Positions 1 through 58,046 of a DNA stretch of 58,046 nt are shown here, one piece after another; positions within the stretch are counted from its first letter, which is position 1; the number at the start of each line of letters is the position of its first letter. Origin of the DNA: Candidatus Kapaibacterium sp. GTDB taxonomy: Bacteria > Bacteroidota > Ignavibacteria > Kapaibacteriales > Kapaibacteriaceae. The translations under genes were made by a program, and so were the position numbers. The notes beneath the pieces were generated by a model. The model saw nothing but the letters and a program-made list of their open reading frames with translations. It did no database searches and was not told the origin of the DNA. The stretch spans positions 1 to 58,046 of the forward strand of contig VERF01000007.1 of NCBI GenBank assembly GCA_018882895.1. The letters are read 5' to 3'.

Positions 1-94
1 AAAAGGCCTTCGCCGCAGTCGTGAGCTGCGCGTGGACCTCGAGTCCGATCACGGCCTCATAAGTGCTGTTCGGGGATGGTACGGAGTTGCCCAA
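1..94 (-). CDS. gatB: GatB, Asp/Glu-tRNA amidotransferase subunit B (N-terminal fragment)
   Basis: Partial gene running off the left edge; only about 31 codons are visible. The minus strand reads ...STYEAVIGLEVHAQLTTAAK, and YEAVIGLEVHAQL is the hallmark N terminus of GatB. GatB is the tRNA-binding and kinase subunit of GatCAB, which converts Glu-tRNA(Gln) and Asp-tRNA(Asn) to the amide forms. An in-frame TAG lies a few codons upstream. The only start codon between that stop and the conserved motif is TTG at 94-92, so a TTG start is inferred. A TAGTTTTG promoter-like element ends 7 nt before it. Identity is secure; the start is not. Confidence 0.85.
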   Translation of the reverse strand, partial: MGNSVPSPNSTYEAVIGLEVHAQLTTAAKAF

Positions 95-101
95 AGGACC
101 A

Positions 102-109
102 CAAAACTA
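102..109 (-). promoter_or_regulatory. Bacteroidota-type -7 element TAGTTTTG before gatB
   Basis: The minus strand reads TAGTTTTG, matching the TAnnTTTG -7 consensus of Bacteroidota primary-sigma promoters. It ends 7 nt before the inferred TTG start of gatB, so transcription may begin at or next to the start codon. No clear -33 TTTG was found. Confidence 0.45.
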
Positions 110-120
110 CGGAAAATCGA

Positions 121-135
121 CGGCCCGACGGGCCG
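121..135 (-). terminator. Short GC hairpin after the dehydratase gene
   Basis: CGGCCC-GAC-GGGCCG is a perfect 6-bp stem with a 3-nt loop. It starts 13 nt after the stop of the dehydratase gene when read on the minus strand. It is followed there by TCGATTTTCC, a weak T tract. It could terminate the icm/dehydratase transcript before gatB. The short T tract keeps confidence low. Confidence 0.35.
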
Positions 136-148
136 GAATCCGACTGCA

Positions 149-1090
149 TTACCCAAAGATTAGACTGCCAAGATCGACGTTGCCGCCGCAGAGCACAATG
201 CCTACGCGACGCCCCGTGGCAAGTTCGGGCTGTTCAAGAAGCACTCCGATGGTGACGCCGGCGCTTGGTTCGATGACGAGCTTCAGACGCGACATCACCA
301 GCAACGTTCCTCGGCGAATGCTGTCCTCGGTGGCTGTTTCGATTTCCACACCGGTGGAACGAAGCTGCTCGAACGTGCGGTCACTCAAACCGGTGCGCAA
401 CCCGTCGGCAATGGTGAGTCGGTCCGTAGGGGGCTGCAACACTCCGGTCAGGAGCGACTCGCGAGCATCAGCAGCAATGGAGGGTTCGGCGCCAACAATC
501 CGAGCCTCGGGTTGGAGCGACCGGACGGCCGTGGCAAAGCCACCCATAAGTCCGCCACCGCCAACCGGGGCCATAACAAGATCAAGCCCCTCTACCTGCT
601 CGCAGAGTTCCAGGCCCACCGTGCCCTGTCCGGCCATTATTCTGTCATCATCGTACGGAGGTATGATGTGAGCTCCTGTGCGCTGGGCTATCTCCTCCAT
701 CGTGCGGATTCGGGATTCTTGTGTGGGCTCACAGAAGGTGATTTCTGCGCCGTATCCACGAACCGCCGCAACCTTCACGGCAGGTGCAGTGTGCGGCATC
801 ACGATCGTACAACTAAGCCCCCTGAGGCCCGCCGCATAGGCAAGTGCCTGCGCGTGGTTGCCGCTTGAATGCGTTATCACGCCGGCACGAAGTTGTTGCT
901 CATCGAGCTGCATGACTGCGTTGACGGCGCCGCGTGCCTTGAACGCACCAACCTTCTGCAGGTTCTCACACTTGAAGAACAACTCGGCGCCAAACATCTC
1001 GTTGAGCGCCCTGGACGTCATCACCGGGGTTCGATGCACATAAGGGGCTATGCGCTGCGCCGCTTGCTGAATGTCGCCGATGTCGATCAC
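149..1090 (-). CDS. PLP-dependent threonine/serine dehydratase (or serine racemase-type)
   Basis: 313 aa, fold type II PLP enzyme. The cofactor lysine is K51 in GAFKARGA. The phosphate/substrate loop SSGNHAQA lies near residues 75-82, and the glycine loop VGGGGLMGG near 175-183. No C-terminal ACT regulatory domain is present, so it resembles catabolic threonine dehydratase (TdcB-like) or serine racemase rather than the long biosynthetic IlvA. The start is GTG at 1090, 6 nt after the stop of the mutase gene, so it is probably the last gene of the icm operon. Threonine deamination gives 2-oxobutyrate, a source of propionyl-CoA, which fits a neighbouring acyl-CoA mutase (inference). Racemase activity cannot be excluded from sequence. 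Confidence 0.85.
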   Translation of the reverse strand: MIDIGDIQQAAQRIAPYVHRTPVMTSRALNEMFGAELFFKCENLQKVGAFKARGAVNAVMQLDEQQLRAGVITHSSGNHAQALAYAAGLRGLSCTIVMPHTAPAVKVAAVRGYGAEITFCEPTQESRIRTMEEIAQRTGAHIIPPYDDDRIMAGQGTVGLELCEQVEGLDLVMAPVGGGGLMGGFATAVRSLQPEARIVGAEPSIAADARESLLTGVLQPPTDRLTIADGLRTGLSDRTFEQLRSTGVEIETATEDSIRRGTLLVMSRLKLVIEPSAGVTIGVLLEQPELATGRRVGIVLCGGNVDLGSLIFG

Positions 1091-1096
1091 GTCACT

Positions 1097-3136
1097 CTAC
1101 ATATTGCGGCGGTACTGACCGCCGACGTCGTACAGAGCCCGGGTCATCTGACCCAGCGAACACTCCTTGGCAGCTTCCATCAGAGATTCGAAGATGTTCC
1201 CATTCTGAACCGCCGTCCTACGCAGATGGTCAAGGGCCGTGTCAGCAGCGTCTCCTCCGCGAACCTTCACGGCGTTGACGTTTGTGATCTGCTGCTCCTT
1301 CTCGTCGGTCGTCGAACGGATCACTTCATCGGGCACGATCGTCGGCGAGCCCTTGGAACTCAGAAAGGTGTTGACGCCAACGATTGGATACTGACCCGTA
1401 TGCTTGAGTGTTTCGTAGTAAAGGGACTCTTCCTGGATCTTGTTACGCTGGTACATGTTCTCCATGGCGCCAAGAACACCCCCGCGATCTGAAATGCGCC
1501 GGAACTCGGTGTACACCGCTTCCTCGACAAGATCAGTGAGCTCCTCGATGATGAACGAGCCCTGAATAGGATTCTCGTTCTTCGTCAGACCCAGCTCGCG
1601 GTTGATGATCAGCTGTATTGCCACAGCACGACGAACGCTTTCTTCCGTCGGCGTTGTGATGGCCTCATCATAGGCGTTTGTGTGCAACGAGTTGCAGTTG
1701 TCATAGATCGCATACAGGGCCTGCAACGTCGTGCGTATGTCGTTGAAGTCTATCTCCTGGGCGTGGAGGGACCGTCCGGATGTCTGAATGTGATACTTCA
1801 ACATCTGTGATCGTTCATTGCCGCCGTAAACGTTCTTCATGGCCTTGGCCCAGATGCGCCGCGCAACACGGCCGATCACGCTATACTCGGGATCGACGCC
1901 GTTAGAGAAGAAGAACGAAAGGTTCGGAGCAAAGTCATCGATGTTCATACCCCGAGAGAGATAATACTCGACGTATGTAAATCCGTTGGAAAGGGTAAAG
2001 GCAAGCTGCGTGATCGGATTGGCGCCCGCTTCAGCAATGTGATAACCCGAGATCGATACCGAATAGAAGTTCCGCACACTCTCGCGGATGAAGTACTCCT
2101 GAACATCACCCATCATGCGAAGTGCAAACTCCGTAGAGAAGATGCACGTGTTCTGCGCCTGGTCTTCCTTGAGAATGTCGGCCTGCACCGTTCCCCGAAC
2201 ACTTGTCAATGCGCGCTGACGACACTCCTCATAGATGTTCGCCGGAAGCACCTTGTCGCCCGAAATGCCGAGCAACAAGAGCCCAAGACCATCATTTCCG
2301 TCTGGAAGCTCAGATGAACCGTCGCCGTGACGATACAGGGGACGCTCAAGCCCCCTATCAGAAAAGTACGCGTCGATCTTCGCGTTGATCTCATCACGAA
2401 GACCATTTTCCCGAATGTACTTTTCGCACTCCTGGTCGATGGCCGCATTCATGAAGAATGCCAGCAGCATCGGGGCCGGACCGTTAATGGTCATCGAGAC
2501 CGATGTTGAGGGGGCGCACAGGTCAAAGCCTGAATAGAGTTTCTTCGCATCATCAAGTGAAGCAATGCTCACACCCGAGTTGCCAATTTTGCCGTAGATG
2601 TCCGGACGGTGATCGGGATCCTCACCATAAAGCGTCACACTGTCGAACGCCGTCGAAAGGCGGGCCGCCGGCATATTCTTCGACAGGTAGTGAAAGCGCT
2701 TGTTCGTTCGTTCGGGGCCTCCCTCGCCGGCGAACATTCGCGTAGGATCCTCGTTGGTACGCTTGAACGGATACACCCCGGCTGTGAACGGAAACTCTCC
2801 AGGAACGTTCTCTTGCATGCACCAGCGAACGATCTCTCCCCAGTCCTTGAAGTTGGGCAGGGCCACCTTCGGTATGCGCGTGTGCGAGAGAGACTCGGTG
2901 AAGTTCTCAACCTTGATCTCTCGGCCGCGCACCGTATAGGTGTAATGCTCGCCGCGGTACTGCGCCTTCTTCTCTTCCCATGTCTTTAGAAGATGTCTGA
3001 CGTCTGCATCGAGCTGAGCCTCAAGGTCTGTGGCCGTCGTACGGAGTGTATCAATGGCAAGCTTCTGTGCGTCAGCCGGCGCAAGGTCCGCCGTCACTGT
3101 TGTCGACTTTTCGATGTCCATAGGTTCACTTGGCAT
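1097..3136 (-). CDS. Mutase half of a split IcmF-type acyl-CoA mutase
   Basis: 679 aa. It corresponds to the linker and C-terminal mutase domain (TIM barrel) of IcmF, the B12-dependent isobutyryl-CoA mutase that is normally fused to its own G-protein chaperone. Diagnostic segments are TAGVYPFKR (residues 118-126), [20 protein letters not shown] (133-152), [11 protein letters not shown] (212-222), [20 protein letters not shown] (321-340) and [11 protein letters not shown]. In known IcmF the substrate-pocket pair is Phe/Gln, and in methylmalonyl-CoA mutase Tyr/Arg; here I read Tyr122 and Gln328. The start ATG at 3136 overlaps the end of the DUF4397 gene by 11 nt. A second in-frame ATG lies at 3121. 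The B12-binding and GTPase domains are in the separate gene at 4496-5920. Substrate (isobutyryl/n-butyryl versus another branched acyl-CoA) is uncertain. Confidence 0.9.
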
Positions 3137-4499
3137 GTTGTACGGAATGAAGAGCGATCTTCGACAAAAGACCGCCGATCCAGAGTGTGCGCACCTCGCC
3201 CGGCTTCAACTGCACGTCAACTCCGGGAAGGATCACGTCCTTGGTGCCGGCACGGTAAACCACTACGGTATGCGTGCCCGGCGTCAGCGCAAGAAACTGG
3301 GATTGTCCCCCGGACACCGAGCTGACCTCGCGAAACTCCAGACTTCTGAATGCATCGGGAATGGATTCCGCCGAGTCCTTCTGAAGCGCTACATCAAGCA
3401 GGGGGCTGTCCGGACACAGATTTACCACACGTATGTAAGCCTTGCCAACGTTCGGAGCGCGTTCAGGTTCGGCGAGCTCGATACCAACGATGTTCGGTGG
3501 AACAAGCGTGCCCGATACGAACATCGTCTTGCGGCTTCGCAACGTCGCTACAGTTCGAACGTTGGTGACCAGCGGAGTACCGTTGGTGAGCACCTCCAGC
3601 GCGTGCGTACCGAGGTCAAGATCGATGTAACCGGTCGCATTCGGGAACGGCACTTGGGCCATCGTCGGTACGATCTTGCCGTCGATCTTCACGTCGATCG
3701 ATCGAATGCCGGTCACGGCATTGACGATCTGGAAACTGCCGACGTCGGGAGGGATCAATAGATCGACGGGCGCATCAAGATCGTTGTCTGTAAAGAGCTT
3801 TGCTTGGAAGGCCCACGTGTCGCCAAGATTCAAGGTTCCCGACAGGAAAAGGGTGTATGACCCGCCCTCGATGAAGTTGATGCCACGGGTAGCCGCTTCG
3901 TATGGTATCTGCCATTCGCGTACCACGCGCAGCTGATGCTCACCAGGGTCGACCGGGAGCCACTTCGAAATAGACCGGATCGGTAGATCTGTGATGGAGA
4001 ACTTCCGGACCTCGTCTACATACACACCCAGATCTCCAAGGGAGAACGTGCCTCCATCAGTTGCGTTGATCACTCGCATTCGAGCTTTGCCAGCCAGCGG
4101 GCTACCGGTATCGCGAACCACAACCACAGTGTCAGGATACCACTTCGGTTCAAAAATTGAAGTTCCCGGGAATGTGACGAGGCTGGTCCGAGTACCGACA
4201 GGAAATGTTGCCGTTGCCTTGGCGTATACCTGCGTCGTCTGCCCGGCGTCGATAGCAAATTCGACGGGTTCAGAGAATGCATCAATCTGTTGCGAAGGGC
4301 CACGGCCACCGCTTTGAACGGTCGATCCATAGGGCTTACCGGCTATGGTCACCCTGGCCGACTTCCCCGGTGTCAGGCCGTTGTATAATCTCACCGTCGA
4401 AGTCTGAACGGTCGGCGTGGTCGGCTCGGTTCCGCCGCAGGAGGCCAGCAGGATGATAGCCACCGCGGCTGGGAGCCACCGATAAAGGATCGGTCTCAT
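3126..4499 (-). CDS. DUF4397-repeat lipoprotein inserted between the two IcmF halves
   Basis: 457 aa. The N terminus [21 protein letters not shown] carries a lipobox (LASC, Cys21) for lipidation and envelope anchoring. The rest holds about four DUF4397-like beta-sandwich repeats, with cores such as [30 protein letters not shown] and [10 protein letters not shown], each followed by a V/DVxVDG-like strand. Its ATG overlaps the stop of the upstream G-protein gene as ATGA (4 nt), and its stop overlaps the start of the mutase gene. The three genes are therefore probably translationally coupled. Function is unknown. Nothing in the family explains why an exported protein should sit between two halves of a cytosolic enzyme; its job may concern the envelope and be unrelated. 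Confidence 0.8.
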
Positions 4500-5920
4500 T
4501 TGCGGCGTCGCTCCGCCGACCGGAGCTCTTCAAGCTGGGCGATCGTTCCATTGACCTGCCACAATCGCCGAGCGATATCCGATTGCTTCTCAACCCTGGC
4601 ATCATAGCGAGTATTCTCTTCAACAAGTTCTGCCAGGTAACGAGTCCGGTCCGGCGGAATGATGTAGATCTTTTCGCTCATCTCGTCGCTGACGGAGAAG
4701 GAAGACTCCCAATCGAGCGAACACCGCTGCTTGAGCGCGTCTATGATGGATCGGTACAGTGTATTTGTGCCCGGATCATTGAATTGTGAGGCGATGGTTC
4801 CGTGCACCGGCATGTTGTCAAGGGGCTCTGCAAACCGCTGTCGGCTGCGCTGATACTGCTTCCGAACGTCGCGGATAGCGTCCAAAGCGCCCCTTTTATC
4901 AAACTTGTTCAGCGCTATGAGGTCAGCATAGTCGATCATGTCGATCTTCTCAAGCTGCGTCGCGGCACCGAACTCCGGCGTCATGACGTACATCGACACA
5001 TCGCACACTTCCATGATCTGACTGTCACTTTGGCCGATTCCGGCTGTTTCGACGATGATAAGGTCGTAGTTGGCATACGACAGGATTCGGATCGCATCTG
5101 CCACGTGCGGATTCAGGGCCACATTGGCCTCGCGGGTAGCAAACGAGCGCATATACACACGCTCGTTGCTCACGGCATTCATCCGTATCCGGTCACCCAG
5201 CAGTGCCCCACCAGTCTTGCGTTTCGATGGGTCTACGCTGATAACGGCAATGGTCCGCCCCGGCTGGTCAAGCAGAAAACGACGCACGATCTCGTCGGTC
5301 AGCGACGACTTGCCGGCGCCGCCGGTGCCGGTAATACCAAGAACGGGTCTGCGTTCCGCCCCCACCGCAAAGGCTACAAGGTCCTTCCTGCCCCGTTCGG
5401 CACAGGAGATGGCCTGAGCGATCGCTCGCGGGTCGCGCATCTTCACTCGGTCGGCAAGTAGTTCCGGAGCATCGACAGGCGGTATGAAGTCGGACTTGGT
5501 TACCAGATCATTGATCATCCCCTGAAGCCCCATGGCCCTGCCGTCGTCCGGCGAATACACCCGGGTGATGCCGGCCGCATGCAACTGATCGATCTCGCTC
5601 GGGAGGATCGTCCCGCCCCCTCCGGCAAAGATCCTGATGTGTTCGGCCCCCTGCTCATCGAGCAGCTGCCGCATATACGTGAGATACTCGACGTGCCCGC
5701 CCTGGTAGGACGTCATGGCAATAGCCTGGGCGTCCTCCTGGATGGCGCAATCGACAACTTCCCGAACCGAGCGGTTGTGTCCGAGGTGAATAACCTCGCA
5801 GCCGGTGGACTGAATGATGCGGCGCATGACGTTGATGGCCGCATCGTGCCCGTCAAACAGCGAGGCCGCTGTCACGACACGGATCATGGTCGAGGGCGTA
5901 TAGGGGGCTTGAGCTTGCAT
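4496..5920 (-). CDS. B12-binding plus MeaB-type GTPase half of split IcmF
   Basis: 474 aa. Residues about 12-140 form a cobalamin-binding domain with the base-off motif DGHD (D23-x-H25, His being the lower cobalt ligand), plus [12 protein letters not shown] and [10 protein letters not shown] MeaB/ArgK-like G domain follows, with Walker A GTGGAGKS at 198-205, [20 protein letters not shown], the ETAGIGQSD region and NKFD as the base-recognition motif. This matches the N-terminal part of IcmF, where the GTPase loads and repairs adenosylcobalamin in the mutase. M1 is at 5920; an alternative start is M12 (5887), just before the conserved [23 protein letters not shown] promoter element lies at 5955-5962. 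It is the first gene of the apparent operon. Confidence 0.9.
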
Positions 5921-5954
5921 CCGAAATGACTCGAGTTCGGTGTGGACAACTCTG

Positions 5955-5962
5955 CAAAACTA
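5955..5962 (-). promoter_or_regulatory. -7 element TAGTTTTG before the split-icmF operon
   Basis: The minus strand reads GTAGTTTTGCAG, containing TAnnTTTG, and ends 34 nt before the ATG at 5920. The same 12-mer occurs before murF (41022-41029). This is the best promoter candidate for the icm operon. Confidence 0.5.
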
Positions 5963-6082
5963 CACAGGATAGGGGCTTGAAGGGCCGGCCGTGTCCTTTG
6001 CGCAACGACAATCGACGGATTCGTCCGCATATTGCCGGCCGTTGAACCAACTAGTTTCGACCACCATTCTGATAGGTTCGTG

Positions 6083-6289
6083 ATGACAAAAAACATCGGT
6101 ACAGTGGATAAAGTACTTCGTCTGTCCGTTGCCGCCGCCTTCGCGATCGCAATCGTCACAAACACCGTCTCCGGCACACTGGCCTGGTTTCTCGGCATAG
6201 GTGCCATCGCGCTGGCGGGTACCGCTCTGTCTTCGTTCTGTGGACTATACTCGATCCTAGGGATATCCACCTGCAAGGTTGCCAAGTAA
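6083..6289 (+). CDS. DUF2892 (YgaP-type) small inner-membrane protein
   Basis: 68 aa from the ATG at 6083. MTKNIGTVDKVLRLSVA followed by two hydrophobic helices (about 13-30 and 33-50) and the ending FCGLYSILGISTCKVAK match DUF2892, the membrane domain found alone or fused to rhodanese in YgaP. An upstream in-frame start at 6032 would add 17 unrelated residues and is not preferred. TAGGTTCG lies 2 nt before the ATG. The gene precedes the beta-CASP gene by 9 nt and probably shares its transcript. Function is unknown; the C(G/P)LY...C motif is conserved in the family. Confidence 0.8.
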   Translation: MTKNIGTVDKVLRLSVAAAFAIAIVTNTVSGTLAWFLGIGAIALAGTALSSFCGLYSILGISTCKVAK

Positions 6290-6298
6290 CCGCATCTG

Positions 6299-7672
6299 GT
6301 GAACGCCGAGCTCATCATGCTTGGAGGCGCCGAGGAGATCGGGGCCAATTGCTGTTACCTTGATCTGGATGGAACCGGTATTCTGATCGATGCCGGACTG
6401 CATCCAAGAGATCGCTCATCAAGGGCATTCCCCGATATCGATGTGTTGGGAGATCGGCCAACCGACGTATTGGTGGTCACACACGCTCATACGGACCACA
6501 TTGGCGCCGTTCCGTACGTAATGCGCCGCCTGCCTCACCTGAGGCCGATCATGACCCATGCCACGCGCGATCTGAGCCACATTGTGCTCCATAACGGGGC
6601 GCGACTGCTACGTGGTGACATCTCTGCGTCGTTCCCAAAGCAGTGGCTCGAGTTCTATGGGCGCGAGGAGATCGAGGCCCTGCGATATGCGTTCGAAGCC
6701 GTACCCTACGATGATCCTCTTCGATTGCGTGGGTATTCGGGTCGATCTGCCATTGACCTCGGCTTGCATTGGTCCGGACACATCCTCGGCTCATCGAGCG
6801 TTTCGCTGAACGTGAAAGGGTTTTCGGTCCTGCATACGGCTGATATCATGCTTTCGGACCAGTTTGTCGTGCCAAAGGCGCGTATTCCCCGGCATCACGT
6901 CGACGTTCTGATCACCGAAGCCACAAACGCTGCCACGAAGCAATTGCCGACGTATGCCGAGGAGACAAAACGTCTTGCCGCCTTCGTCAATGGGATTGTC
7001 GCCAGGAACGGTTCTGTTCTTATCCCATGCTTTGCTCTGGGAAAGCTGCAGGAAATGGTCGTGCATCTGTATTCGATGATGCGGCGCGGGAGCATCCCAC
7101 ATCTGCCGATCTACACCGGTGGTATCGGCGTTCGCATCAACAAGGTCTACGATCAGTATTGTTACAGTGATCCCATGAAGCGTCCGGGCTTCGAGGTCTC
7201 GGATATTCCCCAGGAGCGGCTGCGGCGCGACGAGCTTCTGCATGGCGACTTTATGCGCAATCCATCAATCGTTCTGGCGCCCTCCGGCATGATGAACTTC
7301 GGCACAATGTCGAACACGCTTGCTCGGCAGTGGTTCACACGCCCGGAGTTCGGCATCGCCTTCATTGGATATCAAGATCCTGAATCTCCCGGCCACAGCC
7401 TGCTTGCATCGGAAAAGAAGAAACCGTTCGACTTCGGGTCCACGCGCTCATCTCGCGTGTGTGAGGTCGAACGGTTTCGATTCAGCAGCCATGCCTCCGG
7501 CGAGCACCTCGTGGAACTCGCCGAAGACATTCGTCCCTCAACAGTCGTGATCACGCACGGTGACGCAGGTGCGTGTGAGTCACTCGCTCTCGAGATTCAC
7601 GAACGTCTGCCCGGAACACGAATCATCATTCCGCAGCACGGGAAGCCATATACGCTGCTACAGTCTGAGTGA
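6299..7672 (+). CDS. Beta-CASP metallo-beta-lactamase-fold ribonuclease (CPSF/YSH1-like)
   Basis: 457 aa, GTG start. The metallo-beta-lactamase metal motif is THAHTDHIGA (H62, H64, D66, H67), and further ligands lie in SGHILGSSSV and LHTADIM. The C-terminal half has beta-CASP features: VLIPCFALGKLQEM, MNFGTMSNTLARQW and a terminal VVITHGDAGA. Family members are Zn-dependent RNA endo/exonucleases related to the 3'-end processing factor CPSF73, distinct from RNase J. It probably processes cytosolic RNA; the substrate is unknown. Its stop at 7670-7672 directly abuts the stop of the convergent gene at 7673. Confidence 0.88.
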   Translation: MNAELIMLGGAEEIGANCCYLDLDGTGILIDAGLHPRDRSSRAFPDIDVLGDRPTDVLVVTHAHTDHIGAVPYVMRRLPHLRPIMTHATRDLSHIVLHNGARLLRGDISASFPKQWLEFYGREEIEALRYAFEAVPYDDPLRLRGYSGRSAIDLGLHWSGHILGSSSVSLNVKGFSVLHTADIMLSDQFVVPKARIPRHHVDVLITEATNAATKQLPTYAEETKRLAAFVNGIVARNGSVLIPCFALGKLQEMVVHLYSMMRRGSIPHLPIYTGGIGVRINKVYDQYCYSDPMKRPGFEVSDIPQERLRRDELLHGDFMRNPSIVLAPSGMMNFGTMSNTLARQWFTRPEFGIAFIGYQDPESPGHSLLASEKKKPFDFGSTRSSRVCEVERFRFSSHASGEHLVELAEDIRPSTVVITHGDAGACESLALEIHERLPGTRIIIPQHGKPYTLLQSE

Positions 7673-8356
7673 TCATCGGTTGATGATCAGGGGGCGACGA
7701 AAGCGCTTGCCTGACGTCGACACCGCCTGCACGGTATAGGTGCCGATGCTCAGATCTGAAATGTCGATCGAACAACCTTGAGCTGACTCCACAGGATCGA
7801 CCACCTTGACACGCGAGCCGTGAACATCGATCAGCTCGATATGTCGTATCGGCATGTTCCAAGCGACACGCACACGGTCACTGGCCGGCATGGGCGCGAC
7901 TTGAATGTTCTCAGCCAAGGCCCCTGCCTCAGGTGTCGATGTTGGCATCGGAGCGGCCCTCTGAAACGTCAGAAAGCCCACACTCGACATTGCACGATCC
8001 GGCTGGCGTGTGTCACGAACCATAATCCGGTATCGCGAGCCGTCTTCGATCCCTGCTGGAATGGTCCACACGAGCTGTGTATTCTCCTCCGTCAGTCCCT
8101 CGGCAAGCACGTGAACGGTTCTGCGAACACCGTCCCACAGGACAACGTCGACATTCGCGGCCTCAAGATCATTTGTCCATCGAATGGACATTACCGTGCC
8201 GGGAGAGAGTGTTGTCGACGGCTCGATCGTGTGAACCGAGACGTCTGCCATGACCCTGCACACAGTAACAAATAGCAGAACGAGAGAATGAGGCAGCACG
8301 GAGCTGCCCAGCCCCCTGCCAAAGAGTGGCAGGGAGCATTGAATGAAGTATTTCAT
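7673..8356 (-). CDS. Secreted KNH-like domain protein with T9SS sorting domain
   Basis: 227 aa. A hydrophobic N terminus (about 16-37, ending ...CRVMA before DVSVHTIEP) is a signal peptide. A Kre9/KNH-like beta-sandwich module follows at about 40-132, with key segments SIRWTNDL, VDVVLWDG, TIPAGIEDGSRYRIMVRD. Residues about 150-227 form a type A T9SS C-terminal domain: IQVAPMPASDRVRVAW, IELIDVHGSRV, ISDLSIGTYTVQAVS and the ending RRPLIINR. It should be secreted by the type IX system and surface-attached. It is the last of three co-oriented secreted-protein genes, 11 nt after the preceding one. No enzymatic motif is seen. Confidence 0.78.
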   Translation of the reverse strand: MKYFIQCSLPLFGRGLGSSVLPHSLVLLFVTVCRVMADVSVHTIEPSTTLSPGTVMSIRWTNDLEAANVDVVLWDGVRRTVHVLAEGLTEENTQLVWTIPAGIEDGSRYRIMVRDTRQPDRAMSSVGFLTFQRAAPMPTSTPEAGALAENIQVAPMPASDRVRVAWNMPIRHIELIDVHGSRVKVVDPVESAQGCSIDISDLSIGTYTVQAVSTSGKRFRRPLIINR

Positions 8357-8367
8357 GAGTTTGATTC

Positions 8368-9333
8368 CTAGTAAAGGTGAATGAGGGTGTGAGTTGTGTG
8401 GTGCTCATTGTGCACCACACACAGGTACACGCCCGATGCCAAGCCCTCTAAGGACACCCGTTCCATTGCCGACGTCCACAAGACGCGGCGTACTAACTCT
8501 CCCGTAGCCGACATGATCAGGATCTCTCCGGAGGCCGGCGTTGCGCGCTCAATGACCAAGGACGTCCCTGATCGACTGACTGTGGTCGCACTCTGTGCTT
8601 GCTCACGAACGGTGGTTGTTCGTGCACGGAAGAAAGCATTGAAGACGGTTGTTACATTGACCGGCCAGCATCGCATCGTGATGACCTGAAACGGAGCGTA
8701 GATGTCATATGGAATCGTTGCGTGTGTGCATGTCCAGTACATGAATTCGTATTTCTCATTGCTCCATGCGTTCAGTCGGAATGGGGCATCGCCGGTGTTA
8801 ACCGCTTGGTCGACCGTAGGCTCGACGAGTGTTCCCTCCTGTATCTCCAATCCTGTTTCGAAATCAATCGCTCGGGCATGAGCCCGAAATCCGCGGGTGA
8901 CGCGAAACGAGATGACCGTGGTGTCGGTGTAGTCCTTGCCTCGCCAGTACTCACAGTATGTGTGTACCTCATAGGTCCTGTTCTTTCCAAGGTCAAACTC
9001 TGGTTCGAGCTTTTCACCGGGGACGACCATCACGCGATCGACGTTCTCACAGATCGACGTCGAGGGGATCAACCGATACGTCTTGACCGGACCCTGACTG
9101 AGCACTTCAAACAGTGCCGCACATGTACCCGGTGACATCAAGCCGGTTGGTTCCATTGGAGGTGTGTAGCCGATCCGCAACGTGTCCATGCACTGCGGGA
9201 TCACTCCTCCCCACTGCTGGTGGGGCAGCTCAATGATGTTCTCGTAGCACGTCGTCGGAGGCAGCATCGGTTGCGCACCCGCGAAACCGAGTACCATCGG
9301 AAGAAGAAGCAGGGTGATTACGAATGTTCTCAT
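8368..9333 (-). CDS. Secreted protein with InlB-B-repeat-like module and T9SS sorting domain
   Basis: 321 aa from the ATG at 9333; an upstream TTG (9345) would only add four residues before the signal peptide. The signal peptide MRTFVITLLLLPMVLGFAGA is predicted to be cleaved before Gln21. A middle segment ending YEFMYWTC...VTTVFNAFF resembles the divergent InlB B-repeat/Big-type module, here with cysteines. The C terminus (SGTSLVIERATPASGEILI ... LEGLASGVYLCVV ... THTLIHLY) is a T9SS type A sorting domain. The same W/C-rich module appears in the 1086-aa neighbour encoded at 9395-12655, suggesting related surface proteins. Function unknown. Confidence 0.75.
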   Translation of the reverse strand: MRTFVITLLLLPMVLGFAGAQPMLPPTTCYENIIELPHQQWGGVIPQCMDTLRIGYTPPMEPTGLMSPGTCAALFEVLSQGPVKTYRLIPSTSICENVDRVMVVPGEKLEPEFDLGKNRTYEVHTYCEYWRGKDYTDTTVISFRVTRGFRAHARAIDFETGLEIQEGTLVEPTVDQAVNTGDAPFRLNAWSNEKYEFMYWTCTHATIPYDIYAPFQVITMRCWPVNVTTVFNAFFRARTTTVREQAQSATTVSRSGTSLVIERATPASGEILIMSATGELVRRVLWTSAMERVSLEGLASGVYLCVVHNEHHTTHTLIHLY

Positions 9334-9394
9334 GACTGAACTCAATAACAGTAAATGAACGGTAAATGAGTGGCTTCCAGAGCTAGCATGTAAC

Positions 9395-12300
9395 CTATCG
9401 CACGACGGCGCGGGAGACGAACCACTGCCCCCTCAAGCGATAATCAGCATTTTCTTCTGAAAGGAAAATACGTGGGGCTGTGGGGGTTGACATTCCCCAG
9501 AGATTGCCGGAGCTTTCAAGGAATGTCACTTCGCCGATCAGATCATCCTGCTGTGAGACCGGCAGAAGAGCGGAGATGAGGCTCGAGGCTAAGGAGACGA
9601 CATCATAGATGGCATCCTCCTCGGAGGGATCGAGCGTGTCTCCCTTGTATCGATCGGAGCGAACCTTCAGATCAGCAAGAATCGTTCGAAGGGAATTCAC
9701 CAGGCAGCGGTCTTCGTCCTGACAGTCTTCATCCCAGGATCCGATGCGGGCAAACGCAAGATCACCCCAGTCCATCCATGCCGTTTGTGCCCATATCTCC
9801 CTGTCGCCAAATGGAAAGACATCGCCCTCGTCGCCACACTCCCTCGTGCAATGTCCATCGCTCTTGCGCTGCTGTCCGCAATCCGGATAGCGTACGAAGC
9901 CGTCGGCATTGACGATCGGGCCGAACGGCGACGTGTTCATCCCGAAGAGGGCGTGGTACATTTCGCCGTGGTCTTCCCACGGGAAGTAGTCTGTATCACC
10001 ATCGAACTTGAAGGTTGCATCGGTGACGCGGATGCCGAAACCAGGAAGCTCCATGCGCCGTATGGCGAAAAGTTGCATTGCCTGAAGGGGCTCGTTGTCA
10101 ATCGATCGAATACCAGTCGTACAGAGCAGATCTATCATCCCAGCATGAAGCGCCTGAAGAATTGGTTTACTACCGGGTTGATACACGGCGAACTCCACGA
10201 TGTCGAGGTACTGACCGGTCGACGAAAGGATGACTGCATTTCCTAACTCGCTACTTGTTGTGGTGAAATCCAGCCCCTTAGCCTGCGCGTCGGTGTGAAG
10301 AATGTTAGCAAAGCTCTCCGCGACGATGCCGCCCGCGTAGATCGAATTGACGTCGACCGGACGCGAGAACTTGATCTTTATCGGTGTTCCTCGCCGGGCG
10401 ATGTATTCAACCTGACGACCTCCCTTGGGCTCGTCAGTGTCAGAATCGTAGTACAAGAGCGGGTCATACCAACGCTCCACATACGTGTATCTCCACCGTT
10501 CATCTCCCTGGCGGATTCGAACGCGAAGAGCAATTGATTCCACGACGAACCGCTTCCTAAAGGCAGCACGTATGGCCACCTCTTTGTGTCCGAGGGGTCT
10601 TCCGTCACAGGCTGTGGCATCGAAGTTCGCTATGGACTCGTCAACCTTCAGCGTGTACACGCGCGCGTTTCGAAGCGTCTCCGCTTCCCTTGGGACAGCA
10701 TATCGATTCCGTGCCGACCACCAGAGCCATTCCTCTCCGCGCTGGGTTGCGGCACGCACGACCATTCTGATCTTGTCGCCGCATCGAAGTCCCACTCGCT
10801 GCGTAGAGATACCATCCTTGGTGCAGATCACGGTCGGCATCGGGAGCCATGTCTCTACGCCGTTGATGATCGCAAGCTTGTCTACATCAATCCGCGTTTC
10901 GCTGTGCGGCGATTTATCAAGGATCACATCCTCGTCGTTGTCCGTTGCCAGCAAGACCCTCTCGATGCGCACGTCGATCGGGATGCGTCGGCCAAAGATC
11001 ACAAGTGTGTTCTCCGGATCAAGCAGTTCGGCATCTACGCACAGATCACGTCGCCCCTTGTCAAACCACACCGGCGGACCCGTGGCAGCGTCGTGGTAGC
11101 CAACGATCTCCCAGCAATCTTCGGCAAGCACGCAGACCGTGCGCGTCGTGCGCTTCGTTTCCTCATACTCGTTCGGCGTAGTGAACACAACGTGATCCTC
11201 GATCGCATGCCCTTCTTCCGGTTGAGAGTTCATAACTCGGGCCCGCAGTCGATATCGATCGCCGACCAGTGGCGTCAGCTTCTGAAACTGTGGATTGATG
11301 AACACTTGCAGCGAGGTTCCAACCTGACCGGCGTTGGGCGACGACTGCGCTGTTCCTCCGGAGCCGTTTGAAGAGACGGTCAGTGCGCTGACCGGTACGG
11401 TGATCGATGGTGCTGTGATGGAATTGCACCCCGATATTGAACTTGTCCATGACGAGAAGGTTGCCCCCGTCAGGGGGCGTGCGGACAGAAACAGGCGCGA
11501 TACAGTCGTATCTGCGCGGATCGTCGCAGAATCAGTCACCATGGCCAGCTCCCGACCGTCCTGATCGGTGACCAAAACCGTGCCCAATGTATCTGTGCGG
11601 ATCAGAACATCGATCGTATCCAGGAACTCATATACCGCCCGCACTTCTATCGACGCTCGCAACGCCGAACAGTCGATCGACGCCTGGATCGACGAAGATG
11701 TGTTGCCGTGGATGTCCGAGATCGACTCGCACTCCCACCTGACAAATCGCCAGCGCTCATCGGCGTACGAAGGCATTGATAGCGCAACGCCTGTCTGGTG
11801 CGTTACCACCGAAGCATTACGCTCCGCAGCATCCAGGATCGTTTCCGAAACTGAACGGCCCGTGGTTGAGACCGGACGAACCGTCAGTCGAGCTGCACCG
11901 CGAACCATCGATTCAAGTCTGCGGTCATCCGTAGAAACACCCGTCAGTCGCGATAGCTTGACGTTGATGCGAAGCGCTGAATTCGGCGTCCATCCGGCAG
12001 GGGGCATAGCAGCCAACAGCGACGGGGAGACGCGTTGTACCTGCACAGACGTTACAGGTTGCCATGTGCCGTCGGCGCTCTGCTGGTCGATATCCAGGAG
12101 ATCGTAGGCGGACACGTCCATGCCGATCGCCCCAGTGAAACGTAGCCATACAACAGATGAACACAGCACGACGTTGCCGCTGTCCATGGTGCTGGCCTGG
12201 AGTCGAGGTACATCTTCAGCCGTTGTGAACTCGAGATCGATAGGGGCCATTTCCTGTGGTCCACCTTTGCCTTCCACCACGATTCCCTGAATGATGCATC

Positions 12301-12655
12301 GATAGGAGGTCTTGGGGAGCAATCGTTGCGGCGTCCACTCAACAGTGAACTCGTCGAGTTGTTTGAGCTCACCGACGATGCTGCGCTTGACCCAATCGTG
12401 ACGCTCCAGCGAAGATGCCGTGGAGCTTCGCACAACCAAAACCGTCGGCTCACTTCGACCGAGACCGTTGGACACGCGGGTTTTGCTCGACGAAAGAGAG
12501 GATGCGATGATCGGTGAGGGGGCTCGCACGCGAATACTTGCCGACGTTGATACGTCCACCTGACCATCATAGGGCGACGTTGTCAACGATTGGAATTGAG
12601 CCAGAGCCGGAGCCGAAGCTAACAGCGACAGAAGTAAAACAGATAGATACCACAT
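9395..12655 (-). CDS. Large secreted protein with Ig-like (Big_5) N terminus
   Basis: 1086 aa from the ATG at 12655, which sits 5 nt behind a strong GGAGG; the overlapping GTG at 12661 is less likely. The signal peptide MWYLSVLLLSLLASAPALA is followed by Gln20. The N-terminal region (SLTTSPYDGQVDVSTSASIRV ... KTSYRCIIQGIV ... LEFTTAED) is a Big_5/SbsA-like Ig fold. Later come W/C-rich repeat modules (WRFVRWECESI, TFSSWTSSISGC) and a cysteine-containing region (CGQQRKSDGHC, GSWDEDCQDEDRC). The C terminus ends FVSRAVVR without a recognisable T9SS domain. It is the first of three secreted-protein genes that may form one surface system. No catalytic motif is recognised. Confidence 0.75.
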   Translation of the reverse strand: MWYLSVLLLSLLASAPALAQFQSLTTSPYDGQVDVSTSASIRVRAPSPIIASSLSSSKTRVSNGLGRSEPTVLVVRSSTASSLERHDWVKRSIVGELKQLDEFTVEWTPQRLLPKTSYRCIIQGIVVEGKGGPQEMAPIDLEFTTAEDVPRLQASTMDSGNVVLCSSVVWLRFTGAIGMDVSAYDLLDIDQQSADGTWQPVTSVQVQRVSPSLLAAMPPAGWTPNSALRINVKLSRLTGVSTDDRRLESMVRGAARLTVRPVSTTGRSVSETILDAAERNASVVTHQTGVALSMPSYADERWRFVRWECESISDIHGNTSSSIQASIDCSALRASIEVRAVYEFLDTIDVLIRTDTLGTVLVTDQDGRELAMVTDSATIRADTTVSRLFLSARPLTGATFSSWTSSISGCNSITAPSITVPVSALTVSSNGSGGTAQSSPNAGQVGTSLQVFINPQFQKLTPLVGDRYRLRARVMNSQPEEGHAIEDHVVFTTPNEYEETKRTTRTVCVLAEDCWEIVGYHDAATGPPVWFDKGRRDLCVDAELLDPENTLVIFGRRIPIDVRIERVLLATDNDEDVILDKSPHSETRIDVDKLAIINGVETWLPMPTVICTKDGISTQRVGLRCGDKIRMVVRAATQRGEEWLWWSARNRYAVPREAETLRNARVYTLKVDESIANFDATACDGRPLGHKEVAIRAAFRKRFVVESIALRVRIRQGDERWRYTYVERWYDPLLYYDSDTDEPKGGRQVEYIARRGTPIKIKFSRPVDVNSIYAGGIVAESFANILHTDAQAKGLDFTTTSSELGNAVILSSTGQYLDIVEFAVYQPGSKPILQALHAGMIDLLCTTGIRSIDNEPLQAMQLFAIRRMELPGFGIRVTDATFKFDGDTDYFPWEDHGEMYHALFGMNTSPFGPIVNADGFVRYPDCGQQRKSDGHCTRECGDEGDVFPFGDREIWAQTAWMDWGDLAFARIGSWDEDCQDEDRCLVNSLRTILADLKVRSDRYKGDTLDPSEEDAIYDVVSLASSLISALLPVSQQDDLIGEVTFLESSGNLWGMSTPTAPRIFLSEENADYRLRGQWFVSRAVVR

Positions 12656-12743
12656 AGACACCTCCGATAGATAAAGGGTGACTGTTGCACACCACCATGG
12701 TGTACCTATCGGTCGTCGTGCGAATTGCGTCGAAAACGTGACG

Positions 12744-13553
12744 CTATAGAACTTCTATCTGAAAAACGGACGGCCAGTTCTTGCCGGTCACATAAACGCG
12801 ACCATGCGCGGAGTCCCACGCTATGCCGTTAAAAACATCGGTTGTTGGTGTTTTGCTGGACGTGGGAAGAATCCCGGCCATGTCGATGACGCCTGTTACA
12901 ATGCCTGTTTCAGGACTTATCCGAAGGATCTTCTCGGTCTGCCATACATTGGCCCAAATCTCGCCGTTGATCCATTCGAGTTCGTTGAGATTCAGAACCG
13001 GGTTTCCGTTCAGGGTAACGTTGATCGAGCGCAACACCCGGAATCCGTCGGGATCGTGCACGCTGATCACGCTTGTTCCATTGCTCATATAGAGCCGGGA
13101 ACCATCATTGGTCAAACCCCACCCTTCTCCGAAGTACGAAAACTCGCCGATCTTGCGAAGGGTCTTCACATCAAAAATGAAGCCCTGTTGATTGAGGTAC
13201 GTCAGCATGTAAACACGGCCGTTCAGTACCGTCATCCCCTCACCAAAATATCGGGCATCGATCTTCTCTATCCGTTCGACCTTCCCTGTCTTGATCGAAA
13301 CTCGGCGCAGGCTGGAAAATCCATATTGTCCGGTACTCTCCAGAAACGCACCGTCTTGAACCACCAAGCCTTGCGTGAATGCGTTCACGTCGTGCGGATA
13401 CGTTTCGATCACCTTATATGTGTAGTCACGAGCAGGTACAGCCGCCGGCCTTTCAGCTCCCGGATCCGTCCGGGGTTCGTCTGCGGGCCTTTCCGTGCTG
13501 CATCCTGCAAGCATGGCACAGATTGTGCTAAGAATTATCAGGCGAGAAATCAT
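12744..13553 (-). CDS. Glutaminyl-peptide cyclotransferase, lipoprotein
   Basis: 269 aa. The signal MISRLIILSTICAMLAGC is a lipoprotein signal (lipobox LAGC, Cys18). The remainder is a five-bladed beta-propeller of the plant/bacterial glutamine cyclotransferase family (PF05096 type). Marker segments are HDVNAFTQGLV, FLESTGQYGFSSLRRV, YFGEGMTVL, FSYFGEGWGLT, NLNELEWINGEIWANVWQ and FNGIAWDSAHGRVYVTGKNW. The enzyme converts N-terminal Gln of exported proteins to pyroglutamate. This fits the many exported proteins in the window whose predicted mature N terminus is Gln. TAGATTCG lies 14 nt before the ATG and may be the promoter. Confidence 0.9.
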   Translation of the reverse strand: MISRLIILSTICAMLAGCSTERPADEPRTDPGAERPAAVPARDYTYKVIETYPHDVNAFTQGLVVQDGAFLESTGQYGFSSLRRVSIKTGKVERIEKIDARYFGEGMTVLNGRVYMLTYLNQQGFIFDVKTLRKIGEFSYFGEGWGLTNDGSRLYMSNGTSVISVHDPDGFRVLRSINVTLNGNPVLNLNELEWINGEIWANVWQTEKILRISPETGIVTGVIDMAGILPTSSKTPTTDVFNGIAWDSAHGRVYVTGKNWPSVFQIEVL

Positions 13554-13606
13554 GATGGAGCACGAATCTACCGAGATTTGTCCCCGTCAGCACTTCTATC
13601 ATTTCC

Positions 13607-14740
13607 ATGCCCCGACGTCGATTCATTCCCCACGTGCTTCTCGGCCTATCCGGGATCGTTTTCGTTTCATCAATGATGTTCGTCTACACGGACTGGCAGA
13701 AACGAACAAGCGGTTCCGAAGAGCCCCTTTCATCAGCGTCAGCCGCGACGACTGAGAGCGAGCAGGAGCAACGCCGAGCCAAACGCGATAGTCTGATGTC
13801 GCGTTACCGAAGCATCTCCTATCACCGGGTGCCCCTTACGAGTCGGGCGGTACTTGATAGTTTTCGGCGGGCGTGTTCGCCATTAGATACGGTCAGTGGT
13901 GCCTACAAGGTGATGCGCCTGCTCAATCGGAAAGACTTCCAATACCTCCGGGTTGGCGATACGCTGGTGATGCCAGACACTATCATGAAGGATCTGAAGG
14001 CGTATTCCGTGTTTCCCCAGTATTGGGAAGGGGGCGACACCATCCCGAAGATCATTCTGGTAAGTAACACCTGGCAAGCATATGCCTGTTACGAGTACGG
14101 GGAACTTGTACGCTTTGCCGCATGCAACACCGGGGAGGAGAGGAAGCCTTCGTTCCCGGGTCGATATGCGGTCTATTGGCGTCAGCGGCTTCGCATATCA
14201 TCACTGAATGACGAGTGGAAGCTGCCGTTCACGGTGAACTTTCATCTGCAGGCAGGAAGCGCCTTTCATCAGTTCGATATGCCCGGACGTCCGGTGTCGC
14301 ACTCGTGCATCCGACAATTCATTGACGATGCTGAGTGGCTCTACCGATGGGTGCGCGTAGCGCGCAAGGACACCATCCGCCACACGTACATTTCAATGTC
14401 GGGCACACCTGTGATCATTTTGGATGTCTTCAACTTCGCTCGGCGAAGGGGCGGCCCGTGGTTAGAGTTGGCTTCTAATGACACGGTTGGCATCTCGTTG
14501 CCGGCCGACCCGATGTCCGTCGAAGAAGCTCTTATCCCGATCTCTCAGGTTCCGAAGGAAAGTCGCGGATCTCTGCGGAACATCAAGCGATACCTTACGG
14601 CCGACAGCGTCCTTAAGGCTCGGGGAGTAATTCGGCCACATGTTCACCTGATGGAGAGCATCAACTACAATGAGCGGCGCGCCAAGAAGGCTGCCGCAAA
14701 GAGGGCGGCCGAAGCGAAGGCTGCTCAGCAGAAAAAGTAG
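13607..14740 (+). CDS. L,D-transpeptidase (YkuD fold), membrane-anchored
   Basis: 377 aa. The N-terminal helix at about 8-28 is a membrane anchor or uncleaved signal. A short LysM-like stretch (LLNRKDFQYLRVGDTLVMP, 105-123) is followed by the YkuD domain. The catalytic signature is HQFDMPGRPVSHSCIR, with H221, H232, nucleophile C234 and R236; SHSC replaces the commoner SHGC. These enzymes make 3-3 peptidoglycan cross-links or attach proteins to peptidoglycan in the periplasm. The C-terminal tail is basic and Ala/Lys-rich (about 355-377). It is divergent from the glutaminyl cyclase gene and convergent with rarA, with a 6-nt gap. Confidence 0.87.
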   Translation: MPRRRFIPHVLLGLSGIVFVSSMMFVYTDWQKRTSGSEEPLSSASAATTESEQEQRRAKRDSLMSRYRSISYHRVPLTSRAVLDSFRRACSPLDTVSGAYKVMRLLNRKDFQYLRVGDTLVMPDTIMKDLKAYSVFPQYWEGGDTIPKIILVSNTWQAYACYEYGELVRFAACNTGEERKPSFPGRYAVYWRQRLRISSLNDEWKLPFTVNFHLQAGSAFHQFDMPGRPVSHSCIRQFIDDAEWLYRWVRVARKDTIRHTYISMSGTPVIILDVFNFARRRGGPWLELASNDTVGISLPADPMSVEEALIPISQVPKESRGSLRNIKRYLTADSVLKARGVIRPHVHLMESINYNERRAKKAAAKRAAEAKAAQQKK

Positions 14741-14746
14741 TTTTCG

Positions 14747-16069
14747 TCAGCGCTCTTCGCGCTCGGGCCAGCGTCCATAGTGCCGATCTCGTATTTCCTG
14801 CTCTGCCCCCTGAGATGTTGGCTTGTAGAACACCGAACCGTGGGCGCTCTCCGGTAGATACTCGGCGCGCACAAAGTGATCGGGATGAGTGTGAGGATAC
14901 TCATATCCCTGGGCATGTCCTTGCTTCTTCATGAGAGCTGTTGGTGCATTGCGCAGGTGCATCGGAATACTGAAGCCGGTTCCGTCGCGAACCTTCGCCA
15001 GGGCAGTATCAATGGCCATATAGCTGGCGTTCGATTTGGGGGCGGTAGCCAGATAGGTAACGCCCTGTGCCAGAACGATGCGTCCCTCGGGCATGCCAAT
15101 GCGCTCGATGGCTTGGAAAACATCAACAGTGATGCCTAATGCTCGTGGATCTGCATTCCCCACGTCCTCGCTGGCAAAGATGATCATGCGGCGGGCGATG
15201 AACGTTGGATCCTCCCCGGCATCGATCATCACAGCAAGATAGAATAGGGCTGCGTCCGGATCGCTTCCTCGCATCGACTTGATGAATGCCGACACCGTGT
15301 CGTAATGGTTATCGCCATGCTTGTCGTAGTTCAGAACGCGACGTTGAACAGCCTGTGACAGCAGTGCGGCGTTCACCCGAATAGGATCTGTGGTCTGCGG
15401 ATGCATCATCACCACAGCCTCAAGAGCATTCAAGGCCTTTCGCGCGTCGCCGGCTGAGAGCCGAAGAAGGGAGTCCATATCATCGACAACGATATCCACA
15501 CCTTTTGTGCGAAAGTCAGCTACTGCACGTTCAATGATCCGAGCTACCTGGTCATCCGGAAGTGACCGGAGGACATACACGTGGCAGCGGGACAGAAGGG
15601 CGGAGTTCACCTCGAACGACGGGTTTTCCGTTGTAGCGCCAATGAGTGTGATTGCACCATCCTCTACGGCGTGAAGCAACGCGTCCTGCTGGGCCTTGTT
15701 GAAGCGGTGGATCTCATCAATGAACACCACCGTGCGGCGCCCCTTGGAGCGCTGGATCTCGGCGCGGCGCATGGCGTCACGCAGGTCCTTCACGCCGGAA
15801 TCGACGGCTGAGAGACGTTCAATGTTGGCATCGATGGATGTTGCCAGGATCCCGGCCAGTGTGGTCTTGCCGGTTCCGGGCGGACCCCAGAGGATCATGG
15901 ATGGTAGCTCACCCCGGTCGACAAAGCCCCGCAGGGGAGCCCCCTGACCAAGCAGATGTTCCTGTCCAGCCACATCATCGAGCCTACGAGGCCGGATGCG
16001 TTCTGATAAGGGGGCGGGAGCGGACGCCGTTCGTGACGGCACCGAATCTTCGGGAAACAGGGAGTCCAT
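14747..16069 (-). CDS. rarA: RarA/MgsA-type AAA+ replication-associated recombination ATPase
   Basis: 440 aa from the ATG at 16069. A longer in-frame start at 16186 would overlap the next gene and add non-conserved sequence. Hallmarks: [20 protein letters not shown], Walker [10 protein letters not shown], Walker [21 protein letters not shown], sensor 1 [18 protein letters not shown], and the C-terminal tetramerisation region with [17 protein letters not shown] and [19 protein letters not shown]. RarA acts at stalled replication forks, together with SSB and RecA pathways. Length is normal for the family. Confidence 0.93.
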
Positions 16070-16124
16070 CAATAGGGAGGCAACATACCGGTTTTCGTTG
16101 CACGCGATGCATGCCCCCTTAGAT

Positions 16125-17069
16125 CTATCCGAGCTGTGAGTACGTGCTGCCGGGAAGCCGTGCAGCCAGAACCAGGTCGTAATCAACCACCTTCCGACGG
16201 AGCCGCTGAAGAGGCTCGCTCATCGGCTCGGGGCTCTGCTTGAATGTCAAGTGGTGAATCGGCATCAGGGAGCGAGCTTTCATCATGGCCGACATCTCAA
16301 GGGCTTCCTCTGGTGTGCAGTGAAGGTGGCGGAATCCCTCATACGATCCGATGGGCATGATGGCAAGGTCCACCTGACCCGTCACCTCAGAGAATGTCCG
16401 ACTATACGCCGTATCTCCTCCGAACACCACTCGTGCTCCATTCCACTCGATAACGTAGCCGTTGTAGCTTCTGCCTCTGCGGCGATTCCCGGCAGAACGG
16501 CACGGCTCGCCGGGGAAGCGCCAGCCGTTGTGAACTACCTCGAGCGCTTGCACATCGATGCCCGACAGAGAGGTGCGGCCATGCCAGTCCAGCTCGCCAA
16601 CTGATCTCCAGGGAAGGTCACGGAGAATGTCCGAGGTGTTTGTCGGCGTGATCACGTCAATCTGGTTCGGCCAGCGCTGGGTAATGAGCTCCAGCGAAGG
16701 AAGGTCAAGATGGTCCATGTGCGCATGGGATATCAACACCACGTCGGGCCGTGGTATCTCATCCACCGAAAGGGCAGGGGGCATGTGGCGCCGCGGGCCA
16801 ATGCGGATGCCGAGGATGTTCAGTCCTACAACATCGGAGAAGACCGGGTCGGTGATCACCCATGTAGTTCCCAACTTCAGCAGAACGGTTGAATGCCCGA
16901 TCCAGCAAGCCCAGACGGAGCATTCGTTGGCCAGATCAAGTCGTGGCCGACGATAGACCACCTCTCCTGAGACACCACCGAGGGCGTCCACCGGAAATGT
17001 TCCGGCGATGATCACGCCCGAGGCCATGAGTGCGGTCTGAACAAAGGTTCGTCGCGAAGTTGTCGACAT
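16125..17069 (-). CDS. Tat-exported metallo-beta-lactamase-fold hydrolase (NAPE-PLD/UlaG-like)
   Basis: 314 aa from the ATG at 17069, which has GGGGGAAG upstream; a longer start at 17138 is less likely. The N terminus [20 protein letters not shown] carries a twin-arginine motif (SRRTFV) before a hydrophobic stretch. This suggests export of the folded metalloenzyme, possibly retained as an anchor. Metal motif HAHMDH lies at 115-120; [15 protein letters not shown] and [13 protein letters not shown] are further family marks. Relatives include N-acylphosphatidylethanolamine phospholipase D and lactonases. The substrate is unknown. Confidence 0.82.
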
Positions 17070-17179
17070 ATTGTTGCTTCCCCCCGAAATCAACGGAGGC
17101 GAAACTGCTGCATCCTCTTTTGATTCCTGAGTTACCATCTCTTTGCAGTGTGTTCATTAGCTGATGGTAACTTCGCGGT

Positions 17180-17968
17180 ATGCGCCTATTGCTTCTGACG
17201 ATATTCGTCATGGTGTCGGCACGGCATTTACCTGCCCAAATAGCCGGCGAAGACCCCTCTTCGGCCGAGGCTCCCGTCGAGGATGTGGATGCAGCCACCA
17301 TTGCGCGGATCAAGGACCAGGCGCTGGCCTTTCAGTGGCATGTTGGGTACATGCAGAGCATTGCGCAGGCGGACTTCAGAACGAGCCTCGATTCGATCAA
17401 GGCTCCCGCCACCGGATATGGATTCTCGGCTGAGTTTGGTCGGTACTTCGATCCCATTCCGCTCTACGTCGGTGGTTCCTTCGGTGTGTCGTTTTACCCG
17501 TCCAACGACCGGAGCATCAACGCTTCTTCGCAGCGCAGTTACAGCGTCAGCACTTCCAATTTTTCAATGCCGGTTCTGGGAGTGGTTCGTTTTCAGCCGA
17601 GTATCTACAACTGGGTGTACCCGTATGCCGAGGCCTTTGGAGGTATAACAGTCTTCTCGTCCGATGTGACCGTACGGCGGATCGTTGGCTCCGATACATC
17701 CACCACAGATGGTGGCGAAGAGGATTTTTCATGGACGTATGGTGTTGGTCTCGGTGCTTCCTTCAAGATCGCCGACATCATCACGCTTCCGAATTCCCTC
17801 CAGCGCACATTAATCGATATCGGGTTTCGTTATACTTCCGGCGGACGGGCCATAGTTTCATATGCGGACCTTCTCGATGAAACCACGCTCGATTACGAGG
17901 TACGTCGGGCCGAGGTCCTCAACCCCGCAATGGTCATCTTTCGACTAGGGCTGACGTTTCAGTTGTAG
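17180..17968 (+). CDS. Outer-membrane beta-barrel protein, hypothetical
   Basis: 262 aa. The signal peptide MRLLLLTIFVMVSARHLPA is predicted to be cleaved before Gln20. The body has alternating amphipathic strands rich in Gly and aromatic residues (GYGFSAEFGRYF, YVGGSFGVSFYP, YPYAEAFGGITVF, WTYGVGLGASF) and ends VIFRLGLTFQL, consistent with a small OmpA/OprF-like barrel. It is first of four co-oriented genes with gaps of 32, 2 and 3 nt, likely an envelope operon. No specific function can be assigned. Confidence 0.7.
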   Translation: MRLLLLTIFVMVSARHLPAQIAGEDPSSAEAPVEDVDAATIARIKDQALAFQWHVGYMQSIAQADFRTSLDSIKAPATGYGFSAEFGRYFDPIPLYVGGSFGVSFYPSNDRSINASSQRSYSVSTSNFSMPVLGVVRFQPSIYNWVYPYAEAFGGITVFSSDVTVRRIVGSDTSTTDGGEEDFSWTYGVGLGASFKIADIITLPNSLQRTLIDIGFRYTSGGRAIVSYADLLDETTLDYEVRRAEVLNPAMVIFRLGLTFQL

Positions 17969-18000
17969 CGATCTTACCGACACTTACAGGAGTACTTTGC

Positions 18001-18426
18001 ATGTCGACAACTTCAGCTGTTCTTCGCTTTTCCACGCTTGCCATCGTGGCTCTGCTCAGTTTGCCCGCTTGCCGGACCGTTCAGGATCATCGGAACGATC
18101 TGCACTCAACGCGGGAGCGCGAGCTGACCGCCGGTATCGTGCGGCGCGAGATCAAAAAGGGTATGGGTGTTGCCGAGGTTGCCCAGGCGCTCGGTTCCCC
18201 GAACATCACGCGAACGGAAGATGACGGGCGCGAAGTCTGGGTCTATGACAAGATCGCGACCGAAGCATCATACTCCGAAGGTCAAAGTGCGATCTTCCTG
18301 ATCCTTGGAGGCATTTCGAACCAGAGCGGCGCGATGGCAACCACACAACGTACGCTCACCGTGATCATCACGTTCGACAAGGATGGAAAGGTGACGTCGT
18401 TCAATTATCATCAGAGCAAGTTCTGA
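18001..18426 (+). CDS. Small lipoprotein with SmpA/BamE-like core
   Basis: 141 aa. Lipobox LPAC gives lipidated Cys24. The segment about 44-80 (IVRREIKKGMGVAEVAQALG, then SPNITRTEDDGREVWVYDK) has the 'I..GMt..eV...lG.P......g.evW.Y' pattern of SmpA/OmlA/BamE domains, which also occurs in many unrelated lipoproteins. The C terminus TLTVIITFDKDGKVTSFNYH completes the fold. BamE itself is an accessory of the outer-membrane assembly complex, but the similarity here is too short to claim that role. Confidence 0.7.
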   Translation: MSTTSAVLRFSTLAIVALLSLPACRTVQDHRNDLHSTRERELTAGIVRREIKKGMGVAEVAQALGSPNITRTEDDGREVWVYDKIATEASYSEGQSAIFLILGGISNQSGAMATTQRTLTVIITFDKDGKVTSFNYHQSKF

Positions 18427-18428
18427 TC

Positions 18429-19007
18429 ATGCGAACATCCATTTGCGGCATCGGACTTACCTCGGCCCTTTTGGCTCTCGTCCTGTCATCATGCACCATC
18501 ATTAACCGCCCACCGCGGATCCCACCGCCGGAGACGCAGTTGCAGACGCGGGAGTTTCAGACGCGAGAGTTTGACACCAACGACGTCAAGCTGATCATGA
18601 AGGCGATGTTGAACGTCTTGCAGGACGATGGTTTTGTTGTCAAGAATGCCGTCATCGACCTTGGTCTACTTACTGCGACTAAGGAAATCCAACTGTCTAC
18701 GCGTCCCAACACGAGCGATTCATACTGGACAGAGGCTTTTGCCACTTTATTATCTGGTCGTAACCAGGACCGAGGACGGCAGCAGCAACAACAGGACCTT
18801 CGCTACAACAAGTTCAAGCAGATCGAGGTCAGCATAAATGTGACCGAGCAGGGTAAGCGCAGCCGTGTTAGGGCAAACTTCCAAGCCAAGATCCTCGACA
18901 ACACGGGGAATCCGGTTGAGGTCTACGTCATCCGCGATCCGAAGTTCTACCAGGATTTCTTTGCGAAGGTCGACAAAGGCATCTTCCTTCAAAAGCAGGG
19001 GTTCTGA
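18429..19007 (+). CDS. Lipoprotein of unknown function
   Basis: 192 aa. LSSC (Cys22) is a lipobox. A direct repeat QTREFQTREF lies near residues 40-49, followed by DTNDVKLIMKAMLNVLQDDG and VIDLGLLTATKEIQ, then a Gln-rich stretch (RQQQQQDLRYNKF). The C-terminal half alternates short strands (IEVSINVTEQGKRSRVRANF). It starts 2 nt after the BamE-like gene, so the two are probably coupled and may act together in the envelope. I do not recognise a characterised family. Confidence 0.65.
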   Translation: MRTSICGIGLTSALLALVLSSCTIINRPPRIPPPETQLQTREFQTREFDTNDVKLIMKAMLNVLQDDGFVVKNAVIDLGLLTATKEIQLSTRPNTSDSYWTEAFATLLSGRNQDRGRQQQQQDLRYNKFKQIEVSINVTEQGKRSRVRANFQAKILDNTGNPVEVYVIRDPKFYQDFFAKVDKGIFLQKQGF

Positions 19008-19010
19008 GCC

Positions 19011-19757
19011 GTGGTACGAATCACTTCTACCATCGTGCTTGTATGTGCACTCATCTATGGCAACTCGGCACAGTTATACTCCCAGTCGATCTTAGAGGCT
19101 GTTCAGACGGCAGACGTCAAGGCCGTCACAAAGATCCTCAAGAAGTCCAAGGCCAAGATCAATGAACAGGATGAGCGGGGCATCACGCCCCTTATCCTTG
19201 CAACCCTTGCCAACGACAGCGCAATGGTTGAGCTGCTTGCATCGTATGGTGCCGACCCCAACATTCGAGCCGGTGGCGGAATGTCGGCGCTACATGCAGC
19301 GGCCTTCCACAATCGAGACCGTTGCAGTCCAATTCTTCTGTTGGCAGGGGGCAAGCCAAACGCACTCGATGACGCAGGTCGGACGCCTCTTCACGTGGCC
19401 GCTCAACAGGGAAGCACCAACCTTATCACACAGTTGATAGAGAGTGGGGCGTTTATCAATCTTCCGGATCGGAAAGGGAATACGCCTCTAATGTTGGCGT
19501 GTGGGAGCAGACAACTCGGCTGTCTTGAGGAGCTCCTAGAGAAGAAGGCCTACGTAAATACACGGGATTATTCAGGGCGCACCCCGCTGATGTTACTCGC
19601 GGTAGTCGGTGAAGACGAGATGATGCGCGTTCTGCTTCGTTTCAAACCGGATCTGCACGCCATCGATTATGGTGGCAAGAGCGCATTGACGTATGCGAAA
19701 CAGAATCGACGAAGAACAATTATTCGCATATTAGAAGCCGCAGGAGCAAAGTTCTGA
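19011..19757 (+). CDS. Exported ankyrin-repeat protein
   Basis: 248 aa, GTG start 3 nt after the preceding stop. MVRITSTIVLVCALIYGNSA is a signal peptide, predicted to be cleaved before Gln21. About six ankyrin repeats follow from residue 28 to the end, with the canonical pattern (D)xxGxTPLxxAxxxxxxxxVxxLLxxGAxxN, for example GITPLILATLANDSAMVELL, GRTPLHVAAQQGSTNLITQL and GNTPLMLACGSRQLGCLEEL. Ankyrins bind protein partners. Export and the operon context suggest a periplasmic scaffold working with the barrel and lipoproteins upstream (inference). Confidence 0.8.
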   Translation: MVRITSTIVLVCALIYGNSAQLYSQSILEAVQTADVKAVTKILKKSKAKINEQDERGITPLILATLANDSAMVELLASYGADPNIRAGGGMSALHAAAFHNRDRCSPILLLAGGKPNALDDAGRTPLHVAAQQGSTNLITQLIESGAFINLPDRKGNTPLMLACGSRQLGCLEELLEKKAYVNTRDYSGRTPLMLLAVVGEDEMMRVLLRFKPDLHAIDYGGKSALTYAKQNRRRTIIRILEAAGAKF

Positions 19758-19833
19758 CGTCGGTTTTGCACCCGCACTATGACACGATATGTCTCTGTAA
19801 AGAACCAGTTTATTTCAAAACCTGTACCACACA

Positions 19834-20826
19834 ATGTCCTCACCTTGCAACACCAAGTTGACGAAGGTAGCCCTCTTCTATGATGGGAACTACTTCCTTC
19901 ACGTCAGCAACTACTACGCGTTCAATCATCCGCGTAATAGCCGCATAAGCCTCAAGGGCTTGCACGAATTCATTCGCCATCGCATCGCGTCGGCAGAAAA
20001 CACTGAGGTTCACCTCACACAGATTGTTGATAGCCACTTCTTCCGCGGGCGAATCTCTGCGAACGAAGCCCAGCAGCGCGGCAACCTGCTTTACTATGAC
20101 CGGGTATTTGAGGATATCCTCATGTGGGAGGGTGTTATCACACACTATCTCCCACTTCGTCACAGTGGTGGACGTCGCGAGGAAAAGGGCATCGATGTTT
20201 GGATGGCCCTCGAGGCATACGAGCTGACCCTTCTAAAGCAGTTCGATGTTGTGGTGCTGATCACTTCGGATGGGAATTATGTGCCCCTTGTCCGGAAGAT
20301 CAACACCCTGGGTGCTCGCGTCATGGTCCTTTCGTGGGACTTCGAGTTCATCGACAACGAAGGCAAGCACGTTGTGACGCGTACTTCACAGGAGCTTCTC
20401 GAAGAAGTCACCTACCCGATTCAGATGCATCAACTCATCGAGAGCCGGAGTACACAAGATGATCCGGTGGTCCAGAATCTCTTTGTGCGCCGTGACGACG
20501 CGCAGCCACGTCCTCCGCGTGATGCGCGGGAAATGCAGGAACTGAGCGAAGGCCGTGCTCCGAAAATCGACCTCGAGGAAGACGATGATGATGCCGAACG
20601 CGTAGAATCCTACGTTTTGGCGCTGAAGAACGGGTATGGATTCATCAAGTATCCACCAAACAACCTGTTCTTCCATTCCTCAGACATTCTCAATGCTGAC
20701 TTTGTCGATCTTCGCGAAGGCGACCCTGTCGACTTCGTCATCGGCTTTAATCGTGACGGCGAAGAGATCGCCAAGCGAGTGAAGTTGATCTTCGAAGAAG
20801 AGGAAGAAGAAGAAGACGAAGCATAA
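19834..20826 (+). CDS. NYN-domain (LabA/DUF88-like) protein with C-terminal cold-shock domain
   Basis: 330 aa. The N-terminal PIN-like NYN domain (about 8-190) has acidic residues in VALFYDGNYF (D17), EEKGIDVWMALEAYE and VVLITSDGNYVPLVRKI, the usual metal-binding set of this nuclease fold. A linker at about 200-245 leads to a cold-shock-type OB domain: VLALKNGYGFIKYPPNNLFF, HSSDI, GDPVDFVIGF. The protein ends in a run of acidic residues (EEEEEEED). The architecture suggests an RNA-binding endoribonuclease or RNA-processing factor in the cytosol. The aminotransferase gene follows after 18 nt. Catalysis is inferred, not shown. Confidence 0.8.
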   Translation: MSSPCNTKLTKVALFYDGNYFLHVSNYYAFNHPRNSRISLKGLHEFIRHRIASAENTEVHLTQIVDSHFFRGRISANEAQQRGNLLYYDRVFEDILMWEGVITHYLPLRHSGGRREEKGIDVWMALEAYELTLLKQFDVVVLITSDGNYVPLVRKINTLGARVMVLSWDFEFIDNEGKHVVTRTSQELLEEVTYPIQMHQLIESRSTQDDPVVQNLFVRRDDAQPRPPRDAREMQELSEGRAPKIDLEEDDDDAERVESYVLALKNGYGFIKYPPNNLFFHSSDILNADFVDLREGDPVDFVIGFNRDGEEIAKRVKLIFEEEEEEEDEA

Positions 20827-20844
20827 ACGATCGAGGGCGGACAC

Positions 20845-21990
20845 ATGTTCGACTCAAAACTTCCGAACGTAGGTACAACGATCTTCTCTGTAATGACAGC
20901 CCTTGCCCAAATGGCAGGGGCTGTTAACGTTTCACAGGGATTCCCGGATTATTCCATCGATCCGGTGTTGTCGACTCTCCTGGCAGAGGCTTCTCGAGTA
21001 GGGATGAATCAGTACGCACCAATGCCGGGTGTCGAACTTCTTCGGCAGCGTGTCGCGGAGAAGTATCTACGGTGTCATGATCTGAAGGTCGACCCCGATG
21101 CGGAGATCACGATCACTCCGGGCGGTACGTCTGCGATCTTCTGTTCGTTGGCTGCCTTGGTGCGTCCAGGCGATGAGGTGATAGTACTCGAACCGAACTA
21201 CGATTCATACGGACCATCGATCGAAGTTCTGGGAGGTATCGTTCGAGGTGTTCCGTTGTTGACGCCACAGTACACCCCCGATTGGGACGCCGTGCGCGAT
21301 GCGATAACAGATAGAACGCGCTGTATCGTTATCAACACACCGCATAATCCGTGTGGCAGCATACTTACGCGAGAGGATATTGAGGAACTCGCAGCGCTGT
21401 GCCAGAGGCACAACATATACGTCATCAGCGATGAGGTATATGAATTGATCACATTTCAAGGGGCGAAGCATGAAAGCCCCTTCATGCACGAAGCTCTGCG
21501 CGAGCGGACGTTTGTGATCACGTCATTCGGAAAGACGTTTCACGTGACGGGCTGGAAGATTGGAGCGTGCGTGGCGCCACCTGTGTTGACCAAGGAGTTC
21601 CGCAAAGTCCACCAGTTTGTATCGTTCTGTGTTAACGCTCCGGCTCAACACGCACTGGCCGAGTACATGGCAACACCAGATCATTATCTGAGCCTTTCGG
21701 CCTTCTTTCAGAAGAAGCGCGATACTTTTCGCGAACTCATGAGGGGGTCGCGTTGGTCAATACGGGATTGCAGCGGGTCTTACTTTCAACTCCTGGGCTA
21801 TGATGGCATCACCGATGAATCAGACGTTGATTTCGCGCACCGTCTGGTAGTCGAGCACGGTGTTGCATGTATCCCTCTATCACCGTTCTACACAAATCCA
21901 CGCTCTGTTGGGGATAAGGTTCTACGCGTATGTTTTGCAAAGTCAGACGAAACTCTACTTCTGGCAGCAGAGCGCCTGCGTGGCGTCTAG
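20845..21990 (+). CDS. Class I/II PLP aminotransferase, methionine/kynurenine (YbdL-like)
   Basis: 381 aa. Fold type I aminotransferase. Marks: VSQGFPDYSIDP at the N terminus, NQYAPMPGVELLRQRVAEKY, TPGGTSAIFCSL, NTPHNPCGSILT, ISDEVYELITFQG, and the PLP-lysine motif SFGKTFHVTGWKIG; C-terminal KVLRVCFAKSDETLL holds the carboxylate-binding Arg. The set is typical of YbdL/kynurenine aminotransferase-type enzymes that use methionine, aromatic amino acids or kynurenine with 2-oxo acids. Its stop overlaps the stop of the convergent M16 peptidase by 4 nt. Confidence 0.87.
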   Translation: MFDSKLPNVGTTIFSVMTALAQMAGAVNVSQGFPDYSIDPVLSTLLAEASRVGMNQYAPMPGVELLRQRVAEKYLRCHDLKVDPDAEITITPGGTSAIFCSLAALVRPGDEVIVLEPNYDSYGPSIEVLGGIVRGVPLLTPQYTPDWDAVRDAITDRTRCIVINTPHNPCGSILTREDIEELAALCQRHNIYVISDEVYELITFQGAKHESPFMHEALRERTFVITSFGKTFHVTGWKIGACVAPPVLTKEFRKVHQFVSFCVNAPAQHALAEYMATPDHYLSLSAFFQKKRDTFRELMRGSRWSIRDCSGSYFQLLGYDGITDESDVDFAHRLVVEHGVACIPLSPFYTNPRSVGDKVLRVCFAKSDETLLLAAERLRGV

Positions 21991-23237
21991 CCTTTGGGTA
22001 CTACGTCGAGACGGATCAGAGAATCCACATCACAACACGTCTTTCTCAACTCCATGATCTGGTCGATTCCTACAGCACGATAATCATCGAGGATGGTATT
22101 CATCCGTGTTGGATCATTGTAGAACAGCGTCGTCCAGGCTACGACGTCTGATACTCCGTTGACCTTCTGAAGTTCGCTGGCGTGATAGGAACGGATCTTG
22201 TTGATTCCAGCGTCAACATGCTTCTTCGTCATGTCAGCATCACACAACGCACCAGTAATCGCTTCTGCCAACTGGTCTCCCGTAATGCTCGGATCTGCTG
22301 CATATGCATACATCGTCAACAGCGATGAATGTGCCCGTCTGTCCAGGTATGCGCCTGCCATTGTGGCTATGCGCTTGTCTTCAACAAGAGATTGATGCAG
22401 TAGTGAACTCTTTCCCGAGCCAATGATGGTAGCAGCGATCTCTATGTCCAGCAGCTCACTGTTGAGAAACCCGGGAACGTGTGCAGCCATGAACACAGCG
22501 GTCATTGGAACCTTGTCCTGCACGACGCTGTGAACACCCTTGTTGCGGAAAGATGAATCGAATGAGTTCCTCACGATCGCTTCTTTGCTGTCTGGTATAT
22601 CACCAAAGAAACGTTGCGCCAGTTCGACCGCTTTATCTGCGGTAACGTCTCCGGACACACAGAGAACGGCATTGGATGGACGATAGAAATTCTGAAAGAA
22701 AGACTTCGCATCATCAATGCTCACGCCCGAAACATCCTGCTCGTATCCATAGACATCCCATGAATACGAAGAGGCGGGTGTGAAGGCTACCTCCTGTTGC
22801 GCTCGCCGCCAAACACCGTACGGCTGATTGGTCACGTTCTGGTTGATCTCTTCCACAACGACGCTTCTCTGCGTTTGAAGTGCGTGTTGAGTGATGCGAA
22901 AGGACTTCATTCGTTCGGATTCCAACCAGAATCCAAGTTCTACATTGTTCGACGGCAGGTCGATATGGTAAGTGGTATAATCGAACGTCGTGTATGCATT
23001 GTTGGATCCACCGGCTTTGGTGCAATAGACATCATACTGCTTGTCGTTGTCCGGTGCGGCATTGTCAAACATCAGATGCTCGAACAGATGAGCCAATCCC
23101 GTCTTGCCGCGTCGCTCATCATGTGATCCCACGCGGTACATAACGGTGACATTGACCACCGGTGCGGCGTGGTCCGGACAAACAATAAGGCGAAGTCCAT
23201 TGCCTAGTGTTGTATCGTATGGTTGAATGCTTGCCAT
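21987..23237 (-). CDS. M16 family zinc metallopeptidase (pitrilysin/PqqL type)
   Basis: 416 aa from the ATG at 23237 (MASIQPYDTTLGNGLRLIVC); a start at 23279 would run over the divergent promoter region. The inverted zinc motif HLFEH is at 50-54 (H50, E53, H54), with the downstream Glu expected in the WLESERM region. The C-terminal half contains the inactive M16 partner domain. No signal peptide is visible, so a cytosolic location is likely. This length is typical of single-unit M16B peptidases that work as dimers or with an inactive partner. A TAGGTTTG promoter element lies 39 nt upstream, facing the promoter of the M42-like gene. Confidence 0.88.
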   Translation of the reverse strand: MASIQPYDTTLGNGLRLIVCPDHAAPVVNVTVMYRVGSHDERRGKTGLAHLFEHLMFDNAAPDNDKQYDVYCTKAGGSNNAYTTFDYTTYHIDLPSNNVELGFWLESERMKSFRITQHALQTQRSVVVEEINQNVTNQPYGVWRRAQQEVAFTPASSYSWDVYGYEQDVSGVSIDDAKSFFQNFYRPSNAVLCVSGDVTADKAVELAQRFFGDIPDSKEAIVRNSFDSSFRNKGVHSVVQDKVPMTAVFMAAHVPGFLNSELLDIEIAATIIGSGKSSLLHQSLVEDKRIATMAGAYLDRRAHSSLLTMYAYAADPSITGDQLAEAITGALCDADMTKKHVDAGINKIRSYHASELQKVNGVSDVVAWTTLFYNDPTRMNTILDDYRAVGIDQIMELRKTCCDVDSLIRLDVVPKG

Positions 23238-23247
23238 ATATGGGTAG

Positions 23248-23255
23248 TATGTTTG
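23248..23255 (+). promoter_or_regulatory. -7 element TATGTTTG before the M42-type peptidase
   Basis: Exact TAnnTTTG match, ending 33 nt before the ATG at 23289. It faces the element at 23277-23284 in the 51-nt gap between two divergent peptidase genes. Confidence 0.5.
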
Positions 23256-23276
23256 TTCTGACACATTACAAGACCA

Positions 23277-23284
23277 CAAACCTA
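23277..23284 (-). promoter_or_regulatory. -7 element TAGGTTTG before the M16 peptidase
   Basis: The minus strand reads TAGGTTTG, an exact TAnnTTTG match, ending 39 nt before the ATG at 23237. The two divergent transcripts would overlap by about 30 nt at their 5' ends. Confidence 0.5.
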
Positions 23285-23288
23285 CGCC

Positions 23289-24299
23289 ATGGAATCAATT
23301 CTGCTTCTCGAGAAGCTCATCTCGATCGATTCGCCAACCGGCTATACCCACCACGCTGCTGCGATGATTGAGGAGTTTCTTCGCTCTCTCGGTTTTTCCC
23401 CGGTGAGAACCGTAAAAGGGGCTGTTCGCTGTGCACTTGGACCACACCCATTGATCGCCTTCGCTGGGCACACAGACACACTTGGCGCCATCGTCTCGGG
23501 TGTGAACCCTAATGGTACGCTCCGTTTCTCCCTTCTGGGTGGACCGCTTCTGCCAAGCTTTGAAGGGGGCTATGTGCGTATCCACACACTGGATAACCGT
23601 GTGTATACGGGAACATTGCTGCTGAATGATCCATCAACACATGCCAACAACACGGCCGCAACCAAAGAGCGATCACTCACCACGATGCATGTACGAGTAG
23701 ACGAGCCTGTCTCGTCAGCCGAACAGATCCGGGAACTTGGAATCCGAACTGGTGACATTATTGCGTTTGATCCGAAGTATCAACTTCTTCCAAATGGATA
23801 CATAAAGAGCCACTTCTTGGACAACAAGGCGGGATGTGCCGTCCTGTTTGAGATAGCTCTCCATGCGAGTAAGGCAGATAAGCCCCTCCCTGTGGAGTTG
23901 TTCTTTTCAACCTACGAGGAGGTTGGACATGGGGGAGCCCCTTCCCTTTCTTCCAGTATTCAGGACATGATCGTGATCGATATGGGGGTCGTGGGGGATG
24001 CATGCCAGGGAAATGAACGTTCATGTTCGATATGCGCGAAAGATTCCGGAGGTCCGTATGACTATCACCTGAGGAGCGAACTGGTGCGGTTGGCTGAGCA
24101 GAACAACATCCCACACGCAATCGATGTGTATCCGTTCTACAGCTCGGATGGTACTGCAGCCCTTCGCGCTGGTGCAGATGTCCGGGTTGGGCTCATTGGT
24201 CCGGGTGTTGCCGCATCACACGGGATGGAGAGAACTCACGTAGAGGGTATCAAGGCAACAGTAGACCTTTGCCTGGCGTTTATCGGAGCGAATAGGTGA
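23289..24299 (+). CDS. M42/M20-clan zinc aminopeptidase
   Basis: 336 aa. Metal-binding and catalytic motifs of the MH clan in order: AGHTDTLG (H61, D63), SHFLDNKAGC (bridging Asp), STYEEVGHGG (catalytic Glu pair), VIDMGVVGD and SHGMERTHVEG (terminal His). The layout matches M42 (FrvX/PepA-like) aminopeptidases, with an inserted domain between the first two motifs. It probably trims peptides in the cytosol. Divergent from the M16 peptidase. Confidence 0.85.
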   Translation: MESILLLEKLISIDSPTGYTHHAAAMIEEFLRSLGFSPVRTVKGAVRCALGPHPLIAFAGHTDTLGAIVSGVNPNGTLRFSLLGGPLLPSFEGGYVRIHTLDNRVYTGTLLLNDPSTHANNTAATKERSLTTMHVRVDEPVSSAEQIRELGIRTGDIIAFDPKYQLLPNGYIKSHFLDNKAGCAVLFEIALHASKADKPLPVELFFSTYEEVGHGGAPSLSSSIQDMIVIDMGVVGDACQGNERSCSICAKDSGGPYDYHLRSELVRLAEQNNIPHAIDVYPFYSSDGTAALRAGADVRVGLIGPGVAASHGMERTHVEGIKATVDLCLAFIGANR

Positions 24300-24761
24300 A
24301 GTCGAGGCAATCCACAGAATCATACACGGGTTATACACTCTTCACAGGGTGTGGATTGTCGATTTGTTTGGACTTACAAAGAAGAGAAAATTCCAAATTG
24401 ATGTGTTCCGCGAACTATCAACGTATGAGGATTATTCAGGTGGATAAATCGCGGACATGTTTGTTTTCGTCCACCGCGATGTGAATTGCAAGGAGATTGT
24501 TTCAGAGGATTGTCCTTGCGAGATAACTATCCGGGTTTGCTTTTCCCCTAGAGTGTGGAGTGTTTTGAATGGGGGTAGTATCTCTGGGAGGGTTGTAGAA
24601 TCGGGGCGTTGGGGTGATGCAAGAACATAGTTTCCACGTTGTCCACACGCTATCATCATCATCTATCTTTATTCTCTTCCTCCAAGAAAAGAACAGTATA
24701 GTATGATTATGATTGGAGGGGGCGAGTTGGAAACGTGATCATTCTGACCGACCTTTGAACA
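24300..24761. other. Noncoding gap with DnaA-box-like 9-mers: candidate origin region
   Basis: 462 bp without a credible gene. It holds DnaA-box-like 9-mers compared with TTATCCACA: CAATCCACA (24308-24316) and its inverted copy TGTGGATTG (24350-24358), each with 2 mismatches; TTATACACT (24331-24339); GGTGGATAA (24439-24447, reverse, 1 mismatch); and TTGTCCACA (24639-24647, 1 mismatch). Other inverted repeats are TCGCGG/CCGCGA (24448-24478 region) and GCAAGGA/TCCTTGC (24488-24519). An AT-rich stretch lies at 24661-24712. The position a few kb from mnmG, mnmE and two parS sites supports an origin, but no dnaA is present, so this is a hypothesis. It also holds whatever signals end the peptidase and serS genes. 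Confidence 0.4.
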
Positions 24762-26024
24762 TCAGATATGATCGAAGCCGCAGTAGGAGCGCAGGCATTC
24801 AGGAACATTGATACGACCATCCTCAGTCTGATACTGTTCCAACAGAGCTACCATGATCCGGGACGTTGCCAGCCCACTCCCGTTGAGCGTGTGAACGAAA
24901 TCAAGCTTACCGGTTTCTTCCACCCTATACCGGATGTTCGAACGACGCGCCTGAAACGACTCGAAGTTCGTGCATGAGCTCACCTCCAACCACTTCTGTT
25001 CAACCGGAGACCAGACTTCCAGGTCGTAGGTCTTGGAGCCTCCAAACGTCATATCCCCGGTACAAAGCAGAAGCACACGATAGGTTAGTCCCAGCCGCTG
25101 AAGGATTGTTTCAACGTTGCCGACAAGGGATTCGAGCTCATCATACGATGACTCCGGCCGTACGAACTTTACAAGCTCCACCTTATTGAACTGGTGCACT
25201 CGCAAGAATCCTCGGGTGTCCTTTCCATGACTCCCTGCTTCGCGACGGAAGCAAGCAGAATAGCCCGCATAACGGATCGGAAGAGCATCGGTTGCGAGAA
25301 TCTCGTCACGATGAAAATTCGTGATCGGCACTTCTGCGGTAGGTATCAGATATAGATCATCACGTTCGGCATGGTACATGTCCTCTTGACTCTTTGGAAG
25401 CTGTCCTGTACCCCGGCATGAATCGGAATTGACAACGAAGGGAGGTATGATCTCGGTATACCCTGACTCATTCGTGTTCGTATCGAGGAAAAAGTTGATC
25501 AGCGCGCGCTCCAGGCGAGCCCCTTTCCCTACATAGAATCCAAATCCAGACCCTGTGACCTTTGCTCCGCGCTCAAAATCCAAGATTCCGAGTTTCTGAC
25601 CGATTGCGATATGATCAACACGATGACTCTTCTCGAGACATGTCCCCAACCTTCTTACCTCCACATTCTCACTCGCATCGGCTCCGATAGGTACACTCGG
25701 ATGGGCAAGGTTCGGTATGAGGAGCATAATGGATTCTATCTCAGACTCAACATCCCGTAGGGATTCGTCTAGACCCTTGATCTGGTCCCCCACATCTCGC
25801 ATCGCTGCGATCTTTTCCGTAGCATCTGCCCCTTGTTTCTTCAAGGCCGAGATCTCATTCGAAACGGTGTTTCGTGTGCTTTTGAGCTCTTCGACCGTCT
25901 GAATGATCGTACGCCGATGCTTATCTAGTTCCAAGAGACGGGGAATGTCGCTCCCGTCGTTCTTGTTGACACAGTTCTGACGCACGGCGTCAGGATTTTC
26001 GCGGATGTATTTGATGTCAAGCAT
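24762..26024 (-). CDS. serS: Seryl-tRNA synthetase
   Basis: 420 aa, normal length. The N-terminal coiled-coil tRNA-binding arm covers about 25-110 ([17 protein letters not shown] then heptad-rich [17 protein letters not shown]). Class II core motifs: motif 2 around [20 protein letters not shown] with VHQFNKVE, and motif 3 in [17 protein letters not shown]. It charges tRNA(Ser) with serine. TAAATTTG lies only 4 nt before the start codon, which suggests a leaderless transcript. Confidence 0.97.
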
Positions 26025-26028
26025 GTCG

Positions 26029-26036
26029 CAAATTTA
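26029..26036 (-). promoter_or_regulatory. -7 element TAAATTTG abutting the serS start
   Basis: The minus strand reads TAAATTTG-CGAC-ATG. With a start site 4-7 nt beyond the element, transcription would begin at or beside the ATG. An exact match to TAnnTTTG; no obvious -33 element. Confidence 0.5.
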
Positions 26037-26126
26037 CATTCTTGTCCCCCCACCACTTCTTTCTGTTACATAGATGACAGAATAGGGTTATTCTTCTTGT
26101 CCTCACCACATCACCCTTAACAAATC

Positions 26127-28580
26127 ATGAAGACCCTACTTACCACCCTTCACGTTCTCATCCTCGTACTAACCCCTCTTCTTACCTCGAAGGGTCAGAT
26201 TCTACCGCCGGTAACCATTCGGACATCTGTCAACCCAGCACCCGGAGCACTATACATAGCGCCGAACAGCAGGGTCAACAATCCTCCCTTTTCCCCCTCA
26301 TTGATGGTTGTCGGAAACGATGGAAAGACCATTTCTTCACGGATCCTGAAGGAGTACGCTTTCGACTTCCGTGTCAACCCTGATGGTCGCCTTGGATATT
26401 CCATCTTTCAGTCAGCTGGTTCTGGGCCCCGTGAATCGTCGAGTATCTATCTCGTCGACACAACCCTTGCTACGTATGATTCGCTCATGCCAGCGAATCC
26501 CTACAACCTTGCGATGCACGGTTTCATGGTCCTTCCGAATGGCAATCGCGTTATCATCCTCCAGGAGAATGTTACCGTCGATATGCGGCCCATGGTGACT
26601 GGAGGTCACCCAGCGGCCAGTGTGCAACAAATGCTTCTTCAGGAGATCGACATCACCGGAAGGATCGTGTTTCAATGGCGGTCGCTTGACCACTTTCCTG
26701 TGACCGTTTCTTATGAGAACCTTACAGCCCCCTCGATCCGATATTTCCATTTGAACGCTGTGGAGATTGATCGCGATGGGCATTTCTTGATCAGTGCACG
26801 TCACGCTTCCCTGGTTGCCAAGATCCACCGAACCACCGGTGAAGTATTGTGGATCCTCGGGGGGAAGTTAAACCAGTTTACTTTTGAAAATGGGCTCGGC
26901 AACAATGAACCCGCCGAGTTTTCATACCAACATGACATCAGGCGGCTGAGTAATGGGAACATTTCCCTATTCGATAACGGCTCACAAAGAACCCCTCAAT
27001 GGTCGCGTGGTGTAGAGTATCAACTGGATGAACAAAAGAAGACCTGCCGACTTGTTTGGCAGTACAGAAACACACCCGACCTCTACGCCGGGGTTCAGGG
27101 ATCCATGCAGACCCTGCCGAATGGAAACCGTTTAATTGCTTGGGGGTCTGCTTTATCGAACAACCGGACACTTATCAGCGAAGTCAATTCGAAGGGTGAA
27201 ATCATGCTGGAAGCCGAGCTTCCCAACATGATGTTTCCTTACAAGGCAGAGAAGTTTCTTGCTCCTACAGGACGAGATGCTGCAGATGTACTGATCGATG
27301 AGATTCTCCCAACCAACACCTACACCTATACCAGAGGACAGGATACGGTGGGAGTCACCATCACCTATCACACACTCATCTCGTTCTTCTACAACACAAC
27401 CACCGCACGCCGCTTTATGTGGTCACCCGAAAGCCCACGATTCGTGTCGGGTAAGGGATCCTCAGCTGTTGCGGTCTCGGCCCCAAGAACGATCTATCAA
27501 AGCCGCATGACCATCACCCAAGAGGGTATGGAGAGTCACGGTGCAGAGTTCCGATTCAATGTCGACAGGTTCAACATTGCAGACCCTAACAACACAACGG
27601 TCTACTATCGTGAAACGATAGGGAAGGGGGCTTTCATGCCCCTTCGCACCCGGTACAATCCAAACACCAGGGAGCTTGTGGTCGACACTGCCCAGGTTGG
27701 GGAGTTTTGTTTCGGGTCGCCTTTGTCTATCGAGACAAACCTCACGGTCCCACGACAACTATCACCGATCGATGGCATCAAGGTGTCCAGTCTTGATCCC
27801 CCGACGCTTCGTGTCTCCCCTCAGGGAGTCCATACCTCTCTGCGGTACATTCTCAAGAACGCTACCGGTCAGACACTTCTCGATACCGTTGTATCAGCAG
27901 ACCGCTTTACGACGGCCACACCGCTCCCTCCCGGCACGTACACGTGGAACATTCAGGCAATCCAGAGAACGCCCGCGGGCGTAGAGATCGTCCGTTCCCA
28001 GCTCTCTGGGGAAGAGACATTCGAAGTTGCCACCCCCTTCATCACCCTCACCGGATTGGACACGGCTCAAACATGGTCGCAGGATCTATCATATCCCGTC
28101 ACATGGAAGACCAATCTCACCGGTAGAGTCAAGATCGAGCTCGTGAACGCCTCCGGTGTTGTGGCAACTATAAGTGATAGCGCGCAGGCGCCCCTTTCAG
28201 GGCTACTCTGGCGTGTACCCGTCTCCGTTCCCCAAGGCACCGGGTACGGAATACGTATAACCTCCCTTCAGCCAGGAGTCTTGGTCACGGAGGAATCCCT
28301 ACGCCTGATCACGATAGATCAAGGAAGTTCCGTCCAGAGTCTTGTCAATGATAGGATTACGATAGGGCCCAACCCGGCCACGACATCGGTTCTGGTTGGG
28401 GGCGATGTTGTCATGTCGCAGATACTTCTGTTCGACAATTCAGGCGCGCTGCGTAAGAGTATCGACGTTCAGGGAACCGGCGGCAGAGCAGACGTGTCGG
28501 ACTTGCTTCCAGGTCTCTATCACGTGATCATTCAGACGCACAACGGGCCGGTAGCCAAGCAGGTACTCGTCACGCGGTAA
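26127..28580 (+). CDS. Arylsulfotransferase-family secreted protein with KNH-like and T9SS domains (paralog 1)
   Basis: 817 aa. Signal peptide residues 1-23 (ending TSKG) precede Gln24. The beta-propeller arylsulfotransferase-like domain spans about 30-430 with repeated 'H..x.LPNGN' blades: HGFMVLPNGNRVIIL, YFHLNAVEIDRDGHFLISAR, EFSYQHDIRRLSNGNISLFDNGSQ and MQTLPNGNRLIAWG. A KNH-like module at about 645-725 (YPVTWKTNLTGRVKIELVN ... GYGIRITSLQ) leads to a T9SS type A sorting domain (ITIGPNPATTSVLV ... VSDLLPGLYHVIIQ ... AKQVLVTR). The likely role is a surface or secreted enzyme or binding protein. Sulfotransferase activity is not proven. A close paralog lies at 49477-51903. Confidence 0.82.
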   Translation: MKTLLTTLHVLILVLTPLLTSKGQILPPVTIRTSVNPAPGALYIAPNSRVNNPPFSPSLMVVGNDGKTISSRILKEYAFDFRVNPDGRLGYSIFQSAGSGPRESSSIYLVDTTLATYDSLMPANPYNLAMHGFMVLPNGNRVIILQENVTVDMRPMVTGGHPAASVQQMLLQEIDITGRIVFQWRSLDHFPVTVSYENLTAPSIRYFHLNAVEIDRDGHFLISARHASLVAKIHRTTGEVLWILGGKLNQFTFENGLGNNEPAEFSYQHDIRRLSNGNISLFDNGSQRTPQWSRGVEYQLDEQKKTCRLVWQYRNTPDLYAGVQGSMQTLPNGNRLIAWGSALSNNRTLISEVNSKGEIMLEAELPNMMFPYKAEKFLAPTGRDAADVLIDEILPTNTYTYTRGQDTVGVTITYHTLISFFYNTTTARRFMWSPESPRFVSGKGSSAVAVSAPRTIYQSRMTITQEGMESHGAEFRFNVDRFNIADPNNTTVYYRETIGKGAFMPLRTRYNPNTRELVVDTAQVGEFCFGSPLSIETNLTVPRQLSPIDGIKVSSLDPPTLRVSPQGVHTSLRYILKNATGQTLLDTVVSADRFTTATPLPPGTYTWNIQAIQRTPAGVEIVRSQLSGEETFEVATPFITLTGLDTAQTWSQDLSYPVTWKTNLTGRVKIELVNASGVVATISDSAQAPLSGLLWRVPVSVPQGTGYGIRITSLQPGVLVTEESLRLITIDQGSSVQSLVNDRITIGPNPATTSVLVGGDVVMSQILLFDNSGALRKSIDVQGTGGRADVSDLLPGLYHVIIQTHNGPVAKQVLVTR

Positions 28581-28599
28581 GGTCCACTCGCCCCATTCA

Positions 28600-30456
28600 T
28601 CAGCGGAGATATAACGCCAGAATTGACACATCCGAGGCCGACACTCCAGGAATGCGAGAAGCCTGTCCCAGAGAAGAAGGTCGAATCCGTGAAAGCTTCT
28701 CGCGTCCTTCCGTAGAGAGACTTTGCACCGCTCGATAGTCGAAGCTATCAGGGATCATCATCGATTCTTGTTGACGAAATCGTTCGATGTCGCGGTGGAG
28801 CTTCTCAATGTATCCTTCGTATCGTATCGATGTGTCGACGCGGTGGATCACATCCTTATGCTCATCCAGGATGGCGGTCATTGCCCCGTCATCGCAGATT
28901 GAAAGTAGTTTTTCCAACGAAACATTCGGGCGCCTCGCCAGAGTCCGCAGCGTCGTTGTCTCTGAAATCACGTCCTCGTTTGCTTCCACTAGTAGCGGTT
29001 CTGCAGACTGGGGTGTGACCTTGGTAGCAGTTGCAAACCGATCCAGGCGGTGAGTCAGTTCTTCCTTCCTGCAGATTGTGTTCCACGTGGGCTCGTCGAT
29101 GCTGCCGATGGCTCGTCCATATCTCGAGAGTCGGCTGTAAGCCGTGTCAATGCGTAAGAGCAATCGATACTCCGCCAGCGAGGTGAAGACGCGATACGGC
29201 TCTTCGGTGTTCTTGTTCACAAGGTCATCGATCATCACACCGATGTATGCCTCCGACCTTTTGAGGGTGAATGTACCTTCACCCCGAACGCGTAGTGCCG
29301 CATTGATACCTGCTATCAATCCCTGAGCGGCAGCTTCCTCGTAACCAGATGTGCCGTTGATCTGACCGGCAAAGAAGAGCCCCCTGATAGCTTTCGTCTC
29401 AAGACCAAACGTGAGCTGATAGGGGAAGAAGAAGTCATACTCGACGGCGTATCCGTGACGGAGAATCTCGGCGTGTTCCAGACCTGGGATCGTCCGCAGG
29501 CCCCGCTCCTGAATGTCTATAGGTAAACTAGTTGAGAAACCGTTTACATAGACTGTATCGGTACTTAGTCCCTCGGGCTCAAGTATGATCGTGTGTGAAA
29601 GCTTATCCGAGAACCGGTCCACTTTGTCTTCGATCGATGGACAATACCGAGGTCCAGCACCCTTGATCCTGCCTGTGAACATGGGTGACCGGGAGAAGCC
29701 ATCCCGCAGAATATCATGGGTCGCTTCACTGGTGGACGAGGCATAGCATGCCAGCCTGTTCTTTACTCGATGAGTCCGGATCGAAAAGGGGCGAGGGGAT
29801 TCGTCGCCGTTATGTGGCTCTAACCCCGAAAGGTTGATCGAAGCCATTGACACTCGAGGGGGAGTACCGGTCTTGAGTCGACCCTTTTCCAACCCGTGGC
29901 TCGCCAAGAGGTCGGAAATCATCTCTGCCGAACGTTCGCCAACACGGCCACCCGAGACACACGTATCACCCGTCCACATCAATCCATTCAGGAATGTTCC
30001 CGAACAAAGAACAACGCATGTGGCGGTGATCTCCTCATTCGCGGCAGTTCTGATCCCACGAACCGTGTCTCCCTGTACCAAGATTTCGACTGCCGTTCGC
30101 GGGATGATGGTAACTCCAGGGTGGTGACGAAGGAGTTGCTGGGCGAAAGTAGGGTAGAGATCCTTGTCGTTCTGGGATCGTGGCGACCAAACGGCCGGAC
30201 CCTTGGACGTGTTCAGGAGCTTGAACTGAATCCCGCTTGCGTCGGCTATGCGGGGCATGACCCCTCCCAATGCATCAATCTCAATCGCCAGGTGACCCTT
30301 TGCACTGCCACCAATCGATGGGTTGCAAGAAAGGCGACCAATTGTGCGAGGATCCATCGATAGAAGCCCGACCGAGACACCCATACGGGCGGCCACGCAG
30401 GACGCTTCAATACCGGCGTGACCTCCGCCGATGACCAAAACATCGAAGTTAGACAT
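28600..30456 (-). CDS. mnmG: MnmG, tRNA uridine-5-carboxymethylaminomethyl modification enzyme
   Basis: 618 aa from the second of two adjacent ATGs (30459/30456); a start at 30531 would cross the parS site. FAD-binding motif [11 protein letters not shown] at the N terminus, [20 protein letters not shown], and [10 protein letters not shown] are MnmG hallmarks; the C-terminal [18 protein letters not shown] helical domain binds MnmE and tRNA. With MnmE it forms the cmnm5 modification on wobble uridine. Both partners lie in this cluster, separated by a GNAT gene. In many bacteria mnmE-mnmG sit next to the replication origin. Confidence 0.96.
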
Positions 30457-30509
30457 CATAAGTGGACCGTTTCGACCTGAAAGAGGGCAAAAACCGTGTT
30501 CCAGCGTTT

Positions 30510-30525
30510 TGTTCCACGTGGAACA
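30510..30525. promoter_or_regulatory. parS site, TGTTCCACGTGGAACA
   Basis: A perfect 16-bp palindrome matching the ParB-binding consensus TGTTnCACGTGnAACA. It lies in the gap between the GNAT gene and mnmG, 42 bp from a second perfect site. ParB nucleation near the origin is the expected function (family knowledge). Confidence 0.85.
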
Positions 30526-30566
30526 GTACAATCTACGGTTTAGCGGAAGAACGTTCTCAGTGTTGG

Positions 30567-30582
30567 TGTTTCACGTGAAACA
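30567..30582. promoter_or_regulatory. parS site, TGTTTCACGTGAAACA
   Basis: A perfect 16-bp palindrome, extended to 18 bp by flanking G and C (30566-30583), the classical chromosomal parS sequence. It directly touches the stop codon of the GNAT gene at 30583. Confidence 0.88.
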
Positions 30583-31110
30583 CTATTTCAAAAACTTCAC
30601 CATGAGGTATTCGTCGACGTACATGCTACCGATCTTCATCGCATGCAGTTCCGTTCCAAACACAGTGAACCCGAGGCGAAGATAGAGTCCGTAGGACGCT
30701 TCATTCTGTGTGCTTACGGAAAGTTGTACCTGTTCTATGTCTAGCACGCTGTGGGCGGTATCCAACACAGACTGGATGAGTTGGGTGGCAAGGCCCCTCC
30801 CACGGTGCTCAGGCCGAACGAACAAGCCCCATAGACGGCATTTGTGTTTGGTCTTGAGCTGGGTCTCGCTGGTAAAACCGATCATCCCGACAATAGAGCC
30901 ATCCGGGGCGAAGGCTCCAAGGATGTACTGGTAGGGAAAGTTCATGTACTTCTCAAACCGCTGCTCTTTCGACAGAATCGAAAGGCTTTCAAACCATTCG
31001 TAATCCGACCCATACAGCTCGGGAGACAGGAGCAGGGCCTCCCTCTGTATCTCGAGGAATGGGTTGAAATCGACAAGTTCGAGCGGGCGGATGCTCAGAT
31101 CGGTGGTCAT
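30583..31110 (-). CDS. GNAT-family N-acetyltransferase
   Basis: 175 aa from the ATG at 31110, 4 nt after the mnmE stop; a longer in-frame start would overlap mnmE. GNAT features: ILGAFAPDGSIVGMIGF (beta4), CRLWGLFVRPEHRGRGLATQ with the acetyl-CoA loop RGRGLA, and NEASYGLYLRLGFTVFG (motif B). The substrate is unknown. Co-transcription with mnmE and mnmG is likely, which might suggest a ribosome- or tRNA-linked target, but that is only context. Confidence 0.85.
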   Translation of the reverse strand: MTTDLSIRPLELVDFNPFLEIQREALLLSPELYGSDYEWFESLSILSKEQRFEKYMNFPYQYILGAFAPDGSIVGMIGFTSETQLKTKHKCRLWGLFVRPEHRGRGLATQLIQSVLDTAHSVLDIEQVQLSVSTQNEASYGLYLRLGFTVFGTELHAMKIGSMYVDEYLMVKFLK

Positions 31111-31114
31111 GCAG

Positions 31115-32476
31115 CTACTTTCCAATGCAAAAACGAGAAAAAACAGTGTCCAGAACGTCTGGATTCCACGTCTCACCCGTAATCTCGCCCAGAAGTCGGA
31201 CGGATGTGCGGAGGTCGACGGCGAGTTCGTCATTGCTTGCGTGCCGGTCGAGGCCTTCAATGACGGATGCGAGACAGTCCGAGATAGCCAACAGGAGGGT
31301 GGCCTGGCGGGCGTTGACTAGGACGTCGGTTACGTTCGTGGTGCTGCTGCGAACGACGGAAAGAATTGCTTGGCGAAGAGAATCAATCCCTGCGCCAGTT
31401 TTCGCTGAGCAGGCAAGGACGGGGTGGAAGGGGGCATTTGCGGTGTCAACGACGTCGATCTTGTTGTGGACTAGCCGGATGGGTGTGTCGGGATATCGCC
31501 TTTGAACGTCTTGAACCAACGGATCAGAATGGTGCAATCCGAGCGAAATGTCGTTCAGTACAATCACCAGATCTGCTTGTTCTATCAGGGATCGAGTTAT
31601 TGCTATCCCCTCGAGCTCGATTGTGTCGGCTGTCTCCCTGAGACCGGCTGTGTCTGCAAGGTGGACGGTGTAGCCATCCATCAGGAGCGACTCTCTGATA
31701 TAGTCCCGTGTCGTACCAGGAATATCACTTACGATGGCCCGGTCACGAAGGAGCAAGGCATTGAACAGCGAACTTTTGCCTGCGTTGGGAAACCCTACGA
31801 CCGCGATGTGGAACCCGGAACGCAGAACACTGGCCGCTTGAGCGGACGATGCCGTTTGGCGTATCTCGTGGTCAACTGCTAACAGGCGGGCGCGAAGACT
31901 ATCCCGTGGAACAAACTCCACGTCTTCCTCAGAGAAATCGAGCTCCAGTTCAAGCAGTCCAACGATCTCCAGGAGAGCTGTTCGGAAGGAGGTAAGACGA
32001 TGTGTGAAGCCACCAGCCAGCTGCCGAGCGGCCACTTGGGCTCCTCGATGAGATTCGGCGTGGATCATATCCGCCACCGCCTCCACCTGAACCAGATCCA
32101 GCTTCCTGTTCAGGAAGGCCCTTCTGGTGAACTCACCAGGGTCAGCCAAACGCGCACCACCCACTAGGATGTCTGAGATGATCCGGTCCGACACGAACAA
32201 CCCACCATGGCATCCGATCTCCACGACGTCTTCGCCGGTATACGATCGTGGCGTACGATAGATCATAAGTGTGACGGAGTCGACGCGCTCTTCGCCTTCA
32301 CCCCACCAACCAAAGTGGATGGTATGATCGTGAGCGTTCTCAGCAGACACCGAGCCCTTGAAGAAAGCATCGCAGATCGCAAAAGAACGAGGACCACTTA
32401 CACGGATGATAGCCAAGCCGGCAACACCCGGTGGAGTCGCAAGTGCGCATATCGTATCTGATGTGGATGGCGTCAT
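31115..32476 (-). CDS. mnmE: MnmE (TrmE) tRNA modification GTPase
   Basis: 453 aa from the ATG at 32476 (MTPSTSDTICALATPPGVAG); the longer start at 32509 is not conserved. Domains: N-terminal formyl-THF-binding fold (about 5-120), helical domain, and an inserted G domain with Walker A GFPNAGKSS, switch GTTRDY, DTAG and NKID. It ends in the invariant FCIGK carrying the catalytic Cys. The partner of MnmG in cmnm5U34 formation. TATTTTG lies 10 nt before the start. Confidence 0.96.
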   Translation of the reverse strand: MTPSTSDTICALATPPGVAGLAIIRVSGPRSFAICDAFFKGSVSAENAHDHTIHFGWWGEGEERVDSVTLMIYRTPRSYTGEDVVEIGCHGGLFVSDRIISDILVGGARLADPGEFTRRAFLNRKLDLVQVEAVADMIHAESHRGAQVAARQLAGGFTHRLTSFRTALLEIVGLLELELDFSEEDVEFVPRDSLRARLLAVDHEIRQTASSAQAASVLRSGFHIAVVGFPNAGKSSLFNALLLRDRAIVSDIPGTTRDYIRESLLMDGYTVHLADTAGLRETADTIELEGIAITRSLIEQADLVIVLNDISLGLHHSDPLVQDVQRRYPDTPIRLVHNKIDVVDTANAPFHPVLACSAKTGAGIDSLRQAILSVVRSSTTNVTDVLVNARQATLLLAISDCLASVIEGLDRHASNDELAVDLRTSVRLLGEITGETWNPDVLDTVFSRFCIGK

Positions 32477-32575
32477 AACTACCGCACAAAATAGCAGACA
32501 TAAAAGCAAAATGGCGGTATGTTGTACGCAGATCTTTTAACTGTTTGCACAATGTAAACTCTTTTACAGAGTGAA

Positions 32576-33313
32576 ATGGCCGGAGCGATACAGATTCATC
32601 TCGACCAGGTGACGTCCACCAACGACGTTGCAAAGGAGTTTCTTCGAGACGTCGACCGAGTTGTGGTTACCGCTGATCATCAAACGTCTGGTAGGGGGCG
32701 TCGGGGTCGTGATTGGTACGATGCTCCGGGTCAGAGCGTGTTGTTTTCGTTCGGGTTCCGAAATGAGAGCGACAGGCCAACACGGGATCTAGCAGCAGAC
32801 ATGGCTAGGGGCTGTCTTGCTGTTATGGCCACACTTCGGCTGTACGGGCATGCAGACCAGTTCCGCTGTAAGTATCCCAATGATGTTCAGGGACGTGATG
32901 TTAACGGATGGTCAAAGCTCGCGGGCATCCTGGTTGAACATGAGTTCGTTGGTTCACATTGCCAAAGCACGATTATCGGAATTGGGATCAATGTTCTGCA
33001 GGAGTCCTTTCCGGAGACTATAGGACAACCAACAACGTCATTAATGCGACTGGGCATAAGCCGCGAACCGAAACAGGTGGCTTCTGACTTGAGAACGAAC
33101 ATCGAACACTTCCAGATGATAGATGTCGACCGTGTGTATTCACACTGGAGAGAAGAACTCAAGGTTGGTCATCGAGTCTTGAAGCTACCAGAAGACGACA
33201 GTCTCTGGCAAATGATCGACGTCGACGAAATTGGTCGACTCGTGGTGATGAACAACGGCGATAAAACCAAGAGGATCATTGACAATGGCGACAGTATCCG
33301 ATACGTTGATTGA
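32576..33313 (+). CDS. birA: Biotin-[acetyl-CoA carboxylase] ligase, monofunctional
   Basis: 245 aa. Signature VTSTNDVAKEFL, the biotinyl-AMP loop TSGRGRRGRDWYDAPGQSVLFS, KYPNDVQGRDVNGWSKLAGILVE and IIGIGINVLQ are BirA catalytic elements. There is no N-terminal helix-turn-helix, so it is a ligase only, without a repressor role. The small C-terminal SH3-like domain (about 195-245) is present. It overlaps coaX by 29 nt. Confidence 0.92.
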   Translation: MAGAIQIHLDQVTSTNDVAKEFLRDVDRVVVTADHQTSGRGRRGRDWYDAPGQSVLFSFGFRNESDRPTRDLAADMARGCLAVMATLRLYGHADQFRCKYPNDVQGRDVNGWSKLAGILVEHEFVGSHCQSTIIGIGINVLQESFPETIGQPTTSLMRLGISREPKQVASDLRTNIEHFQMIDVDRVYSHWREELKVGHRVLKLPEDDSLWQMIDVDEIGRLVVMNNGDKTKRIIDNGDSIRYVD

Positions 33314-34115
33314 ACTCAACAATGTGACCTACGGCATTGCCGCAATAGACGTAGGCAATAGTCGAGTGAAGATCCATCACGACGACGTGCACCTTTCGTT
33401 TCCATATGACAAGGAATGGAAAAAGAATGTGCAGATACATTTTCGTGACCATGTGACACGGCGCTATCTCATCGGTCTATCGAGCGTCAATCACAAACAA
33501 ACGACCGCCATCGTAAAAGTCCTGCAGCGGATCCCGGGTCATCACGTTCTCAATGCCCACACTCTTCTGATGCGCAATCAAAGTGAGTTGTCACTTGAGG
33601 AAATTGAGAATGCCGGCATCGACAGGATGCTGGGTGCGATCGGCGCATTGTCTCACGTTGCTCCACCGCTGATCACCATTGATTGCGGCACAGCCGTCAC
33701 CGTCAATGCCGTATCCGCGTCCAAACACTTTCTTGGCGGTGTGATCTTCGCAGGGTTTTCCACCCAACTGTTTGGTCTGGCAAAGCAGACAGCGGCAATC
33801 CCTGAGATGACCTATACCCCGCCATCTACCGCCATTGGTATCAATACCGCACAGTGCCTGATGTCAGGGATAACCATGTCGGTGGTAGGGGGCCTGCGTG
33901 AAGCAATTACAAAGTTCACCACACACATGGGCCAGAAGGCTGTTCCGGTGGTGATCACCGGAGGTGAATCGACACCCGTGGTCGACGTGTTAAAGAGCAT
34001 GGGTTTGACCATTGAACATCAGCCCCACATCGTAACGGAAGGAATACTCATTCTTCTATCAAAGGCAACGAATGAGAACCTTCACGATTCAATCATCGGA
34101 AAGATCACAACGTAA
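33285..34115 (+). CDS. coaX: Type III pantothenate kinase
   Basis: 276 aa from the ATG at 33285; a TTG two codons earlier is possible. Motifs of the CoaX ASKHA fold: AAIDVGNSRVK (phosphate 1), GIDRMLGAIGA, TIDCGTAVTVNAV (phosphate 2) and VITGGEST (adenosine). It carries out the first step of CoA synthesis. The gene overlaps the end of birA and is directly followed by the next ATG, so the three genes form one operon. Confidence 0.93.
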   Translation: MATVSDTLIELNNVTYGIAAIDVGNSRVKIHHDDVHLSFPYDKEWKKNVQIHFRDHVTRRYLIGLSSVNHKQTTAIVKVLQRIPGHHVLNAHTLLMRNQSELSLEEIENAGIDRMLGAIGALSHVAPPLITIDCGTAVTVNAVSASKHFLGGVIFAGFSTQLFGLAKQTAAIPEMTYTPPSTAIGINTAQCLMSGITMSVVGGLREAITKFTTHMGQKAVPVVITGGESTPVVDVLKSMGLTIEHQPHIVTEGILILLSKATNENLHDSIIGKITT

Positions 34116-34994
34116 ATGGCCACCTTTGCATTGGCATTACATGGAGGTGCGGGCGACCTCGCCCGCTATCGCGGTTCGGGAAGATTAGAAGAGGCAGAGA
34201 TATTCATGGCCACGCTTCTCGAAGCCATGGCCGGACGTCTGCGATCCGGAACCTCAGCGTTGGATGTTGCCATGATCTCGGTCGAAGCGATGGAAGACTC
34301 CGGTCTGTTTCACGCGGGCAGGGGATCATCTCCAACGTCGAATGGCCTGATAGAAATGGACGCTTCGATCATGCATGGACGCGATCGCAAGGCCGGAGCC
34401 ATTGCAGTTGCTCGTACACTGAAAAACCCCATCCGTGTAGCCCGATACGTAATGGAACACACACCAAACGTCTTTCTTGCAGGGCAGGAGGTCGATGACC
34501 TTGCATCAGCGGCCGGCAGCGACGTAGTGGGGAAGGACTACTTCATTCCATGCGACGACGTTGGTGCTTGGCTCCCATCTTCCGGCACTGTAGGAGCAGT
34601 AATTCTCGATTCATACGGTGATATCGTTGCGGCAACATCAACCGGTGGTACTCTTCGAAAGCGCGCCGGCAGGATTGGGGACACGCCAGTGATCGGAGCA
34701 GGCACATATGCTGACAACAATTACGGCGGCATATCATGCACGGGTGTAGGCGAGTATTTCCTCCGAACAAGTGCCGCCTCGAGGGTCATCTCGCGTATCG
34801 AGCATCTTGGTGAGGACCCGAATGCTGCTGCTGAGGGAATAATGAATGAGATCACGACCATGGGCGGTCACGGTGGTATGATCGTGGTCGACAAAGCCGG
34901 CCGTGTAGCCATGCCATTCAACACAAGCGGCATGTACAGAGCTTCGATAGATGCAATGGGAACGCGCATTGTCGCAAGCAGCGACGTCAAGTAA
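34116..34994 (+). CDS. Type 2 L-asparaginase / isoaspartyl peptidase (Ntn hydrolase)
   Basis: 292 aa. N-terminal ALALHGGAGD, middle HAGRGSSPTSNGLIEMDASIMHG, and the autocleavage site before Thr158 in SSGTVGAVILD mark a plant-type asparaginase (IaaA-like). Autoproteolysis makes alpha and beta subunits with Thr as the nucleophile. No signal peptide is seen. The ATG directly follows the coaX stop with zero gap. It may clear isoaspartyl dipeptides or asparagine. Confidence 0.9.
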   Translation: MATFALALHGGAGDLARYRGSGRLEEAEIFMATLLEAMAGRLRSGTSALDVAMISVEAMEDSGLFHAGRGSSPTSNGLIEMDASIMHGRDRKAGAIAVARTLKNPIRVARYVMEHTPNVFLAGQEVDDLASAAGSDVVGKDYFIPCDDVGAWLPSSGTVGAVILDSYGDIVAATSTGGTLRKRAGRIGDTPVIGAGTYADNNYGGISCTGVGEYFLRTSAASRVISRIEHLGEDPNAAAEGIMNEITTMGGHGGMIVVDKAGRVAMPFNTSGMYRASIDAMGTRIVASSDVK

Positions 34995-35013
34995 AGCCCC
35001 TTGAGTAATCGCG

Positions 35014-37329
35014 TCAGAATGCGTGACCGATACCGATACTTAGTTGCCAGTTGCCCGAGAGCATAACGCCAGAACGATCCGTGATCCATCGCCCCTCGGA
35101 GCGAAGTGGATCGTACACGCTCGTGGCGTAGTCGACGCGAAAGGGGCCAACCGGGGTTTCGAAACGATATCCGAGACCCATTGCCACAACGCTTCCCGAG
35201 AGGAGGTCTCTAGGCGTCACACTCCCGTAGAGTTCAGTGGTGAAGCGGTTGAACGCGTTTCCGATGTCGGTGAACAAAGTAAAACCGCTGCGCTCGATGA
35301 TTCCGGCCCACAGCTCGTCGACACCGCGTGGACGAGGTAGTGTGTACCGCAATTCGAAGCCAAGTTCGATCAATGAACCAGAACCGACAACATTCGATAG
35401 AATGATCGATTCGTCCGGATCGACGTTGCCAATGACCCCCGACTTTGGATCATGAAGTCGGCGTGAGGGATACGACCGAATGCTGGCCGGACCACCGGCA
35501 AAGAACTGTCGATCCAGGGGCACGTAGGTGTTGTTGCGGATGGAATCACCGCGAACGAAATCAAGTAGTTCGATATGGCCGAGTTTGACCTTTCCAGCGG
35601 CGATCAGACGATTGCCAACAGGAACGGCGCTCGATATAAACGCCTGTCCGCGTATGTATTTACCGGCCCCCCAGCCCCACTCCAAAGAAAAGCTGGAAAA
35701 CGTACCAGCCGATGGATTGAGTTGGTTGTCGCGATGATCCCCTCGTAGAGTGAAACCTGCCGTCAGTCCTGTGAAGAAGGACTTGGACTGTGTGAGGTAG
35801 TTGGTGAGCACAAGAAATTGATTGTAGGTGCTACGTACCAGGGCCGTGTCCTCGGCAGTTTCTGCTTCATCATAGGCCGAGTTGATCGCGAAGTCAAAGT
35901 TGATGGGTATCTGCCGATCGATACCTACGTTCAGGTCAATCGCATTGAAGAACGTGTGCGAGTAAAAGGCAATTGGCGCCTGCGCCGAGACACCAAATGC
36001 TTCGAGTCGGAACGGGGTGATGAGTTGACGGTTTGAATAGAACGTAGAGGTTGTAAGGCCCACGCGCTGGGAGAACAGTCGACCCAGGTTCGGCCAAGCG
36101 AGAATGAAGGAGCTGTTGAATTCGCGTTCAAGCTGCTGACCTTGTGCAAATCTTGAGATGTCCTGCAGCGTGTACTGCATTGAAATCGAGGCAACCTGAG
36201 CACCTCCGAATGCATTCCGATACTGCGCTGTGGCTGCGATACCCAAGTTGAGAAAGTTGTCGATCGCTGTCTGGTAGGGACCAACGCTCACCCCGACGTC
36301 GTAGGGTTTTGAGTTTCTCGTGAAAACCCTGAGTCTGACGCTACTATCAGAGCCCCGATAGGATGAATCATGCGCAATCGTATCGATGAGAACGATCTCG
36401 AATGTGCCAAGCCCCATGAGGTTGGCTCGAGACTGTTCGATGAGTTCCTTGCTGTACCATTGACCGGCTGCGAAATCCAGTTGTCGCTGACGTGTTGACT
36501 GCGTCACCGCCGGATGTCCGTCTGTGTTTTCGATAAAATCGACGCTTTCAACCCGAACTCGTCGTCCAGGAACCACCACCACCACCACCGTATCGTGCTC
36601 ACCGTCTCGACTGATGCCAACTAACGGCCGTTCATGCTTGGCTTTGTAGTAGCCGTTATTCTGCAGCTCGCGCACTACCGCGCGTGCATTCTCTTCGATC
36701 AGTGATTCCGAGAAGGGGCTTCCCTTGCGGATGGTAACACTCTCGAGGGCTAGGCGGCGCACTTCGGGGTCGACCGTATCGAGACCCCGTATGACCAGCG
36801 TATCAATCTTTGCGCGATGACCTTCATTGATCAGAAATCGCAGTGTAAAGAGCTTCGTTTCCGGATTGTACCCGTACCCAAAGTCAACCTGCGCGTTGTG
36901 GAAGCCATTCTGCACGAGGTAGTTCAGGAGAGTCACACTGTCATCCTGCGCTACTGCCAATTCAAAGAAGACACGCTCCTCGTCATAGCTCTTACGGATC
37001 GAGGTGAGGCGCCGAAGGATGACTTGCGGCGCTGCCGGATTGCGGCGCAGGGCCTGTTCAAAGAACACGGTCAACTTCCGGCCCAGAGAGTAGTCGCTCT
37101 CTCGGGAGGCAATGATGGTGCGCAGATCCTCCGGTACCGTCTGCTGGCAACCAACGATCTCAACTGAGCGGAGCTCAGTAAGCTGAAGTACCCGTGAGCG
37201 CTCTCCGGCAAGCTCCAGACTGTCGCGATAGGTGTCCTGTGCGCGCAGCACGGTCGACGTATTCACGACGGCCCCCAGCAGACCAAGGATCCATAACACC
37301 AGACAGCAGTATTGACGCCTTGCGTTCAC
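35014..37329 (-). CDS. BamA/TamA-like outer-membrane assembly protein
   Basis: 771 aa from a GTG at 37329. That start gives the signal peptide MNARRQYCCLVLWILGLLGA...VLRA ending before Gln31; longer in-frame starts would run through a terminator hairpin. Residues about 100-340 hold about three POTRA domains (LTLRFLINEGHRAKIDTLVI-type segments, GSPFSESLIEENARAVVREL, FAAGQWYSKELIEQSR). The rest is a 16-strand Omp85 barrel ending QLSIGIGHAF with the C-terminal Phe. It inserts or translocates proteins at the outer membrane; it looks closer to TamA or a secondary BamA than to canonical BamA. TAATTTG lies 6 nt before the GTG. Confidence 0.85.
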   Translation of the reverse strand: MNARRQYCCLVLWILGLLGAVVNTSTVLRAQDTYRDSLELAGERSRVLQLTELRSVEIVGCQQTVPEDLRTIIASRESDYSLGRKLTVFFEQALRRNPAAPQVILRRLTSIRKSYDEERVFFELAVAQDDSVTLLNYLVQNGFHNAQVDFGYGYNPETKLFTLRFLINEGHRAKIDTLVIRGLDTVDPEVRRLALESVTIRKGSPFSESLIEENARAVVRELQNNGYYKAKHERPLVGISRDGEHDTVVVVVVPGRRVRVESVDFIENTDGHPAVTQSTRQRQLDFAAGQWYSKELIEQSRANLMGLGTFEIVLIDTIAHDSSYRGSDSSVRLRVFTRNSKPYDVGVSVGPYQTAIDNFLNLGIAATAQYRNAFGGAQVASISMQYTLQDISRFAQGQQLEREFNSSFILAWPNLGRLFSQRVGLTTSTFYSNRQLITPFRLEAFGVSAQAPIAFYSHTFFNAIDLNVGIDRQIPINFDFAINSAYDEAETAEDTALVRSTYNQFLVLTNYLTQSKSFFTGLTAGFTLRGDHRDNQLNPSAGTFSSFSLEWGWGAGKYIRGQAFISSAVPVGNRLIAAGKVKLGHIELLDFVRGDSIRNNTYVPLDRQFFAGGPASIRSYPSRRLHDPKSGVIGNVDPDESIILSNVVGSGSLIELGFELRYTLPRPRGVDELWAGIIERSGFTLFTDIGNAFNRFTTELYGSVTPRDLLSGSVVAMGLGYRFETPVGPFRVDYATSVYDPLRSEGRWITDRSGVMLSGNWQLSIGIGHAF

Positions 37330-37335
37330 AGCGCG

Positions 37336-37342
37336 CAAATTA
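37336..37342 (-). promoter_or_regulatory. TAATTTG element next to the Omp85 gene start
   Basis: The minus strand reads GGTAATTTG-CGCGCT-GTG. TAATTTG is one base shorter than TAnnTTTG. The same GGTAATTTG plus 6 nt precedes the RmlD-like gene at 48532. Possible leaderless promoter; weak alone. Confidence 0.3.
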
Positions 37343-37370
37343 CCGACCCCACGATGAGAATGATACAGCA

Positions 37371-37401
37371 ACGCCCCGCATGCCTTGCGCATACGGGGCG
37401 T
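37371..37401 (-). terminator. Strong hairpin after the DUF2795 gene
   Basis: ACGCCCCG (37371-37378) pairs with CGGGGCGT (37394-37401), and the stem extends through ATGC/GCAT with one wobble pair on the minus strand, giving about 13 bp. It begins 30 nt after the DUF2795 stop. The following sequence GTTGCTGT is a poor T tract, so it may be a terminator or an mRNA end-protecting hairpin. It separates DUF2795 from the Omp85 gene. Confidence 0.55.
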
Positions 37402-37430
37402 GATGGAGTGATTTCGCAATGAACCGAGCG

Positions 37431-37670
37431 TTACGACTCGTATCCTTCGCCGTCCTCGGAGAAGAACATGTCGTCAGACCCTTCCTCGTACTCAGGCCAG
37501 AGATCTTCAATGCCTTCATACGTGATCTCTTCGGAGTCATCGAGCTCCGTGAGGTTGTCGATCACCTGCAACGGAGCACCGGTCCGGTTGCAATAGTCGA
37601 TCAGCTCTTCCTTGGTAGCTGGCCACGGTGCATCTTCGAGATACATGGCAAGCTCGGGCGTCCAGAACAT
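37431..37670 (-). CDS. DUF2795 small acidic protein
   Basis: 79 aa. MFWTPELAMYLEDAPWPATK followed by EELIDYCNRTGAPLQVIDNL and EELWP-like ending EGIEDLWPEYEEG matches DUF2795, a short domain common in Bacteroidota/Chlorobiota and cyanobacteria. The C terminus is strongly acidic. It is monocistronic by its own hairpin. TATATTCGCGCC lies about 38 nt upstream, also found before the SDR gene at 56077. Function unknown. Confidence 0.8.
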   Translation of the reverse strand: MFWTPELAMYLEDAPWPATKEELIDYCNRTGAPLQVIDNLTELDDSEEITYEGIEDLWPEYEEGSDDMFFSEDGEGYES

Positions 37671-37766
37671 CTTTGATCCTTGATACTACAATGAGGATTT
37701 GGTAAGCGGCGCGAATATACACGCGCATGGGTGTCGACGCAAAAGAACCCGCAGTCGGTGAGAATG

Positions 37767-38483
37767 TTACGTATCGCTAGAAGCTGCACTTCGCAGCAAC
37801 GCAGACGCCAGCGCAAGGTCAGGTGGTGTTGTGACCTTGATGTTCTGCTCTTCTCCTTCTATCACATGAACCCGGATGCCAACCCGCTCACAGAGAGTCG
37901 AACAGTCGGTACCTCCGACCTGCTGTTCTATCGCGGCGGCATAGACATCCCGGATCAAAGCGGCTCGGAACCCTTGAGGCGTCTGTGCTCTTCGGATTGT
38001 CGATCTATCGACTGTTTCCGAGATGATACCCTGGCCATCGATCCGCTTGAGCGTGTCGGCTACAGGAATGCCCGGTATCACGGCGTCAAACTTCATGGCT
38101 GACTCGGCGACCCGTTCAAAGAGGTTCACGCTTGCCAGGGGGCGCACAGCGTCATGTATCAAGATCACATCCACATCATCCAGGGAGGGGTGGGAAAGCC
38201 CCTTGCCAACAGATAGGTGTCGCTCGGTGGACCCATCAACGATGAACAACCGGTCGTCGGCGCATCCGTGCTGTTGAAGCAGGGAAGCAAGCTCGGCGTG
38301 TTCATCCGGATGCGCCGCCACCACAACAGTTTTGACGCAGGCGACGCAGAGGGCTGTTTGTAGGGTTCTCACGATCACCGCTACGCCATCAAGCTCAACA
38401 AACTGCTTTGGACGATCTCCACCAAACCGCCTGCCACGACCACCGGCCGGGATGACGATTCCGATACTATACGACGCGCTCAT
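37767..38483 (-). CDS. ispD: 2-C-methyl-D-erythritol 4-phosphate cytidylyltransferase
   Basis: 238 aa. Nucleotide-binding IVIPAGGRGRRFGGDRPKQF, VVAAHPDEH, ILIHDAVRPLAS, IPVADTLKRI and RAQTPQGFRA are IspD motifs. It makes CDP-methylerythritol in the MEP isoprenoid pathway, which feeds undecaprenyl phosphate, the carrier used by MraY. The start ATG overlaps the mraY stop (ATGA). IspD is unusual inside a cell-wall cluster, but the lipid-carrier link is logical (inference). Confidence 0.94.
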   Translation of the reverse strand: MSASYSIGIVIPAGGRGRRFGGDRPKQFVELDGVAVIVRTLQTALCVACVKTVVVAAHPDEHAELASLLQQHGCADDRLFIVDGSTERHLSVGKGLSHPSLDDVDVILIHDAVRPLASVNLFERVAESAMKFDAVIPGIPVADTLKRIDGQGIISETVDRSTIRRAQTPQGFRAALIRDVYAAAIEQQVGGTDCSTLCERVGIRVHVIEGEEQNIKVTTPPDLALASALLRSAASSDT

Positions 38484-39607
38484 CGAACCTTGAACGATGC
38501 CATTGTGATGATGGCAAGCATGATGGCAACGATGTAGAATCGGGTAACGATCTTCGATTCATGCCATCCAGACTTCTCGAAATGATGATGCAAGGGGGCG
38601 ATCTTGAAGATGCGCCGTCCCTGGCCATACTTCCGCTTGGTGTAGCGGAACCACGAGACCTGGATGATCACCGAGACGGTCTCAGCAAAGAAGATGCCGC
38701 CAACGATCGGTAGAAGGAACTCCTTCTTGATCAGCACACACAGAACCCCAATAGCCCCACCAAGTGCCAGTGAACCAGTGTCGCCCATGAACACCTGAGC
38801 AGGATAGGCGTTGTACCAGAGGAATCCAAGTGACGCCCCAACGATGGCGGCGCAGAAGATGGCCAACTCGTCTGTGCCCCGCAGATGCACGATGTTGATG
38901 TAGTCGGCAAAGAAAGCGTTGCCGCTGAAGTATGCGATAACGGCCAGCGTCAGCGCGCTGATCCCTACAGTGCCGATACACAATCCGTCGAGACCATCCG
39001 TGAGGTTCACGGCATTCGACGTTGCGGTTATGATGAAGACCACCAACGGAATGTAGAGATACCCAAAGTCAAAGTGCGCCAGCTTCTGGAACGGAATGGT
39101 CGTGAGCGTGTTGGTCTGATGTGTAAGGCCAAACCACTCGGGAAAGAAGTACAAGCAGCCCCCTACCAAGAGACCAACGCTGACCTGCCCGACGATCTTG
39201 TACCGGCCGATGAGCCCCTTGGGATACTTCTTCACTACCTTCAGGTAGTCATCCAGAAATCCAACTCCACCGAGTGCGCCGGTAGCAATGACGGCCATCA
39301 CAACGTACATGTTGGAGATATTGGCCCAGAGAAGTGTTGGAAGAAGGACAGCCATCAGCACGATGAGTCCACCCATTGTGGGCGTTCCGGCCTTGTTGAC
39401 GTGCAGTCCAACCTGCTGCAACTCCACCTTCGCCTGCTCGCCAACCTGACGTCGCTTGAGCAGGGCGATGATGCGCGGTCCGACGATGAATGAGATTAGA
39501 AGCGCAAAAATTGCGGCCGAAGCCGCCCGGAAGGTGACATAGCTGAAAAGGTTGATCCCCGGTACATCGGTGATCGACCGGATCCACAGCGCCAACTGAT
39601 ACAACAT
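38480..39607 (-). CDS. mraY: Phospho-N-acetylmuramoyl-pentapeptide transferase
   Basis: 375 aa, about ten transmembrane helices. Hallmarks: TPTMGGLIVL, FLDDYLKVVKKYPKGLIGRYK, NAVNLTDGLDGL, FMGDTGSLALGG and PLHHHFEKSGWHESKIVTRF. It transfers phospho-MurNAc-pentapeptide to undecaprenyl phosphate to give lipid I at the inner membrane. It starts 4 nt after murF stops and overlaps ispD by 4 nt. Confidence 0.97.
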   Translation of the reverse strand: MLYQLALWIRSITDVPGINLFSYVTFRAASAAIFALLISFIVGPRIIALLKRRQVGEQAKVELQQVGLHVNKAGTPTMGGLIVLMAVLLPTLLWANISNMYVVMAVIATGALGGVGFLDDYLKVVKKYPKGLIGRYKIVGQVSVGLLVGGCLYFFPEWFGLTHQTNTLTTIPFQKLAHFDFGYLYIPLVVFIITATSNAVNLTDGLDGLCIGTVGISALTLAVIAYFSGNAFFADYINIVHLRGTDELAIFCAAIVGASLGFLWYNAYPAQVFMGDTGSLALGGAIGVLCVLIKKEFLLPIVGGIFFAETVSVIIQVSWFRYTKRKYGQGRRIFKIAPLHHHFEKSGWHESKIVTRFYIVAIMLAIITMASFKVR

Positions 39608-39611
39608 GGTG

Positions 39612-40994
39612 TTACTCCCCGCTCCCCTCGGTGAGCAAATCTATGACCTGTTCCATCGCCATACCGCGTGAACCTTTGACAAGGACGACCGAACCGGCTG
39701 TGGAGACCTCAAGGATGTGATCATGGCAGGCATGAACGCCGGCGGCATGAATGACGTGCGGTAGGTCCAGACGTTCGGCAGCCCGGCGAAACTCGTCACC
39801 CATGATGATCACAACATCGGCATACAGGTGGGCATCGTTCAGAATGTGCATGTGCTCCTCCTCGGAGGAAGCCCCGAGCTCCCGCATATCGCCGAGCACC
39901 GCAATTCGCTTTGGTGCCGGAAATCGCTGCAGGGTCTTGAGTGCCATCACCATCGATTCGGGATTGGCATTGTAACAGTCGTTCAGGATTGTCAGACCGT
40001 CGCTCCGCTGCACCCGCATGCGTCCGTATCCGTGAGACTCAGGGGGCTGATAGGTGGCCAGTGCATGTTGAACGTTGGCTGCCGGAACATGAAGGGACCA
40101 CGCAACGGCCAAAGCGCAGGTGGCATTGTAGGCGGATGCCAGACCGTGCGTTCGAAGCTGTGCCCGAAGGGTGTAGGAGCCGTGGACAATGTGCAGTGAC
40201 GGACGGACCTCATCATCAAATGAGACCGTCGGATGTATGTCGGCCCCGGATTCAAGCCCGAAGGTAATCGCCCGCGTGAACGTCGGCACATACTTCGACA
40301 ACCGATCGTCATCGACGTTCACAAGCGCCACACCGTGATGATCGCGCAGAAAGTCAAACAAAGCGACCTCTTCCTTCTCGACGCCATCGAGGTCGATCAA
40401 CTTCTCAAGATGCTCCTTGCCGATGTTGGTTATCAACCCATGTGTGGGCTGTACCATGGCCGCAAGGATCTCAATCTCTCCCGGCTCGTTGGTGCCGATC
40501 TCTATCACGGCGGCCTGATGCTCATCCGTCATCTGCAGAAGAGTCAGCGGAGTTCCAACCTGATTGTTAAAGTTGGCCTCGGTCTTTAGCACCGTCATCG
40601 TCGAGGCCAGCACATGGGCAACAACATCTTTCGTTGAAGTCTTACCTGCGGCACCAGCGATCGCAACGACAGGAATTGAAAAGCGCCGCCGGTGTAGCCA
40701 GGCAAATGATCCGAGCGCATGAAGTGTCGATGCACAAGCAATGGCAGGAACGGAAGGGGGCACGCGTGACGTGTCCTCTGTAAGGATCAGTCGAGCCCCT
40801 TTGCGAATGGCCTCATCGATCTTATCGTGCCCGTCGAAGCGCTCACCACGAAGAGCAACGAAGGCATTGCCGGCAACGAGGGACCGCGTGTCGGTGCTGA
40901 TGCCGCTCACAACCAGGTCTGATGGTAAGGCCTCTGCGGCGTGACCGAAGAGCGTAGTAAGATCGGTTCGAGTGAACGTTGCCGTGTTGGTCAT
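39612..40994 (-). CDS. murF: UDP-MurNAc-tripeptide--D-alanyl-D-alanine ligase
   Basis: 460 aa from the ATG at 40994 (MTNTATFTRTDLTTLFG). Mur ligase family: substrate-binding GISTDTRSLVAGNAFVALRG, P-loop AGAAGKTSTKDVVAHVL (GAAGKT instead of the commoner GSNGKT), IEIGTNEPGEIE, and C-terminal NDCYNANPESMVMAL with AVLGDMRELG. It adds D-Ala-D-Ala to the stem peptide in the cytosol. The TAGTTTTG at 41022-41029 gives it a possible own promoter inside the end of rsmH. Confidence 0.95.
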   Translation of the reverse strand: MTNTATFTRTDLTTLFGHAAEALPSDLVVSGISTDTRSLVAGNAFVALRGERFDGHDKIDEAIRKGARLILTEDTSRVPPSVPAIACASTLHALGSFAWLHRRRFSIPVVAIAGAAGKTSTKDVVAHVLASTMTVLKTEANFNNQVGTPLTLLQMTDEHQAAVIEIGTNEPGEIEILAAMVQPTHGLITNIGKEHLEKLIDLDGVEKEEVALFDFLRDHHGVALVNVDDDRLSKYVPTFTRAITFGLESGADIHPTVSFDDEVRPSLHIVHGSYTLRAQLRTHGLASAYNATCALAVAWSLHVPAANVQHALATYQPPESHGYGRMRVQRSDGLTILNDCYNANPESMVMALKTLQRFPAPKRIAVLGDMRELGASSEEEHMHILNDAHLYADVVIIMGDEFRRAAERLDLPHVIHAAGVHACHDHILEVSTAGSVVLVKGSRGMAMEQVIDLLTEGSGE

Positions 40995-41021
40995 GCGTGC
41001 GGGGCCTGCAGAAGAATGCTG

Positions 41022-41029
41022 CAAAACTA
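41022..41029 (-). promoter_or_regulatory. -7 element TAGTTTTG before murF
   Basis: The minus strand reads GTAGTTTTGCAG at the very end of rsmH, 27 nt before the murF ATG. The 12-mer is identical to the one before the icm operon. Confidence 0.4.
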
Positions 41030-41926
41030 CTCAGCCCGTCGTTCGGCAACGCGCAGGCGAGCGCTGCGTGACCGAGGGTTTTTATGTTGTTCGTCTTCCG
41101 AGGCCTCTATCGCCTTCTTTGTAATGATCGCTAGGCGATCAGAATTGTCGCGGAAGACGTTCTTCACAATACGGTCCTCACCGCTGTGATAACTCATCAC
41201 CACGATCCGTCCGTGCGGTGCCAGCAGCGGGATGATATCAAGCAGTGTTGATTCAAGTCGGGCGAGCTCGTCGTTCACGGCAATGCGCAGCGCCTGAAAC
41301 AGACGGGCCATCGTCTTGGCCTGATGATGCGGGGGGATGTGCTGCACTACGAGATCACGCAAGTCGATCGTGGTGCGGAAGGCCGCAAGTGCCCGACGTT
41401 GGACGATCGCGCGGGCGATGCGCCGTGATTGAGGCTCATCACCATAGTTGTAGAACAAGGTTGATAGTTGTTCCTCAGAACGGCTGTTCAGAATGTCGGC
41501 CGCGGTCTCACCTTCCGGTGAGAATCGCATATCCAGTGGAGCATTGAGACGAAAGCTGAAGCCTCGCACATGATGGTCGAACTGATACGATGACACGCCC
41601 AGGTCGAGAAGCACACCATTGACGCTTGCAGGCTGAAGATGTTCACGCATCGTTGAGAAGTTTGCGTGGATCAATCGAAGCCGTGATTGCTCGCCCCGAG
41701 AGAGCTCATCGGCAAACCGGCGCTGACAATGCTGAATTGCCACTTCGTCGGCATCAAATGCGATGACGCGACCCCCATCAGCGCAGCGTTCAAGCATGAC
41801 TGAGGTGTGCCCGCCCCCTCCCAAGGTGCCATCGACGTATGCGCCGCTACCGGCAATGCGGAGGTGATCCATGCACTCAGAGAGCATGACGGGAATGTGA
41901 TAGGTCTCAGCTTCGACACGTGCCAT
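41027..41926 (-). CDS. rsmH: 16S rRNA (cytosine-1402-N4)-methyltransferase
   Basis: 299 aa from the ATG at 41926 (MARVEAETYHIPVMLSECMD); the in-frame extension to 42061 is antisense to the amylase gene. Hallmarks: HIPVMLSECMDHL, GTLGGGGHTSVML (SAM site), FDADEVAIQHC, ANFSTMREHL, GVLLDLGVSSYQFD, GFSFRLNAPLDMR, TMARLFQALRIAVNDEL and VMSYHSGEDRIVKN. It is the first gene of a short rsmH-murF-mraY-ispD run. mraZ, ftsL, ftsI and murE, which often accompany it, are absent. Confidence 0.96.
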   Translation of the reverse strand: MARVEAETYHIPVMLSECMDHLRIAGSGAYVDGTLGGGGHTSVMLERCADGGRVIAFDADEVAIQHCQRRFADELSRGEQSRLRLIHANFSTMREHLQPASVNGVLLDLGVSSYQFDHHVRGFSFRLNAPLDMRFSPEGETAADILNSRSEEQLSTLFYNYGDEPQSRRIARAIVQRRALAAFRTTIDLRDLVVQHIPPHHQAKTMARLFQALRIAVNDELARLESTLLDIIPLLAPHGRIVVMSYHSGEDRIVKNVFRDNSDRLAIITKKAIEASEDEQHKNPRSRSARLRVAERRAE

Positions 41927-41952
41927 AGGCGAAAATTGCCGATTTTTCGGTG

Positions 41953-43770
41953 ATGACAGGTTTGACAAGCGTGCTGGCAGCACTTCTGATTCTCTCGGGG
42001 GGGCCCAAGATCGAGAGGATTGACCCACCGCACTGGTGGGCTTCCATGGGCGTAGATTCACTGGAATTGTTGGTCGAGGGGTCGAATCTTATCGGCCGCC
42101 AGATCCGCGTCAAAGGCCAAGGCGTCTCTCTCATAGCCGCCCGTCCGGCAGAGAACAAGCGATACATCTACGTGACGCTTTCGATTGCCCGTGCCGCGCC
42201 GGCCCAAGCTGTGCGCATCATCGCTGATGGACCTCAGGCCGACACCGCAGAGTTCATACTTCGGCCACGCACGATGGATCACTCGCGAATCGGACTTGAT
42301 CCGTCCGATGTGATGTATCTGATCATGGTGGACCGATTTGCCAATGGTGACACGTCAAATGACGTTGTCAGAGGGATGCGGCAGAGCACAGTCGATCGAA
42401 AGGATCCGCTCGGCCGGCATGGTGGAGACCTTCGGGGAGTGCGAGACCGAGTCGGCTACCTTGATACTCTTGGTGTGACGGCACTTTGGCTGTGCCCCAT
42501 CCTCGAGAATGATCAGCCTCGTACCAGCTATCACGGATATGCGATCACCGACCATTACCGGGTTGACCCTCGACTGGGCGCTAACCGCGACTATACTCTC
42601 TTGGCCGAGGAGCTTCATCGCCGTCGTATGCGGCTTGTGATGGACGTGGTGCTCAATCATGTTGGCGATCAGCACCGATTGTTCGTTCAGCCCCCTTCAC
42701 CTGATTGGATCAACCAATGGAGTGAGTACACGCAAACCAGCGGACGTGAGAATACAAACTTCGATCCCTATGCCACCGAACAGGATAAGATGCGCTTTCG
42801 CAAGGGATGGTTCGATAGGATGATGCCGGATCTGAACACCACAAATCCACATGTTCGGCGATACCTACTGCAGAATACCCTTTGGTGGATCGAAGAAGCG
42901 GGCGTCGATGCCCTTCGGGTGGACACGTGGACGTATCCGGACCAAGAGTTTGCCAACATGTGGACGTCGGAGGTCAGGCGGGTCTATCCGGGGATCTTCA
43001 TCTTTGGTGAGACATGGGTGGATAGTCATGCATCGCAGGCATTCTATCTGGAAAAGTTCCCCTTCAACCCGTCATCAAGGCTCCAATCAACAACAGACTT
43101 TCAGACCTACAACGCGTTGCGCGAAGTGCTCACTGAGAAACCCGGTTGGGACGTTGGTGTCGGGCGACTCTACCGCACGCTCGCGGCGGACTACCTCTAT
43201 GCCAAGCCAGGCGAACTGGTCACGTTTCTCGACAATCATGATCTGCCGAGAATCGCAGGAGTGGTGAACGGTGATGTTCAGAAGCTCCGCATCGGTCTTG
43301 CACTTCTATTATCGATACGAGGCATTCCATGCATCACGTATGGTACGGAGTGCGGCTTTGCCAGCACAGCAGATCATGGGACGATACGGCAGGACATGCC
43401 AGGAGGTTGGCCCGGAGATACAGCGGCATTTGGGCGGCCCCTGAACAAGGACGCAGACCAATGGAATGAATGGCTTCGCAGGCTTTTGCAGTTTCGTCGG
43501 CAGCATACAGCCATGCAGACCGGGACTATGAAGCACATCACACCGGAGAACGGCGTCTATGCCGTAACGCGAGCGAACTCTAAGGAGATCATTGCCTGTA
43601 TTGTCAACACCGACAACACGACACAAACCCTTTCGTTGAAGCGGCTCGACGATGTCTTGAAGGGGTCAAGGCGCGTGCGTGCCGTACCGTCGGGCAGAGA
43701 ATACCTGCTCACAGATGATGTGACGTTGGCACCATACGCATCAATGCTGATGGTCTTCGATGCCCCGTGA
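41953..43770 (+). CDS. GH13 alpha-amylase-family enzyme (neopullulanase/cyclomaltodextrinase-like), exported
   Basis: 605 aa from the ATG at 41953; a GTG directly upstream is possible. A short signal-like stretch (MTGLTSVLAALLILSGG) precedes KIERIDPPHWWASMGVDSLE, the typical N-terminal domain of Bacteroidota cyclomaltodextrinases. The (beta/alpha)8 barrel shows VMDVVLNHVGDQH, ALRVDTW (nucleophile D324), IFGETWVD (acid/base E353) and FLDNHDLPR (D430). It hydrolyses alpha-1,4-glucans, probably in the periplasm or outer surface. Only 26 nt separates it from the divergent rsmH start. Confidence 0.88.
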   Translation: MTGLTSVLAALLILSGGPKIERIDPPHWWASMGVDSLELLVEGSNLIGRQIRVKGQGVSLIAARPAENKRYIYVTLSIARAAPAQAVRIIADGPQADTAEFILRPRTMDHSRIGLDPSDVMYLIMVDRFANGDTSNDVVRGMRQSTVDRKDPLGRHGGDLRGVRDRVGYLDTLGVTALWLCPILENDQPRTSYHGYAITDHYRVDPRLGANRDYTLLAEELHRRRMRLVMDVVLNHVGDQHRLFVQPPSPDWINQWSEYTQTSGRENTNFDPYATEQDKMRFRKGWFDRMMPDLNTTNPHVRRYLLQNTLWWIEEAGVDALRVDTWTYPDQEFANMWTSEVRRVYPGIFIFGETWVDSHASQAFYLEKFPFNPSSRLQSTTDFQTYNALREVLTEKPGWDVGVGRLYRTLAADYLYAKPGELVTFLDNHDLPRIAGVVNGDVQKLRIGLALLLSIRGIPCITYGTECGFASTADHGTIRQDMPGGWPGDTAAFGRPLNKDADQWNEWLRRLLQFRRQHTAMQTGTMKHITPENGVYAVTRANSKEIIACIVNTDNTTQTLSLKRLDDVLKGSRRVRAVPSGREYLLTDDVTLAPYASMLMVFDAP

Positions 43771-43776
43771 TGTGTG

Positions 43777-43784
43777 TAGATTTG
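43777..43784 (+). promoter_or_regulatory. -7 element TAGATTTG before the cytochrome c gene
   Basis: Exact TAnnTTTG match, ending 34 nt before the ATG at 43819. Confidence 0.45.
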
Positions 43785-43818
43785 TCCGGACGTTTTTCGG
43801 CAGTTCTATCGGGATCAT

Positions 43819-44247
43819 ATGAAGCGAAGCTCTGCACAGCTCCTGCTTGTTACAGCGCTGGTGTTCGGCGAGTCAACAATGATGGCCGTACCAATCGATA
43901 CAGCTCTGGTCAATGGTGAGCGGCTTTACCGCAATTACTGTCAGCGTTGCCATGGAACAAATGGAGAAGGTTCGTTCAACATTCTACGCAGCGACGTTTG
44001 GGCCAAGCAGCCGACGGACCTTGTGAAGGTGATCGCATTCGGGGCGCGTGGACCTTCCTCATCCGGCAAGGGTTATCACCGTGCGATGCCGCCAGCCCCC
44101 TACAATGATGCGGAGATTGCCCAAGTTGCCATGTATGCAATGCAGACTATAGGCCGCCGCGAGGTCGTGTTGTCAGAGGCGGAAGTTCGTCGTACTCGTC
44201 AGTTGCATCTCGACAGCATCCAGCGCAAGATCAAATCACGTCGCTAA
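43819..44247 (+). CDS. Small monoheme c-type cytochrome
   Basis: 142 aa. The signal peptide (about 1-23, MKRSSAQLLLVTALVFGEST...) directs export. Heme c is attached at CQRCH (41-45), in the typical context GERLYRNYCQRCHGTNGEG. The axial Met is probably in YHRAMPPAPYND. The C terminus is basic and helical (QRKIKSRR). It is a class I cytochrome for periplasmic electron transfer. It is convergent with bshB1, with an 8-nt gap. Confidence 0.88.
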   Translation: MKRSSAQLLLVTALVFGESTMMAVPIDTALVNGERLYRNYCQRCHGTNGEGSFNILRSDVWAKQPTDLVKVIAFGARGPSSSGKGYHRAMPPAPYNDAEIAQVAMYAMQTIGRREVVLSEAEVRRTRQLHLDSIQRKIKSRR

Positions 44248-44255
44248 TCGCAGAG

Positions 44256-44987
44256 TCAGAGCAGATCTGCCAACGACTTCACGGCAAGGGGCTCAACAGC
44301 TAGAAATCCCTCGGCGTATTGAGTGCCGATGCGTCCACCAAAGTATCGAGCACGCGCCTCAATCTCCTCAATGAAGCCCGGACGAGAAATGAACGTCTGT
44401 GGCTCATCGGAGGAGTACGCTTCGGGTACGTGGAACTGAGAAGCAAAGGCTCGAATCGAAGCCATCTTCTCGTGAAACACCTCGGTGATGTCTACGTACA
44501 CGTCGGCGTGACGCGGGAAGTCATACTGCTGCTGATAACAGAGCATCCGTTTGGGCCGCCACGGCGCTTGTGGCACACTTTCTCGAGAGGTTTCGATACG
44601 GGCAAGTCCGGATAGAAATGCGGCGCGACGTGAAATCGCGTGGACGGCCTCATGATCGGGATGTCTTTCGGAAGGGGGCGGAATAAGCATTACATCAGGC
44701 CGCCAGTGACGAATGGAGCCAACCAACGGCATCACATGTTCGAGCTTGTTCTCAATGGCGCCGTCGGGTAATCCGAGGCTCTCACGGTCATCCACTCCAA
44801 GAATACGAGCGGCCTCGGCGGCTTCCATGGCACGCAGCTGAGGGGTCCCACGAGTTGACAGTTCGGCGTGAGTGCACTCAATGAAGACCACCCGATGACC
44901 ATCATTCGTCAGGATCTTCACCGTGCCCGCACACGAGAGCTCAACATCGTCCGGATGAGCACAGACGACCATGAAGGTCTTGCTCAT
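44256..44987 (-). CDS. bshB1: Bacillithiol biosynthesis deacetylase BshB1 (PIG-L family)
   Basis: 243 aa. Zn motif AHPDDVEL near the N terminus and PPPSERHPDHEAVH in the middle are PIG-L features. The ending FISRPGFIEEIEARARYFGG with IGTQYAEGFLAVEPLAV is typical of the BshB1 subgroup that deacetylates GlcNAc-malate. Bacillithiol is a low-molecular-weight thiol used in Bacteroidota and Firmicutes for redox defence. It overlaps rpiB by 4 nt (ATGA). bshA and bshC are not in the window. Confidence 0.87.
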   Translation of the reverse strand: MSKTFMVVCAHPDDVELSCAGTVKILTNDGHRVVFIECTHAELSTRGTPQLRAMEAAEAARILGVDDRESLGLPDGAIENKLEHVMPLVGSIRHWRPDVMLIPPPSERHPDHEAVHAISRRAAFLSGLARIETSRESVPQAPWRPKRMLCYQQQYDFPRHADVYVDITEVFHEKMASIRAFASQFHVPEAYSSDEPQTFISRPGFIEEIEARARYFGGRIGTQYAEGFLAVEPLAVKSLADLL

Positions 44988-45427
44988 GATGCTCCTCCGC
45001 CCGGCTCGATCTTATCGACGCGCCGCTGATGACGTCCACCTTCAAAGGGTGTTTCGAGAAACGTCTGCACGATGGACCGTGCCTCTTCGATCGACACAAG
45101 GCGCTGTCCGACGGCCACGATGTTGGCATCGTTGTGTTGCCGGGCAAGCGTTGCCATGGTCGTGCTCGTGCAATTAGCGGCGCGAATACCCGGTAGTTTG
45201 TTCGCCGCGATCGAGATACCGATCCCGCTGCCGCAGACCAGGACGCCATAGGTGGCCTGTCCGGAGCGAACAAGCTCGGCAGCCGCCTGGCCGTAGTCGG
45301 GATAGTCGACCGATTCGGCAGAGTTCGTTCCAACATCGATAACGGTATGTCCGTGCTCCTCAAGCATGGCCTTGATGGACTCTTTGTACTCGAATCCCGC
45401 ATGATCCGAACCGATTGAAATGGTCAT
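44984..45427 (-). CDS. rpiB: Ribose-5-phosphate isomerase B
   Basis: 147 aa. [12 protein letters not shown] at the N terminus, [17 protein letters not shown], catalytic Cys65 in [11 protein letters not shown], and [15 protein letters not shown] with the ring-opening His are RpiB/LacAB hallmarks. It interconverts ribose 5-phosphate and ribulose 5-phosphate. It lies between dut and bshB1 with ATGA-type overlaps at both ends, forming a tight operon. Confidence 0.95.
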
Positions 45428-45870
45428 GATCTCTCTCCCGTACTTCCAAATCCACCTGCGCTGCGAGACGTTGAATCAAGACTCTCTACAAGCTCCCAAT
45501 GAATGTGCTCGTGCCGCGCCACCACAAGCTGAGCAATTCGCATGCCCCGTTCGATGTGGAAATCGGCATCCGAAAAGTTCGCCAGGATCACCTTGATCTC
45601 CCCGCGATAGTCGCTATCGATGGTTCCGGGTGAGTTCAACGCGAATACGCCGTTCTTTGCAGCCAACCCGCTGCGCGATCGCACCTGGATCTCAAAGCCC
45701 ACAGGAATGGCAACACTAAGCCCCGTAGGAACAAGGATTACTTTTCCGGCCGCCAATGTAAGGGGCTCATCAACGGCTGCATGGATGTCCATCCCAGCCG
45801 AACCTTCCGTGGCATAGAAGGGAAGGGGAAGGTCTGCGGCGTGGGGAAGAACAGAGATGGGGATTGTCAT
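45424..45870 (-). CDS. dut: Deoxyuridine 5'-triphosphate nucleotidohydrolase
   Basis: 148 aa from the ATG at 45870. All five trimeric dUTPase motifs are present: [44 protein letters not shown] and [10 protein letters not shown]. It removes dUTP and supplies dUMP. A heptad repeat array begins 3 nt upstream of the start codon, so no ordinary Shine-Dalgarno or promoter is visible there. It leads the dut-rpiB-bshB1 operon. Confidence 0.96.
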
Positions 45871-45873
45871 GAG

Positions 45874-45950
45874 GTACAAGTTACTAGTTACTAGGTACGA
45901 GTTACTAGGTACGAGTTACGAGTTACGAGGGACGAGGGACGAGGGACGAG
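45874..45950. repeat. Heptad tandem repeat array, 11 units (KKAC-KAG type)
   Basis: Eleven 7-bp units: GTACAAG, TTACTAG, TTACTAG, GTACGAG, TTACTAG, GTACGAG, then TTACGAG x2 and GGACGAG x3. It lies between the dut start and the end of the RNase H gene. It is related to arrays at 48296, 54644 and 56170. Confidence 0.9.
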
Positions 45951-45988
45951 CTGCCCAAAAACCTAGCACCCAAAACCCAAAACCTGGT

Positions 45989-46615
45989 CTACTTTCTGCC
46001 GAAGTCCGCGGGGTTCTCGCCCCACTGGGAGGTTTCCCACTTCAGGACCGGGTTTGCGTAGTTGTTGTTTGAGAGCCATCGTTCCGCGCGATCGATGAGG
46101 TCGAACACCGGGGCATTGGCGGCAGTTCGCTGGACGGTGGATTTGATCTTTCGGTTGCGCACCCACGACAGTGCCGTGCGGGAGTCGGAGTAGATGGGAA
46201 CCACGAGCCCCTTTGCCTGACAATGAGCCAGAGCGTGAACGATAGCAAGAAACTCACCGAGATTGTTCGATGAGCCCTGATAGGGTCCCATGCGGAATAT
46301 CTCACCTCCCGTAGCAGTGTCGACACCTCGGTACTCCATCACGCCGGTGGTCATATCGCAAGCGGCATCGACAGATATACTTGGGAGTTTAGCATTGTGC
46401 GATTGCACGCGAGGCTTCTTCACTGCACCCTTCGGTACCATCGGCGGGCTACCTTGAGCAAAGGCCGCTTCGGCTTCTTCTCTGGACTCGTACGACTTGT
46501 ACCGCGCGCCTGGAAAACCGTGGATCTGCTTCTCGGCAATGGCCCACGTGCTGTATACGCCCGGAGCACTTCCGACCCACACCACATACCATTTTGGTTT
46601 TTTTACTGCTGCCAT
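45989..46615 (-). CDS. Ribonuclease H with N-terminal viroplasmin-type domain
   Basis: 208 aa from the ATG at 46615 (MAAVKKPKWYVVWVG); a longer start at 46654 would run into the promoter. The N-terminal caulimovirus-viroplasmin-like RNA/DNA-hybrid binding domain (about 5-55) shows KWYVVWVGSAPGVYSTWAIA and YKSYESREEAEAAF. The RNase H fold has SVDAACDM, EYRGVDT, NNLGEFLAIVHAL, IYSDSRTALSWV and WGENPADFGRK, giving a D-E-D-D active site. It removes RNA from RNA/DNA hybrids. TACCTTTG lies 6 nt before the ATG. Confidence 0.92.
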   Translation of the reverse strand: MAAVKKPKWYVVWVGSAPGVYSTWAIAEKQIHGFPGARYKSYESREEAEAAFAQGSPPMVPKGAVKKPRVQSHNAKLPSISVDAACDMTTGVMEYRGVDTATGGEIFRMGPYQGSSNNLGEFLAIVHALAHCQAKGLVVPIYSDSRTALSWVRNRKIKSTVQRTAANAPVFDLIDRAERWLSNNNYANPVLKWETSQWGENPADFGRK

Positions 46616-46621
46616 AACGTG

Positions 46622-46629
46622 CAAAGGTA
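46622..46629 (-). promoter_or_regulatory. -7 element TACCTTTG abutting the RNase H start
   Basis: The minus strand reads TACCTTTG-CACGTT-ATG, an exact TAnnTTTG match 6 nt before the start codon. A leaderless or near-leaderless mRNA is implied. Confidence 0.5.
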
Positions 46630-46647
46630 TGGGGAGGAGCATATGAC

Positions 46648-46668
46648 ATGTCACGTTTCACGTGACAT
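46648..46668. promoter_or_regulatory. Inverted repeat ATGTCACG-N5-CGTGACAT, possible operator
   Basis: A perfect 8-bp inverted repeat with a 5-nt centre (TTTCA), in the divergent gap between the RNase H and comM genes. It starts 18 bp upstream of the TACCTTTG element, where the -33 region would be. It could bind a dimeric regulator. It contains the parS core TTTCACGTGA but is not a full parS. Confidence 0.4.
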
Positions 46669-46740
46669 CTCGCACATAGACTCTCGAAAGGGGCCTGGAC
46701 CATTCGGTTCGGTGCCGGTAACTCATTCGAGAGGACAACT

Positions 46741-48285
46741 ATGTATGCTGCTACGCACTCGGCGTCGGTGTTTGGGATTGGTGCACTTCCGGTAGAGATA
46801 GAGGTGACGGTGGAGACGGGGCTCCCGTCCTTCAACATTGTCGGCCTCCCTGACAGTTCGGTTCGCGAGTCACGCGAGCGCGTCGTGGCGGCCCTTCACC
46901 ATTCCGGTTACATGTGGGATCCTCGACGCATCACGGTGAACCTCGCGCCGGCAGACGTGCGAAAGGAGGGGAGTGCCTTCGATCTTCCCATTGCCATTGG
47001 CATTCTGCAGGCGCTCGACCTGATGGCGCCGATCGACCTGAACGACTGTGTGCTTTTGGGTGAACTGGCGTTTGACGGACAGATACGTCCTGCAAGAGGT
47101 ATTCTCCCCGTTGCCATGATGGCAAAGCGAAAGGGAATCAAGCGCATCGTCGTTCCTGCCGCAAACGCTGATGAGGGGGCGGTTGTGGATCAGGTAGAGG
47201 TGTTTGGCGTAACGAACCTGCGGGAGGCGGTGATGCACCTGCTTGGTTCGGCTCCGCTGGAGCCACACCGTCTCGATATCAATGCGGTGTTCCGAGCCGA
47301 ATCGGCGCGCCACAACATCGACATGTCCGACGTCAAGGGCCAACTCAGCGTCAAGCGCGCCATGGAGATCGCTGCCGCCGGCGGACACAACATGATCATG
47401 ATCGGTCCACCGGGTGCCGGCAAGACAATGCTTGCGAAACGACTCGCCACCATCCTGCCGCCTCTGAGCCTCACAGAGGCGCTGGAGACCACCACCATCC
47501 ACTCCGTTGCCGGCCTCCTCCCCCCCGGACAGCCTCTGGTAACGCAGCGCCCCTTCCGAGCACCCCATCACACCATCAGTGATGCGGCTCTGGTCGGAGG
47601 GGGCGTTGGGGTGGTGCGGCCCGGCGAGGTAACGCTGGCGCATCACGGCGTACTGTTTCTCGATGAAGTACCGGAGTTTCAGCGGAATGTTCTTGAGGTT
47701 CTCCGCCAGCCCCTTGAAGAACGATGCATCCGCATATCGCGCACGCGGATGACGGTGGACTATCCGGCCAACGTCATGCTGGTGTGCTCAATGAATCCGT
47801 GTCCGTGCGGACACTACGGCAGCGCCCGACGAGAGTGCAAGTGTTCGATGCAGGATGTACAGCGATACATGGCCAAGATCTCCGGCCCTCTGCTCGACCG
47901 TATCGATTTGCACGTGGATGTTCCCTCGGTGCACGTCGAAGACCTCTCCTCATCGGAAACAGGAGAGTCTTCGCGAATTATCCGCGTACGCGTTGATGCT
48001 GCTCGCCAGATCCAGGAGCAGCGATTCAATGGCAAACACCATCTATTCAAGAACGCCGATATGTCCAGCAAAGAGGTCGAGTCATACTGCCAACTCGATG
48101 AGCAATCCACCTCCATGCTGCGCATCGCCATGAACGCACTGAAACTCTCTGCGCGCGCCTACACACGTATCATCAAGGTTGCCCGTACAATCGCAGACCT
48201 CGAGCAGAGCGAAGCAATCAGATCGGACCATGTCAAAGAAGCCATTCAATACCGCAGCCTCGACCGCGCCGGCTGGGGAGGGTGA
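46741..48285 (+). CDS. comM: ComM/YifB family Mg-chelatase-like AAA+ ATPase
   Basis: 514 aa, family length. N-terminal Lon-like fold (FNIVGLPDSSVRESRERVVAA, PADVRKEGSAFDLPIAIGIL), AAA+ core with Walker A IGPPGAGKTMLA, Walker B HHGVLFLDEVPEF, sensor and zinc-like CSMNPCPCGHYG...C.C cysteines, and C-terminal SARAYTRIIKVARTIADLE. Homologues act as hexameric helicases for branch migration during natural transformation (ComM). The name does not prove competence here. Confidence 0.93.
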   Translation: MYAATHSASVFGIGALPVEIEVTVETGLPSFNIVGLPDSSVRESRERVVAALHHSGYMWDPRRITVNLAPADVRKEGSAFDLPIAIGILQALDLMAPIDLNDCVLLGELAFDGQIRPARGILPVAMMAKRKGIKRIVVPAANADEGAVVDQVEVFGVTNLREAVMHLLGSAPLEPHRLDINAVFRAESARHNIDMSDVKGQLSVKRAMEIAAAGGHNMIMIGPPGAGKTMLAKRLATILPPLSLTEALETTTIHSVAGLLPPGQPLVTQRPFRAPHHTISDAALVGGGVGVVRPGEVTLAHHGVLFLDEVPEFQRNVLEVLRQPLEERCIRISRTRMTVDYPANVMLVCSMNPCPCGHYGSARRECKCSMQDVQRYMAKISGPLLDRIDLHVDVPSVHVEDLSSSETGESSRIIRVRVDAARQIQEQRFNGKHHLFKNADMSSKEVESYCQLDEQSTSMLRIAMNALKLSARAYTRIIKVARTIADLEQSEAIRSDHVKEAIQYRSLDRAGWGG

Positions 48286-48295
48286 GGGGAGGAAG

Positions 48296-48463
48296 GTGCT
48301 AGTTACTAGTTACTAGTTACTAGTGACTAGTTACTAGTTACGAGGTACTAGTTACGAGGTACTAGTTACTAGTTACGAGGTACTAGTTACTAGTTACGAG
48401 GTACTAGTTACGAGGTACTAGTTACTAGTTACGAGGTACTAGTTACTAGGTACGAGGTACTGG
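48296..48463. repeat. Heptad tandem repeat array, 24 units (KTAC-KAG)
   Basis: Twenty-four contiguous 7-bp units from GTGCTAG to GTACTGG, nearly all KTACKAG (K = G or T). Units TTACTAG, TTACGAG and GTACTAG recur in fixed order, giving a higher-order period of 14-21 bp; GAG is always followed by GTAC in this array. It lies between comM and the RmlD-like gene. Confidence 0.93.
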
Positions 48464-48518
48464 GTTGGGGTGTGACGCAGTCTCGCGCGGATAACCTGTG
48501 CGACTTGACATTTGTCGG

Positions 48519-48525
48519 TAATTTG
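48519..48525 (+). promoter_or_regulatory. TAATTTG element next to the RmlD-like gene start
   Basis: GGTAATTTG-GCTTTC-ATG, with the same spacing as before the Omp85 gene. Possible leaderless promoter, one base shorter than the consensus. Confidence 0.3.
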
Positions 48526-48531
48526 GCTTTC

Positions 48532-49434
48532 ATGATCACAATCGTTGGTGCAGGCAGTACGACGGGCGCGGCCCTTATACCGATGCTTCTTGAAGAAACC
48601 GATGTTCAGTTGCAGCTGATCTCGTCGCGTCCGCTTGAGTATGATCATGATCGCGTGCAGATGCACATAGTTAATGTGCGCGACAAGAACGCTCTGAAGC
48701 AATCGATCATGTCGGCCATGCCGAACGTGATCATCAATCTTGCGGCAATGACGAATGTTGACCGTTGCGAGACCGAGCGGCAGATGGCTTGGGATTTGAA
48801 CGTTACGCTCGTTGAGAACCTTTCGCGCATCTCGCGTGTGCTGGACGCGAAGATGGTTCACATCTCAACGGACTATGTTTTTGACGGGACGAAGGGACCG
48901 TACACGGAAACAGCTGTCCCGAATCCGATCAACTACTACGGCAAGTCCAAGCTGGCCGGTGAGAACATCTGTGTTTCGGGAAACACCAACTCCCTGATCA
49001 TCCGCACGAACGTCATCTATGGTCCGCCACGCGAACGTCCCGACTTCGTTCGCTGGGTGCTTGATGCACTCGATGCAGATACGCCTATTCGCGTGGTGGA
49101 TGATCAGATCGGCAATCCGACATATGTCGACGATCTTGCTGAGGCCATTATGCGTTTAGGGATGAGTCGTCGCACCGGCATCTATCACGTTGGCGGCTCT
49201 GATTTTCTCTCTCGCTATGACTTTGCTCTGAAGGTTGCCGAGTTCTTCAAGCTCGATCCCGGCGTGATTCGAAGGGTGTCCACGTCAGAGCTGGCACAGA
49301 CGGCCAAACGTCCGCTCAAGCTCGGGTTGGTCTCACTGAAGGCAGAAACAGATCTGCGCATGAAGATGCGAGGGGTTGAGAGTGGGCTTACCTCTATCCG
49401 CCAGTACTTGGTCCGTAACCGCGACAGTCTGTAA
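48532..49434 (+). CDS. RmlD-like NAD(P)-dependent sugar-nucleotide reductase
   Basis: 300 aa from the ATG at 48532; an in-frame start at 48472 would add a non-conserved leader. Extended SDR fold: VGAGSTTGAAL (nucleotide loop), NLAAMTNVDRCE, HISTDYVFDGTKGPY and YYGKSKLAGE (Tyr-x3-Lys). The set resembles dTDP-4-dehydrorhamnose reductase, the last step of dTDP-rhamnose synthesis. No rmlABC genes are nearby, so the substrate may differ. Confidence 0.85.
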   Translation: MITIVGAGSTTGAALIPMLLEETDVQLQLISSRPLEYDHDRVQMHIVNVRDKNALKQSIMSAMPNVIINLAAMTNVDRCETERQMAWDLNVTLVENLSRISRVLDAKMVHISTDYVFDGTKGPYTETAVPNPINYYGKSKLAGENICVSGNTNSLIIRTNVIYGPPRERPDFVRWVLDALDADTPIRVVDDQIGNPTYVDDLAEAIMRLGMSRRTGIYHVGGSDFLSRYDFALKVAEFFKLDPGVIRRVSTSELAQTAKRPLKLGLVSLKAETDLRMKMRGVESGLTSIRQYLVRNRDSL

Positions 49435-49476
49435 GGGGGCTGGTGGCACGTCGCCGGAGGTGCGTAATTTCTGCAG

Positions 49477-51903
49477 ATGGTTCGCCCCTTGCTCATTGTT
49501 TGCGCCGCCCTGGCCTCGGTGATCTCTGCCATGGCGCAGTCTGATCTTGCGCCACTGAAGGTCACAACGAACATTGCGCCGGCGCCCGGCTTTCTTCTGC
49601 TGGCGCCGAATTGTCGGGTGTCGCCCCGCCCCTTCGGCTCATATCTCGGCGCATACAACGTCAACGGCGGCGTCATCAGAACGGGCAAGACCACCAACTA
49701 TCCGTTCGAGTTCAAGGTGTTTCCGGATGGCCGACTCGGCTACTCCGAACTAGTGGTCTTTTCCGGAGCCTCGGTACCGGCCGGTGTGTATATCGTTGAT
49801 ACGCTGTTCGCAGAGCAGGAGCGACTCGATCAGAGGCGCGCGGGATATCTGACCACTCAACACGATGTTCACATGCTGCCCAACGGTCATCGCATCCTGC
49901 TGGGTGCCGAAGACGTCACGGTGGACATGAGCAAGGTCGTTCCTGGGGGGCATCCCGCCGCGAATGTTGTGCAGGCCATCATTCAGGAGCTCGACGTTGA
50001 AGGTAACGTGGTTTCACAGTGGCGCGCGCTCGACCATCTGCCGATCACCGATTCGTATGAGGACCTCACGGCTCCGGCCATCAGGTACTGTCACAACAAC
50101 TCACTCTGGATCGATGACGATGGCAACTGGATCGTTTCCATGCGCCACATGTCGCAGGTGATAAAGATCGACCGTCGCACCGGCGAGGTGATGTGGAAGC
50201 TTGGCGGCAAGAGCAACCAATTCACGTTTGAAGGGGACCACCCCGAGCTTGCGCCAACGTACTTCAGTTATCAGCACGATGCTCGGCGTCTGCCAAACGG
50301 CAACATCTCCTTGTTCGACAACGGAACGCAGCACAACCCGCAGTATTCGCGGGGTGTGGAGTATCAGTTAGATGAGGAAAAGAAGACCTGTCGGATGGTT
50401 TGGGAATACCGTCCAACACCCGATATCTACGTGAGCATTCAAGGGGGCCTGCAGACGCTTGAAGGCGGACACCGGCTGCTCGGATGGGGAAGTGGCGCTA
50501 CGAATGGCTCCCCGGGAGTGACAGAGGTGGATTCGTTGGGCAACGTGGTCTTCGAAGCCTACTACCCTAAGCAGATGTTCGTTTACCGGGCCACCAAGGT
50601 GCCGGCATGGCCAACGGGCCGAGCCAGCGCAACGGCCGTTGCGCGAGACGTGCTCAAGGGTGAGACGTATCGCTATTACCGCGGAACTCAATTCGTGGGT
50701 CTGCGAGCAGAGTTCACAACACTGGATTCATACTTCTACAACGTCACCACGGCCCGACGTTTTCAATGGTCACCGAAGAACCCGCTGTGGGACGGGGAAG
50801 CCCCCTTGCTCAAACAGGCCCGGGTTGATGTGACGGTGGATGGAATCAAGGACCACCGGATGACGATGAGGTTCCAGGTTGACACGCTGATGCTGGGACG
50901 GGATGCCGGCAAGTGCATGGTCTATTACCGTCCGCAGATCGACAGTGGACAATTCACCATGCTGACAACTCGTTTCGACGCTGTTTCGCGCGAGCTCGTT
51001 GTAGAGAATGCACAGGCAGGAGAGTTTGTCTTCGGCGTGCCTGCGACCGATCCCGGCGCCCCGAGGCTTCCACAACTGAAGGATCCGATCGCTGACAGGC
51101 GTGTACTTGGTGATTCGGCGTATGCTTTGCGTGTGAGCGTGCCCGGACGCAGCGACTCGCTGCATGTTCACGTGTCGCGCACAACGTCGTTTGCTTCCCT
51201 TGTGCTCGACAGTATCAATGCCGATGATCGTGTTGTGCTTCCGGCAGGGGGCCAACCCGGACGATACTACTGGCGCGCGAGGGCCAAGACTCTTGAGTCG
51301 TGGAGCCAGTGGTCGGCCATTGACAGCTTTCTGATTGACGGCCCGTATCTGACGCTCACACGTCCGGATGTTGACGTGCGCTGGATGCATGACAGCTCAT
51401 ACATCATTTCGTGGCAGACGAATCTGCTGGGCAGTGTGGCCATAGACCTTATGCTGGGCGAGTATGTGATCGCCTCAATCGAAGATTCCATCCCGGCCCG
51501 AGCACAAGGGTTTCTGTGGAAGGTTCCGGTATCGACGCCCGTTTCGAAGAACTTCCAGATCCGCATATCGCCGCGGGAAGCCCCCTACATGGCTCTTTCC
51601 TCGACGTCTCCCACGTTCGTGGAGATCGTCACATTCACATCGGTTGACGACCAACCAGAGGAGATGTCGCCCGTGTCGATCATGCCACAACCGGCCGGGG
51701 ATGTTCTGAGCATCGTCAATGTGGGCTCGGGGCTTCGGTCGATCCGGATGTTTGCCGCAACCGGACAGCAGGTGCTGTGGCAGGCGGCAGACGGAACACG
51801 CCGAGAACTTGACGTGAGCGGTTTTGCCGCGGGACTCTACGTCGTTGTGATCGAAGACCAGCTCGGACGCACCTTCACCCACCGCGTGATCGTTGACCGC
51901 TGA
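49477..51903 (+). CDS. Arylsulfotransferase-family secreted protein with KNH-like and T9SS domains (paralog 2)
   Basis: 808 aa. Signal peptide MVRPLLIVCAALASVISAMA before Gln21. The propeller shares long blocks with paralog 1: PAPGFLLLAPNCRV, VTVDMSKVVPGGHPAANVVQ, YEDLTAPAIRY, RRTGEVMWKLGGKSNQFTFE, FSYQHDARRLPNGNISLFDN and RGVEYQLDEEKKTCR. A KNH-like module (YIISWQTNLLGSVAIDLMLG) and a T9SS domain (SIMPQPAGDVLSIV ... VSGFAAGLYVVVIED ... THRVIVDR) follow. TAATTTC lies 5 nt before the ATG. Both copies conserve the His of YQHD, a candidate functional residue. Enzyme activity is unproven. Confidence 0.82.
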   Translation: MVRPLLIVCAALASVISAMAQSDLAPLKVTTNIAPAPGFLLLAPNCRVSPRPFGSYLGAYNVNGGVIRTGKTTNYPFEFKVFPDGRLGYSELVVFSGASVPAGVYIVDTLFAEQERLDQRRAGYLTTQHDVHMLPNGHRILLGAEDVTVDMSKVVPGGHPAANVVQAIIQELDVEGNVVSQWRALDHLPITDSYEDLTAPAIRYCHNNSLWIDDDGNWIVSMRHMSQVIKIDRRTGEVMWKLGGKSNQFTFEGDHPELAPTYFSYQHDARRLPNGNISLFDNGTQHNPQYSRGVEYQLDEEKKTCRMVWEYRPTPDIYVSIQGGLQTLEGGHRLLGWGSGATNGSPGVTEVDSLGNVVFEAYYPKQMFVYRATKVPAWPTGRASATAVARDVLKGETYRYYRGTQFVGLRAEFTTLDSYFYNVTTARRFQWSPKNPLWDGEAPLLKQARVDVTVDGIKDHRMTMRFQVDTLMLGRDAGKCMVYYRPQIDSGQFTMLTTRFDAVSRELVVENAQAGEFVFGVPATDPGAPRLPQLKDPIADRRVLGDSAYALRVSVPGRSDSLHVHVSRTTSFASLVLDSINADDRVVLPAGGQPGRYYWRARAKTLESWSQWSAIDSFLIDGPYLTLTRPDVDVRWMHDSSYIISWQTNLLGSVAIDLMLGEYVIASIEDSIPARAQGFLWKVPVSTPVSKNFQIRISPREAPYMALSSTSPTFVEIVTFTSVDDQPEEMSPVSIMPQPAGDVLSIVNVGSGLRSIRMFAATGQQVLWQAADGTRRELDVSGFAAGLYVVVIEDQLGRTFTHRVIVDR

Positions 51904-52923
51904 TCAGTAGCCGGTTGGGTGTCCGTTCTTCTTGCGCCAGTCAATGATCGGCTTGAAGGGTCCGTACTTGTGCTGATCCGGCGCAAACCCATCCGCATAA
52001 GGTGGCCAGTAGTAGTCGACCGGCTTTTCCTTCAGGACGGGATATTCGGTGTCGAGATTCGGCTGTGGACGTTCATGCAGCTTGTCATCGTTCACATACG
52101 CAGCCACGTCGAATGCCTCCTCATCGGTCAGAACCGGCTTGTCCCAGCGGGCGATATCGTTCGGCATGTTGTACTTGATGAACTGGGCCGACTTGATAAG
52201 CCGATGCATCGACGAACCCGGTTGATAGGAGAGCTTCCCCCATAGCGGTGGATACACGTAGGCGATGCCATCCTCTTTCAGTACGCCTTGGCCGTCATCG
52301 CCATGACAGCGGATGCAGTGCTTCTCATAGACCACCCGCCCCCTGACCGGATCGGCCGGCCGGTCGAGCAGGGCTATGTCCTTGAGCTTGTCACCGGGGA
52401 CGTTGCCCCCAACCGGAACGTTCTTGCCGAGCCACTGCATGTAGGTGACCATGGCGACCATTTCCTTACTGTCAAGGGGCATTGGGCGACCATTGAGGGG
52501 TCTCTCAATGCAGTTGTTCACGCGCTCGGCCAAGGTGAGGATTCTGCCTTCCCGTGCTCGGTACTGTGGGTATCGCGCGTGTGCCGAGAAGTAGTTGAGG
52601 CCGTATGGCCGCGTACCTGCTTCGAGGTGACAGTTCTGGCAACCGAGACCGTTGCCACCGTACTTGCCCACCGTTCCCTTGGGTCCGAGGTAGTAGGGGA
52701 AGTTCACCAGGAGCTCGCGTCCGTAGCGGATCATGTCTCCCGTGGCATTGCGAGGGATCGTGGACGTATCCGGGGGAACGAAGATCGAGTCGGAAGCAGC
52801 CGGCTTCCTGACCTCACTCGTTGGCGTGTTGCTGCCTTTCTGACACGACGAGCCGCAGGCGACGACCCAGAGCGCCCAACAGATCAGGATGGGCCGATGA
52901 GTGGCAGTTTTTCCTTTCGCCAT
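51904..52923 (-). CDS. Diheme c-type cytochrome, thiosulfate dehydrogenase (TsdA)-like lipoprotein
   Basis: 339 aa, ATG at 52923 behind GGAGG. The N terminus has a lipoprotein-like signal ending VVACG (Cys23). Heme sites: GLGCQNCH (95-99) and HCIRCH (203-207). Between them AHARYPQYRAREGRILTLAE and RVNNCIERPLNGRPM match TsdA; Cys138 in NNCIERPLNG corresponds to the unusual Cys heme ligand of the family. TsdA couples two thiosulfate to tetrathionate (or the reverse) in the periplasm. The start overlaps the rhodanese gene by 40 nt. The C-terminal 60 residues (PQPNLDTEYPVLKEKP ...) extend beyond the cytochrome fold. Confidence 0.85.
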   Translation of the reverse strand: MAKGKTATHRPILICWALWVVACGSSCQKGSNTPTSEVRKPAASDSIFVPPDTSTIPRNATGDMIRYGRELLVNFPYYLGPKGTVGKYGGNGLGCQNCHLEAGTRPYGLNYFSAHARYPQYRAREGRILTLAERVNNCIERPLNGRPMPLDSKEMVAMVTYMQWLGKNVPVGGNVPGDKLKDIALLDRPADPVRGRVVYEKHCIRCHGDDGQGVLKEDGIAYVYPPLWGKLSYQPGSSMHRLIKSAQFIKYNMPNDIARWDKPVLTDEEAFDVAAYVNDDKLHERPQPNLDTEYPVLKEKPVDYYWPPYADGFAPDQHKYGPFKPIIDWRKKNGHPTGY

Positions 52924-53267
52924 GCGATGATGCCTCCGATCATATTGAAGACGCGAGAATAGCCAATCGAGACGAGAAACTTGAGCGCTTCACCGCTGCG
53001 ATGACCAGATCGGCAGTAGAGGATCACGGTCTTGTCCTTGGGCAAAGTCTCAAGCTGCGAGTGGAAATTGGCTTCGTAGTAATTGACCAATCTGCTGCCT
53101 TTGATGTGGCCCTGCCCGTACTCTTCGGGTGTACGCACGTCCACCAGGATGACACTGGTATCCTTGCGTACCATTTCCGCAACCTGCTTCACGGTGAGGG
53201 TGCCCCCATCCTCGACAGGAGTGCAGCATGTGACAATGAGAATTGTGACGACAAGAGCCGTGAGCAT
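52884..53267 (-). CDS. Exported single-domain rhodanese
   Basis: 127 aa from the ATG at 53267. The N terminus MLTALVVTILIVTCC is a signal, possibly a lipoprotein signal with an atypical box. A single rhodanese domain follows: VILVDVRTPEEYGQGHIKGS and the active loop YCRSGHRSGEA with the sulfur-accepting Cys. It transfers sulfane sulfur outside the cytoplasm. It runs 40 nt into the tsdA-like gene, so the two are coupled, and it diverges from the porin gene by 20 nt. Together they look like a small sulfur-compound module (inference). Confidence 0.87.
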   Translation of the reverse strand: MLTALVVTILIVTCCTPVEDGGTLTVKQVAEMVRKDTSVILVDVRTPEEYGQGHIKGSRLVNYYEANFHSQLETLPKDKTVILYCRSGHRSGEALKFLVSIGYSRVFNMIGGIIAWRKEKLPLIGPS

Positions 53268-53287
53268 TGGAATTCCTAATTTTCCCG

Positions 53288-54637
53288 ATGCTAAAGACAG
53301 CGCTGTCTGCATTCTGTTTCACCATCGTGGTGTTTTTGTCGGTTACGCACCGCACGAAGGCGCAGGATCTTGGCGACTCATCGAAGTCCATCAAGCTACA
53401 GATATTCGGTCAGTTCTGGGCCCGATACAACGAGAGTAACCCGTTTACAATGCAGCAAGGGGCTCCCGTCGACAACACCTTCGATATTGGCATCCGACGC
53501 GCCCGAGTGCAGGCGTTCTGCACGGTGAACGAGCGTACGACGCTCTTCCTGCACTACGGCTTCAACAACATGAATACGAACTTCGCCTCGTCGGGAAACC
53601 GCAAGATCCAGGCGTTCTTTCATGATGTATTCGCCGAGTATCGGGCCTTCGACCACAACGAGCTCAAGCTGGGCGCAGGTTTGGCCTTTGTCAATGGTCT
53701 GAGCCGCTACTCCCAGCCGGCGGTGATTGCCATGCCGACGGCGGACATTCCCGTGTTTGGTCAGGCAACAGTGGAGCAGATAGATATCTTCGGCCGCAAG
53801 CTGAGCCTGACCGCTCGCGGTCAGATCGGCCCCATCGACTATCGCGTGGCACTTTCTGACCCGTTTCCGATCACAACCAACGGCAATCCGCAGTTGCCCC
53901 TTGGCTCGTCTGCCAACTTTGCCCAGGTCGGCCACAGTCTGCAGCAGCAGGCCTACGTGATCTATCAGTTTCGCGACCACGAGCCCCATCAAGTATCGAA
54001 CATGGCAGGCACGTATTATGGTCAGCGCAATGTCTTCAACATTGCCGCTGGTATCATGCACCAGCCACGTGCAATGTGGCGTGCGGTAGGGGGCGACACC
54101 GTATACGAAGCCATGACGTTGATGGCTGTTGAGTCGATGTACGATGCACCCATCAACAGCAACGGCACAACCATCAGTGCATACGCCGGCCTGTTCAGCA
54201 ACAACTACGGTAGGAACTACCTTCGCTACAATGGCGTGATGAATCCCGGAACCGCGAGCCAGACCGGACTTGACAGCACACAGATAAAGCCCCTTGCCTC
54301 GTTCGGTCCGTCATTCGGAAATGCCTTTCCGATGTTTGGCACCGGCACGGTGATCTACTCACACCTTGGTGTGTACTTTCCGAGGGTACTTGGTCAAAAC
54401 GGTCTCATGCCATACGTCAGCACGACGCAGGCTTGGTATCAGAGACTCGAGGGCCGCCGCACGGACATCTATCATGTAGGATGTTCGCTGCTTCTGGATG
54501 GTCTGCGAAGTCGGCTCACGCTTGACGTGCAGAACCGCCCAACCTACGGTCTGTCAATGCTAGAGTCACCCTTCGGCGAACTCGTCGAAGGTATGCGGCG
54601 CACACAAGTTGTGATGCAGTACCAGGTGGTGTGGTGA
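53288..54637 (+). CDS. Outer-membrane porin (OprP/phosphate-selective porin-like)
   Basis: 449 aa from the ATG at 53288; the ATG at 53267 would add seven residues before the signal peptide. Signal peptide ends TKA before Gln26. The body is amphipathic strands and turns typical of 16-18-strand porins (KLQIFGQFWARYNE, FDIGIRRARVQAFCTVNERT, LKLGAGLAFVNGLSRYSQ) and ends MQYQVVW with an aromatic terminus. The substrate cannot be read; its position beside sulfur-oxidation genes suggests anion uptake, perhaps thiosulfate. Confidence 0.78.
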   Translation: MLKTALSAFCFTIVVFLSVTHRTKAQDLGDSSKSIKLQIFGQFWARYNESNPFTMQQGAPVDNTFDIGIRRARVQAFCTVNERTTLFLHYGFNNMNTNFASSGNRKIQAFFHDVFAEYRAFDHNELKLGAGLAFVNGLSRYSQPAVIAMPTADIPVFGQATVEQIDIFGRKLSLTARGQIGPIDYRVALSDPFPITTNGNPQLPLGSSANFAQVGHSLQQQAYVIYQFRDHEPHQVSNMAGTYYGQRNVFNIAAGIMHQPRAMWRAVGGDTVYEAMTLMAVESMYDAPINSNGTTISAYAGLFSNNYGRNYLRYNGVMNPGTASQTGLDSTQIKPLASFGPSFGNAFPMFGTGTVIYSHLGVYFPRVLGQNGLMPYVSTTQAWYQRLEGRRTDIYHVGCSLLLDGLRSRLTLDVQNRPTYGLSMLESPFGELVEGMRRTQVVMQYQVVW

Positions 54638-54643
54638 AACAGG

Positions 54644-54671
54644 TTACAGGTTACTGGTTACAGGTTACAGG
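54644..54671. repeat. Heptad tandem repeat array, 4 units (TTACWGG)
   Basis: TTACAGG, TTACTGG, TTACAGG, TTACAGG directly after the porin gene, preceded by a partial unit. Same family as the other three arrays but with GG instead of AG at the unit end. Confidence 0.8.
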
Positions 54672-54732
54672 GGTGGGCTGTTGCAACGAAGTTGCCGAGC
54701 CGAAATAATGGCCGGAATATGGAAAGGTGACA

Positions 54733-55398
54733 ATGCGACCTGGTGATATCAGTACCATCGCCGGAGCCAATGGTTCCTCTGCTTGGGCAACCGCCCGCAC
54801 ACTGGCGATCATCACGATCTTCTACAATTTGTTGGAGGGCGCGTTCTCAACGTGGGCGGGAGCCAACGATGAAACCATTGCACTCTTCGGATTCGGAGTC
54901 GACAGCTTTATCGAGTCAATCTCCGGTTTAGGCGTTCTACTCATGATACGACGTCTTGCATACCATGGACCAGCGAGTCGGACAGAGGCCGAAAAGACGG
55001 CATTGCGCGTGACGGGATGGGCCTTTTATCTTCTCTCGGCTTCACTCATTGTTTCAATCACCGCATCGGTGACAGCCGGTCACAAACCAGAGTCAACATT
55101 CTGGGGAGCGGTCATTGGTGGAGTGAGCATTCTGACGATGACCTGGCTTGTGCGACGGAAACGTGCCATTGCCAGAGAACTTCAAAGCACGCCACTCATG
55201 GCAGATGCCAATTGCACTATGGTCTGCATCTTTATGAGCATCTCCGTTCTTGTTTCAGCACTGGTCTTCGAACTGACGTCATTCGCGTATGCCGACGTGA
55301 TAGGTGCGGCGGCGATAACGTGGTTCAGTGTATCAGAGGGACGCGAGTGTTTCGAAAAGGCCAAAGGTCACGAGTGCGGGTGCGATACCTGCCCCTGA
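54733..55398 (+). CDS. CDF-like membrane transporter domain protein
   Basis: 221 aa from the ATG at 54733 behind GGAAAGG. About six transmembrane helices. GFGVDSFIESISGLG in the second and YADVIGAAAI near the fifth correspond to the acidic metal-binding helices of cation diffusion facilitators (COG0053-like). The usual cytosolic C-terminal ferredoxin-like domain is missing and is replaced by a short cysteine tail HECGCDTCP. It may move Zn, Fe or Co; the metal is unknown. It is convergent with the SDR gene. Confidence 0.75.
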   Translation: MRPGDISTIAGANGSSAWATARTLAIITIFYNLLEGAFSTWAGANDETIALFGFGVDSFIESISGLGVLLMIRRLAYHGPASRTEAEKTALRVTGWAFYLLSASLIVSITASVTAGHKPESTFWGAVIGGVSILTMTWLVRRKRAIARELQSTPLMADANCTMVCIFMSISVLVSALVFELTSFAYADVIGAAAITWFSVSEGRECFEKAKGHECGCDTCP

Positions 55399-55405
55399 TG
55401 GAGCA

Positions 55406-56077
55406 CTACGAGGCCTTCTTCTGCCAGTACACGACAACGTCTGAGTTGCGCGAATCCGTCTTTGTCGACTCCTGGATCAACACACCTGCCGTGTCGTTGC
55501 GACTGATTGCCGTACCCATCGTGAGCGGACGATCTTCTTCGAGAGAGGCAACCTGACGCTTGCCGGCAGTTGCATTCTTGAAGAGGCCGGCCCTGACGAT
55601 CGAGTAGGTCAGTCCGCTATCGCGAAGGGCCTCAATGGCAGCCAGGCGCCACTGCACGATTCCGGGCTTGATCATTCCAAGGATCTTCATCAGGAACGAC
55701 GAGTGGTTCAGACCCATCGTCGTGAGGTAGACAAAGCGGCCCTTGAAACCAGCCGACTTGGCGGCAGCGAGCACATTGTTGAATCCTTCAAAATCAACCT
55801 GACGGATCTCTTCTTCGGAGGCACGACGAGGCGGAACGGCCGCGGTGTAGATCACACGCTGGATTCCCTTGAATGCGTCACGAAGAGCGTCGTTGGGCTT
55901 CGTGATGTCGCAGATGACGATCTCTGTATTGGATGTGCCGAAGAGTTGCACCGCCTTCAGGCGGTTTCGAGCGATGATTCGCACGGGTTCGTTTTGTTGA
56001 ATCAGCTTCTTCGCCGTGATGAGTCCCGTTCCGGCTGTTGCTCCAATGATCAATGTTTTCGCGCTTTGCACAGACAT
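55406..56077 (-). CDS. Atypical short-chain dehydrogenase (NAD(P)-binding, NmrA-like)
   Basis: 223 aa. The Rossmann motif IGATAGTGLITAKKL at the N terminus binds the cofactor. RIIARNRLK follows the second strand, and VIYTAAVPPRR, VYLTTMGLNHSS and GLTYSIVRAGLF match atypical SDR (a5) or NmrA-like proteins. The catalytic Tyr-x3-Lys is not evident, so it may be a sensor, chaperone-like protein or a reductase with an altered site. TATATTCGCGCC lies 75 nt upstream. Confidence 0.8.
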   Translation of the reverse strand: MSVQSAKTLIIGATAGTGLITAKKLIQQNEPVRIIARNRLKAVQLFGTSNTEIVICDITKPNDALRDAFKGIQRVIYTAAVPPRRASEEEIRQVDFEGFNNVLAAAKSAGFKGRFVYLTTMGLNHSSFLMKILGMIKPGIVQWRLAAIEALRDSGLTYSIVRAGLFKNATAGKRQVASLEEDRPLTMGTAISRNDTAGVLIQESTKTDSRNSDVVVYWQKKAS

Positions 56078-56169
56078 TCGTTCCCTTTCCTTGCAAGTGA
56101 GTCGTTTTGGCCGCTAGCCCAAAACATCATTCCAGACTAAAAGTTTCGCGGGGCGCGAATATAGACAGG

Positions 56170-56225
56170 TTGCGGATTACGGAGGACAGATTACGGAGGA
56201 CGGATTACGGATTACAGGTTACTGG
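56170..56225. repeat. Heptad tandem repeat array, 8 units
   Basis: Eight units: TTGCGGA, TTACGGA, GGACAGA, TTACGGA, GGACGGA, TTACGGA, TTACAGG, TTACTGG, between the SDR and acr3 genes. It shares the KKAC core with the other arrays. Confidence 0.8.
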
Positions 56226-56289
56226 GGCATCGTCTTGTTGTGGCGATCAGCATTAGGCTTGGTGTTAGGCCTGGGACGTGCCGCAACAA

Positions 56290-57309
56290 CTACGCATTGG
56301 GGTTTTTGCGCTGTCTCAAGGCTACGCGCACAAGGGCGAGCATGACGGGCACTTCGATAAGGGGGCCGATGACGGCGGCGAAGGCCTGATCGGAAGCAAT
56401 GCCAAAGACCGAGATTGCAACGGCGATAGCGAGTTCGAAGTTGTTTGACGCTGCCGTGAAGGAGAGGGTTGTGGTGCGCTCGTAGTCAGTACCCATACTC
56501 TTACTAAGCCACCAGCTGACGAAGAACATGACGACAAAGTAGAGCGTGAGCGGAATGGCAATGCGAACAACATCGAGCGGAACGGCAACGATGCTACTGG
56601 CCTTCATGCTGAACATCAATACGATGGTTGCAAGGAGGGCAACGAGAGTGATGCGTCCGATCTTTGGGGCGAACACGCCATCATACCAACCATCTCCCTT
56701 CGATTTGCGAAGCACTTTGCGCGTAAGAAAGCCCCCTGCCAGAGGTATTCCAAGGTAGATCAGCACGCTCACCGCGACGTCTGACATTGGGATGGCTACA
56801 TCCACGCCCGACAAGCCGAGAACCGGCGGAAGCCACGTCATAAAGAACCAGGCATAGGCACCATAGAACAGCACTTGAAAGATGCTGTTGAATGCAACGA
56901 GTCCGGCAGCGTACTCACGATTCCCGCACGCAAGGTCATTCCACACAATCACCATGGCAATGCACCGTGCAAGACCGATCATGATCAATCCTTGAACGTA
57001 CTCTGGCTGATCCGGTAGCAGCAGAACGGCAAGTGCGAACATGAGGATGGGGCCAATGACCCAATTCTGCACCAGTGATAGAGCAAGAACCTTCCGGTCA
57101 CGGAATGCTTCGCCTACGAGCTCGTAGCGCACTTTGGCAAGGGGCGGATACATCATGAGAATGAGTCCGATGGCAAGCGGGATGTTGGTGGTCCCAGTTT
57201 GCATTGCTTCGAGTGCGGTCGGTAACGACGGAACAAGAGCCCCAAGACCGATGCCAATGGCCATGGCCAGCAGAATCCATACAGTGAGATACCGATCTAT
57301 GATGCTCAT
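56290..57309 (-). CDS. acr3: ACR3-type arsenite efflux transporter
   Basis: 339 aa from the ATG at 57309 ([20 protein letters not shown]), overlapping the arsC stop as ATGA; the longer in-frame start would lie inside arsC. Ten transmembrane helices. ACR3 marks: VGALVPS-type first loop, [32 protein letters not shown] with the essential Cys, and [21 protein letters not shown]. It pumps arsenite out of the cell. The translational overlap with arsC supports coordinated synthesis. Confidence 0.94.
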
Positions 57310-57737
57310 TCCGCAGCTTTCCGTTCGATTGATAGATCGAGTGACTGTACGAACTGCCGAATCTCTTGGCTGACGCGACGATACACAACAAGCGCTTCGA
57401 CGTCGGAAAGCCCCTTGCAAAGCCGAGGCGGATCGTCGAAGGAATGGTGAATTCGGCGAAACGTCCCCGGAAGAATCGGACACCGCTCCTGTGCCGAATC
57501 ACACACGGTCACGACGAGGTCCCAGCTCATCAAGGGGAGTTCCTCCACCAGCTTTGATCGCAGCGGTGATGTGTCAATACCGGCTTCCTTCAAGACTTGC
57601 ATCGCAAAGGGATTCAGACCGTGCACTTCGACGCCGGCAGAGTAGCCGTGAACGTGACCTGGCAACAGCGCCCGAGCCCATGCTTCTGCCATCTGAGATC
57701 GACAGGAGTTTCCGGTGCAGAGAAAGAGGATGTTCAT
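57306..57737 (-). CDS. arsC: Arsenate reductase, LMW-phosphatase type (thioredoxin-coupled)
   Basis: 143 aa. The P-loop CTGNSCR (Cys7 to Arg13) and the resolving pair Cys79/Cys86 in [12 protein letters not shown] are those of thioredoxin-dependent ArsC. It reduces arsenate to arsenite, which ACR3 then exports. No arsR regulator lies in the window on either side. GCTAATCCCGTTAGC (57748-57762) just upstream is a small inverted repeat that might be an operator. Confidence 0.93.
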
Positions 57738-57886
57738 GGACGTAAGCTAATCCCGTTAGCGATAACATTTAGGTAAAGAACCGGTTACGTGGAGTAACTG
57801 CAGCCTCGCTTTAGCCTTGAGGTGTGAATTGAGTGCACAGGGTGCATATTCTTGCCACAACATGAATGAGGGTGGGAGGAGGCTTC

Positions 57887-58046
57887 GTGCAACAGACTAT
57901 GAAATCCATGCCAAGAGGCTATGCCGGAATGCTGACGATGCTGGCATTGCTGATCTCAATGCCTACCCTGGCACAGATTCCGACCCTTCGACTCGGCTTG
58001 CCGGTAGAGGGTGAGCTGGGCAGAAATGTTTGGATCGTGAACCACG
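57887..58046 (+). CDS. Secreted protein, N-terminal fragment
   Basis: Partial, running off the right edge; about 53 codons. The GTG at 57887 has GGAGGAGG seven bases upstream, while the first ATG (57899) is too far from it. The signal peptide ends LLISMPTLA before Gln30, then IPTLRLGLPVEGELGRNVWIVNH. Cleavage before Gln follows the pattern of other exported proteins here. The mature part is too short to name. Confidence 0.65.
   Translation, partial: MQQTMKSMPRGYAGMLTMLALLISMPTLAQIPTLRLGLPVEGELGRNVWIVNH

Follow-up and report, generated by a model that had tools for sequence, protein, structure and literature searches.

The window, a 58,046-nt stretch of contig VERF01000007.1 from Candidatus Kapaibacterium sp., carries an IcmF that is divided over two genes, with a complete DUF4397 lipoprotein gene between them. 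Most probably, the outer genes encode a naturally split isobutyryl-CoA mutase whose halves would reassemble, and the lipoprotein is a passenger and no part of the enzyme. IcmF is usually one long B12-dependent protein. Here, all genes lie on the minus strand and are transcribed in the order B12/GTPase (5920-4496), DUF4397 lipoprotein (4499-3126) and mutase (3136-1097). The domain search assigned the B12-binding and MeaB domains to one protein, MM_CoA_mutase to another and DUF4397 to the gene in between. The genes and their junctions are:

4496-5920, minus strand: protein of 474 aa with B12-binding and MeaB-like GTPase domains, corresponding to the N-terminal part of IcmF
4496-4499, minus strand: ATGA stop/start overlap of the B12/GTPase and DUF4397 genes, 4 nt
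3126-4499, minus strand: DUF4397 lipoprotein of 457 aa; Pfam marks two DUF4397 stretches, and the model is all-beta
3121-3136, minus strand: DUF4397/mutase junction; ATG at 3136 gives an 11-nt overlap, ATG at 3121 a 4-nt gap
1097-3136, minus strand: mutase protein with the substrate barrel, corresponding to the C-terminal part of IcmF; 679 aa, or 674 aa from the second ATG

The B12/GTPase and mutase halves matched the IcmF model NF045497 with 652 and 1100 bits and jointly covered its positions 2 to 1076; each is below the curated whole-protein cut-off of 1500 bits. In the PDB search, C. metallidurans IcmF was the top match for each half. These matches bear out the original prediction that IcmF is divided over two genes. 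The characteristic parts of IcmF were found, namely a cobalamin domain with DGHD, a MeaB-like GTPase with P-loop and switch III Q/K, and a barrel with the ICM-type F and Q. What is missing is the single polypeptide scoring over 1500 bits, there being two open reading frames. Judged by its domains, the pair resembles IcmF but is not a fused IcmF. The split matters for annotation, because both halves fall short of the curated IcmF score. The following features were located in the two halves:

5837-5854, minus strand: DGHDAA cobalamin motif, residues 23-28 of the B12/GTPase protein, invariant in 39 aligned split proteins
5306-5329, minus strand: P-loop GTGGAGKS, residues 198-205, invariant in 39 aligned split proteins
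4946-4957, minus strand: switch III Q322 to K325, aligned with Q341/K344 of C. metallidurans IcmF
4502-4654, minus strand: long helix predicted at the C terminus of the chaperone half, residues 423-473, forming the initial portion of the IcmF linker
2732-2734, minus strand: F135 of the mutase, aligned with F598 of C. metallidurans IcmF
2153-2155, minus strand: Q328 of the mutase, aligned with Q742 of C. metallidurans IcmF

The switch III Q and K were likewise invariant across the 39 aligned split B12/GTPases. F598 and Q742 of C. metallidurans IcmF, which we take to be its substrate residues, have their ICM-type counterparts F135 and Q328 in the mutase half. The B12/GTPase model was superposed on IcmF residues 21-441 (5cjt_A) with a Z score of 47 and an rmsd of 2.6 Å over 409 residues. 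In this predicted model the terminal helix comprises 51 residues. The fit to IcmF loosened to an rmsd of 9.5 Å (5cjv_A) when the last helix was taken in as well, and the packing of this helix is therefore unsure. All 38 split B12/GTPase proteins examined end in the IcmF linker, just past the helix motif. The product of the first gene would unite a cobalamin-binding domain and a MeaB-like GTPase with the opening helix of the IcmF linker, and that of the last gene would be a substrate-binding barrel beginning with the remainder of the linker. We infer that the two may reassemble non-covalently into an isobutyryl-CoA mutase with its own G-protein chaperone, active on the substrate that the name implies. 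Outside the order, short B12/GTPase frames were seen among the matches listed, in G106 (678 aa) and G120 (346 aa); G359 is a contig-end case.

The pair shares with C. metallidurans IcmF (4xc6/5cjt/8ssl; NF045497) the content and order of domains, the cobalamin and GTPase motifs, the switch III Q/K, the ICM-type F/Q residues and the fold of the B12/GTPase part. It differs in being two polypeptides cut in the linker, in the DUF4397 gene between them and in halves that stay under the cut-off. In methylmalonyl-CoA mutase (MCM) with stand-alone MeaB/MMAA, the chaperone GTPase, with a similar G domain, and the substrate barrel are also on separate proteins; here, however, the cobalamin domain is joined to the chaperone instead of the mutase. 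IcmA/IcmB is a two-subunit acyl-CoA mutase in which one chain carries the barrel and another the cobalamin domain. The same division is found in 2-hydroxyisobutyryl-CoA mutase (4r3u), whose large and small subunits matched the two halves in the PDB search. In both of these enzymes the small subunit consists of the cobalamin domain alone, whereas here it carries the GTPase too. No split IcmF was described in the titles and abstract openings searched, a set with subscription journals mostly outside it, and an earlier mention is possible. The IcmF named in PMC11962581 is a different protein, of type VI secretion.

It is very unlikely that the B12/GTPase half has ceased to be a subunit and acts as a free MeaB-like chaperone carrying cobalamin to this and other mutases. 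In the other split families its gene and the mutase gene are not linked, and a G domain apart from the barrel could dimerise as MeaB does. According to PMC10356863 and PMC10481361, MeaB G domains dimerise and those of fused IcmF cannot within one dimer. However, a stand-alone MeaB homolog is already present in the same genome besides the B12/GTPase protein, the domain search gave the mutase barrel no cobalamin domain of its own, and a second MM_CoA_mutase gene was not found in this assembly. Rather doubtful, too, is the proposal that the cobalamin-plus-GTPase protein is an exchangeable cofactor cartridge which forms MeaB-style G-domain dimers and delivers and repairs adenosylcobalamin (AdoCbl) by subunit swap. 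The cofactor would then not move from protein to protein; instead, the subunit that bears it would enter and leave the mutase, with the retained linker helix as a docking handle. If true, B12 would have a third delivery route, in addition to MeaB/MCM and fused IcmF.

The split itself recurs. In all 23 genomes examined of the window's family, the halves lie near each other on one strand, and the DUF4397 gene stands between them in 20. The three genomes lacking it form one clade (support 100*), with both halves intact and 11-12 nt apart; therefore they represent one loss. Beyond the family, a split IcmF was found in at least 19 further genomes of the order, of whose other families five have split, non-adjacent halves and four a fused IcmF. 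The fused IcmF genes of related genomes are located in other gene neighbourhoods. A fused IcmF at the same locus without the lipoprotein, named beforehand as the case that would speak against the prediction, was not seen in related genomes, and the three-gene order in 20 of 23 family genomes marks the arrangement as genuine and not an assembly artefact. An assembly or sequencing error, or decay of IcmF after an insertion, is extremely improbable. The window's assembly does consist of 131 contigs, but the split recurs in independent genomes, which refutes an artefact in practice. The dN/dS of the halves is also low (0.05 and 0.014, pair G005/G008), the motifs are conserved, and no repeat longer than 20 nt marks an insertion within window positions 1-6300. 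Insertion of a mobile element was considered separately and rejected; apart from short chance-like pairs, flanking repeats were not detected in window positions 1-6300.

The best tree had three changes between split and fused states, and four once the Chitinophaga-labelled L059 was added. Ten loci without a mutase piece and two partial loci (G281, G032) were omitted from the main tree, and near-identical or distant rows from the subset trees used for the AU test and for L059. A single clade of all split rows was not rejected (AU p 0.107, 59-row subset). Because the test permits this clade, the split may have arisen once or more than once within the order. The split in L059 looks separate, since its sequence falls among fused Bacteroidota. 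In one lineage the enzyme exists in a fused form, as split halves side by side and as split halves at unlinked sites. This natural experiment allows cofactor loading and oligomer formation to be compared between joined and separated halves.

The three same-strand genes abut, and their packing is close enough for a single transcription unit. Promoter and terminator scans gave counts inside the shuffled range, no better than shuffled sequence; the genes may nevertheless be co-transcribed. Both junctions had been proposed as overlaps. The 4-nt ATGA overlap stands, and under the chosen starts the DUF4397 and B12/GTPase genes overlap by 4 nt in 11 of 20 family loci. The 11-nt overlap depends on the choice of start. 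The DUF4397 stop codon has its last base at 3126, and in the closest relatives (G005, G008, G009) the first in-frame mutase ATG corresponds to the one at 3121 and leaves the same gap of 4 nt. For this reason the 11-nt overlap is probably an artefact of the start chosen; the two genes abut either way. Translational coupling at this junction, also proposed, would need a start codon that the close relatives do not back.

The intervening gene is complete, as originally described, with a 457-aa reading frame and a DUF4397 (PF14344) score of 106.4 bits against a gathering threshold of 30.6. PF14344 matched in 19 of 19 aligned family members; the truncated G021 was omitted from this alignment of the 20 proteins. 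The lipobox lies at:

4437-4439, minus strand: lipobox cysteine C21 (LASC), in a Cys column invariant in 20 of 20 family members

In 15 of 20, the strict lipobox pattern falls within residues 1-70. From signal peptide and lipobox Cys the protein is predicted to be an exported lipoprotein. It resembles other DUF4397 lipoproteins in its above-cut-off Pfam match and lipobox Cys and differs in the placement of its gene inside a split enzyme gene. The fold search suggested a tandem Ig-like protein closest to the extracellular domain of the peptide transporters PepT1/PepT2 (E 7.6e-7, but TM 0.31); the profile match had an E value of 1.4e-5. This likeness gives no function for the protein, and the titles and abstract openings searched described none for DUF4397.

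The lipoprotein had been proposed as a possible coupling of envelope and acyl-CoA metabolism. In such a coupling, co-translation would match surface-protein output to the metabolism of branched or short acyl-CoAs, for instance through lipid composition or the uptake of substrates. We consider this unsupported and unlikely. Counted in its favour, and against a passenger, are the retention of the gene in frame between the halves in those 20 genomes despite drift to about 30% median identity, its dN/dS of 0.08-0.15, by which it is under purifying selection, and the 4-nt overlaps; these could mean useful coupling. The lipobox Cys is a further point in its favour. Against it stands the well-supported clade that lost the gene and kept both halves. 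DUF4397 was also absent from the gene clusters around the halves of other split families, and no ortholog was found elsewhere in the three lacking genomes (best 32-69 bits versus 488-559 for true members). At the same junction as DUF4397, G017 carries a metal P-type ATPase gene and G012 an HMA domain. Unrelated neighbours are retained similarly: a divergent beta-CASP gene upstream, kept in 17 of 19 family loci whose contig extends to that position, and downstream

149-1090, minus strand: PLP-dependent ammonia-lyase/dehydratase-type enzyme, next gene downstream, kept in 20 of 23 family loci

which is present in 20 of the 21 loci whose contig reaches that far. Further non-metabolic genes, for PG-binding, TPR and GatB proteins, are in the run as well. 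Because of the one-clade loss, the heavy-metal genes and the similarly kept neighbours, the lipoprotein seems to be a passenger of the cluster, and the enzyme would not need it; the gene would supply an exported Ig-like protein, co-expressed and with a separate task at the cell surface. Its case is a caution that a place within an enzyme's gene run alone shows no functional link. Among the downstream genes in the stretches examined, an Aminotran_4 enzyme is encoded in 13 of 23 loci and an E1 2-oxo acid dehydrogenase in 9 of 23, which suits branched-chain acyl-CoA metabolism.

The original prediction of an IcmF divided into two genes with a lipoprotein gene between them was confirmed, with one correction. 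All three genes lie on the minus strand at the predicted coordinates.

Genes of the split IcmF locus, in order of transcription
5920-4496, minus strand, first: B12/GTPase protein (N-terminal part of IcmF)
4499-3126, minus strand, second: DUF4397 lipoprotein
3136-1097, minus strand, third: mutase protein (C-terminal part of IcmF, with the substrate barrel)

The 4-nt ATGA overlap between the B12/GTPase and DUF4397 genes was found as predicted. The correction concerns the second junction, where an 11-nt overlap exists only if the mutase ATG at 3136 is used. In the three closest relatives (G005, G008 and G009) the mutase frame has its first ATG at the equivalent of 3121, and a start there leaves a 4-nt gap after the DUF4397 gene. 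Pfam assigned B12-binding and MeaB domains to the first protein, DUF4397 to the second (106 bits versus a cut-off of 30.6) and MM_CoA_mutase to the third. On the IcmF equivalog model NF045497, the B12/GTPase protein covers positions 2-468, and the match of the mutase protein extends to position 1076. C. metallidurans IcmF was the top PDB match for each half. The split IcmF is a variant arrangement of known IcmF.

The distribution was analyzed in 60 genomes, the window's own and 59 relatives. Among the matches listed, IcmF was split in 42, fused in 17 and without trace in one (G046). Split genomes belong to the window's family f1 (23) and to families f3 (6), f6 (1), f7 (6), f9 (5) and f10 (1) of its order; fused ones belong to f2 (5), f4 (3), f5 (6) and f8 (3). 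Three of the 42 split B12/GTPases are interrupted by a contig end. Outside f1, an IcmF-type mutase was listed for 18 of 19 split genomes (one partial) and not found among the matches for G030. In none of these 18 does it adjoin the B12/GTPase; in G031 the two halves share a contig but are separated by about 15 kb. All 124 matches listed from other classes of the phylum lie in frames of at least 1,088 aa. Of 13 matches from the remaining orders of the class, 11 are in frames longer than 1,000 aa and two in shorter ones. Among 80 named loci examined, the closest to the window was a Candidatus Kapaibacterium MAG (L032, 77% identity). Another of these 80, L059 from a MAG labelled Chitinophaga pinensis, shows a split outside the window's order. 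Its 473-aa B12/GTPase (L059:7986-9407) and its mutase are on different contigs, and it clusters with fused Bacteroidota in a subset tree.

In a tree of 73 concatenated rows, f1 and, within the genus, G002, G004 and G007 each form a single clade (support 100*). At least three changes between fused and split states are required, because f4 and f5, both fused, neighbour members of the split family f3, and the fused f8 falls in between groups that are split. On a 59-row subset, monophyly of all split rows was not rejected (AU p 0.107). The history may therefore comprise several fissions, or one fission and re-fusions.

Both halves appear intact. Across 39 aligned split B12/GTPases there is no variation in the DGHDAA motif, the P-loop or the switch III residues Q and K. 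The latter two align with IcmF Q341 and K344, whose replacement is described to lower GTPase activity (PMC10481361). In the pair G005/G008 the dN/dS values (NG86) were 0.05 (B12/GTPase), 0.014 (mutase) and 0.15 (DUF4397), and in G018/G022 they were 0.06 (B12/GTPase) and 0.08 (DUF4397); purifying selection acts on all three genes. Mutase F135 and Q328 align with the ICM-type substrate residues F598 and Q742 of C. metallidurans IcmF.

The cryo-EM fitting of IcmF is described as using two rigid bodies, one of residues 22-442 and the other, with linker and barrel, of residues 443-1093 (PMC10481361); the linker is the dimer interface (PMC10356863). The split B12/GTPase was modelled with AlphaFold2 (mean pLDDT 81.5). 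In the model, residues 7-421 fit IcmF 21-441 (VIA-align 2; 5cjt_A; 409 residues aligned at rmsd 2.6 A, Z 47.1), and a C-terminal helix spans 423 to 473. One row reaches 468 on IcmF 489, but with an rmsd of 9.5 A (5cjv_A). This superposition places the cut close to IcmF residue 490, with the chaperone half retaining the first linker stretch. In 38 split B12/GTPase proteins the C-terminus is at most about 25 residues from the same helix motif.

Since the domains are fully covered, the motifs kept and the cut placed within the linker, the separate proteins most likely join into an IcmF-like enzyme. IcmF interconverts isobutyryl-CoA and n-butyryl-CoA (PMC9974510). Aminotran_4 and E1 dehydrogenase genes downstream would suit branched-chain amino-acid breakdown to isobutyryl-CoA, and thus favour the expected substrate. 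In fused IcmF the G domains are described at opposite ends, so that pairing requires oligomers (PMC10356863, PMC10481361). A B12/GTPase free of the barrel would not face this limit. The split lineages thereby offer a way to test the question, posed in PMC9974510, of why IcmF exists as a fusion. The window's genome also encodes an adenosyltransferase and a stand-alone MeaB homolog. The split mutase was the sole MM_CoA_mutase match in its assembly, whereas G005, G008 and G009 each encode another one, about 725 aa long; loss or an assembly gap may account for this.

The three-gene order with DUF4397 between the halves recurs in 20 of the 23 f1 genomes. In G002, G004 and G007 only 11-12 nt separate the halves, no gene lies between them, and a profile of the inserted proteins found no ortholog there (best 68.5, 31.9 and 46.1 bits; 487.7, 527.9 and 559.0 in G006, G000 and G010). 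As these three genomes are one clade, the gene was lost once. A gene at window:8368-9345 (cluster C9, no Pfam family), two genes from a divergent beta-CASP gene, is absent from the same clade.

The evidence was weighed for a coupling of the lipoprotein to the enzyme, as in the proposed link of envelope and acyl-CoA metabolism. Three points favour it: the lipoprotein gene has long been retained, it is under purifying selection, and in 11 of 20 loci it overlaps the gene upstream by 4 nt (for chosen starts, several weak or with alternatives). The clade loss speaks against it, and the junction also admits foreign genes. The junction holds a metal P-type ATPase gene in G017, and in G012 (L123:7697-9202) an HMA (CopZ-like) domain opens the DUF4397 frame ahead of the signal peptide. 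G012 and G017 belong to the same genus. Furthermore, the genes after the mutase are a mixed run of differing functions: PLP enzyme (20 of 23 f1 loci), GatB (16), Aminotran_4 enzyme (13), PG-binding protein (9), E1 dehydrogenase (9) and TPR protein (4), counts constrained by where contigs end and by the length of sequence retrieved. Among loci whose contigs reach that far, 20 of 21 keep the PLP gene and 17 of 19 the upstream divergent beta-CASP gene, so DUF4397 retention is not exceptional. We consider coupling improbable; the lipoprotein is best read as a passenger in the gene run.

DUF4397 is a common domain in f1, since all 23 genomes carry it (4-16 per genome among matches listed). The 20 lipoproteins between the halves share a median identity of 30%; all have the lipobox Cys, 15 in the strict pattern. 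The predicted model is all-beta (pLDDT 85), and in profile and fold searches window 3126-4499 resembles the tandem Ig-like extracellular domain of the animal peptide transporters PepT1/PepT2.
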